50,366 nt of DNA from positions 1-50,366 of the forward strand of contig CAIKHZ010000263.1 in assembly GCA_903827375.1 (NCBI GenBank), read 5' to 3'. Under the pieces are notes generated by a model. It was given only the letters and a program-made list of their open reading frames with translations. It ran no database searches and was not told the DNA's origin. This DNA comes from Akkermansiaceae bacterium (GTDB lineage Bacteria; Verrucomicrobiota; Verrucomicrobiia; Verrucomicrobiales; Akkermansiaceae). Shown here piece by piece: positions 1 through 50,366 of the stretch; position 1 is the first letter of the stretch; each line of letters starts with the position of its first letter. Made by a program: the position numbers and the translations under genes.

Positions 1-255
1 ATGCGGGCCGGTGCGAGGCGGGGCTTGGCACTGCGGACTCGTGAGACCTATGCGAGCTGGACGCGGCGGTTTGGCGAATGGGTCGGGGATGCACGGTCTG
101 CGATGGATACCGGGCGTGGTTCGGAGTGGTTGGAGCACCTGATGGCGGATAGCAAGGTGTCGTTTGCCACTCAGAAACAGGCGCTTAATGCGCTTGTGTG
201 TTTTTACCGGGATGAGTGCGGGATTGAAGATGTGCGACTGGACGCTGAGGCCGGG
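1..255 (+). pseudogene. integron-type tyrosine integrase fragment (SAM-like N-terminal domain)
   Basis: The first about 83 codons resemble the SAM-like DNA-binding domain of integron-type tyrosine recombinases: a TRETYASWTRRF helix followed by FATQKQALNALVCFYRDECG, the conserved Q-QALNAL-FLY block of that family. The catalytic domain with the R-H-R-Y residues is absent. The reading frame stays open to 597, but the sequence after about 255 is low-quality antisense reading of another integrase fragment. The window begins at this ATG, so upstream residues may be missing and the ATG may be internal. The family would normally cut and join attachment sites; this piece cannot. It is a remnant, and its identity is clear only at domain level. 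Confidence 0.6.
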
Positions 256-685
256 TTTGTTGAGGACGTGGGTGAGTTGCCCTGGAGGGGATGGGTCGTG
301 GGTACGCTGATCGGATGGCAGGTTACGGGCCTGATCGGCAAGCCCTTGCCAATCGTAGGCAGAGGCCCACGACAGGGCGAGAATGTCATGGGCCAGGATG
401 AAAACGAATTGGCTGAGTTATGGCGGAAGAGTGTGCGTCAGGATGCCGGCGCTCCCCACGGTATTGCCAGTCGTAAAGGTGGGTGGAGCGGCTTGGGGCG
501 TCGAAGAAGGCGGTGGTGGAGTCGGCGGAGCGATTGCCACGGACCCTGGTCAAGGCGACTGCCCATTGGACGTAATACTCGTGGGCGGTGGGCGTGATGG
601 GCAGCGCGTTTAGGCGCTGAAGGAAAAGCAGGCGTGTCGGGGAGGTAGGCTGACCATCCGACGGAGTGTCTGAAGGAGAGTTCAT
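255..685 (-). pseudogene. decayed N-terminal piece of an integrase, frameshifted
   Basis: Read on the minus strand from the ATG at 685, the protein has TAHEYYVQWAVALTRV and STHLYDWQYR, which look like the extra N-terminal domain of verrucomicrobial integron-type integrases. After that point the frame is lost. The match resumes in another frame, past an in-frame TAA near 419, as LALSWASAYDWQGLADQARN, which is the continuation expected for the same domain. At least one frameshift and one stop are therefore visible. The fragment overlaps the 3' part of the plus-strand integrase piece, so two parts of a related protein now lie head to head. A rearranged or inverted integrase gene is the simplest reading. 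Family assignment is from memory of such proteins. Confidence 0.5.
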
Positions 686-697
686 GCGAACACATTA

Positions 698-1218
698 GGT
701 GCGCATCGGAGACAATTCAAGGGAAAGGTTGAGTCTATTTTTTGCAAGGCCAGGCGCAGGTGCTGAAGCCGAACGAATTGACCTCGGAACGAGGCACTTG
801 CCTCAGACCCAAGACCCAAGACCCAAGACCCAAGACCCAAGACCCAAGACCCAAAACGCAAGACTTAAAGACGGCTCGGCTGAGACTTCGGCGAGCTCGG
901 TCGACCCGCTCGCGGAACGCCGAAGACGAGAAGTTTGACCTACAGACAGCATCTTTGGCATTTCGGGGATTCTATTTCAGATTGGCTTGGAGATGAGTTT
1001 GCTAAATCCTCCTCTGCAATAGCCTGGACACTGACAGTTATGCCGGGGCCGACAAACCTGCCGCGCTATGTCTTTGAAGCTGATTCGGCTGCCAAGTCGC
1101 TGGCCGGATTTGCGGTTGAAATTTTGGCTGGTCGCTCCGCCGTACAAGAGGTTGACTGAGACGCACCAAATGACAGGAAGAGACAATCGCTCCGAACACC
1201 CAGCAAAAGGAAGACTCC
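698..1218. other. gene-poor spacer with a short tandem repeat
   Basis: No credible gene is visible on either strand in about 520 bases; the short open frames here lack domain features. The spacer contains the 7-bp tandem repeat at 804-852. A purine-rich GGAAG at about 1210 lies just upstream of the ATG of the next gene and may be its ribosome binding site. Confidence 0.5.
804..852. repeat. 7-bp tandem repeat, seven copies of (A/C)AGACCC
   Basis: One CAGACCC is followed by six perfect AAGACCC units in direct succession, then two degenerate units (AAAACGC, AAGACTT). There are no spacers, so it is a microsatellite-like array. It sits in non-coding DNA between the integrase remnants and the GH110 gene. 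Confidence 0.9.
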
Positions 1219-3267
1219 ATGAATCACTATTTTATCATTTTAATATCTCTTTTCGCTTGTGCCGCTCTGGCGGCAGAACCCGCTGGCTTCACGTACGCCG
1301 TTGACCCGGTCAAGGGGGATGACGCCAACCCTGCGGGAAAGGCGTGGCGAACGTATTCGAAACTGAATACCGTCAAGCTGGTGCCTGGCGACACGGTTTT
1401 GATCGCTCCTGGCCGGCAGGAAGAAAGCCTCATTCCCATGGGTGAAGGCACGCTTCAAAAGCCGATCCTGATCCGGTTTCTGCCCGGCGTGCATGTCATC
1501 GGCGTGAAAAACGCGGTTCGCCTGCCGATGTTCATCTCCAATTCGTGTGATTCTCCGGCACCCAAGCCGATAGGTGTTCTGGTACGCAACGTCAAACATC
1601 TGCAGCTGGTGGGCGGTGGCGTCGAGGGACCGAACAAGACCACCCTCCTCTATGACGGCCGCATGGTCCAGATATTCAATGATCACTCGGAGGACATCAC
1701 CTATACGGGTCTGGTGTTTGACCTCAAACGCCCGACGGTGTCGGAATTCCGCGTGCTTGAAGTGGGACCGTCCCATGCGGTGATAGAAATAGCCGAGGGT
1801 TCCGACTATGCTCTTGAAAACGGGAAGTTCGTATGGAAGGGCGACTGGAACCCGGGCAATTTCTGCCAGGACGGCATTCCCGCAGAAGGCCGCTGCTGGC
1901 GTTCCGGGGCACCGCGAGGCTGGATCGATCAAGGACAAGCAGAGGCGACGGCAAGCGCTCTCGATGGACGCAAAGTGAAACTCGATTACGCGACCGGCGG
2001 CAGCGGATTGAGTCAAGGCCACCAATATCATTTTCGCAATACGACCCGTGATTCGGTCGGCGTCCACAACGCCCGCAGCAAGGACATCGTTTTCCGCGAT
2101 TGTGATATCTATGCGCTGACCGGGATGGGTTTCGTTAGCCAGTTTACCGAGAACATCACCTATCAGCGGGTGAACGTCGCTCCGCCCAAGGATTCCCTCC
2201 GGACCTGCGCCGCGTGGGGGGACGTCTTCCAGTTTTCCAACTGCAAGGGCGATATCCTAGTCGATTCCTGCCGGCTTTCCGGCATGCAGGATGACGCCAT
2301 CAACTGCCACGGCACGCACCTGCGGATCATCGAGAAACGCGGCGGCAATCAACTGCTGATGCGGTTCATGCAGCCGCAGACGTACGGATTCGCCGCTTTC
2401 GCGCCGGGCGATGTGGTCGCGGTCATCTCCCACTCCAACTTGCGGGAATACGCGAACAACCCGCGCCGCAAAGTGACTGCCGTCGAAAAGCAGTCGGACA
2501 AGGATTGGCTGCTGACCCTCGACGGCCCCGTCCCAACTTTCGAACAGAACGACGTCCTCGACAACATCACCTGGTATCCGAATCTTACCGCCCGAATGAA
2601 TCACGTCAGCATGGATCCTGTGCGAGGTTTTCTGCTGACCACGCGCGGCAAGGTCAACATTGAAGGCAACACATTCCACCGCTGTTTCATGTCGGCCATT
2701 CTGATAGAGGACGACGCCGAGGGGTGGTTCGAGTCCGGTCCGGTGCGAGATATGCAAATACGCAGCAACACCTTCCTCGGGTGCGGCATCGATATCAATC
2801 CGCAAACCCACTCGACGAAGCCCGAGGAACCCGTGCATGAGAACATCCGCATCACGGACAACGGTTTCGACGGCGCCGGCGTCTCAGCTAAAAGTGTCAA
2901 GGGGCTAACCGTGACAGACAACCTCTCTCCCGGTGGTGCCATCCAAATCCGGCTGGACCCCACTTGTACCGGGACCAAAGTTGAGAACAACGACAAAAAA
3001 ACTACCGGTAGTTCCAGTGCGGATGCCGACTCCAGCACCAGTCGCAATGCCTCCTCGCCGTTCCACCATGCTGAAATCGCATGGGTGTCCAGGATCTTTG
3101 AGATCATTGGTTCGTGCGAAGTCCAGTGTCCAAGCTCACATCAGAAATCAACCTTCATCAATCGACAATCATCAATCGTTGGATTGAGCTCACGCCGAAG
3201 TCGTTCGACTGAGCTCACGCCGAAGTCCTCTTCACCTCTCGCCATGTTTGAGGCCTCACCTCGCTAA
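1219..3267 (+). CDS. secreted GH110 alpha-1,3-galactosidase-like beta-helix protein, probable 3' frameshift
   Basis: A signal peptide of about 19 residues ending near ALAA is followed by a right-handed parallel beta-helix protein. The block SGMQDDAINCHGTHLRI at about residue 353 matches the acidic signature of family 110 glycosidases, which release terminal alpha-1,3-linked galactose from host or plant glycans. The family is usually near 600 residues; this frame gives 682. The last about 87 residues are Ser/Arg-rich and read through what looks like spacer, including an 18-bp direct repeat. At 2995-3000 there is an A run; one extra A would give an ending DKKNYR and a stop at 3009-3011, a natural family length. 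So either a real frameshift or a base error is likely. GGAAG about 8 bases upstream supports the ATG at 1219. It would act outside the cytoplasm. Confidence 0.75.
   Translation: MNHYFIILISLFACAALAAEPAGFTYAVDPVKGDDANPAGKAWRTYSKLNTVKLVPGDTVLIAPGRQEESLIPMGEGTLQKPILIRFLPGVHVIGVKNAVRLPMFISNSCDSPAPKPIGVLVRNVKHLQLVGGGVEGPNKTTLLYDGRMVQIFNDHSEDITYTGLVFDLKRPTVSEFRVLEVGPSHAVIEIAEGSDYALENGKFVWKGDWNPGNFCQDGIPAEGRCWRSGAPRGWIDQGQAEATASALDGRKVKLDYATGGSGLSQGHQYHFRNTTRDSVGVHNARSKDIVFRDCDIYALTGMGFVSQFTENITYQRVNVAPPKDSLRTCAAWGDVFQFSNCKGDILVDSCRLSGMQDDAINCHGTHLRIIEKRGGNQLLMRFMQPQTYGFAAFAPGDVVAVISHSNLREYANNPRRKVTAVEKQSDKDWLLTLDGPVPTFEQNDVLDNITWYPNLTARMNHVSMDPVRGFLLTTRGKVNIEGNTFHRCFMSAILIEDDAEGWFESGPVRDMQIRSNTFLGCGIDINPQTHSTKPEEPVHENIRITDNGFDGAGVSAKSVKGLTVTDNLSPGGAIQIRLDPTCTGTKVENNDKKTTGSSSADADSSTSRNASSPFHHAEIAWVSRIFEIIGSCEVQCPSSHQKSTFINRQSSIVGLSSRRSRSTELTPKSSSPLAMFEASPR
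3185..3227. repeat. 18-bp direct repeat pair (TGAGCTCACGCCGAAGTC)
   Basis: Two identical 18-base copies begin at 3185 and 3210, separated by GTTCGAC. They lie in the extended 3' part of the GH110 reading frame, which supports the idea that this part is really intergenic DNA rather than coding sequence. Confidence 0.8.
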
Positions 3268-3350
3268 AGTTTAAGTTACTGCCTGCTCCATACACGCCCT
3301 GGGTTCCGGGCTTCTGTCTTTTTCCACACCCATCACTGATCACCCACAAC

Positions 3351-4205
3351 TTGTCCCCCCCCCTCTACATCTGCGGCCCCACGGCCTCTGGAAAATCCGC
3401 CCTGGCCTTGGAGATGGCTGGCAAGCTGGACGGCGAGATTGTCAACGCCGACGCCTTCCAACTGTACCACGGTCTGGAGATTCTCAGCGCCGCCCCATCG
3501 CCTGAGCAACTCGCACAGGTACCCCACCACCTGTATGGCGTGTTAGAGCCAAGCGACGCGGCCGATGCCGGCAGTTACCTGCGCTTGGCACGGCCCGTTA
3601 TTGCCGACATCCAGGCCCGCGGCAAAACTCCCGTGATCACTGGAGGGTCAGGTCTCTATCTGAAATTTCTGACCCACGGGCCAGCCCCGTTGCCCACCGC
3701 CGATGCCACACTTCGAGCGGAACTCGAGGCCACCCCACTGGAAGAATTGGTAGCTCGTCTTCGCACACTGGACCCACTTGAGGCCTCCCGCACTGCGCTG
3801 AAGAACCGCCGTTTTGTTTCACGAGCCTTGGAGATTTGTCTGCTCAGTGGGGCCAAGGCCTCCGACTTGCGAGACCGCTGGCAAGCCCAGACCGCCGATC
3901 TCGCCGCACACCTGCGCGGCATGATCATCCACCGCAGCCGCCCGGACCTCCACGCCCGCATCGCTCACCGGACCCATGCGATGCTCGAGAGTGGTGCCAT
4001 TCAGGAAGTCAGAGCCCTCACTCATGCCTCTGAAAACTGTCAGAAAGCCATAGGCGTGAGGGAGATTCGTGGCTTGTTGGCCGGGAACTACAATCGTGCC
4101 GCCTGCGAGGAGCTCATCAATGCCGCCACCCGCCAATATGCCAAGCGCCAAGAATGCTGGTTCCGCCGCGAACTATGGCTGCAACCCCACGTGTCTTCCG
4201 TCTAG
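3351..4205 (+). CDS. miaA: tRNA dimethylallyltransferase
   Basis: MiaA transfers a dimethylallyl group to N6 of A37 in tRNAs that read codons starting with U. The P-loop GPTASGKSALAL lies at residues 9-20, followed by DAFQLYHGLEI, the counterpart of the family's D-S-QvY motif, and ITGGSGLYLKFL near residue 88. The C-terminal half carries the family's KNRRF and QYAKRQECWFRR blocks. At 284 residues it is slightly short of the usual 300 or so. The only start that leaves the P-loop intact is TTG at 3351, directly followed by a run of nine C (3355-3363); an ATG start is not available. The gene stands alone in orientation with the FKBP gene downstream. Confidence 0.93.
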   Translation: MSPPLYICGPTASGKSALALEMAGKLDGEIVNADAFQLYHGLEILSAAPSPEQLAQVPHHLYGVLEPSDAADAGSYLRLARPVIADIQARGKTPVITGGSGLYLKFLTHGPAPLPTADATLRAELEATPLEELVARLRTLDPLEASRTALKNRRFVSRALEICLLSGAKASDLRDRWQAQTADLAAHLRGMIIHRSRPDLHARIAHRTHAMLESGAIQEVRALTHASENCQKAIGVREIRGLLAGNYNRAACEELINAATRQYAKRQECWFRRELWLQPHVSSV

Positions 4206-4359
4206 CGAGGTGCAGCCTTGGGCACGGAATTCAGCACGAATCAGGGTCGCTTCAAAAAGAGTTGATCGAATAGCCGCCCTGCTGGTTTCGGATTTGACCA
4301 AAATCTATTCTCGACAATTGACCACTTGGTCCCTAGCTTGCGGCTCCACACAACAAATC

Positions 4360-5229
4360 ATGATCCGAAAATTCATCCCCAATGCATTGGCCCTCGGGCT
4401 TATCGCCGTCACCACCGTCCAGTCCCCGGCCGCTCCGGCAGCACCCGCCACTCCTGCTACAGCGGCGGCGGAAGTTCCGGCCGTGCCCGAAACACCGGCC
4501 AAACCGGTTTTGGATCCGGCCGTGATCAAGACTGATTCCTCCTACGCCTTGGGCTTCCGCACAGGCGGCAGTTTTGCCCAGCAATTTGGCCGTTTTGGCG
4601 TGTCGGTTGGGGATTTGGACACGGAAAGTTTCCTCAAAGGGTTCTTGGCCGCCTTCAAAGGTGAGAAGCCAGGTCTCGACGAAGAAAAACTGCAAGCCGC
4701 CATGCAAGCTCTCGGCGATTTGCTCCAAATCCGCGAAAAGGACTCCGCTGCCGCCAACCTCGAAAAAGGCAAGAAATTCCTTGAGGAAAATGCCAAGCGC
4801 GCCGGCGTGGTGACCACCCCCAGTGGCCTCCAGTATGAAGTCCTGGCCAAGGGCGGTGACGAAAAATACGTCGCTCCGAAGGAAGGTGCCGCTGACAACA
4901 AGGAATTTCTCGTCAACTACAAGGGCACGCTCATTGACGGCAAGGAATTCGACGCCTCGCCTGTCGGCAAGCCCGTCCCAATGACCCTTCAGGTAGTCCC
5001 TGGTTTCAAGGAAGCCCTCACCACGATGCCGGTCGGAGCCAAATGGAAACTTTTCATCCCCAGCGCCCTCGCCTACGGTGAGGAACGCAAGAGCGCCGAT
5101 CTCGCCCCGAACAGCGTGCTGATCTTTGAACTCGAACTCGTCAAAATCCAAGACGCCCCGCCGCAACAGCAAATGCCCTTCCAAATGCCCGGCGGCCCAG
5201 GCGGCCCAGGCGGCCCTGAAGGCGAATAA
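4360..5229 (+). CDS. secreted FKBP-type peptidyl-prolyl cis-trans isomerase
   Basis: The 289-residue protein begins with a signal peptide (to about residue 27), an Ala/Pro-rich linker, then a Mip/FkpA-like helical N-terminal dimerisation region (about 57-147; YALGF at its start). An FKBP domain follows (about 147-263), with TTPSGLQYEVL, VNYKGTLIDGKEFDAS, the VVPGFKEAL helix and LAYGEE. It would help fold proteins in the periplasm. The tail is Gln/Pro/Gly-rich with repeated GGPGGP. The frame is open further upstream (to 4069), but the ATG at 4360 gives the signal peptide and is preferred. A strong terminator follows the stop codon, so the gene is probably monocistronic. Confidence 0.9.
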   Translation: MIRKFIPNALALGLIAVTTVQSPAAPAAPATPATAAAEVPAVPETPAKPVLDPAVIKTDSSYALGFRTGGSFAQQFGRFGVSVGDLDTESFLKGFLAAFKGEKPGLDEEKLQAAMQALGDLLQIREKDSAAANLEKGKKFLEENAKRAGVVTTPSGLQYEVLAKGGDEKYVAPKEGAADNKEFLVNYKGTLIDGKEFDASPVGKPVPMTLQVVPGFKEALTTMPVGAKWKLFIPSALAYGEERKSADLAPNSVLIFELELVKIQDAPPQQQMPFQMPGGPGGPGGPEGE

Positions 5230-5260
5230 GTCTTCTGCTGCAAGCGATCCATTCCATCAA

Positions 5261-5291
5261 AAGGCCGCCGTTCATTCGGCGGCCTTTTTTT
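5261..5291 (+). terminator. rho-independent terminator after the FKBP gene
   Basis: GGCCGCCG, loop TTCATT and CGGCGGCC form a perfect GC-rich stem, followed by a run of seven T. It starts about 30 bases after the stop codon of the FKBP isomerase. Confidence 0.92.
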
Positions 5292-5628
5292 GTCCGCACC
5301 ACTTGGCTGCTGCGTCTCGCGCAGACCGATAGAGGCACAGGTCTGAACAGTCATCGACGGTGAGTAGCCGAGCTTATTTTGCCGAGCCGGACACCACTGG
5401 TGGATCGAACGGTCATGTTGTGGGGCAAAGCCCAATAAGCGCTAACTTAACCCAGCGTATTAAGAAATGAGCAAACGTGGTGACTGCGGAAATTTTCCAT
5501 TGCCTTCGGATTGATCATTGCTGAGCGATGATTTTCGAGTCTTACTTGGTTAGGTTAGCGCTTATGGCGCAAAGCCCCTTCCCGCCGAACTCCTTGCCTT
5601 GGCTGCGCCTAGGTGGCGCAGGAACGGT
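5292..5628. other. spacer between convergent genes, holding a MITE-like element
   Basis: No gene is visible. The stretch lies between the FKBP terminator and the 3' end of the MFS transporter gene on the other strand. Its main content is the inverted-repeat element described at 5434-5568. Confidence 0.6.
5434..5568. mobile_element. candidate MITE with imperfect terminal inverted repeats and 9-bp flanking duplication
   Basis: The left end AATAAGCGCTAACTTAACC and the reverse complement of the right end (CATAAGCGCTAACCTAACC) match at about 19 of 22 positions. The 135-bp unit is flanked on both sides by the identical 9-mer GCAAAGCCC (5425-5433 and 5569-5577), as expected for a target-site duplication. 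No transposase is encoded, so it would have to be moved by an element elsewhere. The element family is not identified. A chance inverted repeat is possible, but the exact flanking duplication argues against it. Confidence 0.5.
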
Positions 5629-6957
5629 TCACGCACGAGGGTCGGCACCGCGGTCCCAAAAGGCGAAAAAGAAGACACAGGCGACAATGGCCGCCATACC
5701 CGAAGGGATCAGCCAAAACGTCTTCCATTGGGCGGAGGCGGCCGCCAGCAAGGCGGCATCGACCTTAGGCAGGCCAACCGAGAACATTTGCCCGAGCTGT
5801 GCGGCAAAACTGAGGCTCTCTGGGGCCTGTGCCCCCTGAATCGCGCCAGCCAGCTCGGCATGCCCGGTGACGCGGGCCCGCATCGCCACATCCGCGAGTT
5901 GGTAGCCGTAGTACATGCCCACTCCTTGGGTAAAAAACACCAACATCGATTGCACCTGGCTGCGGACCGTGAGCGGTGCCGCACGGTCGGCGTAGATGAA
6001 GCCCGTGACGAAGAAGAAGTCGTAGCAGACGCCGTGGAGCGCGATCGCAGCAAAGAGCATCAACACCGATTGAGCTGGGGCGGCAAAGGCAAACAGCGCG
6101 TAACGAAGGACCCAGGCCCCCATGCCGATGAGAATCATCCGTTTCACGCCTAGGCGGCGGAAGAATGCCGGGATGAGGAGCATGAAGATAATTTCCGACA
6201 TCTGACCAATCGACATGGACGAGGCGGGCTGCCGGAACCCCATGTCAGAGAGGAAGATCGAGGTGGTGCTGAAGTAGAAGGCCAGCGGAATACAGATGAG
6301 AATCGAGCAGAGGATGAACACCAGAAATGACGGCTTAGCGAGCATCTTGAAGGCGTCCACCATCAACAGCGAACTCCATTTAAGGGGCTGTCCTTTGGCA
6401 GGTGGCGGTGTATGCGGCAACCCAAATGCAAAAATACCGAGCACCAAGGAGGCGACACCGGCCAAAGAGAACATGTGCAAGCTTGTGGACCAGCCGAGAA
6501 AGCCGACGACGAGGCCGGCGACGATCCAACCGATGGTGCCCCAAACGCGCAGGGCTGGGAATTTACTTTGATCGCTGATGTTGGCGAAGGCGATGGAATT
6601 GCCGAGGCCGAGGGTGGGCATGAAGCAGAGCATGTGGGCGAGAAAGAGCGTCTTGACCATGACGGCATCCCCTTTGGCCGCAAATCCTGGCACCGCCAGC
6701 ATGAACACCCCACCCAGCAACAACAACACGCCCATCACCTTTTCGGAGGGAAAAAACCGATCCGCCACCAAGCCGAGAAACAAGGGGGCGAGAATGGCGG
6801 CAATCGGCGCGCTGCCATACGCCGCACCGATGATGGGTGCCAGATGGTTGCTATCCAGACAGGCTCCCAAGCTCACAAACCAAGCCCCCCAGACGAAAAA
6901 TTGGAGAAACATCATCAGCGAGAGGCGCAGCGTCGGCGTGGCGGGGGGCGGATTCAT
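5629..6957 (-). CDS. MFS transporter, nucleoside:H+ symporter-like
   Basis: A 442-residue protein with about twelve hydrophobic segments throughout. The start (LRLSLMMFLQFFVWGAWFVSLG) and the segment RVWGTIGWIVAGLVVGFLGW are typical of the nucleoside:H+ symporter (NupG/XapB-like) branch of the major facilitator superfamily. It would sit in the inner membrane and import nucleosides or related sugars using the proton gradient; the substrate cannot be told from the sequence. The frame extends to an ATG at 6993, but the family's conserved N-terminus begins right after the ATG at 6957, which is preferred. It is followed at lower coordinates by spacer with the MITE-like element. The thioredoxin gene lies 87 bases upstream on the same strand. 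Confidence 0.85.
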   Translation of the reverse strand: MNPPPATPTLRLSLMMFLQFFVWGAWFVSLGACLDSNHLAPIIGAAYGSAPIAAILAPLFLGLVADRFFPSEKVMGVLLLLGGVFMLAVPGFAAKGDAVMVKTLFLAHMLCFMPTLGLGNSIAFANISDQSKFPALRVWGTIGWIVAGLVVGFLGWSTSLHMFSLAGVASLVLGIFAFGLPHTPPPAKGQPLKWSSLLMVDAFKMLAKPSFLVFILCSILICIPLAFYFSTTSIFLSDMGFRQPASSMSIGQMSEIIFMLLIPAFFRRLGVKRMILIGMGAWVLRYALFAFAAPAQSVLMLFAAIALHGVCYDFFFVTGFIYADRAAPLTVRSQVQSMLVFFTQGVGMYYGYQLADVAMRARVTGHAELAGAIQGAQAPESLSFAAQLGQMFSVGLPKVDAALLAAASAQWKTFWLIPSGMAAIVACVFFFAFWDRGADPRA

Positions 6958-7044
6958 GGCGGAGGAAAATCCCTCTACGGCAAAAATCCGCAACTATTTC
7001 AGTTTGCCGCCGATCCGGGTGAGAAGTACCCTCAACGTCCCCGC

Positions 7045-7503
7045 TCAATCCAAGTCTTTCTTATCCAACTCGGCGTCGAGGTGCTTGAGAAAATCCTCGG
7101 TTTTGGGGAATTTGCTGGCGTAAAAACGACTGAACTCCTTGCCCGACTCATCCAGAAGAATCACCGTCGGAAACCCGTCAATCTTGTACTTCCCGACAGT
7201 CGGTTCATTTTTCTTCGCGACCGCTTGGTCGCCCTTCGGCATATCGATCTCCACTAAAATGTAGTGTTTGGAGGCGGCATCCACGAATTCAGATTTCGAA
7301 AACACCCCGGCCCGCATCATTTTGCAGGGCGGACACCAATCCGATCCCGTGAATTCGACCAGCACCGCTTTATGCTCGGTTTTCGCCTGTTCAAGGGCTT
7401 TTTCGAGATCGTCACTCCAACCCTTGAGGGGCTCTGCGAAGACATGACTCACCAGCGCACTGGCAGAAAAGGCAAAGGCGGCAAGATAGGTGACAGCTTT
7501 CAT
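7045..7503 (-). CDS. secreted thioredoxin-family protein
   Basis: A 152-residue protein with a signal peptide (to about VFAEP, residue 25) and a thioredoxin fold. The active site GSDWCPPCKMM has the CPPC dithiol, and the cis-proline motif GFPTVIL is present downstream. It is likely a periplasmic thiol-disulfide reductase or heme/cytochrome-maturation helper. The N-terminal WSDDLEKALEQAKTEHKAVL is typical of the thioredoxin_7/DsbD-gamma-like group. GTG at 7509 and ATG at 7503 both begin the frame; the ATG is chosen. It is divergent from the RdgB gene and probably co-transcribed with the MFS gene on its 3' side. Confidence 0.87.
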   Translation of the reverse strand: MKAVTYLAAFAFSASALVSHVFAEPLKGWSDDLEKALEQAKTEHKAVLVEFTGSDWCPPCKMMRAGVFSKSEFVDAASKHYILVEIDMPKGDQAVAKKNEPTVGKYKIDGFPTVILLDESGKEFSRFYASKFPKTEDFLKHLDAELDKKDLD

Positions 7504-7582
7504 CGTCACTGGAGCGACCCCAGCGGGTAATTTTTTTCAAATTTCTTGCCAAAGGCGTTAGAACCCTCTAGGCATTTGGGCT

Positions 7583-8176
7583 ATGCCAGCCCTGTCACGC
7601 TTGATTGTAGCTACCCGTAATTCGCACAAGTCGATGGAAATTCGGGCGATGCTCGGGGACCGCTGGGAGGTGATGGACGCGAATGATTTTGTGGGTCTTC
7701 CGGCCATTGAGGAGACCGGTCAAACGTTTCTGGAAAATGCCGTGCTAAAGGCGGAGGGCATCAGCCGCTTGGTTGCGGGCTGGGTATTGGCGGATGATTC
7801 CGGGCTGGAAGTGGACGCTTTGGGAGGTGCGCCAGGCGTGTGGTCGTCGAGTTTTGGCGGCGAGGAGGGGCATCACGCAAAGAACAACGCACACCTCCTC
7901 AGTGCCATGCTCGGTCAAGGCGTGCGGACCGCCCGCTTTCGTTGCACGATGGTACTGGCGACGGCGGGCAAAGCGCAAGCTGACTTTTGCGGGACTGTGG
8001 AGGGCCGGCTCGCGGAAGCTGCGGAGGGTGAAGGTGGGTTTGGCTACGATCCACTGTTTATCCCGGAGGGTTACCAGCAGACATTCGCAGCATTGGGCCA
8101 AAATCTGAAGAATCAACTCAGCCACCGCGCCCGAGCCCTCAATCAAGCCATTGCCTGGCTCAATGACCGCCCGTAA
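7583..8176 (+). CDS. rdgB: dITP/XTP pyrophosphatase (RdgB/HAM1 family)
   Basis: This enzyme hydrolyses non-canonical purine triphosphates (dITP, XTP) to monophosphates, keeping them out of DNA. The family motif is visible at the start (LIVATRNSHKSMEIRAML), followed by EETGQTFLENAVLKAE, the catalytic block LADDSGLEVDALGGAPGVWS and GGFGYDPLFIPEG near the C-terminus. Length (197 residues) is normal. The stop overlaps the upstream start option of the following lipoprotein gene, suggesting co-transcription. Confidence 0.93.
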   Translation: MPALSRLIVATRNSHKSMEIRAMLGDRWEVMDANDFVGLPAIEETGQTFLENAVLKAEGISRLVAGWVLADDSGLEVDALGGAPGVWSSSFGGEEGHHAKNNAHLLSAMLGQGVRTARFRCTMVLATAGKAQADFCGTVEGRLAEAAEGEGGFGYDPLFIPEGYQQTFAALGQNLKNQLSHRARALNQAIAWLNDRP

Positions 8177-8741
8177 AATTAGTTTGATTTTGTTGACTGA
8201 TTCCGCAATCGTCGCGGGCGTGAAGCCCATCTCCTCCCTTTTTCTGGCCACTCTGCCCCTGATATTGGGCATGGTGTCTTGTTCCAGTCAGGTGACAACC
8301 CGGCAACCCGTGTCGTATCGCTATGACCCTGGCTACAGCCCGGATTTGACCCACGGCCGGGCGTTTCCGCCGAGCCACGCGCCTGCGGCGGTGAGGCAGG
8401 CATTTGCAGCGGCCAATCGGCTGCAGCGGGTTCCCTACAAGTGGGGTGGCGGCCACGCCCAGTTGGTGGACTACGGGTACGACTGCTCTGGGAGCGTCTC
8501 ATTTGTGCTTCGGGCAGCCGGCCTCATTGACGGATGCCTATCATCGCGAGACTACTTCAACTACGGAGCCCCCGGCCCGGGCAAATGGATCACCATCTAC
8601 ACCAGTCGTGGTCATGTTTTCATGACGGTTGCTGGTTTGAGGCTGGACACAGGCGGCAGTGGTGCCCGCAGCGGGCCGCGCTGGAAGCCGGAGCCACGCC
8701 AAGCCGATGGTTATGTGATGAGACATCCAGAGGGGTATTGA
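8163..8741 (+). CDS. NlpC/P60-family lipoprotein, putative cell-wall peptidase
   Basis: The C-terminal half has YKWGGGHAQLVDYGYDCSGS, the NlpC/P60 nucleophile block (Cys108 in this numbering), and SRGHVFMTV with the likely catalytic His151. Such enzymes cut gamma-D-Glu-diaminopimelate bonds in peptidoglycan peptides. A lipoprotein signal is present (LPLILGMVSC), so it would be anchored in a membrane facing the periplasm. The ATG at 8163 overlaps rdgB by 14 bases and gives a long n-region; GTG at 8220 would give a more typical lipoprotein signal and may be the real start. The third catalytic residue was not assigned. The next gene is another peptidase-like lipoprotein. Confidence 0.78.
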   Translation: MTARKISLILLTDSAIVAGVKPISSLFLATLPLILGMVSCSSQVTTRQPVSYRYDPGYSPDLTHGRAFPPSHAPAAVRQAFAAANRLQRVPYKWGGGHAQLVDYGYDCSGSVSFVLRAAGLIDGCLSSRDYFNYGAPGPGKWITIYTSRGHVFMTVAGLRLDTGGSGARSGPRWKPEPRQADGYVMRHPEGY

Positions 8742-8816
8742 GCCCCTGCCCGGCCCACTTCAAACCGGGCAATCACGGGATTGCAAATGTGTGGATTTGC
8801 GCCTAAGCTCGCGGCC

Positions 8817-9830
8817 ATGCGCGGCAAAATTGGGATCATGGTACTTGGCTGGCTGAGTCTCATCAGTTGTGCCAACGAAGAACTGGCAAGCCTGCCAATG
8901 GGCGGCACTCGAAAATTCCAGGTGGCCACCAGCGGGGGGCGCACCGTTACGCCACCGAGCCCGCTGCGCCTCCCAATGGCCACAGTATTCAAGGGCGAGG
9001 CCAAATTTCATGCAATCGTGGCCAAGGCTGAACGGGAAAACTGGCGGGCTCTACCCCTGGCCCAGCGCATCACGCGGGTGGCCCGGGAACTCGTCGGCAC
9101 ACGCTATGTGAACTACACACTTGAAGTGGATGACCGCATCGAATCACCAGTGGTAAATCTCACTGCGATGGATTGCTGGACGTATTACGAGAACGCCTTG
9201 GCGATCGCCCGCATGCTCCGTTACAAACCCGGTCCCTACCAACCACAAGACATGCTGCACATGGTGGAACTCGAGCGCTACCGCGATGGCATCTGCACCG
9301 GCAGCTACCTGAGCCGGATGCACCAGCTTGAGGAGGTATTTTCAAATAACCAGCAACGCGGTTTTGCTTCCAACATCACCGGTCGCTTGCCCGGCGCTCA
9401 GCGCCTGCGCCGTGACATCCACGAGATGACGGTGGCCTGGAAGAGCTATCGCTACCTGCGTGCCAATCCCGCACTCATCGAGCCGATCGGGAAGATCGAG
9501 GCACGGGTGTCGCAATTGCCGGTGATGCACGTACCAAAAGCGAAGGTGCTGGCGGCGGAGGCGTATCTGCAGGATGGTGACATTTGCGCGATCACCACCA
9601 CCGACCGCGATGCCTATACCTCGCATGTTGGCATGATCATGCGGATCAACGGCCGGGCGGTTTTCAGCCACGCCACCTCGGATCGAGACAAAGGGCGCAT
9701 GGTCATCATTGATCGTCCGATTGCGGACTATGTGAATGGTTTGCCGACCCACGCCGGCATCATCATTTACCGCCCCAATGATTTGCCGCCTTCTCCCTTG
9801 TGGCAGCAAACGATCGCCGGCCGCGATTGA
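8817..9830 (+). CDS. DUF1460 (N-acetylmuramoyl-L-alanine amidase-like) lipoprotein
   Basis: A 337-residue protein with a short lipoprotein signal (GWLSLISC). NLTAMDCWTYYENAL around Cys120 matches the DCxTFxE-AL nucleophile motif of the DUF1460 family, members of the NlpC/P60-like fold acting on murein peptides. A later SHVGMIM supplies the expected histidine, and VFSHATS is also typical of the family. Earlier in-frame starts exist at 8781 (TTG) and 8787 (ATG); the ATG at 8817 leaves a normal lipoprotein signal and is preferred. It follows the NlpC/P60 lipoprotein in the same direction with about 75 bases between, so the two probably work on the same cell-wall material. Confidence 0.82.
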   Translation: MRGKIGIMVLGWLSLISCANEELASLPMGGTRKFQVATSGGRTVTPPSPLRLPMATVFKGEAKFHAIVAKAERENWRALPLAQRITRVARELVGTRYVNYTLEVDDRIESPVVNLTAMDCWTYYENALAIARMLRYKPGPYQPQDMLHMVELERYRDGICTGSYLSRMHQLEEVFSNNQQRGFASNITGRLPGAQRLRRDIHEMTVAWKSYRYLRANPALIEPIGKIEARVSQLPVMHVPKAKVLAAEAYLQDGDICAITTTDRDAYTSHVGMIMRINGRAVFSHATSDRDKGRMVIIDRPIADYVNGLPTHAGIIIYRPNDLPPSPLWQQTIAGRD

Positions 9831-9832
9831 TG

Positions 9833-9866
9833 AAAAAAGCCGCAGACGGCGGATGCCATCTGCGGT
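9833..9866 (-). terminator. rho-independent terminator of the EF-hand gene
   Basis: Read on the minus strand, CCGCAGA-T-GGC pairs with GCC-G-TCTGCGG across a short loop, followed by CTTTTTT. It sits 27-60 bases past the stop codon of the EF-hand protein and just after the stop codon of the convergent DUF1460 gene. Confidence 0.8.
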
Positions 9867-9892
9867 TGGAGAAACTTAATGTGGGTTAAGTC

Positions 9893-10378
9893 TTATTTGG
9901 CCGGATCGGCAGCAGGAGGAGGTGTGGCCTGGGCACCACCACGGCGACCGCCGGTGCGCCCGCCCGGGCCGCCTGCGCCGCCCATGAAGCGTTCGCTGGC
10001 AGGAATGGCCTTCTTCTCTTCGTCGGAAAGTTTGCCGTCGCCGTCTTTGTCGTACTTCTTGATCATTTCGGCTTCGCGGTCAGCACGCATCTTGGCAATT
10101 TCTTCCGGGTCGAGCTTGCCATTCTTGTTGGCGTCGTATTTTTCGAGATTTGCCTTTTGCATGGCTTCATACTTGGCCTTGCGGGCATCCTGCATGGCTT
10201 TCATCTCGGTTTCGTCAAGCTTGCCGTCGCCATTCTTGTCAAATTCCTTGATTTGTTCGGCGGTGGGCGCACGCGGGGTGCGGGCTGGACGGGTCGGAGC
10301 GGCCGGGGCGTCTTGGGCTGCGACAAAGGCGCTGGAGCCAAGCAGGGTGGCGAGGGCAATGAGGGTGGTAGCTTTCAT
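9893..10378 (-). CDS. secreted EF-hand calcium-binding protein
   Basis: A 161-residue protein with a signal peptide (MKATTLIALATLLGSSAFVA) and three clear EF-hand loops: DKNGDGKLDETE, DANKNGKLDPEE and DKDGDGKLSDEE. The linkers are Lys/Glu-rich and helical. The C-terminus is Gly/Pro/Arg-rich. Function beyond calcium binding outside the cytoplasm is unknown; small EF-hand proteins of this kind are common in Planctomycetes and Verrucomicrobiota. The frame extends upstream to 10495 but without a signal, so the ATG at 10378 is chosen. It is divergent from cdsA. Confidence 0.85.
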   Translation of the reverse strand: MKATTLIALATLLGSSAFVAAQDAPAAPTRPARTPRAPTAEQIKEFDKNGDGKLDETEMKAMQDARKAKYEAMQKANLEKYDANKNGKLDPEEIAKMRADREAEMIKKYDKDGDGKLSDEEKKAIPASERFMGGAGGPGGRTGGRRGGAQATPPPAADPAK

Positions 10379-10528
10379 GTTGTTCAATTGTTTCGATTTT
10401 ACTAATTGATAGGTTCCCGGTTGGGATCCTCTTGAGGGCAGCAAACCCCTAGGAGGCCGAATGGTTGCGCGGTAAATCGCGGAATGAGTTGCCACGGGGC
10501 GATTCAGCAGATTGGATGGGGCTGTGCC

Positions 10529-11452
10529 ATGACCGATGCCTCCCCAAATCCCGCTCCGTCGAAAGCCCGCGTGTTTGTCCGGCGCTCAGTCAGCACCGTC
10601 GCGTTATGGGGCATGGTGGGAGTGACGTTTGCAAGCATGCAAAGCTGGACGTATCTAGGCATGTTAGGGCTACTGACCCTGATGGCTACACGCGAGTATT
10701 TCAAGATGTTACGGGTGGCCGGGATGAGGTGTTTTCCGCGTTTCGGATTGGGGTTGGCGCTGGTTTACTGCGGCGGGCTTTACACCGGTTTGTTGCAACA
10801 AAAGAGCGGCCTCTTGGGTGGCTGGGATGGATTCGCCGTCTGTGTGGCATTGTTTGGGGCGTTTATCCTTGAATTGCGCGGCCCGATCCGCGTGTTGGAA
10901 AGTTTGGTGGCTGTGGCGGCCACCCTTTGCGGATTCATTTATATCGCGTTTCTGTTCAATTTTGCGGCTAAACTTTTATTTCTGGTTCCCGATTGGCACG
11001 CGGCTGGTGGAAAAGTGGCCTTGCCTGCGGCGGTGTTGCTGGTGTGGCTATTGGCGGTGACCAAGTTCACGGACATGGGGGCTTACATCGTCGGTTCGCT
11101 CATCGGGCGGCACAAACTCATCCCAAATGTGAGTCCAGGCAAGACTTGGGAAGGACTCGGCGGTGCCTTGGTATTTTCCCAGCTGGCCGGTTGCGGCCTG
11201 TTTGCAGCCTTTCCACGGGAGTTGGCAGTGCTTGGCGGTTGGGGACATGTGGTTTTTCTCGGACTCATATTGGCAGCATTGGCGGTCATCGGAGATTTGG
11301 CCGAGAGCGTGGTCAAACGCGCCCTTCAGGCCAAGGACTCCGGGTCCATCCTCCCGGGCATAGGCGGCGGGATGGATTTGATTGACAGCATTTGCTTCAC
11401 CGCCCCGGCACTCTACTTCTACCTGCAATGGGTGTTGCTTCCTGCCTCATGA
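10529..11452 (+). CDS. cdsA: phosphatidate cytidylyltransferase
   Basis: CdsA makes CDP-diacylglycerol from CTP and phosphatidic acid, the branch point of phospholipid synthesis, in the inner membrane. The 307-residue protein is hydrophobic with multiple membrane segments. The signature lies in the C-terminal quarter: SPGKTWEGLGGALVFSQ, then DLAESVVKRALQAKDSGSI and LPGIGGGMDLIDS. An upstream in-frame start at 10484 exists; the ATG at 10529 fits the family N-terminus. Its stop overlaps the start of dxr (ATGA), so the two are translationally coupled. Confidence 0.92.
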   Translation: MTDASPNPAPSKARVFVRRSVSTVALWGMVGVTFASMQSWTYLGMLGLLTLMATREYFKMLRVAGMRCFPRFGLGLALVYCGGLYTGLLQQKSGLLGGWDGFAVCVALFGAFILELRGPIRVLESLVAVAATLCGFIYIAFLFNFAAKLLFLVPDWHAAGGKVALPAAVLLVWLLAVTKFTDMGAYIVGSLIGRHKLIPNVSPGKTWEGLGGALVFSQLAGCGLFAAFPRELAVLGGWGHVVFLGLILAALAVIGDLAESVVKRALQAKDSGSILPGIGGGMDLIDSICFTAPALYFYLQWVLLPAS

Positions 11453-12624
11453 GTTCACCTCGCAAACGCCGCGTCGTACTCCTCGGGTCCACCGGCTCCA
11501 TTGGCGGCTCGACTCTGAAGGTAGCGGACCAGCTGACAAAGCACATCGAACTCGTCGGCCTCGCCGCCGCAAGCAACATCGTTCAACTCGCCAAGCAAGT
11601 GCGCGACACTGGGGTGCGACAGGTGGCACTCTACGATGCCAGCAAGGAGGCTGCGCTGCGAGCCTTGTTGCCATCAGGCGTGCGGATTCATGTTGGCGCA
11701 GAGGGCTTGGTTCATCTGGCAACACTCGCAGAAGCAGACATGGTGCTGGTGGCCATTGTCGGCACGGCTGGCTTGCAGCCGGCGCTCGCAGCAATCGAGG
11801 CGGGCAAGGATCTGGCCATCGCTTCCAAAGAAATCCTGGTCATGGCCGGCGAACTCATCACCGCCGCCGCCGCACGCCACGGCGTGAAATTGCTGCCCGT
11901 GGATAGCGAACACAACGCAATCTTCCAATGCCTCGACGGACAGCGAGGCGGGGCGGAGGCCGTGGCACGGCTGATTCTAACTGCATCCGGCGGCCCCTTC
12001 AGAACCATGCCCAAAGCCGACTTGGCACGGGTAACCCCAGAGCAGGCCCTGCGTCATCCGACCTGGGAAATGGGACCTAAAATCACCATTGATTCCGCCA
12101 CCCTCTTCAACAAAGGCTTGGAAATGATCGAGGCACGCTGGCTCTTTGGCATCGGCATGGAGCGCATCGACGTGCTGGTCCACCCGCAAAGCATCATTCA
12201 CTCGATGGTCGAATTCCGCGATGGCTCGCTGCTCGCCCAGCTGAGCCGCACCGACATGTGTTTCCCAATCCAATACGCACTGACTTGGCCGGAGCGGGTC
12301 GCCGGCGGCCTGCAGGCCCCGGATTTTGCAACTTTGGCCAAGCTGGAATTCGAAGCGCCGCGCGACGACGTCTTTCCGGCACTGGGCCTGGCGCGCCGGG
12401 CCGGCCTTTGCGGCGGCACGCTGCCGGCAGTGTTCAACGCTGCCAACGAGGTGGCTGTTGCTGCCTTCCGCAGCGGGCAACTGTCATTTCCCGGCATCTG
12501 GGCCTGCGTGGCCGCAGCGATGGACTCCCATCAGGTTGAGCCATCCTCATCCCTGGCCACGGTGCTCGCCGCCGATCACTGGGCTCGTCAATACGCCACC
12601 ACCTTTTGCCAACCGGGTGCCTGA
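11449..12624 (+). CDS. dxr: 1-deoxy-D-xylulose 5-phosphate reductoisomerase
   Basis: Dxr converts DXP to MEP with NADPH, the committed step of the non-mevalonate isoprenoid pathway. The 391-residue protein has the NADPH-binding start VVLLGSTGSIGGSTL, ASKEILVMAGE, the metal-binding VDSEHNAIFQ, the loop TASGGPF and HPTWEMGPKITIDSATLFNK. Length is normal. It starts on the ATGA that ends cdsA; the cdsA-dxr pairing is widespread and often continues with rseP, which is not found here. An ATG upstream at 11392 lies inside cdsA and is not the start. Confidence 0.95.
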   Translation: MSSPRKRRVVLLGSTGSIGGSTLKVADQLTKHIELVGLAAASNIVQLAKQVRDTGVRQVALYDASKEAALRALLPSGVRIHVGAEGLVHLATLAEADMVLVAIVGTAGLQPALAAIEAGKDLAIASKEILVMAGELITAAAARHGVKLLPVDSEHNAIFQCLDGQRGGAEAVARLILTASGGPFRTMPKADLARVTPEQALRHPTWEMGPKITIDSATLFNKGLEMIEARWLFGIGMERIDVLVHPQSIIHSMVEFRDGSLLAQLSRTDMCFPIQYALTWPERVAGGLQAPDFATLAKLEFEAPRDDVFPALGLARRAGLCGGTLPAVFNAANEVAVAAFRSGQLSFPGIWACVAAAMDSHQVEPSSSLATVLAADHWARQYATTFCQPGA

Positions 12625-12686
12625 GACGGCCGCTTCACGATATTTCAACTTCTCTTCCTCCCCTCCTCCCACCTATCTTTCCCGCC

Positions 12687-13805
12687 ATGAATCGCACGTT
12701 TCACCTCGCCGCTTTGCTGTTGATGCTGATTCCATCCGCTCTCCGCGCCACCCCAGCCGATGCCACACGCGTGCAAAAAAGCTATCAACTTTCGTTGGAC
12801 AATTGGTCACGGAATGTGGCTGCGGCGACTACCCCCGAAGCCCGCGCCAAGGTTTGGAGCACCCGCCCGGATCCCGCCGTGGCTGCCAAACAGATGTGGG
12901 CTGTTATCGGCCTGGAGTTGCGCGAACCATGGACCCTCGAACCGGCTTCTTGGTTCCTGAGCATCGCCTCTGGCCTGCGCAACACCCAGCCCAACGGCAA
13001 TAGCAGCAAGACCTTCGCCGAGGAAATCAAGGCCATCTACGCGGCCGTCGAAACTTACCACTTGAAAAGTCCGTCCGCCACGGCCGCCGAGCCGTCCAAG
13101 CTCCCAACTCTCTGTCTCGCCTTGGCTGCCAGCGACGACCCTCGCTCACTCGCCCTGCTCGAAAAAATCCAAACCCTCCACACTGATAAAAAAATCCGGG
13201 GGGTGGCGGCTCTGGCCATTGCCATGCGTCTCAAATTCCTCGGCGATGATCCAAGCTTGATGTCCAAACGCCTCACTCTGCTGCGCTCGGCCATCATCGA
13301 TAGCGCTGAAGTGGAGATCAACGGCACCTCCGTCGCAAAGCTTGCCGAAGACGAACTCTATATTATCCGTTTCCTAACTAAAGGGCGGATAGCTCCTGAT
13401 CTCATTGGCACGGATTCAGGTGCACTGCCTATGAAATTGTCCAATAGCGCCGGCAAGGTTATCGTCCTCTTGTTCTGGAACAGCGACGTCCCAGAAGCGG
13501 CTCACGTGCTCGAGATGGCCACCGCCATGAACAAAAAGTTTGCCGGAAAACCCTTCGCCATCTTCGGTATCAACAACGACTCGACAGCCAGTCTGCGCGA
13601 AATGCAAAAAAAGCCCGACCTCATCACCTTCCCCAACTTCTCCGACCCCAAAAACCACTTGGCGCGTGAGTATCGCATCGGCATCTGGCCTCTGGCCTAC
13701 GTCTTGGATGGTCAACGCAAAATCCACTATGCCGGCCCACCAGGCTCCTTCGTCGATATCACCGTCGCCGCCCTCCTCGAGGAATCCAAACCCTCTGCCA
13801 AATAA
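12687..13805 (+). CDS. secreted redoxin-fold protein lacking the CXXC motif
   Basis: A 372-residue protein with a signal peptide (to about ALRAT, residue 19). The N-terminal two thirds are helical with no family recognised. The C-terminal about 125 residues look like an AhpC/TlpA-type thioredoxin fold: GKVIVLLFWNSDVPEA, IFGINNDS and a late IWPLAYVLDGQRKI with the cis-proline region. The position where TlpA-like proteins carry CXXC reads NSDVPE, so dithiol chemistry is not possible. It may be structural or a binding protein. It lies 62 bases after dxr in the same direction. Confidence 0.6.
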   Translation: MNRTFHLAALLLMLIPSALRATPADATRVQKSYQLSLDNWSRNVAAATTPEARAKVWSTRPDPAVAAKQMWAVIGLELREPWTLEPASWFLSIASGLRNTQPNGNSSKTFAEEIKAIYAAVETYHLKSPSATAAEPSKLPTLCLALAASDDPRSLALLEKIQTLHTDKKIRGVAALAIAMRLKFLGDDPSLMSKRLTLLRSAIIDSAEVEINGTSVAKLAEDELYIIRFLTKGRIAPDLIGTDSGALPMKLSNSAGKVIVLLFWNSDVPEAAHVLEMATAMNKKFAGKPFAIFGINNDSTASLREMQKKPDLITFPNFSDPKNHLAREYRIGIWPLAYVLDGQRKIHYAGPPGSFVDITVAALLEESKPSAK

Positions 13806-13872
13806 TCCTCAAGCCTGCCAGAGTCTAGGCGTGCTGTGAGCGCCGCGAGCGCGAAGCTCCTCCTGCCACCGT

Positions 13873-13894
13873 CGGTCACAGACCGCCGCTACAG
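13873..13894. repeat. dispersed 22-bp repeat, copy 1
   Basis: CGGTCACAGACCGCCGCTACAG here is close to CGGTCATAGACACGCCGCTACA at 44905-44926. Both lie in spacers. The first copy is followed by GGCGG and is partly self-complementary (CCGCC/GGCGG). It sits in the about 210-base spacer between convergent genes, which holds no gene. Confidence 0.5.
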
Positions 13895-14014
13895 GCGGCG
13901 TGACACCACAAAAACCCAAGAGCCTTCCGCAAGATGCGGCAGGAGCGAGTCCGTCCCATTGATATTTCATCGGCCGCCACAACCCATTGCATCTACGAGG
14001 ACGGGGCAGCATGC

Positions 14015-15859
14015 CTAGCCCAGAGCCTTTTCCATCAGCGTGTTCATCCGGCTGACCGTGTCACGGGCGTCTTCCAAGAGGCCCGCGGCGATCAGTGCGT
14101 TGTCGAACAACTGGTGGGCGACGAGGCCTGCCAATTCCGGATTGCTGTCTTTGGCGATGGCCAATTTGCGCAGCAGCGGGTGGCGCGGATTGACCTCCAG
14201 CTCGACTTTCACCTCGTCCTTGTAGTGTTCATCCATCGCCCGCATCATCTGGCGCATTTGCGGGCTGAGTCCGTCGGCGGGCACCAGCGCGATAACCGGG
14301 CTATCGACCAAGCGTTTGCCACTGGCCACGGAGGTAACCCGATCGCCGAGTTGCGCCTTGAGAAACTCACAGAGGGCGGCGGTTTCAGCCGCATCAAGCG
14401 AGTCGCCCGTGGCTTCTTGGGCTTCCATGTCCACCCCAGCATGGCGGATCGACACCAGTTTCTTGCCATCAAATTCGCGCAGCGCATCCACCACATACTC
14501 GTCCACCATTTCGGTGAAAAAGATCACCTCGATGCCGCGCGCCTTGAACGCCTCCAGATAGGGACTGTTCTCGAGGCTATCCCGATTCGCGCCAACCAAA
14601 TAGTAAATCTCGCTCTGGCCGTCCTTGGCCCGCGTCAGGTAATCGGCAAAGCCACACAGCTCACCGGCGGCGGCCATGGATGACTCGAAGCGCAGGAGCT
14701 TGGCCAGGGCGTCGCGATTGGCGTAATCGGTGGCGACGCCTTCCTTGAAAAACCGGTCGAACTTGCGATAGAATCCCCGGTATTTCTCGGGATCAGCCTC
14801 GGCCTCCTTTTCAAACATTTTGATCACCCGTTTGCTCAGCACGCTATTGAGTTTGCGGACCAGAGCACTGTCCTGCATGGTTTCGCGCGAAATGTTCAAG
14901 GGCAGGTCGGCGCTATCCACCACCCCCTTCACGAATCGCAGCCACTCCGGCAGCAAGCCCTTGGGATCCTCGTCGATGAGCACCTTCCGGCAATACAGCG
15001 CCACCCCGCCGTCCACCTTGCCAAAGCCCATGCGCTCCGGATTCTCGCTCGGCGCAAACAACAGCGCGTTAATCGAGAGCGGCGCGTCGGCACTGAAATG
15101 CAGCCGATAGGCCGGTTCGTCAAATGCCTTCCCGGCAAATTGATAGAACGCCTTGTACTGCTCCTCGGATATCTCCGACTTGTTCTTCAACCACAGCGCC
15201 TCCACCTCATTGATCCGCTTGCCATTAAGGAAAATTGGGAAACCCACAAAATTACTGTATGTCTCGATGAGCCCCTTGACCCGCGCCTCGCCGGCATACT
15301 CGGCTTGCTCCTCCTTCAAGTGCAGCACCACCTTGACGCCGCGCGTCTGCCCGGGAGCTTCCTCAATCGTGTAGCCGCTGGCCCCGTCGCTGGTCCACAC
15401 CAACTCGTCGCCATCCGCCCGCCAACTGCGCGTAAATACCTCCACCTTGTCAGCCACCATGAATGCCGAGTAAAACCCGACCCCAAATTGGCCGATGAGC
15501 TTGTTCGGTGCCCCGCCGCTGGCCTTCACGGCGTCCAAAAACGCCTTGGTTCCCGAGTGGGCGATGGTGCCGAGGCTCTTCGTGAGTTCCTCGCGGGTCA
15601 TGCCGATGCCGTGATCGGCAATGGTCAGCGTGCGGGCTGTCTCATCAGTTGTTAGGTGAATCTCCATCGCCAACCCGGGCTCATGCACATGCTTTTCGGT
15701 TGCCTCCACGTGGCGAAGCCGCTCCATCGAATCGGAGGCATTGGAAATTAATTCTCGCAGGAAAATCTCCTTGTCAGTGTACAACGAGTGAACCACCAAG
15801 TCCAATAGTTGGCGGATCTCGGCTTGAAACGGCTGCTGTTCTTTGATTGCGTCGGTCAT
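14015..15859 (-). CDS. htpG: molecular chaperone HtpG (Hsp90)
   Basis: Hsp90-family ATP-dependent chaperone, 614 residues, normal length. The N-terminal GHKL ATPase domain shows FLRELISNASDSMERLR, IADHGIGMTREEL and the lid/glycine loop GQFGVGFYSAFMVADKV. The middle domain has GLLPEWLRFVKGVVDSADLPLNISRE, a signature block, and the C-terminal dimerisation domain ends near MNTLMEKALG. It acts in the cytosol. It is convergent with the redoxin-fold gene and divergent from the methylmalonyl-CoA operon. No CIRCE-type operator was recognised upstream. Confidence 0.96.
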   Translation of the reverse strand: MTDAIKEQQPFQAEIRQLLDLVVHSLYTDKEIFLRELISNASDSMERLRHVEATEKHVHEPGLAMEIHLTTDETARTLTIADHGIGMTREELTKSLGTIAHSGTKAFLDAVKASGGAPNKLIGQFGVGFYSAFMVADKVEVFTRSWRADGDELVWTSDGASGYTIEEAPGQTRGVKVVLHLKEEQAEYAGEARVKGLIETYSNFVGFPIFLNGKRINEVEALWLKNKSEISEEQYKAFYQFAGKAFDEPAYRLHFSADAPLSINALLFAPSENPERMGFGKVDGGVALYCRKVLIDEDPKGLLPEWLRFVKGVVDSADLPLNISRETMQDSALVRKLNSVLSKRVIKMFEKEAEADPEKYRGFYRKFDRFFKEGVATDYANRDALAKLLRFESSMAAAGELCGFADYLTRAKDGQSEIYYLVGANRDSLENSPYLEAFKARGIEVIFFTEMVDEYVVDALREFDGKKLVSIRHAGVDMEAQEATGDSLDAAETAALCEFLKAQLGDRVTSVASGKRLVDSPVIALVPADGLSPQMRQMMRAMDEHYKDEVKVELEVNPRHPLLRKLAIAKDSNPELAGLVAHQLFDNALIAAGLLEDARDTVSRMNTLMEKALG

Positions 15860-15963
15860 GGTCTAATCGTAATTGCTGGGGTTGCGTCCGCTGTCACGGA
15901 ACGGGCACCAGCATAGCCGATTGCCCTCACCCTGTCAAAACCCTGAAAAAACAAAAATCACCA

Positions 15964-15992
15964 TTGACAAGGCCCCTCGATTCACATCATCC
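15964..15992 (+). promoter_or_regulatory. weak candidate promoter for the methylmalonyl-CoA operon
   Basis: A perfect TTGACA (15964-15969) lies about 140 bases upstream of the first gene of the operon, but at the usual 17-base spacing only TCATCC is found as a -10 element, which is poor. Given only as the best candidate in the 250-base divergent spacer. Confidence 0.2.
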
Positions 15993-16109
15993 GCTTTTTG
16001 CAGGAATGAACCCTAAAGGTAGGATATGCGCAATCTTAGCAACTCCCCGCAGTGCCAAGCCGACGACTTTCCCCTATCATTCATTTCGTCACGCACCCCC
16101 ACCGCCACC

Positions 16110-16514
16110 ATGATCACAAAAATCGACCACCTCGGCATCGCAGTCAGATCCATTGATGAAGCCCTCCCTTACTACGAATCCGTGTTGGGCCTCACCTGCG
16201 AGGGCCGTGAGGAAGTCGAATCACAAATGGTCAAGACCGCCTTTTTCGCTGCCGGCGAAGTCCATATCGAATTGCTCGAACCCACGTCTCCCGACAGCCC
16301 AATCGCCAAGTTTCTCGAGAAAAACGGCCCCGGAATCCACCACATTGCCTTTGCCAGCGACGATATTCACGGTCAGCTCAGCCAGGCCAAAGAACGCGGC
16401 GCTCGGCTCATCCACGAGGTGCCTTTCGATGGTGCCGGCGGCAAGTTGGTCGCCTTTCTCCATCCAAAATCCAGCTTCGGAGTGCTCACCGAGTTCTGCC
16501 AAGCCAAACACTGA
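16110..16514 (+). CDS. mce: methylmalonyl-CoA epimerase
   Basis: Interconverts (R)- and (S)-methylmalonyl-CoA, linking the mutase to the biotin enzyme. The 134-residue protein of the glyoxalase/VOC fold shows KIDHLGIAVRSIDEAL at the start (metal His at residue 7), NGPGIHHIAF (second His) and FGVLTEF with the metal-binding Glu near the end. The frame is open from 16026, but the ATG at 16110 matches the family start. It is first in the operon that continues with the carboxyltransferase 35 bases downstream. Confidence 0.93.
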   Translation: MITKIDHLGIAVRSIDEALPYYESVLGLTCEGREEVESQMVKTAFFAAGEVHIELLEPTSPDSPIAKFLEKNGPGIHHIAFASDDIHGQLSQAKERGARLIHEVPFDGAGGKLVAFLHPKSSFGVLTEFCQAKH

Positions 16515-16549
16515 CATCATCCCCCCAAAATTCTAACCGAACTACACTT

Positions 16550-18103
16550 ATGGCCATCGACCCCGCACTCATGGAGAGCCTCAGTCTCCGCCGCCTGGAA
16601 GCCCTCGACGGAGGCGGCAAGGACCGCATCAATAAACGCCACGAAAAAGGCATGCTCACCGCCCGCGAACGCCTCGCGGCCTTCTTCGATGAGGGCGTTT
16701 TCATCGAATTCGGCATGCACGCTCATCATTCATGCGTCAACTTCGGCCTCGAAAAACGCAAAATGCCCGGCGACGGCGTCGTCTGTGCCACCGGTGTGGT
16801 GGACGGCCGCCAAGTCGCCGCCTTCGCCCAGGATTTCACTGTCGGCGGCGGTGCCGTGGGTGCCATCCACGCTAAAAAAATCTGCGACCTGCTAGACTTC
16901 GCCATCAAAGCCGGCATGCCCGTCGTCGGCATCAATGACTCCGGTGGCGCTCGCATCCAGGAAGGCATCGAGGCCCTCTCCGGTTACGGACAAATCTTCT
17001 TCCGCAACGTGCTGGCCTCCGGCGTGATCCCACAAATCTCCATCATTGCCGGTCCCTGCGCCGGCGGCGCGGCCTATTCCCCCGCTCTCACCGACTTTAT
17101 CATCATGACCCGTCGCAACGCCAATATGTTCATCTGCGGCCCAGATGTCATCCGCGCCGCCACCGGCCAAACCGCCTCTCTGGACCAATTCGCCAGCGCC
17201 GACGCCCATGCCCAGGTCAGCGGCAATATCCACCTCATCGCCGAAGACGATACCCACGCCATCGCCCTCTGCAAACGCCTGCTGGACTATCTACCTTCTA
17301 ACAATCTGAGCAATCCACCGCACCGGATGAACGAGCAGATTGAAATTGTTGAGGACCTGCAGATGCACGAAATCATCCCCGCCGATCAAAAGGCACCGCT
17401 CGATATGCAACAGGTCATCGCCCGGGTCATGGACCCCGGCAGTTGGTTTGAAATCATGCCTGATTTCGCCCCTAACATCCTCGTCGGCTTCGCCCGCCTA
17501 GAAGGTCTCGTCATCGGCATCGTCGCCAGCCAACCCACCGTAAAAGCCGGTTGCATTGACATCGACGCTTCCGACAAAGCCGCACGCTTCATCCGCGTCT
17601 GCAACATCTACTCAATCCCGATCCTCTCAATGGTCGATGTGCCCGGCTTCATGCCCGGCCTAGCCCAGGAACGCGGCGGCATCATCCGCCACGGTGCCAA
17701 AATGCTCTTTGCATGGGCCTCAGGCACCGTGCCAAAAATCACCCTCATCTGCCGCAAAGCCTACGGCGGAGCGTATTTGGCCATGTGCCCAACGGACTTG
17801 GGTGCCGACTTTGTGTTCGCTTGGCCCACCGCGGAAATCGCCGTCATGGGGGCCCAAGGTGCCATGAAGGTCCTTTACAAAAAGGAACTCGAAGAAGCCG
17901 CCGATCCCAAGGCCCTCGAGCAGGAATTGCGTAAAGCCTATAGCGAAAAATTCTCCTCGCCCTATCAGGCAGCCAGCAATGGCATGATCACCGATGTCAT
18001 CGATCCGGCGGTCACTCGCTCCACCCTCGCGCTGGCCTTCCGCGGCATCATGAACAAACACGAAAGCCGCCCCCAGAAAAAACACGGCAACATCCCGCTC
18101 TAA
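16550..18103 (+). CDS. biotin-dependent acyl-CoA carboxyltransferase (methylmalonyl-CoA decarboxylase alpha / propionyl-CoA carboxylase beta)
   Basis: A 517-residue carboxyltransferase with both crotonase-like halves: GVVCATGVVDGRQVAAFAQD and NDSGGARIQEGIEALSGYG in the first, KAYGGAYLAMCPTDLGADF and AEIAVMGAQGAMKVLY in the second, and the canonical end KKHGNIPL. It transfers a carboxyl group between methylmalonyl/propionyl-CoA and biotin. The family includes both PccB and the MmdA subunit of sodium-pumping methylmalonyl-CoA decarboxylase. The next two genes encode an OadG-like subunit and a separate biotin carrier, and no biotin carboxylase is present, so the decarboxylase role is the better guess. 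The stop is four bases from the next start. Confidence 0.9.
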   Translation: MAIDPALMESLSLRRLEALDGGGKDRINKRHEKGMLTARERLAAFFDEGVFIEFGMHAHHSCVNFGLEKRKMPGDGVVCATGVVDGRQVAAFAQDFTVGGGAVGAIHAKKICDLLDFAIKAGMPVVGINDSGGARIQEGIEALSGYGQIFFRNVLASGVIPQISIIAGPCAGGAAYSPALTDFIIMTRRNANMFICGPDVIRAATGQTASLDQFASADAHAQVSGNIHLIAEDDTHAIALCKRLLDYLPSNNLSNPPHRMNEQIEIVEDLQMHEIIPADQKAPLDMQQVIARVMDPGSWFEIMPDFAPNILVGFARLEGLVIGIVASQPTVKAGCIDIDASDKAARFIRVCNIYSIPILSMVDVPGFMPGLAQERGGIIRHGAKMLFAWASGTVPKITLICRKAYGGAYLAMCPTDLGADFVFAWPTAEIAVMGAQGAMKVLYKKELEEAADPKALEQELRKAYSEKFSSPYQAASNGMITDVIDPAVTRSTLALAFRGIMNKHESRPQKKHGNIPL

Positions 18104-18107
18104 CACC

Positions 18108-18497
18108 ATGCAGCCCCTCACCTTGCTCGCCGCCGCCTTGGCCCTCACCCTTGCCGGCATCTTCGACAGCCTCGCCCACTTCGTCGGCTCACTCGTCATT
18201 ATTGCCTCACTCGTCTGGAGCGGCTTCTGCCTCCTCAGATATCTGCTCAGGCGCACTACCCCCGCTGCCAGGCCCGTAGCATCCACCCCATCTGCCATGC
18301 CGCAGCAAGCCGCCCCGGCACCCGTGCCTGTGGCCTCGCCTGATGCATCCATCCCGGATGCAATCATCGCCGTGATTGCCGCAGCGGTCCAAACGATGCT
18401 CGACGAAAAATATAAAATCATATCTATCAAACCCCAGGATTCCTCTTGGGAGAAAGCCGGCCGCCAAGCCGTTCTCTCTTCTCACCGCATCCGCTAA
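18108..18497 (+). CDS. OadG-like small membrane subunit of a sodium-pumping decarboxylase
   Basis: A 129-residue protein with an N-terminal hydrophobic stretch (about residues 5-47, one long or two short membrane segments), a basic stop-transfer (RYLLRR), an Ala/Pro-rich linker, and a conserved tail IPDAIIAVIAAAVQTM...SSWEKAGRQAVLSSHRIR. Such tails are seen in OadG/MmdD-type gamma/delta subunits, which hold the carboxyltransferase on the membrane pump. The position between carboxyltransferase and biotin carrier fits exactly. It overlaps neither neighbour, with 4 and 29 bases on either side. The family is short and divergent, so context carries much of the call. Confidence 0.75.
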   Translation: MQPLTLLAAALALTLAGIFDSLAHFVGSLVIIASLVWSGFCLLRYLLRRTTPAARPVASTPSAMPQQAAPAPVPVASPDASIPDAIIAVIAAAVQTMLDEKYKIISIKPQDSSWEKAGRQAVLSSHRIR

Positions 18498-18526
18498 ATT
18501 CACCAACAAACTGCCCCATCCTCCCC

Positions 18527-18919
18527 ATGCCTATCAAACATCTCCGCATCACCGTCGAAGGCAAGTCCTACGATGTCACCGTCGAACGCTACGACGCTCC
18601 AGACTCCCCAGACTCGCCGCCCACCCCTCCGTTGACCCAGCCCGTCGGGTCCGCCGCCGCCACTCCCGTCGCCCGTCCGACCGCAGCTCCCAAGGCCGTC
18701 ACTGCCCCGGGCGACGTCCTCAGCCCCCTCGCCGGCATTGTCAAAGCAGTCGATACACAAGTCGGTGCCGCCGTTAAATCCGGTGATTCGCTCATCACGC
18801 TGGAAGCCATGAAAATGTACACCGCCATCCATGCCCCCGCCGATGGCACCGTCACCGCCATCCACGTCAGCCCGGGCGACGCGGTGGACGAGGGCCAGGC
18901 ACTCTTCACGTTGGCCTGA
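18527..18919 (+). CDS. biotin carrier protein (biotinyl domain) of the decarboxylase
   Basis: A 130-residue protein with a short N-terminal beta region (ITVEGKSYDVTVE), a Pro/Ala-rich flexible linker, and a C-terminal biotinyl domain. The motif EAMKM at about residue 91-95 contains the lysine that carries biotin, and the domain is bracketed by LSPLAGIV and DAVDEGQALF. It shuttles CO2 between the carboxyltransferase and the membrane decarboxylase subunit. The frame is open from 18446 but without domain content; the ATG at 18527 is chosen. Confidence 0.9.
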   Translation: MPIKHLRITVEGKSYDVTVERYDAPDSPDSPPTPPLTQPVGSAAATPVARPTAAPKAVTAPGDVLSPLAGIVKAVDTQVGAAVKSGDSLITLEAMKMYTAIHAPADGTVTAIHVSPGDAVDEGQALFTLA

Positions 18920-19096
18920 CGCCTCGCGGCGGCGCTCATCCCCAAGTGGCCGCCTGCTGCGGTGCCCGGCAAATTTCCATCATTTGCGACGCCCCGCCTT
19001 GCCGCATGCTTTGGTCCATGCCATGCTCGCGGCCCAAGCGCCTACCTAACGACCGACGCGCACCGCACTGATTCACACACACCTCCGCCACCCATC

Positions 19097-20584
19097 ATGC
19101 AATTCACCTACCCGATGCTCACCGCCGATGAAGCTGCGGCCCTCGTCCAACACGACGAAGTCATTGGCTTCAGCGGCTTCACTCCCGCCGGTGCCGCAAA
19201 AGTCATCCCCACCGCCATCGCCGCCAAAGCCCGCGTCGAACATGACGCCGGCCGCCCCTTCAAAGTGGGTGTCATCACCGGAGCCTCAACCGGCCCATCC
19301 CTCGATGGCGAACTCGCCCGGGCCGATGCCATCAAGTTCCGCACGCCCTATCAGTCCGACAAAGACCTGCGCGCCAGCATCAACGCCGGCAAGACGCATT
19401 TCTTTGACATGCACCTGTCGCTGTTGCCTCAATACGTCCGCTACGGGTTTCTCGGTGAACTCGACTGGGCCATCGTCGAAGCCGCCGACGTCTCTGCCGA
19501 TGGAAAAATCCTGCTGACCACCAGCGTTGGCGCCGCCCCAACGTTCCTGTCCCAAGCCAAGCGCATCCTCATCGAGGTCAACAGCCGCCATCCCAAAGAC
19601 TTGCTAGGCTTTCACGACATCTACGAACCCGAGTCGCCGCCCCACCGCCGCCCCATCCCGATCTGCAATGCAGAGGACCGCATCGGCACCCAACGCGTCT
19701 GGGTGGATCCTAAAAAAATTGTCGGCGTCGTTGAGTCCAATCGCCAAGACGAGGTCAAGGAATTCACACCGGTCAATGATGTCACGACCCGAATCGGTCG
19801 GCATGTGGCGGCGTTTCTAGCTGCGGAATTGCGCAACGGCCACATTCCCAAAGGGTTTCTACCCATTCAATCTGGCGTGGGCAATGTTGCCAATGCGGTG
19901 CTCGGTGCCATGGGCGAACATCCAGAGATTCCACGCTTCCAGATGTACACTGAGGTCATCCAAGATTCCGTCATCGACCTCATCAAACAAGACCGCTGCA
20001 GCTTCGTCAGCGGCGTCTCTCTCACCCTCAGCAATGCCGTGCTGCAAGGCGTTTATGATAACTTGGAAAGCTACCGCGGCCGCATGCTGCTGCGGCCTCA
20101 GGAAATTACTAACAATCCGGAAGTCGTCCGTCGTATCGGCATCGTCTCGATCAACACCGCCCTAGAGGCTGATATCTTCGGCAATATCAACAGCACCCAT
20201 GTGTTAGGCCAGAAGATGATGAATGGCATCGGTGGCTCCGGTGACTTCACCCGCAACGCCTATATCTCAATTTTCACCTGCCCGTCCACTGCCAAGGGCG
20301 GCAGCATTTCGGCCATCGTGCCGATGTGTTCACACATGGACCACAGCGAGCATTCAGTGCAGGTCCTCGTCACCGAGCATGGGGTGGCTGACCTGCGCGG
20401 CAAGGACCCCCGCGAACGTGCATCCGCCATCATCGGCAACTGCGTCGATCCCTCTTACCGGGACCTGCTCTGGGCCTACTTCAAACTCACGGAAAACGGC
20501 CACACCCCGCAATCGTTCCGCTCCGCCTTCGCCTTCCACGAAGCCTTCCTAGAAAGCGGTGACATGCACCACACCCACTTCTAG
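19097..20584 (+). CDS. acetyl-CoA hydrolase/transferase family: succinate (acetate/propionate) CoA-transferase
   Basis: A 495-residue class I CoA-transferase. GFSGFTPAGAAKVIPTA near the N-terminus, the catalytic-glutamate block YTEVIQDSVIDL, ADIFGNINSTHV and VTEHGVADLRG are characteristic of the Cat1/ScpC/AarC family, which moves CoA between succinate and acetate or propionate. In a succinate-to-propionate pathway it would convert propionyl-CoA plus succinate into propionate plus succinyl-CoA, closing the cycle with the neighbouring mutase. The frame is open from 18962, but the ATG at 19097 matches the family start. There are 16 bases to mutA. Confidence 0.9.
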   Translation: MQFTYPMLTADEAAALVQHDEVIGFSGFTPAGAAKVIPTAIAAKARVEHDAGRPFKVGVITGASTGPSLDGELARADAIKFRTPYQSDKDLRASINAGKTHFFDMHLSLLPQYVRYGFLGELDWAIVEAADVSADGKILLTTSVGAAPTFLSQAKRILIEVNSRHPKDLLGFHDIYEPESPPHRRPIPICNAEDRIGTQRVWVDPKKIVGVVESNRQDEVKEFTPVNDVTTRIGRHVAAFLAAELRNGHIPKGFLPIQSGVGNVANAVLGAMGEHPEIPRFQMYTEVIQDSVIDLIKQDRCSFVSGVSLTLSNAVLQGVYDNLESYRGRMLLRPQEITNNPEVVRRIGIVSINTALEADIFGNINSTHVLGQKMMNGIGGSGDFTRNAYISIFTCPSTAKGGSISAIVPMCSHMDHSEHSVQVLVTEHGVADLRGKDPRERASAIIGNCVDPSYRDLLWAYFKLTENGHTPQSFRSAFAFHEAFLESGDMHHTHF

Positions 20585-20600
20585 CCATTCCCCACATCTC

Positions 20601-22667
20601 ATGACATCCCCAGCGCACGCCGAACCCTTGCTCGCGGAATTTCCCGAACACACCTACGATCAGTGGCATCAAGCCGCCGAACAACTTCTCAAAGGTGCCT
20701 CATTCGAGAAACTCCTCGTTAGTAAAACCTACGAGGACATCACGATTCAGCCGATCTATCGCAGCGAGGATATCGCCGGGCTCCCCCAGCGCCATCACCT
20801 CCCTGGCTCCGGCTCTCAGGTGCGCGCCAGTCAGCCATCCGGATTCCTTAAATCCGGTTGGGATATCTCTCAGGAACTCATCACCCGCTGCCCCGCCAAG
20901 TTCAACAAAATCGCCCTCGAGGGCCTCCGCGGCGGCCAGTCCGAACTGAACATCCCCATGACCCGCTGCGGACTTCCGGCGACTCATGCCTCGTCCACCG
21001 GCCTCATCCTCAAGCACCTTTCATCCCTCAACACCGCCCTCGCCGACATCGACCTCGGGGCCATCTCCACGTTCTGGCGCACCGGCTCCGATTCCATCCC
21101 CGTCGCCGCTCTGGTTTTCGCCGCAGCCCAACAGCGGGGCATTCCCCTCGCAACCCTGCACGGCTGCATCGAAAATGACCCCCTCGCCGATCTCGCCCGC
21201 CACGGAAGCTTGGAGGCAGGTCTCGGACTGCGCCTCGACCACCTCGCCGCACTCACCGGATTTGCCAGCACTGAGGCCCCACACATCCAGACGATTGTCG
21301 TTCAAGGCGACGTCTATCACAATGGTGGTGCCTCTGCCACCCAGGAACTCGGCTACGCAATCGCCACCCTCGTCAGTTATATCGATGAATTGAAAAATCG
21401 CGGCATCTCCCCCACCACCGCTTTCCAACACATCCGTCTGTGCCTGTCCGTAGGCTCAGACTATTTCATGGAAATCGCCAAACTCCGCGCCGCCCGCTGG
21501 CTCGTTAGTAAAGTCGCCGAGGCCTATGGCGTCGCCCATCCGGCCATCCACATCCACGCCAGCACCTCGCGTTGGAACAAAACCACCTATGACGCCCACA
21601 CCAACATGCTACGCGTCACCGCCGAGGCATTTGCCGCTGTGGTCGCCGGCGTGGACAGCCTCCACATCGGCCCCTATGACGAAGCGCTTGGCGGTGGCGA
21701 CACGTTTTCCCGGCGCATTGCCCGCAATGTCCACATCATTCTGCGCGAAGAATGCGGGCTCGACCGGGTGATCGACCCGGCGGGTGGCTCTAACTACATT
21801 GAATGGCTCACCGACCAGGTTGCGGCAAAGAGTTGGACGATTTTCCAGGATGTCGATGCCAAGGGCGGCATGCTCAGCAACCTGGAAAACGGCAGCATCC
21901 AAGCGGCCGTGGCGGCTGTCTGCAACGCCAAGCTCCAAAACATCCGCCGCCGCAAAGACAAACTCGTCGGCTGCAACATGTATCCCGATCTCAAGGGCAA
22001 AAAACTCACGCCCTCAGCCATCTCCGCCCCTCACCCGCCAACCGCCCCCACCACCCCTTGCAGCTTCCAATTGGCCGCTAGCCCTGCCAGCCCTGCCCTT
22101 CTCACCGAAGCCATCGCCGCCGCCCTCAACGGCTCCACCACCACCTCGATCGCCGCCGCTTGCTTCCCGACGGGTCCCCTCCCCCCCCTAACTATCACGC
22201 CAATCCCACAGCGCCGCGCCGCCGAAGAATACGAAGCGCTGCGCGACGCCGCCACCAGCTTCGCCCTAACCACCGGTGCCCCTCCCGCCATCCTCCAACT
22301 CAACATCGGCCCCTCCGGCCGCTTCCGCTTGCGCGCCGACTGGACCGCATCATTCTTTGAGGCCGCCGGCTTCGCCGTTGACGGCAGCCGCGATTTTCCA
22401 TCCATCGCCGAAGCCGCCCAAGCTGCCGCCGCCAGCAAGTCGGGCATCGCCGTCATCACATCCGACGACGCCACCTATCTGGAGGCTGTGGTGCCCCTCG
22501 CCACCGCCGTCAAAGCCGCCAGAGCAGATATCACGTTGCTGGTCGCAGGCGCTCCCGGCGACAATGAAGCCGCTTGGCGTGCCGCCGGCGTGGACGACTT
22601 CGTCAATGTCCGATCTAACAATCACGAGCTGAATCGTCAACTCCTCGCCAAGGCAGGAGTTCTCTAA
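20601..22667 (+). CDS. mutA: methylmalonyl-CoA mutase small (beta) subunit
   Basis: The 688-residue protein has the TIM-barrel acyl-CoA mutase domain ([19 protein letters not shown] at the start; [42 protein letters not shown]). Its C-terminal cobalamin-fold region lacks the DxHxxG motif, the mark of the non-catalytic MutA subunit. It pairs with MutB. The linker between the domains (about residues 475-570) is rich in Ala, Pro and Thr. It lies 16 bases after the CoA-transferase and 17 before mutB. Confidence 0.93.
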
Positions 22668-22684
22668 TTTTCCCATTCCCCGCC

Positions 22685-24859
22685 ATGAGCCGCCCGAATT
22701 TCTCCTCCATCTCCTACTCCGCCCCATCCTCCGACCTTAGCTACGCCGATTGGTCACGGTCCCTGGAGGCAGAACTGGGCAAACCTATCGATGAAATCGT
22801 TTGGGATACCATGGAAAAAATCCCGGTCAAACCACTCTACACCGAGCAGGACACCGCTGGCATGGAACACCTCAAATACCAGGCCGGCATCGCCCCGTTC
22901 CTGCGTGGTCCGTACGCCACCATGTATTGCTTCCAACCGTGGACGATCCGCCAGTACGCCGGCTTCTCAACCGCCGAGGAAAGCAACGCATTCTATCGCC
23001 GCAACCTCGCCGCCGGCCAAAAAGGCCTCTCCGTCGCCTTCGACCTCGCCACCCACCGCGGCTATGATTCCGACCATCCGCGCGTCGTCGGCGACGTCGG
23101 CAAGGCCGGTGTGGCCATCGACTCGATCCTCGATATGAAGGTGCTCTTCGATAGCATCCCGCTCGACAAGGTGTCCGTCTCAATGACCATGAACGGCGCG
23201 GTGTTGCCCATCCTTGCATTTTACATCGTCACCGCCCTCGAACAAGGTGCCACCTACGAACAACTCGCCGGCACCATCCAAAATGACATTCTCAAGGAGT
23301 ACATGGTGCGCAACACCTATATCTATCCGCCCGGCCCGTCGATGAAGATCATCGCCGACATCTTCGAGTTCACCTCGCAGAAAATGCCCAAGTTTAACTC
23401 AATTTCCATCTCCGGCTATCACATGCAGGAAGCCGGCGCCACCGCCGACCTTGAAATGGCCTACACCCTCGCCGACGGCTGGGAATACCTCCGCACCGGC
23501 ATCGCCGCAGGCATCGACATCGACGCCTTCGCCCCCCGCCTGTCGTTCTTCTGGGCCCAAGGGAAAAACCACTTCATGGAGGTGGCGAAAATGCGCGCTG
23601 CCCGGGTCCTGTGGGCCAAAATCGTCAAAACCTTCAACCCGAAAAACCCCAAGTCCCTCGCCCTGCGCACCCACTCACAGACGTCCGGTTGGAGCCTAAC
23701 CGAACAGGACCCCTTCAACAACATCTCGCGCACCTGCATCGAGGCCATGGCCGCCACTCTCGGCCACACCCAATCCCTTCACACCAACGCACTCGACGAA
23801 GCCATCGCCCTGCCCACCGATTTCTCCGCACGCATCGCCCGTAACACCCAAATCTTCCTGCAGGATGAAACATCCATCTGCCGGGTCATCGACCCCTGGG
23901 GCGGTTCCTATTATCTTGAAGCCCTAACTGACGCGCTGATCCACAAGGCTTGGGACCACATCATGGAAGCCCAACAACTCGGCGGCATGTCCAAGGCCGT
24001 CGAAGCCGGTATCCCAAAAATGCGCATCGAGGAAGCCTCCGCTCGCCGTCAGGCCCGCATTGACTCCGGCGAGGAAACCATCGTCGGCGTCAACAAATAC
24101 CGCCTCGCCCAGGAAGCCCCCATTGATATCCTCGACGTCGATAATACCGCCGTTCGCCTCTCACAAATCGAGCGACTCCACAAACTCCGCGCCGAGCGCG
24201 ACGAGACGCGCTGCCAAGCCACTCTAACGGCACTGGGCGACTGCGCTGGCGGCGGCTCCGGCAACTTGCTCGCGCTGGCCATCGAGGCGGCCCAAGCGCG
24301 TGCCTCACTTGGCGAAATCTCCGACGCCATGGAAAAACATTTCGGCCGTTACAAGGCGGTCATCCGGACCATTTCAGGTGTTTATGGCAAGGAATTCAAC
24401 AACCAAGGAGATATGTCAGACATCCCCGAACTCATCAAACAATTCGAGACACTCGAAGGCCGCCGCCCTCGCCTGATGGTCGCCAAGATGGGCCAGGACG
24501 GCCATGACCGCGGTGCCAAGGTCGTCTCCACCGCCTATGCCGATATGGGCTTTGATGTGGATATCGGCCCGTTGTTCCAGACGCCCGAAGAGACCGCCAA
24601 ACAGGCCGTGGAAAACGATGTTCACGTCGTTGCGATGAGTTCACTCGCCGCCGGCCATAAAACCCTGCTGCCCCAGCTCGTCGCCGCTCTCAAACAACTC
24701 GGCCGAGAAGATATCATGGTCGTCTGTGGCGGCGTCATCCCCGCTCAGGACTATGACTTTCTCTATCAAAATGGTGCCGCCGCCATCTTCGGCCCCGGCA
24801 CCGTTATCCCGGACTCAGCACGCAAAATCCTCAAGCTCCTGCTCCAACAACTCGGGTGA
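22685..24859 (+). CDS. mutB: methylmalonyl-CoA mutase large (alpha) subunit, cobalamin-binding
   Basis: Adenosylcobalamin-dependent rearrangement of succinyl-CoA and methylmalonyl-CoA. The 724-residue protein has the TIM-barrel domain ([57 protein letters not shown]) and the C-terminal B12 domain with [11 protein letters not shown] (the cobalt-ligand His near residue 606) and [10 protein letters not shown]. Length is typical. It is the last gene of the operon; the usual MeaB/ArgK GTPase that repairs the cofactor is not adjacent. No cobalamin riboswitch was recognised upstream of either mutase gene. Confidence 0.96.
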
Positions 24860-24987
24860 TCCCGCAGTGATGGCTTGAACACGTGGCTTTGGACCGATTT
24901 TTCCTGCTCGAAAGGATCATCTCAGAGTGAAGTCCGGGGCGTGTCTTGAGCCGGAAGAGATAACCCATAACATCAAGATATCACCTC

Positions 24988-27900
24988 GTGAACCTACGTT
25001 TCAACATACGGATTGGAAGAGCCATCGTTGCCGGAGCGGTGATATGTGTGTCCTCTGCCACTTCGGCAGCCTCTGATCCGGCGAAAGAACCGGTGGATTT
25101 CATCAATCCGATGGTAGGGGCAAGCACCAACGCTGAATTTGGTGAGGGAAAGACATTTCCCGGCGCGGCAAGACCCTTCGGCCTGGTGCAGCTCAGCCCC
25201 GACACCATCACCGGCGGCGACAATGGGTCGGGCTATTCCTATGAGCATCCCACCATCGAAGGTTTTAGTTTCACCCACATGAGTGGCGTGGGCTGGTATG
25301 GCGATCTGGGCAATTTCCAGGTCATGCCCACCACCGGTCCCTTGCAGACCAAGCGCGAGGACAACGCCTCGCCCTTCAGCCACGACGATGAGATTGCGAG
25401 GGCGGGTTATTATGCGGTGGGCCTCAAGCGCAGCGGCATACGTGCCGAAATGAGTGCCGCGCCGAGGGCCGGCATGCTGCGCTTCACCTTCCCCAAGGCC
25501 GGCGAAGGCCGCATCCAGATCGACTTGGCCCGGCGCATCGGTGAAACTTGCCGCTGGAAAAAGGCCAGCAAGCAGTCGGTCACCAGGGTCGATGAGCGAA
25601 CTATCGCCGGATCGATGTATTGTCCGAGCGATGATGGCGGCTGGGGTGGCGGTGCCGGCGGCTGCAGCTATACCCTGTACTTCTACGCCCAGTTCAGCAA
25701 GGTGCCTAGCAATTTTGGAATCTGGGACAAGGACGAGGTATTCAAAGGCAAGAAGGCGCACGAGGGCCGGGATGTTGGGTACTATGCGGAATTTGCCACT
25801 ACGGCTGGTGAGCAGATCATGCTCAAGGCGGGCGTGTCATTCGTCAGTATCGAAGGGGCAAAGGCCAACCTCGCCGACAACCTCGATCATTGGAATTTCG
25901 ATCGCCTGCAACGCGAAGCACGTGCCGCTTGGGCCACTGCGGTGAAGGGGCTGAACATTGAGGGCGGTAGCGATGTGCAGAAGGAAGCCTTTTTCACCGC
26001 GCTCTACCATCTCATGATCGATCCGCGCGCCGGCGCAGATGTCGATGGCACATATATCGGCGGGGATGGCAAGCCACAGCGCTCCAAGGACTTCACCTAT
26101 CGCACAGTGTTCAGCGGCTGGGATGTGTTTCGCAGCCAGTTCCCCCTGCTCACCCTGATCGCTCCCGAGATCGTCAACGACCAAGTCAATTCACTCACTC
26201 AACTTGCCGACCTCAGCGGACGGGGCGTCTTCGGAAGATGGGACCTGCTCAATTGCGGATCCGGCTGCATGCTCGGCAGCCCCGCTGTGTCGGTGGCCGC
26301 CGACGCATATCTCAAGGGCATCCGCGCCTTCGATATCGAAAAGGCTTATGCCATCGGCAAGCGCACGGTCAACGATGTGGAAGGCAAGCCGGGCTGGACT
26401 CCGGGCAGCTTGTCCTGGACTCTTGAAAACGCTTATGGCGACCACTGCATGGCAAAGTGGGCCGAGGCCCTCGGCAAGACGGCTGATGCGCGAGACTTCG
26501 CGGAACGGGCCCAGCATTACCGCAATAATTTCGACCCTGCGGTGAACTGGATGCACACCCGGCAGGAAAACGGCCAGTGGGAACCTTGGCAGGGCCGCAC
26601 CGCCGGAGGCCAGGGCTGCATCGAAAGCAATCCCTTCCAGCAGGGCTGGTTCGTGCCCCACGATGTGCAAGGGCTCATCAACCTGCTAGGACGCGATCGC
26701 TTTCTCTCCGACCTCGAAGAATTTTTCACCAAAACCCCGCTGTCCTTCAAATGGAACGACTACTACAACCATGCTAACGAACCGGTGCACCATGTCCCCT
26801 ATCTGTTCACCTATGCCGGCGCACCGTGGCTAACCCAGAAGTGGGCGCGCACGGTCATGGATCATGCCTATGGCGCAGGTGTCAAGGGCTTGTGCGGCAA
26901 CGACGATGTCGGCCAGATGTCGGCGTGGTACGTGCTAAGCGCGTTGGGCTTGCATCCGGTATCTCCGGTCGATGGTATCTATCTGATCGGCAGCCCGCTG
27001 TTCACGCGGGTCTCGCTTCGCCTCACACCGCCTTACCATCGCGGCTCGGCCTTCGTCGTGGTAGCCAAAAACAACTCACCGGAAAACCGATATGTCCAGT
27101 CCGCAAGTTTGAATGGCAAACCGTTGACCCGTGCCTGGCTGCGCCACGCCGAGATCACCGATGGCGGCATCCTGGAACTGGTCATGGGCAATGAGCCAAA
27201 CAAGAAATGGGGCGCTTCTCGCGAGGACTTGCCGCCATCGGTGAGCGGCGAACTGGAATATAGCGCACCCGTATTGTCTCCTGTCAGCGCAAGAATCGCC
27301 AAGGATTTCAGCGTACGCGTCACGGTTCGCAATCACGGTCCGGGTCCAGCCGTGCCGTTCATCTCAGTCAGGGAAGGCAGCTGTCTGCTTGCCACTGCCG
27401 AAAGTGCAGCACTCGCTCCTAACCAAGAGAAATCCTTGGACGTGGAAGTACATTTCGGCACAGACGGTCCCCATTCCGTCGAGGTTTTTGGCAAGCGCTC
27501 CGCCCCAGCGGACGTGATCGATGATGTGGCTCCTCGCCTAACTCAGGTGACCATCGGTGCAGCGCAAACTCAGGTAATAGCCTCCTTCTCAAAGCCACTC
27601 GACCCAGCCTCGGCGACTGCCGCGTCTCATTATCGCATTGATGCCGACCTGGTGCCCCGCTCGGCCACCTTGTCGCCGGACGAATGCACAGTCACCTTGG
27701 CCTTTGCCAACGAGCTGCAACCGGGCAAGCATACGCTTCACCTTGCGGCCATTGCCGACACCACGCGGGCAAAGAATGTTTTAACCTCTGCCCAGGGTGA
27801 TTTTTTGCTAACCGATGCGCTTGTGACCACAGCTAGAACGGACAAGGAGTGGAGCGACCTGCCCATGGGCGCACCGACAGCCAAAGACTATGCCGACCTT

Positions 27901-28389
27901 CATTCCAAACACGGGGTGAGCCTTGCCGCAGTGCCGGGCTTCGCCGCGCCACAAGGCGGCGAGGGCGGCCTGCGGTGCCTTCTCGATGGTGTTGCCGCAA
28001 GCTCAGATGATGACACTGGCCACTGCGCATGGATAGATGGCCCGGGCCGCATGGTCATGGATCTAACCGCCGATCTGCCGGTCACCAGCGTCCGTACCTT
28101 CTCATGGCACAAGAGCGACCGTGCACCTCAGCGCTTTGTCCTCTACGGAGCAGCTGGAGCCACCTCGCCCGATGCCACAAGCGCCGTGCCAGCTCCGCCT
28201 TGGGAGCGCATCGCCGCCATCGACACCGTCAAGTTAGGGCAGGGAGGAAAACATGCATCGGCGGTTGTCGGCTTCAAAGGCAAGGCGATCGGCACCTATC
28301 GCTGGCTGCTGTGGGTGCTCCAACCCGTCGCCAACGGCGGCACCCAAGGCACCTTCCTCACCGAGATAGACGTCAACGTGGCGAAGTGA
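24988..28389 (+). CDS. secreted GH92 alpha-mannosidase with C-terminal extra domains
   Basis: A 1133-residue protein. After a signal peptide (about residues 1-29) comes the GH92 core: VDFINPMVGAS, GKTFPGAARPFGLVQLSPDT, the general-acid region HANEPVHHVPYLF (Glu about 598) and CGNDDVGQMSAWYVLSALGL with the catalytic-base Asp (about 638). GH92 enzymes are calcium-dependent exo-alpha-mannosidases acting on N-glycans and mannans. The core ends near residue 750; then come a CARDB-like beta domain (about 755-835), an Ig-like domain (about 845-935) and a C-terminal discoidin-like region. The start is GTG at 24988; no strong ribosome site is visible. The extra domains probably bind carbohydrate or cell surface. 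Confidence 0.9.
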   Translation: MNLRFNIRIGRAIVAGAVICVSSATSAASDPAKEPVDFINPMVGASTNAEFGEGKTFPGAARPFGLVQLSPDTITGGDNGSGYSYEHPTIEGFSFTHMSGVGWYGDLGNFQVMPTTGPLQTKREDNASPFSHDDEIARAGYYAVGLKRSGIRAEMSAAPRAGMLRFTFPKAGEGRIQIDLARRIGETCRWKKASKQSVTRVDERTIAGSMYCPSDDGGWGGGAGGCSYTLYFYAQFSKVPSNFGIWDKDEVFKGKKAHEGRDVGYYAEFATTAGEQIMLKAGVSFVSIEGAKANLADNLDHWNFDRLQREARAAWATAVKGLNIEGGSDVQKEAFFTALYHLMIDPRAGADVDGTYIGGDGKPQRSKDFTYRTVFSGWDVFRSQFPLLTLIAPEIVNDQVNSLTQLADLSGRGVFGRWDLLNCGSGCMLGSPAVSVAADAYLKGIRAFDIEKAYAIGKRTVNDVEGKPGWTPGSLSWTLENAYGDHCMAKWAEALGKTADARDFAERAQHYRNNFDPAVNWMHTRQENGQWEPWQGRTAGGQGCIESNPFQQGWFVPHDVQGLINLLGRDRFLSDLEEFFTKTPLSFKWNDYYNHANEPVHHVPYLFTYAGAPWLTQKWARTVMDHAYGAGVKGLCGNDDVGQMSAWYVLSALGLHPVSPVDGIYLIGSPLFTRVSLRLTPPYHRGSAFVVVAKNNSPENRYVQSASLNGKPLTRAWLRHAEITDGGILELVMGNEPNKKWGASREDLPPSVSGELEYSAPVLSPVSARIAKDFSVRVTVRNHGPGPAVPFISVREGSCLLATAESAALAPNQEKSLDVEVHFGTDGPHSVEVFGKRSAPADVIDDVAPRLTQVTIGAAQTQVIASFSKPLDPASATAASHYRIDADLVPRSATLSPDECTVTLAFANELQPGKHTLHLAAIADTTRAKNVLTSAQGDFLLTDALVTTARTDKEWSDLPMGAPTAKDYADLHSKHGVSLAAVPGFAAPQGGEGGLRCLLDGVAASSDDDTGHCAWIDGPGRMVMDLTADLPVTSVRTFSWHKSDRAPQRFVLYGAAGATSPDATSAVPAPPWERIAAIDTVKLGQGGKHASAVVGFKGKAIGTYRWLLWVLQPVANGGTQGTFLTEIDVNVAK

Positions 28390-28648
28390 TCTCATCACAT
28401 GGGGTCAGTCCGCGCATGGTAACATTTCTTGAAGTGTTGAGCTCCCGCATGGAGTCAAAACTTAGGGAATTCGACTTGCACGCGGCCCGGTCGAAAGCGA
28501 GGTTGGCAGTGAGTTCTGAGCCTTCGCGACGGGACGCTCACAAAGCGCCGCTTGCTAAAATTCCGCCCATGCACTGTACTGAACCGGTGACTACTGCACC
28601 ACCTGGACATCAGGATCTCCCAACAGATCATGATTCCGTGCGGTTTAC

Positions 28649-31042
28649 TTAGCGGACCAGGATGGCGTTTTCGGGGCAGACTTCGCGGCAGGCGTTGCAG
28701 CGGGTGCAGAGGTCTGGGATGATCCAATGCTTTTGATAGGGAGCCATTGGGATGGCGTTGACCGGGCAATGCTGGGCGCAGAGAGTGCAACCGATGCAGG
28801 CATCAGTGACCGAATAGGTGATTAGGTCGCGGCATTTGCCGGCGGGGCAGTGGCCATGAAGGTGGGCCTCAAATTCATCGCGGAAAAATCGCAGTGACGA
28901 GAGCACCGGGTTGGGGGCGGTTTTGCCGAGTCCGCAGAGGCTGGCGCGGCGCACCATCTCGGAGAGGGTTTCCAAGTCCGTTAGGTCATGAGCTTTGGCC
29001 TTGCCCTTGCAGATGCGTTCGAGGATATCGAGCATGCGGCGGGTCCCTACGCGGCAGAACGTGCACTTGCCGCATGACTCGCACTGGCAAAACTCGAGGA
29101 AATAGCGCGCCATCTGCACCATGCAATCGTTTTGATCGAGCACAATCAGTCCACCAGAACCCATGATGGCCCCCACCTTTGATAGGGATTCGTAGTCGAT
29201 CGGTGTGTCGGCCAAGGCAGCCGGGACGCAACCGCCGGACGGGCCGCCAACGAGCACGGCCTTGAACGGCGAGCCGTCCGGAGTGCCACCGCCTATGTCC
29301 TCGACGACCTCGCGGATGGTGATGCCCATGGGCACCTCGATGAGACCGCCACGGGCGATTTTTCCGGCCAGCGCAAACACCTTGGTGCCTTTGCTGGTGG
29401 CGCTGCCGATGGCCGAAAACGCCTCGCTGCCGTTGCGCACAATCCATGGCACGTTGGCAAAGGTCTCGACGTTGTTGATCAAGGTCGGCTTGTCGTGATA
29501 ACCCTGCTCGGCTGGATAGGGCGGCTTGAGCCGCGGAATGCCGCGGCGCCCTTCCATCGACTCTAACATCGCCGTCTCCTCGCCACACACAAACGCCCCG
29601 GCACCTTCAAACACGTCGAGGTCGAAGGCAAAGGCGGATCCAAAAATATTAGATCCTAGCACACCGCGCTCTTGGCACAGGCGCAGGGCCTCGCGCAGTC
29701 GCCTGACGGCCGATGGGTATTCTGCCCTCACATAAATGTATCCTTTGTTAGCTCCGACAGCGTAGGCGGCGATGGCCATGCCCTCGATCACCCGGAAGGG
29801 AAATGACTCCATGAGCATCCGGTCCATGAAGGCCCCGGGGTCACCTTCGTCGCCATTGCAGATGACGTATTTGCCGTCCGCCGCCATACCATGCACTACC
29901 CGCCATTTGCGGGCTGTAGGAAACCCTGCGCCGCCTCGACCGCGCAAGCCACTGCGATCGATGGTCTCGATCACATCAATGGGCGTTAGGCCATTGATGC
30001 ACTGGCGGAGGCCGGCGAATCCATCGTGGGCGAGGTATTCATCGAGTCCGAGTGGGTCGAGTTTGCCATAGTGCTCGGTGGCAATGTGACGCTGGCGGCC
30101 GAAAAACGCAGTCACCCGTGGGCTCGGGTTATCGGCCGTGCGGCCCGCGCCGACGTACATATCGGCCGTCTCGCCGGACAGCCAATCGAGAGCACTGGCG
30201 GCACCACGGCGGAGCCAGGGCAGAATGCCGCGGGGCTTGAAGTGGCGCCACAGCAGGGCATCGACGCGTTCGGGATGGATGCCGGAGAATTGGATAGGCG
30301 GGTGATTGGGGCGGGCGATTTCGATCAAGGGCGTGCGGTCGCACATGACGACGCAGCCGACGCGTTTGATAGTGGCATTGAGGTGTCCGCGGGCGACGGC
30401 AGCCTGCAATGCGTCATGAGTTTTTCCGCAACCGCGGGCGATGCAGCAGGAATCCAGGCAGATGCGGATTTCGCCGTCGGGCTTGGCAGGTTTCGCTAGA
30501 GTTGAGATACTGATTTTGCGGCGCTTGCTTTCGCGTTGTTCGCGGCGCAGAAAATCGTCCAACATTTTTGGACCCTTCTCGCGTGTCAAGTGGGCATAAC
30601 TGTCGTCATTGATCTGGACGACTGGTGCGAGCGTGCAACAGCCGACGCAGAAGACCTTCTCGACGGTGAAGATGCCATCCTTGTCGGTGTCCTCACCCTC
30701 GCCGATGTGCAGATGTTTGCACAACGACTCGTGAATATCTTCCGCGCCCTGGATGTGGCAAGCCGTGCCATTGCACACTTTGACGTGATGGCGGCCCATC
30801 GGCCGATGGCGGAACTGCGCGTAAAATGTCGAGACCCCGTCCAGAGTGGCGGGTGGAATACCGGTGAGCTCACAGACCCGGCGCATCGCCGCGTCGGGCA
30901 AATACCGGTAGTGGACTTGCAACGCCTGGAGGATCGGAATCGCCTGTTCGGCGGTGCCGCCAAGGCGGCTAACAACATCATCGACATAACTCAAGTCGAG
31001 AGCGGCGGCAGGCGGCGGCGAAATCTGTAACTTACTTGCCAT
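28649..31042 (-). CDS. NuoE-NuoF (HydC-HydB-like) fusion flavoprotein, NAD(P)H-oxidising, iron-sulfur rich
   Basis: A 797-residue fusion. Residues 15-165 are NuoE/HydC-like with a [2Fe-2S] set Cys90, Cys95, Cys132, Cys136. Residues 190-260 are a second thioredoxin-like ferredoxin domain with Cys195-205 and Cys230/234. Residues 340-600 are NuoF-like: GLRGRGGAGFPTARKW (NAD and FMN site), CNGDEGDPGAF, EGAGAFVCGEETAM. Then a [4Fe-4S] site CESCGKCTFC with Cys703, and two C-terminal ferredoxin clusters (Cys749-759, Cys779-789). This is the architecture of HydB plus HydC of bifurcating hydrogenases and NADP-reducing HndABC, fused. No hydrogenase subunit is present; the partners are membrane and periplasmic Fe-S proteins. 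The ATG at 31042 overlaps the preceding gene by 11 bases. Last gene of a seven-gene operon. Confidence 0.88.
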   Translation of the reverse strand: MASKLQISPPPAAALDLSYVDDVVSRLGGTAEQAIPILQALQVHYRYLPDAAMRRVCELTGIPPATLDGVSTFYAQFRHRPMGRHHVKVCNGTACHIQGAEDIHESLCKHLHIGEGEDTDKDGIFTVEKVFCVGCCTLAPVVQINDDSYAHLTREKGPKMLDDFLRREQRESKRRKISISTLAKPAKPDGEIRICLDSCCIARGCGKTHDALQAAVARGHLNATIKRVGCVVMCDRTPLIEIARPNHPPIQFSGIHPERVDALLWRHFKPRGILPWLRRGAASALDWLSGETADMYVGAGRTADNPSPRVTAFFGRQRHIATEHYGKLDPLGLDEYLAHDGFAGLRQCINGLTPIDVIETIDRSGLRGRGGAGFPTARKWRVVHGMAADGKYVICNGDEGDPGAFMDRMLMESFPFRVIEGMAIAAYAVGANKGYIYVRAEYPSAVRRLREALRLCQERGVLGSNIFGSAFAFDLDVFEGAGAFVCGEETAMLESMEGRRGIPRLKPPYPAEQGYHDKPTLINNVETFANVPWIVRNGSEAFSAIGSATSKGTKVFALAGKIARGGLIEVPMGITIREVVEDIGGGTPDGSPFKAVLVGGPSGGCVPAALADTPIDYESLSKVGAIMGSGGLIVLDQNDCMVQMARYFLEFCQCESCGKCTFCRVGTRRMLDILERICKGKAKAHDLTDLETLSEMVRRASLCGLGKTAPNPVLSSLRFFRDEFEAHLHGHCPAGKCRDLITYSVTDACIGCTLCAQHCPVNAIPMAPYQKHWIIPDLCTRCNACREVCPENAILVR

Positions 31043-32828
31043 CCTTGGTGCCAATGCAGAACAGGTGCTTTTTGCCGCGCAGATAGATTCGGCCTGGGGC
31101 GAACGCCGGCGAGGCTCCGGTGCCTTCACCGAGGGCGGAACGAGCGGTTTCCTTGAAACCTTCCTTGCTAGCCTCGCCGCTGATCATGATTCCCTTGTTT
31201 GTTAGAATGTGGATACGCCCGTTGAACATGCTTGGGGATGCTTGGATCGTGGCCTTGGTATCGAATTGCCACAAGTGATCGCCGGTTAGAGCATCGAAGG
31301 CGTGGAGCTTGCCCATGTACACCGAGTATAGCCGCGGCCCGTCACACAACAAACTGCATATATCCGGCAATCCGTTATCTTCCTGTTGCCAAGCAATTTT
31401 GCTGGCGGTCACGTCGCCGCTGCCGTCGGGCTTGATTGCGGCGATGCTGGTTTGATCGCAAGCGACATAGACCAAATCATTGGCATAGGCAGGCGAGGTG
31501 GCGACGTCGCCTCGCATGCATTTGGCGCGCCACAATTCCTTGCCGGTGGGAGGATCGTAGGCGATGACCAAGGGGTCTGCGGAGGTGATGATTTGTTCGC
31601 GGCCCGCGTGTTGGATAATGATGGGCGATGCCCACGAGTTAGCGACCGGACGCGGTGTGGACCACACCGATTCGCCGGTATTGGCATCCAGCGCCATGAT
31701 CTTTGACTTGCCATCCTTGGGTCCGCCTTGATCAAACACCACGATCACGCGGTTGTGCCAGAGGGTCAGCGAGGTGGCGTGGCCATAGTTGTTTTGCGGC
31801 GTTCCGAGGCTGCGGGCCCACAGGTGCTTGCCGCCTGCGCTGAAGCCTGCGACGTCGCCATTGGCAAAGATGGCGAACACGCGGCGACCGTCGGTGGCGG
31901 CGCTGGATGCCGCAAAGCCAGTGCTCTCATCGGGTTCCGGCGCTTCCTCGCCGGCACTTGGTGGCAGGACCACCGGCTCTTTCCACAACGGCGCGCCAGT
32001 GGTGGCGTCGAAGCAATAGACTTCGCGGCGCTTGGCAGTAGCTCCTGTTAGGAAGACACGATTGCCCCAGATGACGGGGGAATTCTCACCGGGCAGGCCG
32101 ATTTCCGTTTGCCACAAAATGTTTTTGCTGGTGGCACCGTCCCAATCATCGGGCAATTTGGGCAGGGTTGAGATGCCGGATCCGTTAGGTCCGCGGAAAT
32201 ACGGCCAGTTGTTAGCCACCTCTTCGGCGCTGGGAAACCAAGTGGGGTCGATGGGTCCGTCAATAGCGGCGGCTGCGGGAACCGCTGCGGTTAACGATGG
32301 TTTTGCAAGTGAGGGCTGCCAGTGGCTGTCGTTATCCCAGACGAGGGCGAGAGTAAGACCAGCGAGCCCGAGGGTGCTGCCGGTGACGGCCTTGGCGGCG
32401 AGGGCTGTGGTACGCAGGGGATCGGGAGGGCGAGCGGAGATATTAGGAATGGTGACGAGCGGGCGGCGCAGGTTGCGGGCGAGTTTGAGTGAGCCAAGAA
32501 ACACCGCAGCACCAGCTAACAAGCACCAGCCCCCCCGGTTGGCTAGTTTTTCGCGGCGGAAGTAATCTTCACGCAGGTGCTGGTCGAGGCCGCGGATCTT
32601 TTGTTTGAGGTCGTCGTTTTTCGGATCTTCGCGCAAGGTGGTTTTGAGGGGGGCGAGTTCGCGAGCCTCGACGAGGCGCACCTTGCCATTGCCGAGGCCG
32701 CGATGCAGATAGACGGTGTTGACGACGAGCAAGGAGGCCAGCGCCAGCGAAAACACCCCGGCGATGAGAGCGATGCGCGAACAGGTCTGCGCCCAAACGT
32801 TTTTTAGCAATTTTTCAGGATGATCCAC
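31032..32828 (-). CDS. membrane-anchored PQQ-like beta-propeller protein
   Basis: A 598-residue protein. Three membrane segments are predicted by eye at about 17-41, 99-117 and 146-163, with a charged helical stretch between the first two. From about residue 200 onwards is a PQQ-like (quinoprotein dehydrogenase-type) beta-propeller: WPYFRGPNGSGIS, repeated blade motifs such as VYCFDATTGAPLWKE and MALDANTGESVWS. No evidence for bound PQQ; such propellers often act as scaffolds (BamB-like). The start is GTG at 32828, chosen because AAGGAGGG lies just upstream and the hydrophobic segment follows. It overlaps the preceding gene by 14 bases and the following one by 11, so it is translationally coupled inside the electron-transfer operon. 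Confidence 0.85.
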   Translation of the reverse strand: MDHPEKLLKNVWAQTCSRIALIAGVFSLALASLLVVNTVYLHRGLGNGKVRLVEARELAPLKTTLREDPKNDDLKQKIRGLDQHLREDYFRREKLANRGGWCLLAGAAVFLGSLKLARNLRRPLVTIPNISARPPDPLRTTALAAKAVTGSTLGLAGLTLALVWDNDSHWQPSLAKPSLTAAVPAAAAIDGPIDPTWFPSAEEVANNWPYFRGPNGSGISTLPKLPDDWDGATSKNILWQTEIGLPGENSPVIWGNRVFLTGATAKRREVYCFDATTGAPLWKEPVVLPPSAGEEAPEPDESTGFAASSAATDGRRVFAIFANGDVAGFSAGGKHLWARSLGTPQNNYGHATSLTLWHNRVIVVFDQGGPKDGKSKIMALDANTGESVWSTPRPVANSWASPIIIQHAGREQIITSADPLVIAYDPPTGKELWRAKCMRGDVATSPAYANDLVYVACDQTSIAAIKPDGSGDVTASKIAWQQEDNGLPDICSLLCDGPRLYSVYMGKLHAFDALTGDHLWQFDTKATIQASPSMFNGRIHILTNKGIMISGEASKEGFKETARSALGEGTGASPAFAPGRIYLRGKKHLFCIGTKDGK

Positions 32829-34233
32829 GGTTCCCTCCTTCTGATGGTAATGACACGGGTTGGCCGCGGCGCAGCAATTCGTACGGGCAAGCGGAAAAAC
32901 AACGGGTGCATGAGACACAGCGGCCGCTGTCAGTTTCGTAATCGGGCGAGCTGGCAGGGAAGAAGATGCGGGCGAGCTTGAGCGCCAGCACCAGACCGAA
33001 AGCCACCCCGATCCAGCGGCCGAGGTATAGGAATCGAGCTTCGAGCGCGGTGGCTCTAGCGAAGACGGTTAGGCGATCAGCAGCGTGTTGGCGAAACGCG
33101 GTGAGTTCGTCGGGCGGCGTTCCTATCAAGGTCCCTTGTTCCTGGGCTTGCACCAGGGTGGCGAGCTTGCCCTCGGGATGAAGGGTTAGAGAAGCGAGGC
33201 CGACTTTGCCGCCGAGCCAGCCAAAGAGCAACGCGGCAAGCGGCAACATCAGGGCCAGCAGCACGATGCGTTGGCGCCCGCTGGCGATGCGCTCGCGGCC
33301 TTGTTTGGCAGGCATCGGCGGGTTGAGCGCGCCAAACGGGCAGGAGCATTCGCACAAGCGGCATTGGGTGCAGGTGCCCGGGGTGACCGTCGGCCGCCAT
33401 TTGGCGAAGCGTGCGGCCACACCTAACAAGGCACCATAGGGGCAGAGATACCGGCAATACGGCCGCCCGACAAACATGGATAGCACCAGCAGGGCGACGC
33501 CGGAGACGAGCATGACGCGCGGCCCGGCCATGCGGAAGATGCCGACAAATGGGTCGAACTTACAAATGAGAAACAGGGTGCCGGTAGCGGCTAACAACAC
33601 CGCCAGTGCCAGGTGGATCCACGGCAGCACGCGCAGGCATTCATCGAGCCAGCCGGGCACCTTGAGCGGCTTGACGAGTACCAAATCCTGGAGTGCCCCG
33701 TGCGGGCAGACGCCGGCACAAAACCCACGGCCCCAGACCAGAGCCACGACCAAAGGAAGCGTGAACAAGGCGATCACCGCCAGCGGCACCGCATACGTTG
33801 GGTCAGCGATGCCGAGGGCCACATTTTGGATCGAGCCGATGGCACACACGCAACCGCGCCGCCAAAACCCGAAATACGCCAGCGATGCGAGCGAGAGGAT
33901 GACGACGCCGCGGCGCGAGCGTTGGCGCAGGCTCAGCCACGAGGCGACGGCGAGACCGAGGGCCAGCACGGCGACATCGAGCCAGCCGGTGCTGCGAGGT
34001 TGGGGGTTGGGAACGACCAACTGGGGCACGGCATGGCCGGAAAAATCCGGTGGTGGAAACCGTTCGACGCCAAAGACGGAGCCAACTCCAACGAGCAAGA
34101 GCAGCAGGACCAGCGCGGGTAGCAAGCGGGCAAAGAGGCTGGCAGATAGAAAAGCAGTCTTCCAGCCAGTGGTGGAAGACTGCGTCTCCCATGGCATGCG
34201 GGACGCCTGTGCTGCAGTGTTGACGCGGCTCAT
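32815..34233 (-). CDS. NosR/NapH-like membrane protein with two [4Fe-4S] ferredoxin motifs
   Basis: A 472-residue protein with about eight membrane segments. Two CxxxCP motifs (Cys172/176 in GRGFCAGVCPHGAL, Cys260/264 in GRPYCRYLCPYGAL) are the hallmark of the NosR/NapH/CcoG membrane family. A [4Fe-4S] motif CTQCRLCECSCP lies at 288-299 and another, CVSCTRCFSACP, at 439-450, after a final membrane helix. Known relatives pass electrons between quinol and periplasmic proteins. No nosZ or napA is nearby. The N-terminal about 28 residues are encoded by a palindromic repeat (34154-34183). It starts on the ATGA that ends the ferredoxin gene. Confidence 0.85.
   Translation of the reverse strand: MSRVNTAAQASRMPWETQSSTTGWKTAFLSASLFARLLPALVLLLLLVGVGSVFGVERFPPPDFSGHAVPQLVVPNPQPRSTGWLDVAVLALGLAVASWLSLRQRSRRGVVILSLASLAYFGFWRRGCVCAIGSIQNVALGIADPTYAVPLAVIALFTLPLVVALVWGRGFCAGVCPHGALQDLVLVKPLKVPGWLDECLRVLPWIHLALAVLLAATGTLFLICKFDPFVGIFRMAGPRVMLVSGVALLVLSMFVGRPYCRYLCPYGALLGVAARFAKWRPTVTPGTCTQCRLCECSCPFGALNPPMPAKQGRERIASGRQRIVLLALMLPLAALLFGWLGGKVGLASLTLHPEGKLATLVQAQEQGTLIGTPPDELTAFRQHAADRLTVFARATALEARFLYLGRWIGVAFGLVLALKLARIFFPASSPDYETDSGRCVSCTRCFSACPYELLRRGQPVSLPSEGGNRGSS
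34154..34183. repeat. 11-bp perfect inverted repeat inside the NosR-like gene
   Basis: GCAGTCTTCCA (34154-34164) and TGGAAGACTGC (34173-34183) are perfectly complementary around an 8-base loop. The hairpin lies in codons 17-27, before the first membrane segment, and looks like an inserted palindromic repeat that kept the frame open. Confidence 0.8.
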
Positions 34234-34943
34234 TTGGCTGAGGCTCCCTTTCCGCGCAGAAGGTAGGGTTTGGTGAGAGGCACCTGATGAAATGCTTGGG
34301 CCGGGCAGGCGGTGGCGATGGAGCAGATGTTGCAGTTGATGCAGCGGTCGTGGCACACTTGGAGGTAGAGCGAGCCGTTGCCAAACATGTTGCAACCCTT
34401 CACGCACTTGCCGCAGCCCACACATAACTCCTTGTTGATACTATATTCGTAGTACGGATCCTCGATAAACTCGCGTTTGATCGCACCGGTCGGGCATAAC
34501 TGGTTTTCAGCACCCTCGTCGAGATTGATGGGTTCCGGTTCGAAGTAGCCGGTGCATAGTTTGCAGTAGCCGCACATGCCGTACGAATGCACGCACTTGA
34601 CGGCGGACACCTCCAGCACGCAGTCGGTGGCGCAGCGGCCGCACTGGATGCATTGGTTCGGGTCGATTTGCCAGCGGGTGGCGTCCTTGCTTTCGCGGCC
34701 GCTCAAAAAGCCGGCGGCGGCGCCAAATCCGAGCAAGCTGGCACCGCGAGCGCCGCTTTTGAGCAACTCGCGGCGGCTGATGGCGTGGCGGGAGAACTGA
34801 GCGGCAGGGAGGGATGCGCTGGGGAGGGGCGGTTCAATGACGGGAGAGTGTTGGGCAGGATGCCCAACACTGCCGGCGGGACGCCGGCGCTCCCCAGTGG
34901 GACGCTGGTTCTCTCCGGCGGGAATGGATGGTTCGTCACTCAT
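34230..34943 (-). CDS. NapG-like Tat-exported ferredoxin with about four [4Fe-4S] clusters
   Basis: A 237-residue protein. A twin-arginine motif SRRELLKSG (Arg57, Arg58) precedes a hydrophobic stretch, so the folded protein would be exported by Tat. Cysteine sets follow at 98-108 (CIQCGRCATDC), 117-130 with 150, 174-184 (CVGCGKCVKGC) and 201-213 (CINCNICSIATAC), as in NapG/NrfC-type multi-cluster ferredoxins. It would carry electrons in the periplasm, next to the NosR/NapH-like membrane protein encoded immediately after (ATGA overlap). The about 50-residue stretch before the twin-arginine motif is unusually long; codons 7-32 come from a palindromic repeat, so the original start may once have been closer to the motif. 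Confidence 0.87.
   Translation of the reverse strand: MSDEPSIPAGENQRPTGERRRPAGSVGHPAQHSPVIEPPLPSASLPAAQFSRHAISRRELLKSGARGASLLGFGAAAGFLSGRESKDATRWQIDPNQCIQCGRCATDCVLEVSAVKCVHSYGMCGYCKLCTGYFEPEPINLDEGAENQLCPTGAIKREFIEDPYYEYSINKELCVGCGKCVKGCNMFGNGSLYLQVCHDRCINCNICSIATACPAQAFHQVPLTKPYLLRGKGASAK
34848..34925. repeat. palindromic repeat cluster inside the ferredoxin gene
   Basis: GTGTTGGGCA (34848-34857) pairs perfectly with TGCCCAACAC (34861-34870) around a 3-base loop; a second palindrome GCCGGC...GCCGGC (34872-34888) and related GGGACGC motifs follow. It encodes an Arg/Pro-rich leader rather than any domain, so it looks like a repeat inserted in the coding sequence. Confidence 0.7.
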
Positions 34944-36021
34944 GGTCTAGCGGCTTGCGTTGCATGATGCGGATGAGGCCACTGACGCTGTCGAGGACCA
35001 GCACGCGGCCTTGCGGGTCGATGGCGGCATAGACGCCCGAGCCGAGGACGTCGGTGGTGCCGGCATTGGCGGCTTGGAGGTATTCTGGAAACGCGTCGGG
35101 GCCTGCGACGAGGCCGGTGAACTCTCCGGTGGAGTTATACAATTTCACTCGCGGCAGGCCTTTTTCGCAGGTGACGAAGCTGCCGTCGGGGAAGACGTCA
35201 AAGCTCACCGGATTGCAGCAACCGCAAAACCCCGCAACCGCAAACGATCCATGGCCCCAAGCCACCTCAAGGTCGCCGTCCAAGGTGAACGCTTCGATTT
35301 GGTGCTCACCTGGATTGGCAATGCGCAGCAGGCCGTCGGGTGCCATGCGGACACAAAAGTACGGGCTTGGCACGACGAATCCCTTGAGGTTGCGGGCAGG
35401 ATCGCGGGCACCGATGACGCCTAATTTTTTTCCACTGGCATCGAGTTTGAGGACCACCCGGTTGGCGGCATCCGCAACAAACACCAGTTCCCCCGCCAAC
35501 GCGATGGACGTCGGCAGCAGGTTCTCCGGCAAGCCGCTCCACACCGCCAGCACCGCTCCACTGGCATCAAGCACGGAAATTTTCCCCAACTGGCCGACAA
35601 TCATTTCCCCGGATGCCCGCAATGCGATGGAATATACCGGCTGATCTAACGAAATCTTGAGACCCGCTTCGCCCTTGGCCGAGAAGTTGCGGATGCCACC
35701 ATTGCCACCGACGAATATCGCGGCGTCGGCAGCCACCGCGAGGGCCCGGGCGTGTTCCAGACCTGAGGCGAATCGGGTGATTTCCTGGTACCGCAGCAAC
35801 GCCGGATCAGACTTCTGAAAGCGTGCCACATCGTAGGTGAATTCATCCCCAAGCACCGGTTTGCGGGCCGGGGCAGCGGTTTGCTTGCGCGTTAGCTTGG
35901 CGATGGTCAGCCCGGTGAGTCCGCCGAGGCCGGCGATGCCACCGCCCCAAGCTGCCGCCAGCAGGAATGACCGGCGTTGGGGTGAAGCTGAGGCATTTTT
36001 GTGACCCGCGTCTTCAGACAT
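34936..36021 (-). CDS. secreted NHL-like beta-propeller protein with Tat-type leader
   Basis: A 361-residue protein. The leader SPQRRSFLLAAAWGGG resembles a twin-arginine signal followed by a hydrophobic segment (to about residue 43). The body is a repeated beta-propeller of the NHL type, with recurring phrases such as ISVLDASGAVLAVW, VLKLDASGKKLGVIG and AAIDPQGRVLVLD. A CGCC motif lies in AVAGFCGCCNPVSF near the middle, unusual for a plain propeller and a possible metal or redox site. Its stop overlaps the start of the ferredoxin gene by 8 bases. It may be a docking partner of the ferredoxin; function unknown. Confidence 0.75.
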   Translation of the reverse strand: MSEDAGHKNASASPQRRSFLLAAAWGGGIAGLGGLTGLTIAKLTRKQTAAPARKPVLGDEFTYDVARFQKSDPALLRYQEITRFASGLEHARALAVAADAAIFVGGNGGIRNFSAKGEAGLKISLDQPVYSIALRASGEMIVGQLGKISVLDASGAVLAVWSGLPENLLPTSIALAGELVFVADAANRVVLKLDASGKKLGVIGARDPARNLKGFVVPSPYFCVRMAPDGLLRIANPGEHQIEAFTLDGDLEVAWGHGSFAVAGFCGCCNPVSFDVFPDGSFVTCEKGLPRVKLYNSTGEFTGLVAGPDAFPEYLQAANAGTTDVLGSGVYAAIDPQGRVLVLDSVSGLIRIMQRKPLDHE

Positions 36022-36280
36022 GGCCTAACGTAGGTTTGACGCCACCACCTTTGCGGTCCGGCTGGATTTGGCTTTTCGTATCCAGTGCCTTGGGCAGGCT
36101 GCAATCCCCAAATACCGGGCAGCCACCGCATGGATTGCTGCGCGGGCACTGGCCGTGGCGACCGCGCCAACCGAGCGATGCAGCAATGCCGCCGAGAGCG
36201 AGAAATCCGCCACAGCGCAGACAAGTCCGGAGAATGTCCCGTCGATAAGTCATGCGGCCAATACCTTCGTTCGTGCTCAT
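36014..36280 (-). CDS. small cysteine-rich protein with Tat-like leader, unknown function
   Basis: An 88-residue protein, not assigned to a family. The N-terminus YRRDILRTCLRCGGFLALGG has twin arginines and a short hydrophobic stretch. The middle has CPRSNPCGGCPVFGDC, a compact C-x5-C-x2-C-x4-C arrangement that could bind iron-sulfur or another metal, plus a CLRC pair in the leader. It overlaps the first propeller gene by 4 bases (ATGA) and the NHL gene by 8, so it is almost certainly a real gene of this operon. An internal ATG at 36253 is an alternative start, closer to the twin arginines. Confidence 0.7.
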   Translation of the reverse strand: MSTNEGIGRMTYRRDILRTCLRCGGFLALGGIAASLGWRGRHGQCPRSNPCGGCPVFGDCSLPKALDTKSQIQPDRKGGGVKPTLGHV

Positions 36281-37680
36281 TTCTTTCGCAAGTCCAAACA
36301 GACCAATCGAGTCAAATCCCTAACAATAAGGCGACCCCCGGCCAGTGCCAGCGGCCCCCAGGCGTCGTGCCCGTCGAGCACCTTGGCGTGGGCGAGCGGG
36401 TGAAACCCCTCCGGCGAGGCTTGGGCCATTGTCAGCTCGCCGTTATCGTCCATCACGAAGATCCGGCCTTGAGCGACCATGAATGGGCCGAGGCCAAAGC
36501 GGTGGCTCATGCCGCTGGCCCAGATTTGTTTCCCTTGGAGATCGAGGCAGACGAGTTCGCCGTTAGGGCGCACGCCGTAGAGGTGGCCGTCGCTGAGGAT
36601 GGGAGTTTGCTGGGTTGCGCCGAAGGTATCAGCATCAAGCCGGAACGCGGGCTTGGCCTCCCACTTGGCAGCAGCTCCGGTGAGTTCCAGCATCATGCTA
36701 CCGGCCTCGTAGCCGCCGGAGAGGAAAATTCGGTTATTAGGGACAGGCACGGGGGTGGCCACGGTGGCGATGGAGATTTTCCAATCGGGGGTTTCCCACA
36801 AAAGCGATCCATCGTCGGCCGCCACGCCTGCGACGCCTCGGTGACCGCAATAGACGTAAGATTTGCGACCTCCTATATCCATTGGAGCGATGGAAACGTG
36901 GGTCATTTTCCAGTCACGTGGATTGGGGGTTTTCCACAGCACCTTGCCGGTAGCCAGTTCCACTGCAATCATCAGGCTGCTGCCACCCGGTGCCAGAATC
37001 ACCCGATCGCCGTCAATCAACGGGCACTGGCCTGCATACCAAGCCGGCACCGTGCTGCCATACTCCCTGACCAAATCGATGCCCCACTGGTATTTGCCGC
37101 TCACCGCGTCGAGGCAACATACCTGGCATTTTGGCCCTAGACTCACCACATGCTCCTTGGTCACTGCCGGCACGGTGCGCGACATGCCGTGGTTTCGCTT
37201 GATCGAAAGCGGATAGGAAAATTTCCATATCTCCTTGCCGTCGGCCAGCGACAGGCAGCGCAGGGCATCGGCCTGTGCACTGCGGTCGTAATCCATTAGA
37301 TAGACCCGGCCGTTGAGCACGGCGGCCCCAGCGTAGCCTTCGCCGACGTCGATGGACCACAGCGGTTTGGGCTCGCCAGTGGCCCATGCCTCGGCCAAGG
37401 GGGTGGTTTCGGCTGAGATGCCGTCGCGGTTGGCACCGCGGAAGCCCGGCCAGGCACCAGGCAAATCACTGGCTGTCCCGTCAGCCACGCTCAGGCTGGT
37501 CTTGGTCAGGGGCGATGCACCGCTGCTATCCCCCGTGCCACCGCCGCCGGTTAGAGGCAAGCGCAGTGGCACCCATCCGTCAGGCAAGCCCGTGCACCAG
37601 ATGTACGCCAACACGGCGGTCGCGATGAATGCCAGCGCCGCAGGCAGGACTGAGGCAATACTGAAGCGGCTGAAGTGCAT
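36277..37680 (-). CDS. membrane-anchored PQQ-like beta-propeller protein, first gene of the electron-transfer operon
   Basis: A 467-residue protein with one N-terminal membrane segment (about 10-30) and a Gly/Ser-rich linker, then a PQQ-like beta-propeller: AWPGFRGANRDGIS, LSLADGKEIWKFSY, CCLDAVSGKYQWG and VCLDLQGKQIWA. The WPxFRG start is shared with the second propeller of the operon, so the two are likely paralogues. It would lie on the periplasmic face. Like its relative it has no sign of being a true quinoprotein enzyme. The stop overlaps the start of the cysteine-rich gene. The promoter of the operon should lie in the 37681-37982 spacer; none stood out. Confidence 0.83.
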   Translation of the reverse strand: MHFSRFSIASVLPAALAFIATAVLAYIWCTGLPDGWVPLRLPLTGGGGTGDSSGASPLTKTSLSVADGTASDLPGAWPGFRGANRDGISAETTPLAEAWATGEPKPLWSIDVGEGYAGAAVLNGRVYLMDYDRSAQADALRCLSLADGKEIWKFSYPLSIKRNHGMSRTVPAVTKEHVVSLGPKCQVCCLDAVSGKYQWGIDLVREYGSTVPAWYAGQCPLIDGDRVILAPGGSSLMIAVELATGKVLWKTPNPRDWKMTHVSIAPMDIGGRKSYVYCGHRGVAGVAADDGSLLWETPDWKISIATVATPVPVPNNRIFLSGGYEAGSMMLELTGAAAKWEAKPAFRLDADTFGATQQTPILSDGHLYGVRPNGELVCLDLQGKQIWASGMSHRFGLGPFMVAQGRIFVMDDNGELTMAQASPEGFHPLAHAKVLDGHDAWGPLALAGGRLIVRDLTRLVCLDLRKK

Positions 37681-37982
37681 GCAATGGAACGGTTAGGCAA
37701 AACCTAGAAATCGCGCCGTAGCAGGAAATGCCTGGCGGTGAAGGGAGCGTGGATTGGAATGCGCCATCGGTGGGAGGGGGGCGCACAGGGCGTAAGCCTT
37801 CGCCACGCCCATGTCAAGCAAGCTCACTTTGCCCTCAACCATGAGCCATCCTCGAGTGTCATCCGTGCCAAGAGGCGTTCGGCATCAGACCGTCGCGGCG
37901 GAAATGTGAAAAGAAGCTGGAAAATCGCCGTCTGAATCGTAGAAATGCCTGCGACATCGGTTTGCAGCTACCCTCCCCTCTC
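37681..37982. other. divergent spacer, no gene seen
   Basis: About 300 bases between the minus-strand electron-transfer operon and the plus-strand Kelch gene. No coding signal is visible. Promoters for both directions should be here, but no convincing -35/-10 pair or operator was found. Confidence 0.4.
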
Positions 37983-40900
37983 ATGATCAAAATTTCCCAT
38001 CGTTTGCTACGTTTTTTCCTGCCATTGCTGGCCCTGGCTTTGAGTCTGGTCAGCCTGCCAGACGCGCAGGCCCTCACTTGGGGCACGGCCGGATCGCTGG
38101 CCACCGGCCGCGACAGCCACACCAACACCCTGCTGGCCACCGGCAAGGTGCTGGTGACCGGAGGCCGCAACACGGCTGGCACCGCGCTGACCACGGTGGA
38201 AATATTTGATCCAGCCACCAACGCCTGGACGCCGGTATCCCCCCTCCCCGCCGCCCGGTTTTGGCACTCAGCTACCATCCTGCTCAACGGCAAGGTGTTG
38301 GTGGCTGGCGGGTTTGATGGATTCTCCTCTCTGGCCAGCGCCACCTTGTACGACCCTGCCAGCGGCACATGGGCGACCACCGGCTCGATGGCGCAGGGCC
38401 GCGACTCGTTCACCGCCACCTTGCTGGGCAACGGCCAAGTGCTTGTCAGCGGCGGGTACACCAACAACGGCATCACCAACGGCGTAGAACTTTATGACCC
38501 GGCCACCGGCAGCTGGTCGAGCACCGGCACCCTGGCAAATGCCAGCGCGAATCACTCCGCCACCTTGCTCAGCTCCGGCAAAGTGCTCGTCGCAGGAGGC
38601 GAAACGAGCCCGGACGTTGGCACGTCGCGCACTGAGATCTATGATCCGGCCGTGGGCACTTGGTCCCCGGCCACAGCGCTCGAAGCTCCCTGCTTCTATC
38701 ACAGTGCAACCCTGCTGCCGAATGGAACGGTGCTTGTCCTTGGCGGAAAATCCAATGCGAGCACCTCACTGACCAGCGCACAGGTGTATGATCCAAGCGC
38801 CGCCAGTTGGACACTCACCAGCCCCCTGCCAATCGGCCGATTCTCGCACAGCGCCAATTTACTGCCCAGCGGCAAGCTGCTGGTTATCGGCGGTTTCAAT
38901 ACCACCAGCGGCATGCTCGCCAGCGCCGTTCTCTACGACTACCTCACCGGCACTTGGAGCACGCCCGGCACCCTGGCCACCGCCCGCTTGGACCACTGCA
39001 CCACGCTCCTGCCCAGCGGCAAGCTGCTCATCAGCGGTGGCTGGAACGACAACAGCGCCACCTCACTGGCCAGCACGGAAGTCTTGGACACCGCCACCGC
39101 TGTGACGGCAGCCAGCGGATCATTGCCGACCCCCCGCGCCCAACAAGCAGCCACCCTGCTGGCAAGCGGCAAGGTGTTGCTGACTGGTGGCTTCAGCAGC
39201 ACAGCCCTCGCCAGCGCCGATCTCTACAATCCGGCCACCGCCACCGCCACCGCCACCAACCCGATGGCCGCCGCTCGCTTCATGCATACCCTCAGCCAAC
39301 TCCAAAGCGGCAAGGTTCTGGTAGCCGGCGGCAACAGCGGGTCAGTCACCCTTGGAAGCGCAGAAGTGTTCGACCCCACCACAGCTGCTTGGACGAGCAC
39401 CGGTGCCATGACAGGTGCTCGCGAACTGCACAGCGCCACGGTGCTAACCGATGGCAGGGTGCTAGTCGCCGCAGGCCAGGCAGGCAGCGCCTCCATCGCC
39501 ACCGCCGAACTCTACAATCCCTCCAGCGGCTCTTGGTCCTTCACCAGCTCCCTGGCCACGGCTCGCCAGGGACACAGCGCCACTCTCCTCGCCAATGGCA
39601 AGGTACTGGTGGCCGGCGGACGCAACACCGCCGGCATCCCACTGGCGGTTGCAGAAGTGTATGATCCAGCCACCGGCACATGGAGCGCCACGGCATCGCT
39701 CACCACCGCCCGCACCTCTCACTCCGCCACTTTGTTACCCAATGGCAAGGTGCTGGTAGTGGGCGGTTTGTCAGGCAGCACATATCTATCAAATTGCGAG
39801 TTGTATGATCCCGGTACCGGCCTGTGGACCAGCTGCGCGTCGCTGACCGATGCCCGAAGCGCCCACACTGCCACCCTGCTACCCACCGGCAAGGTGCTGG
39901 TGGCCGGTGGGACCAATGGCAGCGCCGCGCTTGCCAGCAGCGAGTTATTTGATCCTGCCACAGGTAGCTGGACGGCCGGTGCCGTGCTGGGAAGTTTGCG
40001 CAAAAATCACACAGCCACACTGCTGACGGACGGACGGGTGTGGTTCGCAGGAGGGTCCAGTGGCGCGGTCATTCAAGCCAGTTCTGAGATATATGATGTG
40101 GGACTTGGCTATCAGAGCGCCTGGCTACCACAACTGATCTCTCCCCCCTCCTCGCTGCTGCTTGGTGCCAGTTTTTCACTCACCGGCACCCGCTTCCGCG
40201 GCATCTCCGGCGGATCGTCCGGTAGCACCCAAGACGCCCCGGCTAACATCCCCAGCATACAACTTTACAACATCGAAAGCGGCCGCACCGTGATGCCCAC
40301 TGCCACTGCTTGGACTGACGCATCACTCAACTCAGCCCCGCTTCTCGGCCTGCCGGCGGGTGCCGCAATCCTAACAGTGACCGTCAACGGCATCTCCGGC
40401 GCATGCATCACCCAAATCTCCAAAACCCCCGCCAGCGTGAGCCTCAGCGGCCTGTTGCAAGCCGCAGACGGCAGCGCAAAAAGCGTGTCGGCGACCACCA
40501 TTCCCGCAGGTCTGTCGGTGACTCTCACCTACAATGGTTCGCCGACGCTACCGAGCGCGGTGGGCAGCTACGCGGTGGTGGCCACCATCACGGATTCGAG
40601 TTACAGCGGCAGCGTCGGTGCCATTCTTGTCATCAGTGCAGCCACCCAATTCACCTCGGGGGCAGCGATGAACAGCGGCCGCCGATACCACACCGCCACG
40701 CTGTTGAACAACGGCAAAATTTTGGTCTGCGGCGGGCAATTTGCGTCTATCTTAAACAGTGCTGAGTTATATGATCCGGCCACCGGAAGTTGGAGCTACA
40801 CGGGCTTGATGACCACCGGACGCATCCACCACAGTGCCACCTTGCTCCCCAACGGCAAGGTGCTGGTCGTTGGCGGCCAGAGTGCCACTGCTTTGGCGAG

Positions 40901-43430
40901 TGCCGAGATATACGATCCGGCGTTAGGCACATGGAGCACCACCGGCAGCATGTTCGTGCCACGCGTCTATCACACCGCGACGCTTCTGGCCAATGGCAAG
41001 GTGCTGGTGACGGGCGGACAAACCACCGGCAGCGCCTATCTATCAAGCACTGAGATCTATGATCCCTCCAACGGCAGCTGGACCACGAGCGGGCTCATGA
41101 CAGCCATCCGATTCAACCATGCTGCCTGCGTGCTGACCAATGGCAAAGTGCTGGTTTGCGGCGGCCAGAGTGCCACTGTGACTTTGGCCACTGCTGAGTT
41201 ATACGATCCAGTGTTAAACACGTGGGCAGTGACCACCGGCCCGCTGGTGACGGCGCGGGTCAACCACACAGCGACGCGTCTGGCCAATGGAATGGTGCTG
41301 GTGGCGGGAGGTTTTACCAGTATCACCAGTCCTTTGGCCAGCGCTGAGTTATTTGATCCGGCCACTGGCAAGTTTACCGCCACTGGCGACATGAAAAACG
41401 GCCGTTACTTTCACACGGCTTCCCTGCTCCCCAATGGCCGGGTGATTTGTACAGGCGGGAGCAAGTGGGTAACAAACCTCGCGGCGCAGGCCAGTGCCGA
41501 CATCTACAATCCGCTCACCGGCACATGGGCAACTGTATATCCTTCGCTGCTCGGCAAACGCTACGACCACACAGCCACCCTGCTGGCTAACGGCAAACTC
41601 GTGATCACCGGCGGTTTCAGTGACAGCAATCCCGTGCTTGCCAGCACTGAGTTATATGATAATGCGCTTGGCACGTGGGCGTCCACTGCAGCACCGGGCA
41701 CGGCACGAACCCATCACAGCGCGAGCCTGCTGCCGGATGGCCGGGTGCTGGCAATTGGCGGCTGGGATGGCAGCACCACCCAAGCCAGCGTCGATATGTA
41801 CAATCCCGCCACCGGGGTTTGGGCGTCGGCCACGGCGCTGACAACGGGTCGGCGCGATCACACCGCCACACTGCTCAAGACCGGCAACGTGCTCGTCCTC
41901 GGCGGGCACAACACATCCGCCCTGGCCAGCGCCGAACTCTACAACCCAACCGTTGGCATCTGGCTGCCGGTCGCCAACATGACCACCCCACGCTTCCTCC
42001 ACACTGCCACTTTGCTCGCCGATGGCCGGGTGCTCGTCGCCGGTGGTAAAGATGATAGCGGCGCACTCACCAGCGCGGAAATCTATAACCCGCTCACCGG
42101 GCTGTGGTCGGCTACCGGCTCCCTGCTCGGTGCTCGTGACGCCCACTCGGCAAACCTGTTAAGCACGGGCAAGGTGCTCGTCACAGCCGGAGAAAATGCT
42201 GCCGGCGTGCTTGCCACTGCCGAGCTGTTTGATCCAACCAGCGGCCTGTGGAGCGCCACTGGTGGCTTGAGCGCCGCCCGCCTTGGCCACACCACCACGT
42301 TGCTGCCGGGCGGCAAGGTACTGGTGGCCGGTGGCAGCAACGGCACAACCTATCAGAACAGCACGCAGCTTTACACCCCTGCCACCGGCACTTGGGCTGC
42401 AACCAGCAACGTGGCAACCTCCGCCACCACCACACTCGCACTGGCTCGCGCCTCGCACACGGCCAGTTTACTAACCAATGGCAAGGTACTCGTCACCGGT
42501 GGCACGGGCGCTAGCGGTGTGACCGAAACGGCGGAGATATTTGATCCTGCCACCGGCCTGTGGCAAAGCACCGCTGCCCTTACCAGCAAGCGTGAAAGCC
42601 ACACCGCCACGCTCCTGATCAACGGGCGGGTGCTCACCATTGGCGGCGGCGGTAGCGCCGGTGCTCTCAACAGCGCGGAATCCTATGACGTGGGATTGGG
42701 ATTCGCCGCCGCATCCCAGCCGATCATCACCAGCGCACCCGCCTCGATCGTTCCGGGCAATATCCTGGCTCTGGTCGGCAGCCAATTCCGCGGCCTCTCC
42801 GCCGCCTCGGGTGGCAACGGCACCCAAAACTCGTCGAGCGACCTGCCGGTGGTGCAACTGCGGGCACTCGACAGCGGCCTGACGAGCGTGCTGCAACCGG
42901 CGAGTTGGTCGGACGTCGCCATCTCCACAACCCTGGCCACGAATTTCCCGCAGGGCTGCGCACTGGTGACCGTGTCCGTCAACGGCATTCCCAGCACTTC
43001 AGTGATTGTGAAAATCGCCACTCCCGACCCACTGCCCTACGCCATCTGGAAACTCAGCAAATTCTCCACCGCAGAACTCGCCGATCCGACCATCAGCGGC
43101 GATTCCGCCGATCCAGATCAGGATGGCATCACCAACCTCATGGAGTACACCTTGGCGCTCAACCCATTATCTCCCGATGCCAACGGGCTGCCCACCACCA
43201 GCCAACAAGGCGGCTATCTAACCATGACCTGCCGCCTCAATAAACAAGCCACCGACGTCCTCGTCGTTGTCGAGGCCAGCGCCGATCTGACGGCCAACTC
43301 GTGGTTCCCTGTGGCAGTGGAAACCACCCGCGTTGACATGGGCAGCTACTGGCTGGTGACCGTGAGGGACAGCATCCCAACCAGCAATGCCCCGCAACGA
43401 TTCATGCGCCTGCAGGTAACGACTCCCTAG
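37983..43430 (+). CDS. giant secreted Kelch-repeat protein with TIG-like and MBG domains
   Basis: An 1815-residue protein with a signal peptide (about 1-31). Two blocks of Kelch (galactose oxidase central domain-like) motifs carry the recurring core LLxxGKVLVxGG, each followed by EIYDPATGTW-like blade ends; I count 14 in each block (about 38080-40100 and 40650-42700). Each block ends with YDVGLGY/F and a TIG/IPT-like domain. An MBG-like domain (about 40430-40640) links the halves. The tail has DPDQDGITNLMEYTLALNP, a calcium-binding-type motif typical of verrucomicrobial exported proteins. Fourteen motifs fit two seven-bladed propellers, so four propellers in all. Role: surface or extracellular binding; substrate unknown. 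The frame starts at a TTG (37962); the ATG at 37983 is chosen. Confidence 0.85.
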   Translation: MIKISHRLLRFFLPLLALALSLVSLPDAQALTWGTAGSLATGRDSHTNTLLATGKVLVTGGRNTAGTALTTVEIFDPATNAWTPVSPLPAARFWHSATILLNGKVLVAGGFDGFSSLASATLYDPASGTWATTGSMAQGRDSFTATLLGNGQVLVSGGYTNNGITNGVELYDPATGSWSSTGTLANASANHSATLLSSGKVLVAGGETSPDVGTSRTEIYDPAVGTWSPATALEAPCFYHSATLLPNGTVLVLGGKSNASTSLTSAQVYDPSAASWTLTSPLPIGRFSHSANLLPSGKLLVIGGFNTTSGMLASAVLYDYLTGTWSTPGTLATARLDHCTTLLPSGKLLISGGWNDNSATSLASTEVLDTATAVTAASGSLPTPRAQQAATLLASGKVLLTGGFSSTALASADLYNPATATATATNPMAAARFMHTLSQLQSGKVLVAGGNSGSVTLGSAEVFDPTTAAWTSTGAMTGARELHSATVLTDGRVLVAAGQAGSASIATAELYNPSSGSWSFTSSLATARQGHSATLLANGKVLVAGGRNTAGIPLAVAEVYDPATGTWSATASLTTARTSHSATLLPNGKVLVVGGLSGSTYLSNCELYDPGTGLWTSCASLTDARSAHTATLLPTGKVLVAGGTNGSAALASSELFDPATGSWTAGAVLGSLRKNHTATLLTDGRVWFAGGSSGAVIQASSEIYDVGLGYQSAWLPQLISPPSSLLLGASFSLTGTRFRGISGGSSGSTQDAPANIPSIQLYNIESGRTVMPTATAWTDASLNSAPLLGLPAGAAILTVTVNGISGACITQISKTPASVSLSGLLQAADGSAKSVSATTIPAGLSVTLTYNGSPTLPSAVGSYAVVATITDSSYSGSVGAILVISAATQFTSGAAMNSGRRYHTATLLNNGKILVCGGQFASILNSAELYDPATGSWSYTGLMTTGRIHHSATLLPNGKVLVVGGQSATALASAEIYDPALGTWSTTGSMFVPRVYHTATLLANGKVLVTGGQTTGSAYLSSTEIYDPSNGSWTTSGLMTAIRFNHAACVLTNGKVLVCGGQSATVTLATAELYDPVLNTWAVTTGPLVTARVNHTATRLANGMVLVAGGFTSITSPLASAELFDPATGKFTATGDMKNGRYFHTASLLPNGRVICTGGSKWVTNLAAQASADIYNPLTGTWATVYPSLLGKRYDHTATLLANGKLVITGGFSDSNPVLASTELYDNALGTWASTAAPGTARTHHSASLLPDGRVLAIGGWDGSTTQASVDMYNPATGVWASATALTTGRRDHTATLLKTGNVLVLGGHNTSALASAELYNPTVGIWLPVANMTTPRFLHTATLLADGRVLVAGGKDDSGALTSAEIYNPLTGLWSATGSLLGARDAHSANLLSTGKVLVTAGENAAGVLATAELFDPTSGLWSATGGLSAARLGHTTTLLPGGKVLVAGGSNGTTYQNSTQLYTPATGTWAATSNVATSATTTLALARASHTASLLTNGKVLVTGGTGASGVTETAEIFDPATGLWQSTAALTSKRESHTATLLINGRVLTIGGGGSAGALNSAESYDVGLGFAAASQPIITSAPASIVPGNILALVGSQFRGLSAASGGNGTQNSSSDLPVVQLRALDSGLTSVLQPASWSDVAISTTLATNFPQGCALVTVSVNGIPSTSVIVKIATPDPLPYAIWKLSKFSTAELADPTISGDSADPDQDGITNLMEYTLALNPLSPDANGLPTTSQQGGYLTMTCRLNKQATDVLVVVEASADLTANSWFPVAVETTRVDMGSYWLVTVRDSIPTSNAPQRFMRLQVTTP

Positions 43431-43493
43431 CGAGGCTGTCTCCTAAGTAAATTTCCGTTTGTGTTTCTCTGCTTAGACGCTAGCTTCCCGCCG

Positions 43494-43949
43494 ATGAAAA
43501 CGAAATACTTTGTTTGCCTGCCGGTTGTGATGTTGTTTGCCTCTTGTGCTCAAGACACTCGAAGCGGCAACGTCTATCGACAGGGTGATGTCCGTCAGGA
43601 GCAATCCGTGCGCTACGGGAAAATTACCTCCATCAGCCCCGTGAAAATCGAGGGCAATCACGAGGCCGGCACCGTGCTGGGTGCCGTGGGTGGTGGCTTG
43701 CTCGGCAGCCAACTTGGCAGAGGCCAAGCCGCTCACACCGCGGGAGCCATTGGTGGCGCTATCGCCGGCGGCGCCATCGGGTCCAATGTGGAACAATCCA
43801 TGGGCAACCGCAACGGTATCGAAATCAACGTGCGCCTCAATGAGGGCGGCTCGGTATCGGTCGTGCAAGAGGTTAGCCGCGAATATTTCAGAGTCGGCGA
43901 CAGCGTGCGCGTCCTCAGATCCGGCAGTGGCACCCGTGTCGCCCACTAA
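43494..43949 (+). CDS. glycine-zipper lipoprotein (SlyB/Rickettsia 17-kDa-like)
   Basis: A 151-residue lipoprotein: the signal VVMLFASC gives a lipid-attached cysteine at about residue 18. The middle carries the glycine-zipper 2TM motif AGTVLGAVGGGLLGSQLGRG and GAIGGAIAGGAIGS, as in SlyB, PcP and OsmB-type outer-membrane lipoproteins. The C-terminal half is a small beta domain (INVRLNEGGSVSVVQE). Likely located in the outer membrane and linked to envelope integrity. The ATG at 43461 lies in frame upstream, but the ATG at 43494 gives the lipoprotein signal. Confidence 0.85.
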   Translation: MKTKYFVCLPVVMLFASCAQDTRSGNVYRQGDVRQEQSVRYGKITSISPVKIEGNHEAGTVLGAVGGGLLGSQLGRGQAAHTAGAIGGAIAGGAIGSNVEQSMGNRNGIEINVRLNEGGSVSVVQEVSREYFRVGDSVRVLRSGSGTRVAH

Positions 43950-43974
43950 AGGGTGCCCCACGAAGCTTGGTAGG

Positions 43975-44000
43975 GAGCGGGACTTGCCAAAGTCCCGCTC
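43975..44000. terminator. strong hairpin after the glycine-zipper gene
   Basis: GAGCGGGACTT and AAGTCCCGCTC form a perfect 11-bp stem with loop GCCA, about 25 bases after the stop codon. There is no T-run after it, so it may be a dispersed palindromic repeat or a weak or rho-dependent terminator. Confidence 0.45.
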
Positions 44001-44044
44001 TCGCCCGACAAGCCTGGGCATGGCCACCGGGCATACAGCATCAA

Positions 44045-44652
44045 CACTCAGCGTTTGACCTCAAGGTGGCCGCTGGGCAAGCCAGTTCAATTCCTTGGAA
44101 TTTGCATTCATAGATTGCGTCCTGCACGGCTGTTAGCGCGATAGAGCCCGAGGTGCTGCCGACCGGGATCACGATATTGCTAGCAGAAGCCGTGTAGTCG
44201 GATCGCCAATCGGATCGCTAACCGACACGCCCGGCGTTACGCTGGTGGCCAGATCCGTGGCACCGTTAGCTGCCGGTGGTGCCAAGGTTGCCTATCGAAG
44301 CGGTGGCGTTGGCTAGGAAAACACTGCCGTCGTCAACCACCAAGGAAGTGTCCGTCACCGTGGTGATCCCGTTGCCGGGGCCTAGCTGGTTGATTTGCAC
44401 CGGATTGAACTGTGCCGCATCCCAACCAACCAGCGGCGTGATGACCGTGCCACTGGTGCCCAAGCCATCGAAGTTCTCAGTGATGGGTGCCCCGGTATAA
44501 CTCCGCGGGCGCCCCACACTGCACACTAACCACCCCGGCAACACCGCCCCGGCGCAGAGCAGGGGCAACCCTCGTACATGGCGACTCCACTTGTTGTTGA
44601 ATTGATGCTGACTCCTGTACCCCGCTCCTAGTTGGGGGGGGATCATCATCAA
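44045..44652 (-). pseudogene. decayed secreted protein gene with Calx-beta-like domain
   Basis: On the minus strand a frame from 44652 to 44266 begins with basic residues and a hydrophobic stretch (LLCAGAVLPGWLVC), then GAPITENFDGLGTSGTVITP and VVDDGSVFLANATASIGN, like the start of a verrucomicrobial exported protein. It hits a TAA. Continuing in other frames gives GATDLATSVTPGVSVSDPIGD and then TASASNIVIPVGSTSGSIA followed by LTAVQDAIYE, which matches a Calx-beta domain. At least two frameshifts are needed, so the gene is broken. It may once have been a surface adhesin. Domain recognition is by eye. Confidence 0.5.
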
Positions 44653-45117
44653 GATGCTAATGTCAAACGGACCTTCATCCTATCAATTGTAACTATAACT
44701 GACGCTCGTGCGTCTATTACCTAACGCTCGTTCGTCTCATAAATAACGTTTTCGAATAATAGCAACTTCTCGCGCGAACGCTACGCATGCTTTGCTCAAT
44801 AGCCAGTAAGGCTGCTACAGGAACCGAACGCTTCGTTCCCGATTGTCATCACGCCAGATGGGATCGTAATATCGCTCACCTCAGGGGCATCTCAGGCACA
44901 TCGGCGGTCATAGACACGCCGCTACAAGAGACACCTCAGGGGCATCGGCGGTCACAGAGCTTGCGCAGTGCCCGGTCCGGAATCCCGGATCGTCCCGCTC
45001 TGCGCATGATTTGCTCTAGACGGATTTTAGACGAGGGCGGGGCATTCTGTCGCTAGGTATCAGCCGCGCCCCTGCCTAGTCGCTAAGGGCTCGGCGAGAT
45101 GCTCTCCCTCCTTGAAA
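44653..45117. other. repeat-rich spacer without genes
   Basis: About 465 bases with no credible gene. It contains short direct repeats (ACGCTCGTGCGTCT and ACGCTCGTTCGTCT near 44702 and 44722; CACCTCAGGGGCATC near 44878 and 44932) and a copy of the dispersed 22-bp repeat. Base composition is more AT-rich at the start than in the flanking genes. The promoter of the moxR operon is expected here but was not recognised. Confidence 0.5.
44905..44926. repeat. dispersed 22-bp repeat, copy 2
   Basis: CGGTCATAGACACGCCGCTACA, near-identical to the copy at 13873-13894. A shorter related piece (CGGCGGTCACAGAG) lies about 40 bases further on. Confidence 0.5.
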
Positions 45118-46167
45118 ATGGCCACCTTCATACCCGACACTTCCCCGATGCCCCCTGAACTGGAAACGCCCTCCCCTGCCCTGCTCAACCCTGCGGATGC
45201 AGAGAGCTTGGTGCGCGATGCCTCGCACTGGATCGCGCCGCTGCGAGCGGAGATTGGCCGCTACCTCATCGGCCAGAGTGAGTTGGTGGACCGGCTGCTC
45301 ATCGCGCTGATGGTCAAGGGCCACCTATTGCTGGAAGGGGTGCCTGGGCTGGCCAAGACCCTGGCGCTCAAAACCCTGGCCTCACTGGTGGATGCCAAGT
45401 TCAACCGCATCCAATTCACCCCGGACATGCTGCCAGCCGATATCGTGGGCACCGAGATCTACGACCCGCGGGAGGGCCGCTTCCGCGTCAAACACGGCCC
45501 GGTGTTCGCCAACTTCATCCTCGCCGACGAAATCAACCGCGCCCCAGCCAAGGTCCAAAGCGCTTTGCTAGAGGCGATGCAGGAAAAACAAGTGACCATC
45601 GGCGAGGAAAGCTTCGCGCTGCCATCGCCATTTTTCGTGTTAGCGACGCAGAATCCGCTGGAGCAGGAAGGAACGTATCCGCTGCCCGAGGCCCAGCTGG
45701 ACCGTTTCATGATGAAGGTGATCATGGACTATCCGACGGAGGACGAAGAGCTGCGTATTCTCGATTTGGCAGGCACCACCGAAGACCTGCCAGCACCCGC
45801 TCCAATGGTCAGTCTTGGGGCGCTCCAACAGGCACGCACGGTTGTCAACCGTCTCTATCTGGATGAAAAGGTCAAACGTTACATCGTGCGACTGGTGCAT
45901 GCCACCCGCCGCCCCGATGCGTTCGGCATACACATCGCGCCCCTCATCCGCGTCGGCGCATCGCCGCGTGCCACCATCAATTTGGCGTTGGCCAGCCGGG
46001 CCAACGCGTTTCTCAACGGGCGGGCCTACGTGACGCCGCATGACGTGAAGACGGTGGCCATGGACGTGTTGCGCCACCGGGTGACCATCACCTACGAGGC
46101 GGAAGCGGAAGGTCTCAACAGCGAGCAAATCATCACCCGCCTGCTCGACGAGTTGCCGGTGCCATGA
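45118..46167 (+). CDS. MoxR-family AAA ATPase
   Basis: A 349-residue AAA+ ATPase of the MoxR group. Walker A GVPGLAKTLALKTLA lies at about 74-81 and Walker B ILADEINRAPAKVQ near 138, followed by ATQNPLEQEGTYPLPEAQLDRF, the family sensor region. MoxR proteins act with VWA-domain partners in maturing or assembling protein complexes; the partners follow in the same operon. The frame can start at TTG 45112 or ATG 45118; the ATG is chosen. The stop overlaps the next start (ATGA). Confidence 0.94.
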   Translation: MATFIPDTSPMPPELETPSPALLNPADAESLVRDASHWIAPLRAEIGRYLIGQSELVDRLLIALMVKGHLLLEGVPGLAKTLALKTLASLVDAKFNRIQFTPDMLPADIVGTEIYDPREGRFRVKHGPVFANFILADEINRAPAKVQSALLEAMQEKQVTIGEESFALPSPFFVLATQNPLEQEGTYPLPEAQLDRFMMKVIMDYPTEDEELRILDLAGTTEDLPAPAPMVSLGALQQARTVVNRLYLDEKVKRYIVRLVHATRRPDAFGIHIAPLIRVGASPRATINLALASRANAFLNGRAYVTPHDVKTVAMDVLRHRVTITYEAEAEGLNSEQIITRLLDELPVP

Positions 46168-47111
46168 TCCAGCCGACCCTCACCACGCCCATCAGCGTTG
46201 AAGACCAGGCGCGTGCCGCGGAGATCCTAGGCCGCGTAAGGCGCATGGAAGTGCGCACCAACCGCCTCGTCAACGACTCGCTGGCAGGCGGCTACGCCAG
46301 TGTCTTCAAAGGCCGCGGCATGGACTTTGACCGGGTGCGCAACTACGTGCCCGGCGATGACGTTCGCACCATCGATTGGAACGTCACGGCTCGCACCGGC
46401 GAACCCCATATCAAGCTTTTCACCGAGGAACGCGAACTAACGATCCTGTTAATGATCGATGTGAGCGCATCGGCGGATTTCGGCTCGGTGGCCGATTCCA
46501 AGCGCGAATTGGCCGCTGAAGCTGCCGGAGTGCTGGCGGCCTCGGCCATTCGAAACCGCGACAGGGTGGGCCTGATATTGTTCAGCGACGAAGTGGAGTT
46601 ATACATACCGCCGGGCAAGGGCCGGATGCATATCATGCGCTTGATCCGCGAAGCCCTGTTCTTCCAACCCGCCCACCGGGGCACCGACATTGCACGGGCC
46701 TTGGATTTTGCCAACCAAGTGATGCACCGCAAAGCCGTCATCTTTCTGGTGTCGGATTTTTGCATCGGAGCGCCCTTCGACGAACGCCTCAACCACCTGC
46801 GCGCCAAGTTGCAAATCAGCAACCGCCGTCACGACCTGATCGCCGTGTCCGTCACCGATCCGCGCGAACACTCACTGCCTAACATCGGCCGCATCCGCCT
46901 CGAAGACGCCGAAACCGGCCAAGTCGTCGAGCTGGATACCGGCAGCGCCAAAGTGCGCGACGCCTTCGCCAGTCAATCCCGCCAGCGCCGCGAACTCACC
47001 GCCCTGCGCATCCGCTCGCTCGGCGTCGATTTGCTAGAATGCATCAACGGCCAAAACTGGCTGCCTGAGTTGATGGGATTTTTCCATAAACGCCGCCACC
47101 GCTCCGGCTGA
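46164..47111 (+). CDS. DUF58 domain protein
   Basis: A 315-residue protein of the DUF58 family, with FKGRGMDFDRVRNYVPGDDVRTIDWNVTAR-type core (split here at GDDVRTIDWNVTARTG) and a VWA-like fold, LLMIDVSASADFG, that carries a DxSxS metal site. DUF58 genes almost always sit between moxR and VWA genes, as here. Function is probably a scaffold or partner of the MoxR ATPase. The start overlaps the moxR stop by four bases; the stop is 21 bases before the next gene. Confidence 0.92.
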   Translation: MIQPTLTTPISVEDQARAAEILGRVRRMEVRTNRLVNDSLAGGYASVFKGRGMDFDRVRNYVPGDDVRTIDWNVTARTGEPHIKLFTEERELTILLMIDVSASADFGSVADSKRELAAEAAGVLAASAIRNRDRVGLILFSDEVELYIPPGKGRMHIMRLIREALFFQPAHRGTDIARALDFANQVMHRKAVIFLVSDFCIGAPFDERLNHLRAKLQISNRRHDLIAVSVTDPREHSLPNIGRIRLEDAETGQVVELDTGSAKVRDAFASQSRQRRELTALRIRSLGVDLLECINGQNWLPELMGFFHKRRHRSG

Positions 47112-47132
47112 GCTATCATTTTTCGCCTTAAA

Positions 47133-47765
47133 ATGTTAGGAAATAATATCATCCGCAGCCAGCCCGTCCGTGCCGTCCTCAGCGCGGTGCTGGCGCTCAT
47201 GCTGGGAGCTGCCGCCCATCTATCCGCCCAATCGGCTGAGCCCGCCGATGACATCCGCGGGCCCAAGCCGCTGGTGGAGATCCCGCTGCCGCCCAAGTCT
47301 AACACCGGGCTATGGCTCGGCATTGGCGGGGCCGTCGTGGCGTTGGTGCTCGCTGGTTTGCTGTGGCGCTGGTACGCCCGGCGCAAACGCCGCCAAAGTC
47401 CGCCACAAATCGCGCTGGCGGCATTGACGCAACTGGAAGCGTCGCGCGACCTGCTGGCCGCAGAAGCCTTTGCCAACCGGGCCGCGCAGACGATCCGCCA
47501 GTACATCGCCGATCGCTTCGGGCTGGCTGCCCCGAGGCGAAGCACCGAGGAATTTTTGCGGGAATTGGCCGGGGCGGCGGGCACGCCGCTGAGTGGTGAG
47601 AGCGAACATCTGCGATCATTTCTCAAGGCCTGCGATCTGGCGAAATTTGCAGCCTCTGACCTGGATGCCCCCCAGCGCGGTGATCTCATCCATGCCGCAC
47701 GCGGCTTCGTCAGAGCCACCGCCACGCCCCCATCCAACACCAAACCCCGGCCCCTCACATCATGA
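47133..47765 (+). CDS. DUF4381-like membrane protein of the Bat operon
   Basis: A 210-residue protein with a signal peptide (cleavage near HLSAQSAEP, residue 33), a Pro-rich stretch VEIPLPPKSNTG, a single membrane helix (GLWLGIGGAVVALVLAGLLW) followed by RWYARRKRR, and a helical cytoplasmic domain. This layout and position match DUF4381 proteins found between DUF58 and VWA genes. The stop overlaps the start of the next gene by four bases. Its role in the complex is unknown. Confidence 0.8.
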   Translation: MLGNNIIRSQPVRAVLSAVLALMLGAAAHLSAQSAEPADDIRGPKPLVEIPLPPKSNTGLWLGIGGAVVALVLAGLLWRWYARRKRRQSPPQIALAALTQLEASRDLLAAEAFANRAAQTIRQYIADRFGLAAPRRSTEEFLRELAGAAGTPLSGESEHLRSFLKACDLAKFAASDLDAPQRGDLIHAARGFVRATATPPSNTKPRPLTS

Positions 47766-48769
47766 CCGGAAGTTTCCAGTTCGTCCACCTACAATGGCTG
47801 TGGCTATTGCTGTGCCTGCCACTGCTGGCATTCTGGCGCGGCCGCAGGGGCCAACCCGTGGCGCTGCGCATGCCCTCCACAGACGATGCCATCCAAGCCG
47901 GTGCCCGCCCCCGCTCAAGGGTCGGAGGCATTTTGGCATTTCTCGGATTGCTCGCACTGGCCCTCCTCATCATGGCGCTGGCCCGTCCGCGCCTCGGCAA
48001 GGGCAGCACCGATGTCGAAGCCAGCGGCATCGATATCATGCTCGCCCTAGACGTCTCCGGCTCGATGGAAGCCCTGGATTTCACCCTCGAGGGCAAGCCG
48101 GCCAACCGGGTGGCGGTCGTCAAAAAGGTGGTGGGTAAATTCATCAGCGAACGGCCTAACGACCGCATCGGCATGCTGGCATTTGCGGCACGCCCCTATC
48201 TGGTCAGCCCGCTCACACTCGACCAGGAATTTTTGAGCAAGCGGCTGGCCGGGGTGAGCCTCGGACAAGTCGAGGACGGCACCGCCATCGGCTCGGCCAT
48301 CGCCTCAGCCGTCAACCACCTGCGCAACTCCACCGCAAAATCGCGCATCATCATTTTGCTAACCGACGGGGTGAATAACGCCGGGGCGGCCAACCCGCTC
48401 ACCGCCGCCGAAGCCGCCAAGGCGCTGGGCATCAAGATATACACGATTGGGGCGGGCACCCGCGGCGAGGCGCCAGTGCCGGTTAGAGATGCATTTGGCC
48501 GCACGCACCTTCAAACGATGAAGGTGGAGATCGACGAGGAGATGCTGCAGCAGGTGGCGGCGGCCACCGGTGGCCAGGAGTTTCGTGCCACCGACACGGC
48601 TTCGTTGAAGAACATTTATGAGTCGATCAACAAACTTGAAACCACCACCCACAAGCTCAAGAAATACCAGCAATACGACGAACTCTACCTGTATTTCCTC
48701 GCCCCCGGCCTGGCCTTACTGCTGCTAGAAATGGTCCTCAGCCAAACCCGCTTCCGCCGCCTGCCGTGA
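47762..48769 (+). CDS. VWA-domain membrane protein (BatA-like)
   Basis: A 335-residue protein with two N-terminal membrane segments (about 10-25 and 58-78), a von Willebrand A domain and a C-terminal membrane helix near LYLYFLAPGLALLLLEMVL. The metal-dependent adhesion site is intact: LALDVSGSMEALDF (Asp97), with later TAIGSAIASAVNHL and LLTDGVNNAG. It belongs to the BatA group of the Bacteroides aerotolerance operon; the domain faces the periplasm. The start is coupled to the previous stop (ATGA) and the next gene starts on GTG inside its own stop codon region. Confidence 0.92.
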   Translation: MTGSFQFVHLQWLWLLLCLPLLAFWRGRRGQPVALRMPSTDDAIQAGARPRSRVGGILAFLGLLALALLIMALARPRLGKGSTDVEASGIDIMLALDVSGSMEALDFTLEGKPANRVAVVKKVVGKFISERPNDRIGMLAFAARPYLVSPLTLDQEFLSKRLAGVSLGQVEDGTAIGSAIASAVNHLRNSTAKSRIIILLTDGVNNAGAANPLTAAEAAKALGIKIYTIGAGTRGEAPVPVRDAFGRTHLQTMKVEIDEEMLQQVAAATGGQEFRATDTASLKNIYESINKLETTTHKLKKYQQYDELYLYFLAPGLALLLLEMVLSQTRFRRLP

Positions 48770-50366
48770 ATATTCTATCAACCATCACGTCCTCACGCCC
48801 CACGGATGACTTCGCTCTCCACTTCGCCCAGCCACTGTGGCTCGGCGCGGGCCTGCTCGTCTGTGCCGGGCTCTTCGCCCTGTTTCGGCGCTGCGACCGC
48901 CGCCGCGAAGCTGACCTCGCCCAGTTCATTCATCCGCGCTTCCGCTTGCGACTCGGCGGCGGCTTGTCGCCGCGCCTGCGCCAAGTCAAACGCGGGCTGT
49001 GGCTGCTGGCACTCATGCTGGCTTTTAGCGCCATCGCCCGTCCTCAGAAAGGTTACGAGTGGCATGAAGTCAAACGCAAGGGCATCGATATCTTGTTCGC
49101 TGTGGATACCTCGCGCAGCATGCTGGCGGAAGATCTAACACCTAACAGACTTGAGCGTGCCCGCCTTGGGATTTTGGATTTTGTGGCGCGGCTTGGAGGC
49201 GACCGTGTTGGGCTCATTCCATTTGCCGGCAGCGCGTTTGCGTTGTGTCCGTTGACGCTGGATTATGATGCGTTCCGCGAATCATTGCATGCGCTGGACA
49301 CCGAGATTATTCCCCGCCAAGGCACGGACTTGGCGAGTGCGATCAAGGAAGCCGAACGACTCTTTGACGAAAGCGGAAATAACCACCGGGTGCTGGTTCT
49401 CCTAACCGACGGCGAGGACCTTGAGGGCTCGGCACTGGAGGCAGCCAAGGCGGCGGCCAAAAACGGGATGGCCATCTATCCAGTCGGTGTTGGAAGTCCC
49501 GAACCCACGACGATTCCACTGCATTTTTCAAACGGCCGCAGTGACGTCCTGCGCGACTCCGACGGACAAGTGGTAAAAACCAAGCTCGACGAGGCCACCT
49601 TGCGCAAAATTGCCGATGATACCGGCGGCCTGTACGTGGCGCTTGGCCGGGGTGCGGAGGGGCTGGACACGATCTACAAAGAAAAACTGCGACTGGTGCC
49701 GCAAAGTGAGTTGAGCCAGCGCATGGAGCGAATTCCGTTAGAACGCTTTGAGTGGCCGCTGGCTGCGGCGCTCGCGCTGTGGCTGCTGGATTTTTTCATT
49801 GGCGAGCGGCGGCGGGCCAAGCCGGTTCGGGCGTTGCCGTCGGCGGCTCGGCGGGTCACGGTGATGGTTGCGGGCGGGCTATTATTGCTAGGGTCGCAAG
49901 GCTCGAGCCTGGCGGCGGAAGCGCCTGCGGCGATTCCAGATGCGCGGGTCGTTTACAATCAGGGCACCGAGCTCTACGCCAAGGGGGAGTTTGCGAAAGC
50001 GGCCGACTCGCTGCGGGCGTCGCTACACACGCCGGATCTCGTGCTGCAACAGCGGTCATACTACAATCTTGGCAATTCACTCTATCGGACCGGCCAGAGC
50101 ACTGCGGAGAAGGAACCAGAGGCGACTATCAAGACATGGGAGGAATCCATAAAAGCCTATCAAGACGCTCTGGCCCTCAACCAGTCCGATGAAGATGCAC
50201 TCTATAACAAGGGGCTGGTTGAAAAGAAACTCGAGGAGTTGAAGAAGCAACAGAACAAGGAGGACCAGAAGGACCAGAAGGACCAGAAGGACCAGAAGGA
50301 CCAGAAGGACCAGAAGGACCAGAAGGACCAGAAGGACCAGAAGGACCAGAAGGACCAGAAGGACCA
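48766..50366 (+). CDS. VWA-TPR fusion protein (BatB-BatC-like), runs off the window
   Basis: An uninterrupted frame from GTG 48766, overlapping the BatA stop by four bases, to the window end (more than 533 residues). Residues 1-335 are BatB-like: two membrane segments, then a VWA domain with FAVDTSRSMLAED (DxSxS, Asp114), GTDLASAI, LLTDGEDLEG, and a closing membrane helix. The frame then continues, without a stop, through a second hydrophobic segment (VMVAGGLLLLGSQGSSLAA) into TPR repeats (VYNQGTELYAKGEFAKAADS; YYNLGNSLYRTG; AYQDALALNQSDEDALYNKG), which is BatC-like. It ends in repeated KDQ units. So BatB and BatC appear fused; the C-terminus is outside the window. Confidence 0.88.
   Translation, partial: MNILSTITSSRPTDDFALHFAQPLWLGAGLLVCAGLFALFRRCDRRREADLAQFIHPRFRLRLGGGLSPRLRQVKRGLWLLALMLAFSAIARPQKGYEWHEVKRKGIDILFAVDTSRSMLAEDLTPNRLERARLGILDFVARLGGDRVGLIPFAGSAFALCPLTLDYDAFRESLHALDTEIIPRQGTDLASAIKEAERLFDESGNNHRVLVLLTDGEDLEGSALEAAKAAAKNGMAIYPVGVGSPEPTTIPLHFSNGRSDVLRDSDGQVVKTKLDEATLRKIADDTGGLYVALGRGAEGLDTIYKEKLRLVPQSELSQRMERIPLERFEWPLAAALALWLLDFFIGERRRAKPVRALPSAARRVTVMVAGGLLLLGSQGSSLAAEAPAAIPDARVVYNQGTELYAKGEFAKAADSLRASLHTPDLVLQQRSYYNLGNSLYRTGQSTAEKEPEATIKTWEESIKAYQDALALNQSDEDALYNKGLVEKKLEELKKQQNKEDQKDQKDQKDQKDQKDQKDQKDQKDQKDQKDQKD
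50260..50366 (+). repeat. 9-bp in-frame tandem repeat coding KDQ
   Basis: About 12 copies of the unit AAGGACCAG (first copy GAGGACCAG), continuing to the very end of the window. It stays in frame and gives a Lys-Asp-Gln run in the VWA-TPR protein. The copies are identical at the base level, which suggests recent expansion or an unstable array. Confidence 0.95.

Follow-up and report, generated by a model that had tools for sequence, protein, structure and literature searches.

The closest described relatives of the element analyzed here are insertion sequences of the IS186/IS421 type. Copies of IS421 in Thermus are reported to be 99% identical to E. coli IS186, and the same paper lists IS421 under the IS231 subgroup of the IS4 family (PMC6352166). 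The target of IS186B is given as GGGGTGCCCCC in PMC12102499. According to Table 1 of PMC2266710, elements of the IS231 subgroup have the end consensus CAT-------AA--TAA and produce a 10-12-bp duplication. In Bacillus cereus, the mobile insertion cassettes MIC231 are non-autonomous and have IS4-family ends; the IS231A transposase reportedly mobilises one of them, MIC231A1, in trans (PMC3913671). No description of IS186/IS421-type MITEs was found in searches of the PMC library.

We analyzed a complete contig of an Akkermansiaceae bacterium (50,366 nucleotides, here called the window); position 1 is therefore at a contig end. Between the convergent genes for an FKBP-type peptidyl-prolyl isomerase (end at 5229, + strand) and a nucleoside/H+ symporter (end at 5629, - strand) lies an element of 133 bp (Table 1), which we regard with high confidence as a non-autonomous IS4-family MITE of the IS421 type, moved in trans and internally deleted. 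The initial annotation had already placed a MITE-like element between two convergent genes at this site; the element and its setting stand, and its length of 135 bp is corrected to 133 bp. The 22-base terminal inverted repeats match at 19 of 22 positions, as had been noted. When the 201 bases around the element were shuffled 200 times with dinucleotides preserved, the best 22-base inverted repeat of a shuffle had at most 18 matches (once), and in 101 of the 200 it had 13. The absence of coding content also held, in that the ORF list contains no frame of at least 80 aa inside the element (two mechanical ORFs overlap its edges). No promoter-like site was found in 5150-5750, and the sequence gives no sign of an effect of the MITE on the neighbouring genes. 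At the contig start (1-597, + strand), a frame looks like the N-terminal portion of an integron integrase (PF13495, 50.6 bits against a cut-off of 27; TIGR02249 weak, 29.9 bits against a cut-off of 265), and a short tandem run of AGACCCA-like units was seen by eye at about 808-852.

Table 1. Features of the MITE and its target site in the window
Feature	Position	Strand	Evidence
MITE, internally deleted copy of a 234-326-bp element	5434..5566	no strand	genome search, locus reading, alignment
Left inverted end AATAAGCGCTAACTTAACCCAG (first base A; consensus C)	5434..5455	+	end comparison, shuffles
Right inverted end CATAAGCGCTAACCTAACCAAG, minus-strand reading	5545..5566	-	end comparison, shuffles
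Target duplication, left copy GGGCAAAGCCC	5423..5433	no strand	21-element flank test, empty site
Target duplication, right copy GCGCAAAGCCC, 10/11 equal to left	5567..5577	no strand	flank test, empty site
Internal-deletion junction	5535..5536	no strand	alignment; T run common to both sides in longer copies

The 50-kb window contains just two exact copies of the 9-bp repeat GCAAAGCCC, at 5425 and 5569, a count that is not rare by itself (two or more in 26 of 100 shuffles), and the 13-base end with up to three mismatches is not enriched within the window (6 found versus 5.94 expected). The evidence for a repeat family comes from the rest of the genome. The element has 28 matches in the host's own genome (6.1 Mb in 370 contigs), and reading the matched DNA yielded 11 family loci, on contigs C263 (the window), C136, C169, C71, C105, C67, C280, C56, C309, C179, and C41; end-like matches on C260, C24, and C30 were left out of this count, C24 being a doubtful case. 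Both ends are kept at four of these loci (C263, C169, C71, and C309). The copies on C169 and C71 measure 235 and 234 bp, that on C309 only 30 bp, and two copies in the related genome G028 measure 326 and 78 bp. Alignment with the longer copies (234-326 bp) revealed that the window copy lacks their middle, with a breakpoint that is ambiguous within a T run. The remnant on C309 (L028, 655-684) keeps one end in full but just the last 9 bases of the second, and its flanking duplication agrees at 10 of 11 positions.

Two other kinds of repeats were encountered in these searches. AT-rich repeats, for example (ATCATCA)n and TTGATTTTTGAT (L058, L073), are dispersed across the genus and look similar to the interior of the MITE. 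The MITE has matches at E 0.001 in 58 of 145 genomes, mostly in its AT-rich interior, and weak matches at query positions of about 82-125 were rejected as family members, being a common AT-rich repeat as judged from six loci read. A second dispersed repeat, at about 1041-1168 of L023 (G000:C71; query about 738-869), takes 35 of the 42 matches in G028; many of its copies lie near contig ends, which suggests that it is the end of a multi-copy IS.

The relative closest at the locus is G028 (91% over query positions 866-1901; 94% over 1-629, on a different contig). Its contig C668 contains an empty site with a single target copy, GGGGCAAAGCCCC, and without the element, reading GTCATGTTGGGGCAAAGCCCCTTCCCGCCG. 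The window minus the element and 11 bp aligns best to this site, with a score of 121; taking out 7-10 or 12-14 bp instead scores 107-115. Next to the target, the two genomes differ at two bases, and the common left flank comprises only 38 bp (5396-5433), beyond which G028 differs. The window locus was the only clean one among three empty-site trials: the G028 contig corresponding to C71 stops at the site, and at the C309 locus the element is missing from G028 but no exact junction could be aligned. A gene-order breakpoint lies at 5329-5395, at least 38 bp from the MITE, where the isomerase and symporter genes adjoin. In G028, G037, G047, G006, and G009, these two genes match separate contigs, and in G068 and G004, each a single contig, their matches are over 1 Mb apart; a misassembly may be behind the breakpoint.

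We also compared the 11 bases on each side of 21 paired elements (19 MITEs and two IS), several of which share a genome and are perhaps not independent. E. coli-type IS were omitted, both of those measured having 10-bp duplications, as were G762, with a left flank of only 2 bases, and a 1495-bp pairing in L140 that consisted of two unrelated ends. The flanks of the same element agree at a mean of 9.6 of 11 positions, and swapped flanks at 5.1. Agreement of at least 8 of 11 was found in 20 of the 21 elements versus 62 of 420 mismatched pairs, the exception being Ww165_28 with 3 of 11, and none of 10,000 permutations reached the observed total. The agreement peaks at offset 0 and falls to a mean of 3.3-5.1 when the right flank is shifted by 1-3 bases; for the middle five bases alone it is 4.3 of 5, versus 1.7. 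The targets lean to GGG-N5-CCC. Together, the empty site in G028 and the 20 other elements support a duplication of 11 bp. The initial annotation had recognised a true target duplication, and its exact 9 bp are the inner part of 11 bp with one mismatch; two checks that it had named, further copies of the inverted repeat in the genome and an empty site in a relative, both came out in its favour.

The MITE ends, CATAAGCGCTAACTTAA, equal the ends of an element in E. coli that we take to be IS186. Its E. coli copies carry the annotation 'IS4-like element IS421 family transposase', and a match is present in 2217 of 5426 genomes. Exact-end scans returned 33 stretches with 18 bases over species genomes and 47 with 17 bases over viral contigs. 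In the viral contigs, IS186-like sequence follows every end match (script test); both ends were located by position in 15 stretches, and the elements in the 14 of these that were read are 1338-1339 bp long. Exact end matches in Marininema and Streptococcus had no second end and look like chance. IS186/IS421 elements are like the MITE in their 17-base ends (identical to the element consensus), their G/C palindromic target, and their 10-11-bp duplication, whereas the MITE has no transposase, about one-tenth of the length, and an unrelated interior.

Autonomous elements with such ends are also present in bacteria closer to the host. A genome of the same class (G763) carries an element of 1358 bp whose ends are exact, whose duplication is 11/11, and which encodes a transposase of 393 aa. 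The element of G668 (1340 bp) differs at two positions of each 17-base end and has a duplication of 11/11, and that of G762, from the same bacterial family, has 1352 bp at a contig start and likewise differs at two positions of each 17-base end; G544 and G748 have single ends only, with three and five changes. A full-length IS sharing the ends, which the initial annotation had suggested looking for, therefore exists in other genomes (E. coli and G763). With the E. coli transposase as query, 14 of 73 genomes of the genus matched at 1e-4, one of them near full length (G010, 32% identity, 1.6e-39). The left end of the G010 element differs at 3 of 17 bases, and its right end was not recognised. 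The transposases of G763, G762, G010, and the E. coli element all have the PF01609 domain and a YREK motif, with pairwise identities of 30.7-45.5%. Against the NCBIfam IS4 model (cut-off 115 bits), the E. coli element scored 133 bits, above the cut-off, and G010 109 bits, just under it.

The MITE ends fit the IS231-subgroup consensus as printed in Table 1 of PMC2266710, except that the left end has A for the first C, and the 11-bp duplication fits as well. Autonomous elements of that subgroup are 1450-5400 bp long, however, and those found here 1338-1358 bp. Because of this length difference, our best reading assigns the elements at the level of the IS4 family and IS421 type and leaves the subgroup open, though PMC6352166 lists IS421 under IS231. 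From the MIC231 cassettes, which carry genes (PMC3913671), the MITE differs in having none and in a movement in trans that we infer.

Short elements with the same ends occur in other bacteria. The 18-base end with up to two mismatches was found in 6 of 73 genomes of the genus and the 17-base end with up to one mismatch in 3 of 387 genomes drawn from the phylum, the host's own genome included in both counts. In G445, six elements of 193-214 bp have paired ends around other interiors. Paired elements, 198-472 bp long, also occur in the MAGs Ww165 (three; labelled Deltaproteobacteria), CSSed165cm_592 (two; Hydrogenedentota), and SURF_7 (one; labelled Desulfobacteraceae), and single ends only were seen in Schekmanbacteria, Gallionellaceae, and G357. 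The MITEs of G445, Ww165, CSSed165cm_592, and SURF_7 have the ends CATAAGCGCTAACTTAA with at most five changes per end and flanks that are mostly equal at 8-11 of 11 positions, while their interiors, compared by eye, differ from the window family and between the groups. The initial proposal of a non-autonomous element in this lineage was thus right as to the element and too narrow as to the lineage.

We searched for the helper in the host and its relatives. An IS186-like transposase at E 1e-4 was found neither in the host's own genome nor in 10 others with these ends, which are mostly fragmented drafts; this search had no positive control, although the same query had found G010 in the genus search. 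Because IS present in many copies tend to be lost in assembly gaps, the absence of a transposase from drafts is weak evidence. Among 384 genomes drawn from the class, the G010 protein matched five at 1e-20, and the host's own genome was not one of these. The own genome has two PF01609 matches, on C282 and C65, near contig ends; their DNA was read and both were rejected as helper, an end-pattern scan giving no match on those contigs. Comparison of the MITE interior with five autonomous elements gave only 13-18-base matches (best E 0.044; tblastx best E 0.030), none of them convincing.

Could a transposase of another group move the MITE through the same ends, its likeness to IS421 being convergence or old inheritance? 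The failure to find an IS186-like transposase in the 11 genomes with these ends would agree with this, as would an interior that resembles none of the five autonomous elements compared. However, the complete transposase-bearing elements found with these ends carry IS421-like transposases, and the duplication length and the G/C target agree with IS421-like elements, which makes this explanation improbable.

The convergent genes on both sides and a predicted RNA fold of -48.6 kcal/mol (z -5.6 versus shuffles) would suit a REP-like palindrome or a bidirectional terminator, a hairpin kept between the two genes. A strong hairpin must result from any long inverted ends, however, and G028 lacks the element beside its symporter gene; no Rfam family reaches threshold in the window, and no terminator-like site lies inside the MITE, a separate one being located at 5267-5283 behind the isomerase gene. 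We dropped the terminator and REP readings on these grounds (Rfam, empty site, and terminator scan) and consider them very improbable. Least credible of all is an attC-like recombination site or integron remnant, which was suggested by inverted GCTAAC ... GTTAGC boxes in the ends and by the weak integron-integrase match at the contig start. These boxes depart from the attC consensus RYYYAAC ... GTTRRRY, the copies are dispersed, and identical ends occur on transposase-bearing IS. Insertion of attC by the integrase leaves no target duplication of the 11-bp kind, and the attC reading was dropped because the 11-bp duplication and the clean empty site contradict it.

The window element thus remains best explained as an IS421-type MITE. 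It is short and non-coding, with inverted repeats, a target duplication matched by an empty site, and dispersed copies, and autonomous IS421-like elements with equal ends exist in other genomes, none having been found in its own. In the mechanism that we propose, the transposase of an IS421-like element elsewhere in the cell would bind the MITE ends, and the MITE would be cut out and joined into the G/C palindrome GGGGCAAAGCCCC, leaving the 11-bp duplication. Such a transposase would prefer G/C palindromes as targets. An internal deletion, which may have come before or after landing, removed the middle of the window copy.

Overall, the MITE is real but of an ordinary, already known kind. Only the host breadth, which takes in further Verrucomicrobiota, one Hydrogenedentota MAG, and MAGs labelled Deltaproteobacteria or Desulfobacteraceae, is mildly surprising; it is mildly unexpected that the 17-base ends are identical across bacteria whose MITE interiors are unrelated and whose transposases diverge. 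We tentatively suggest, while regarding it as somewhat doubtful, that IS421-type ends could be a nearly universal address: unrelated DNA would have been caught independently between the same 17-base ends in several phyla and spread as MITEs by visiting IS421-like elements, across transposases that are about 31-46% identical, and the MITEs would outlive their helpers, most bearers now being without one. For an uncultured Akkermansiaceae lineage, our analysis provides an exactly bounded insertion and its empty site, and it links repeats that have no known helper, from several bacterial groups, to a single IS group. Should the ends prove interchangeable among distant IS421-like transposases, these elements would offer a simple system in which to study how ends remain constant as transposases diverge.
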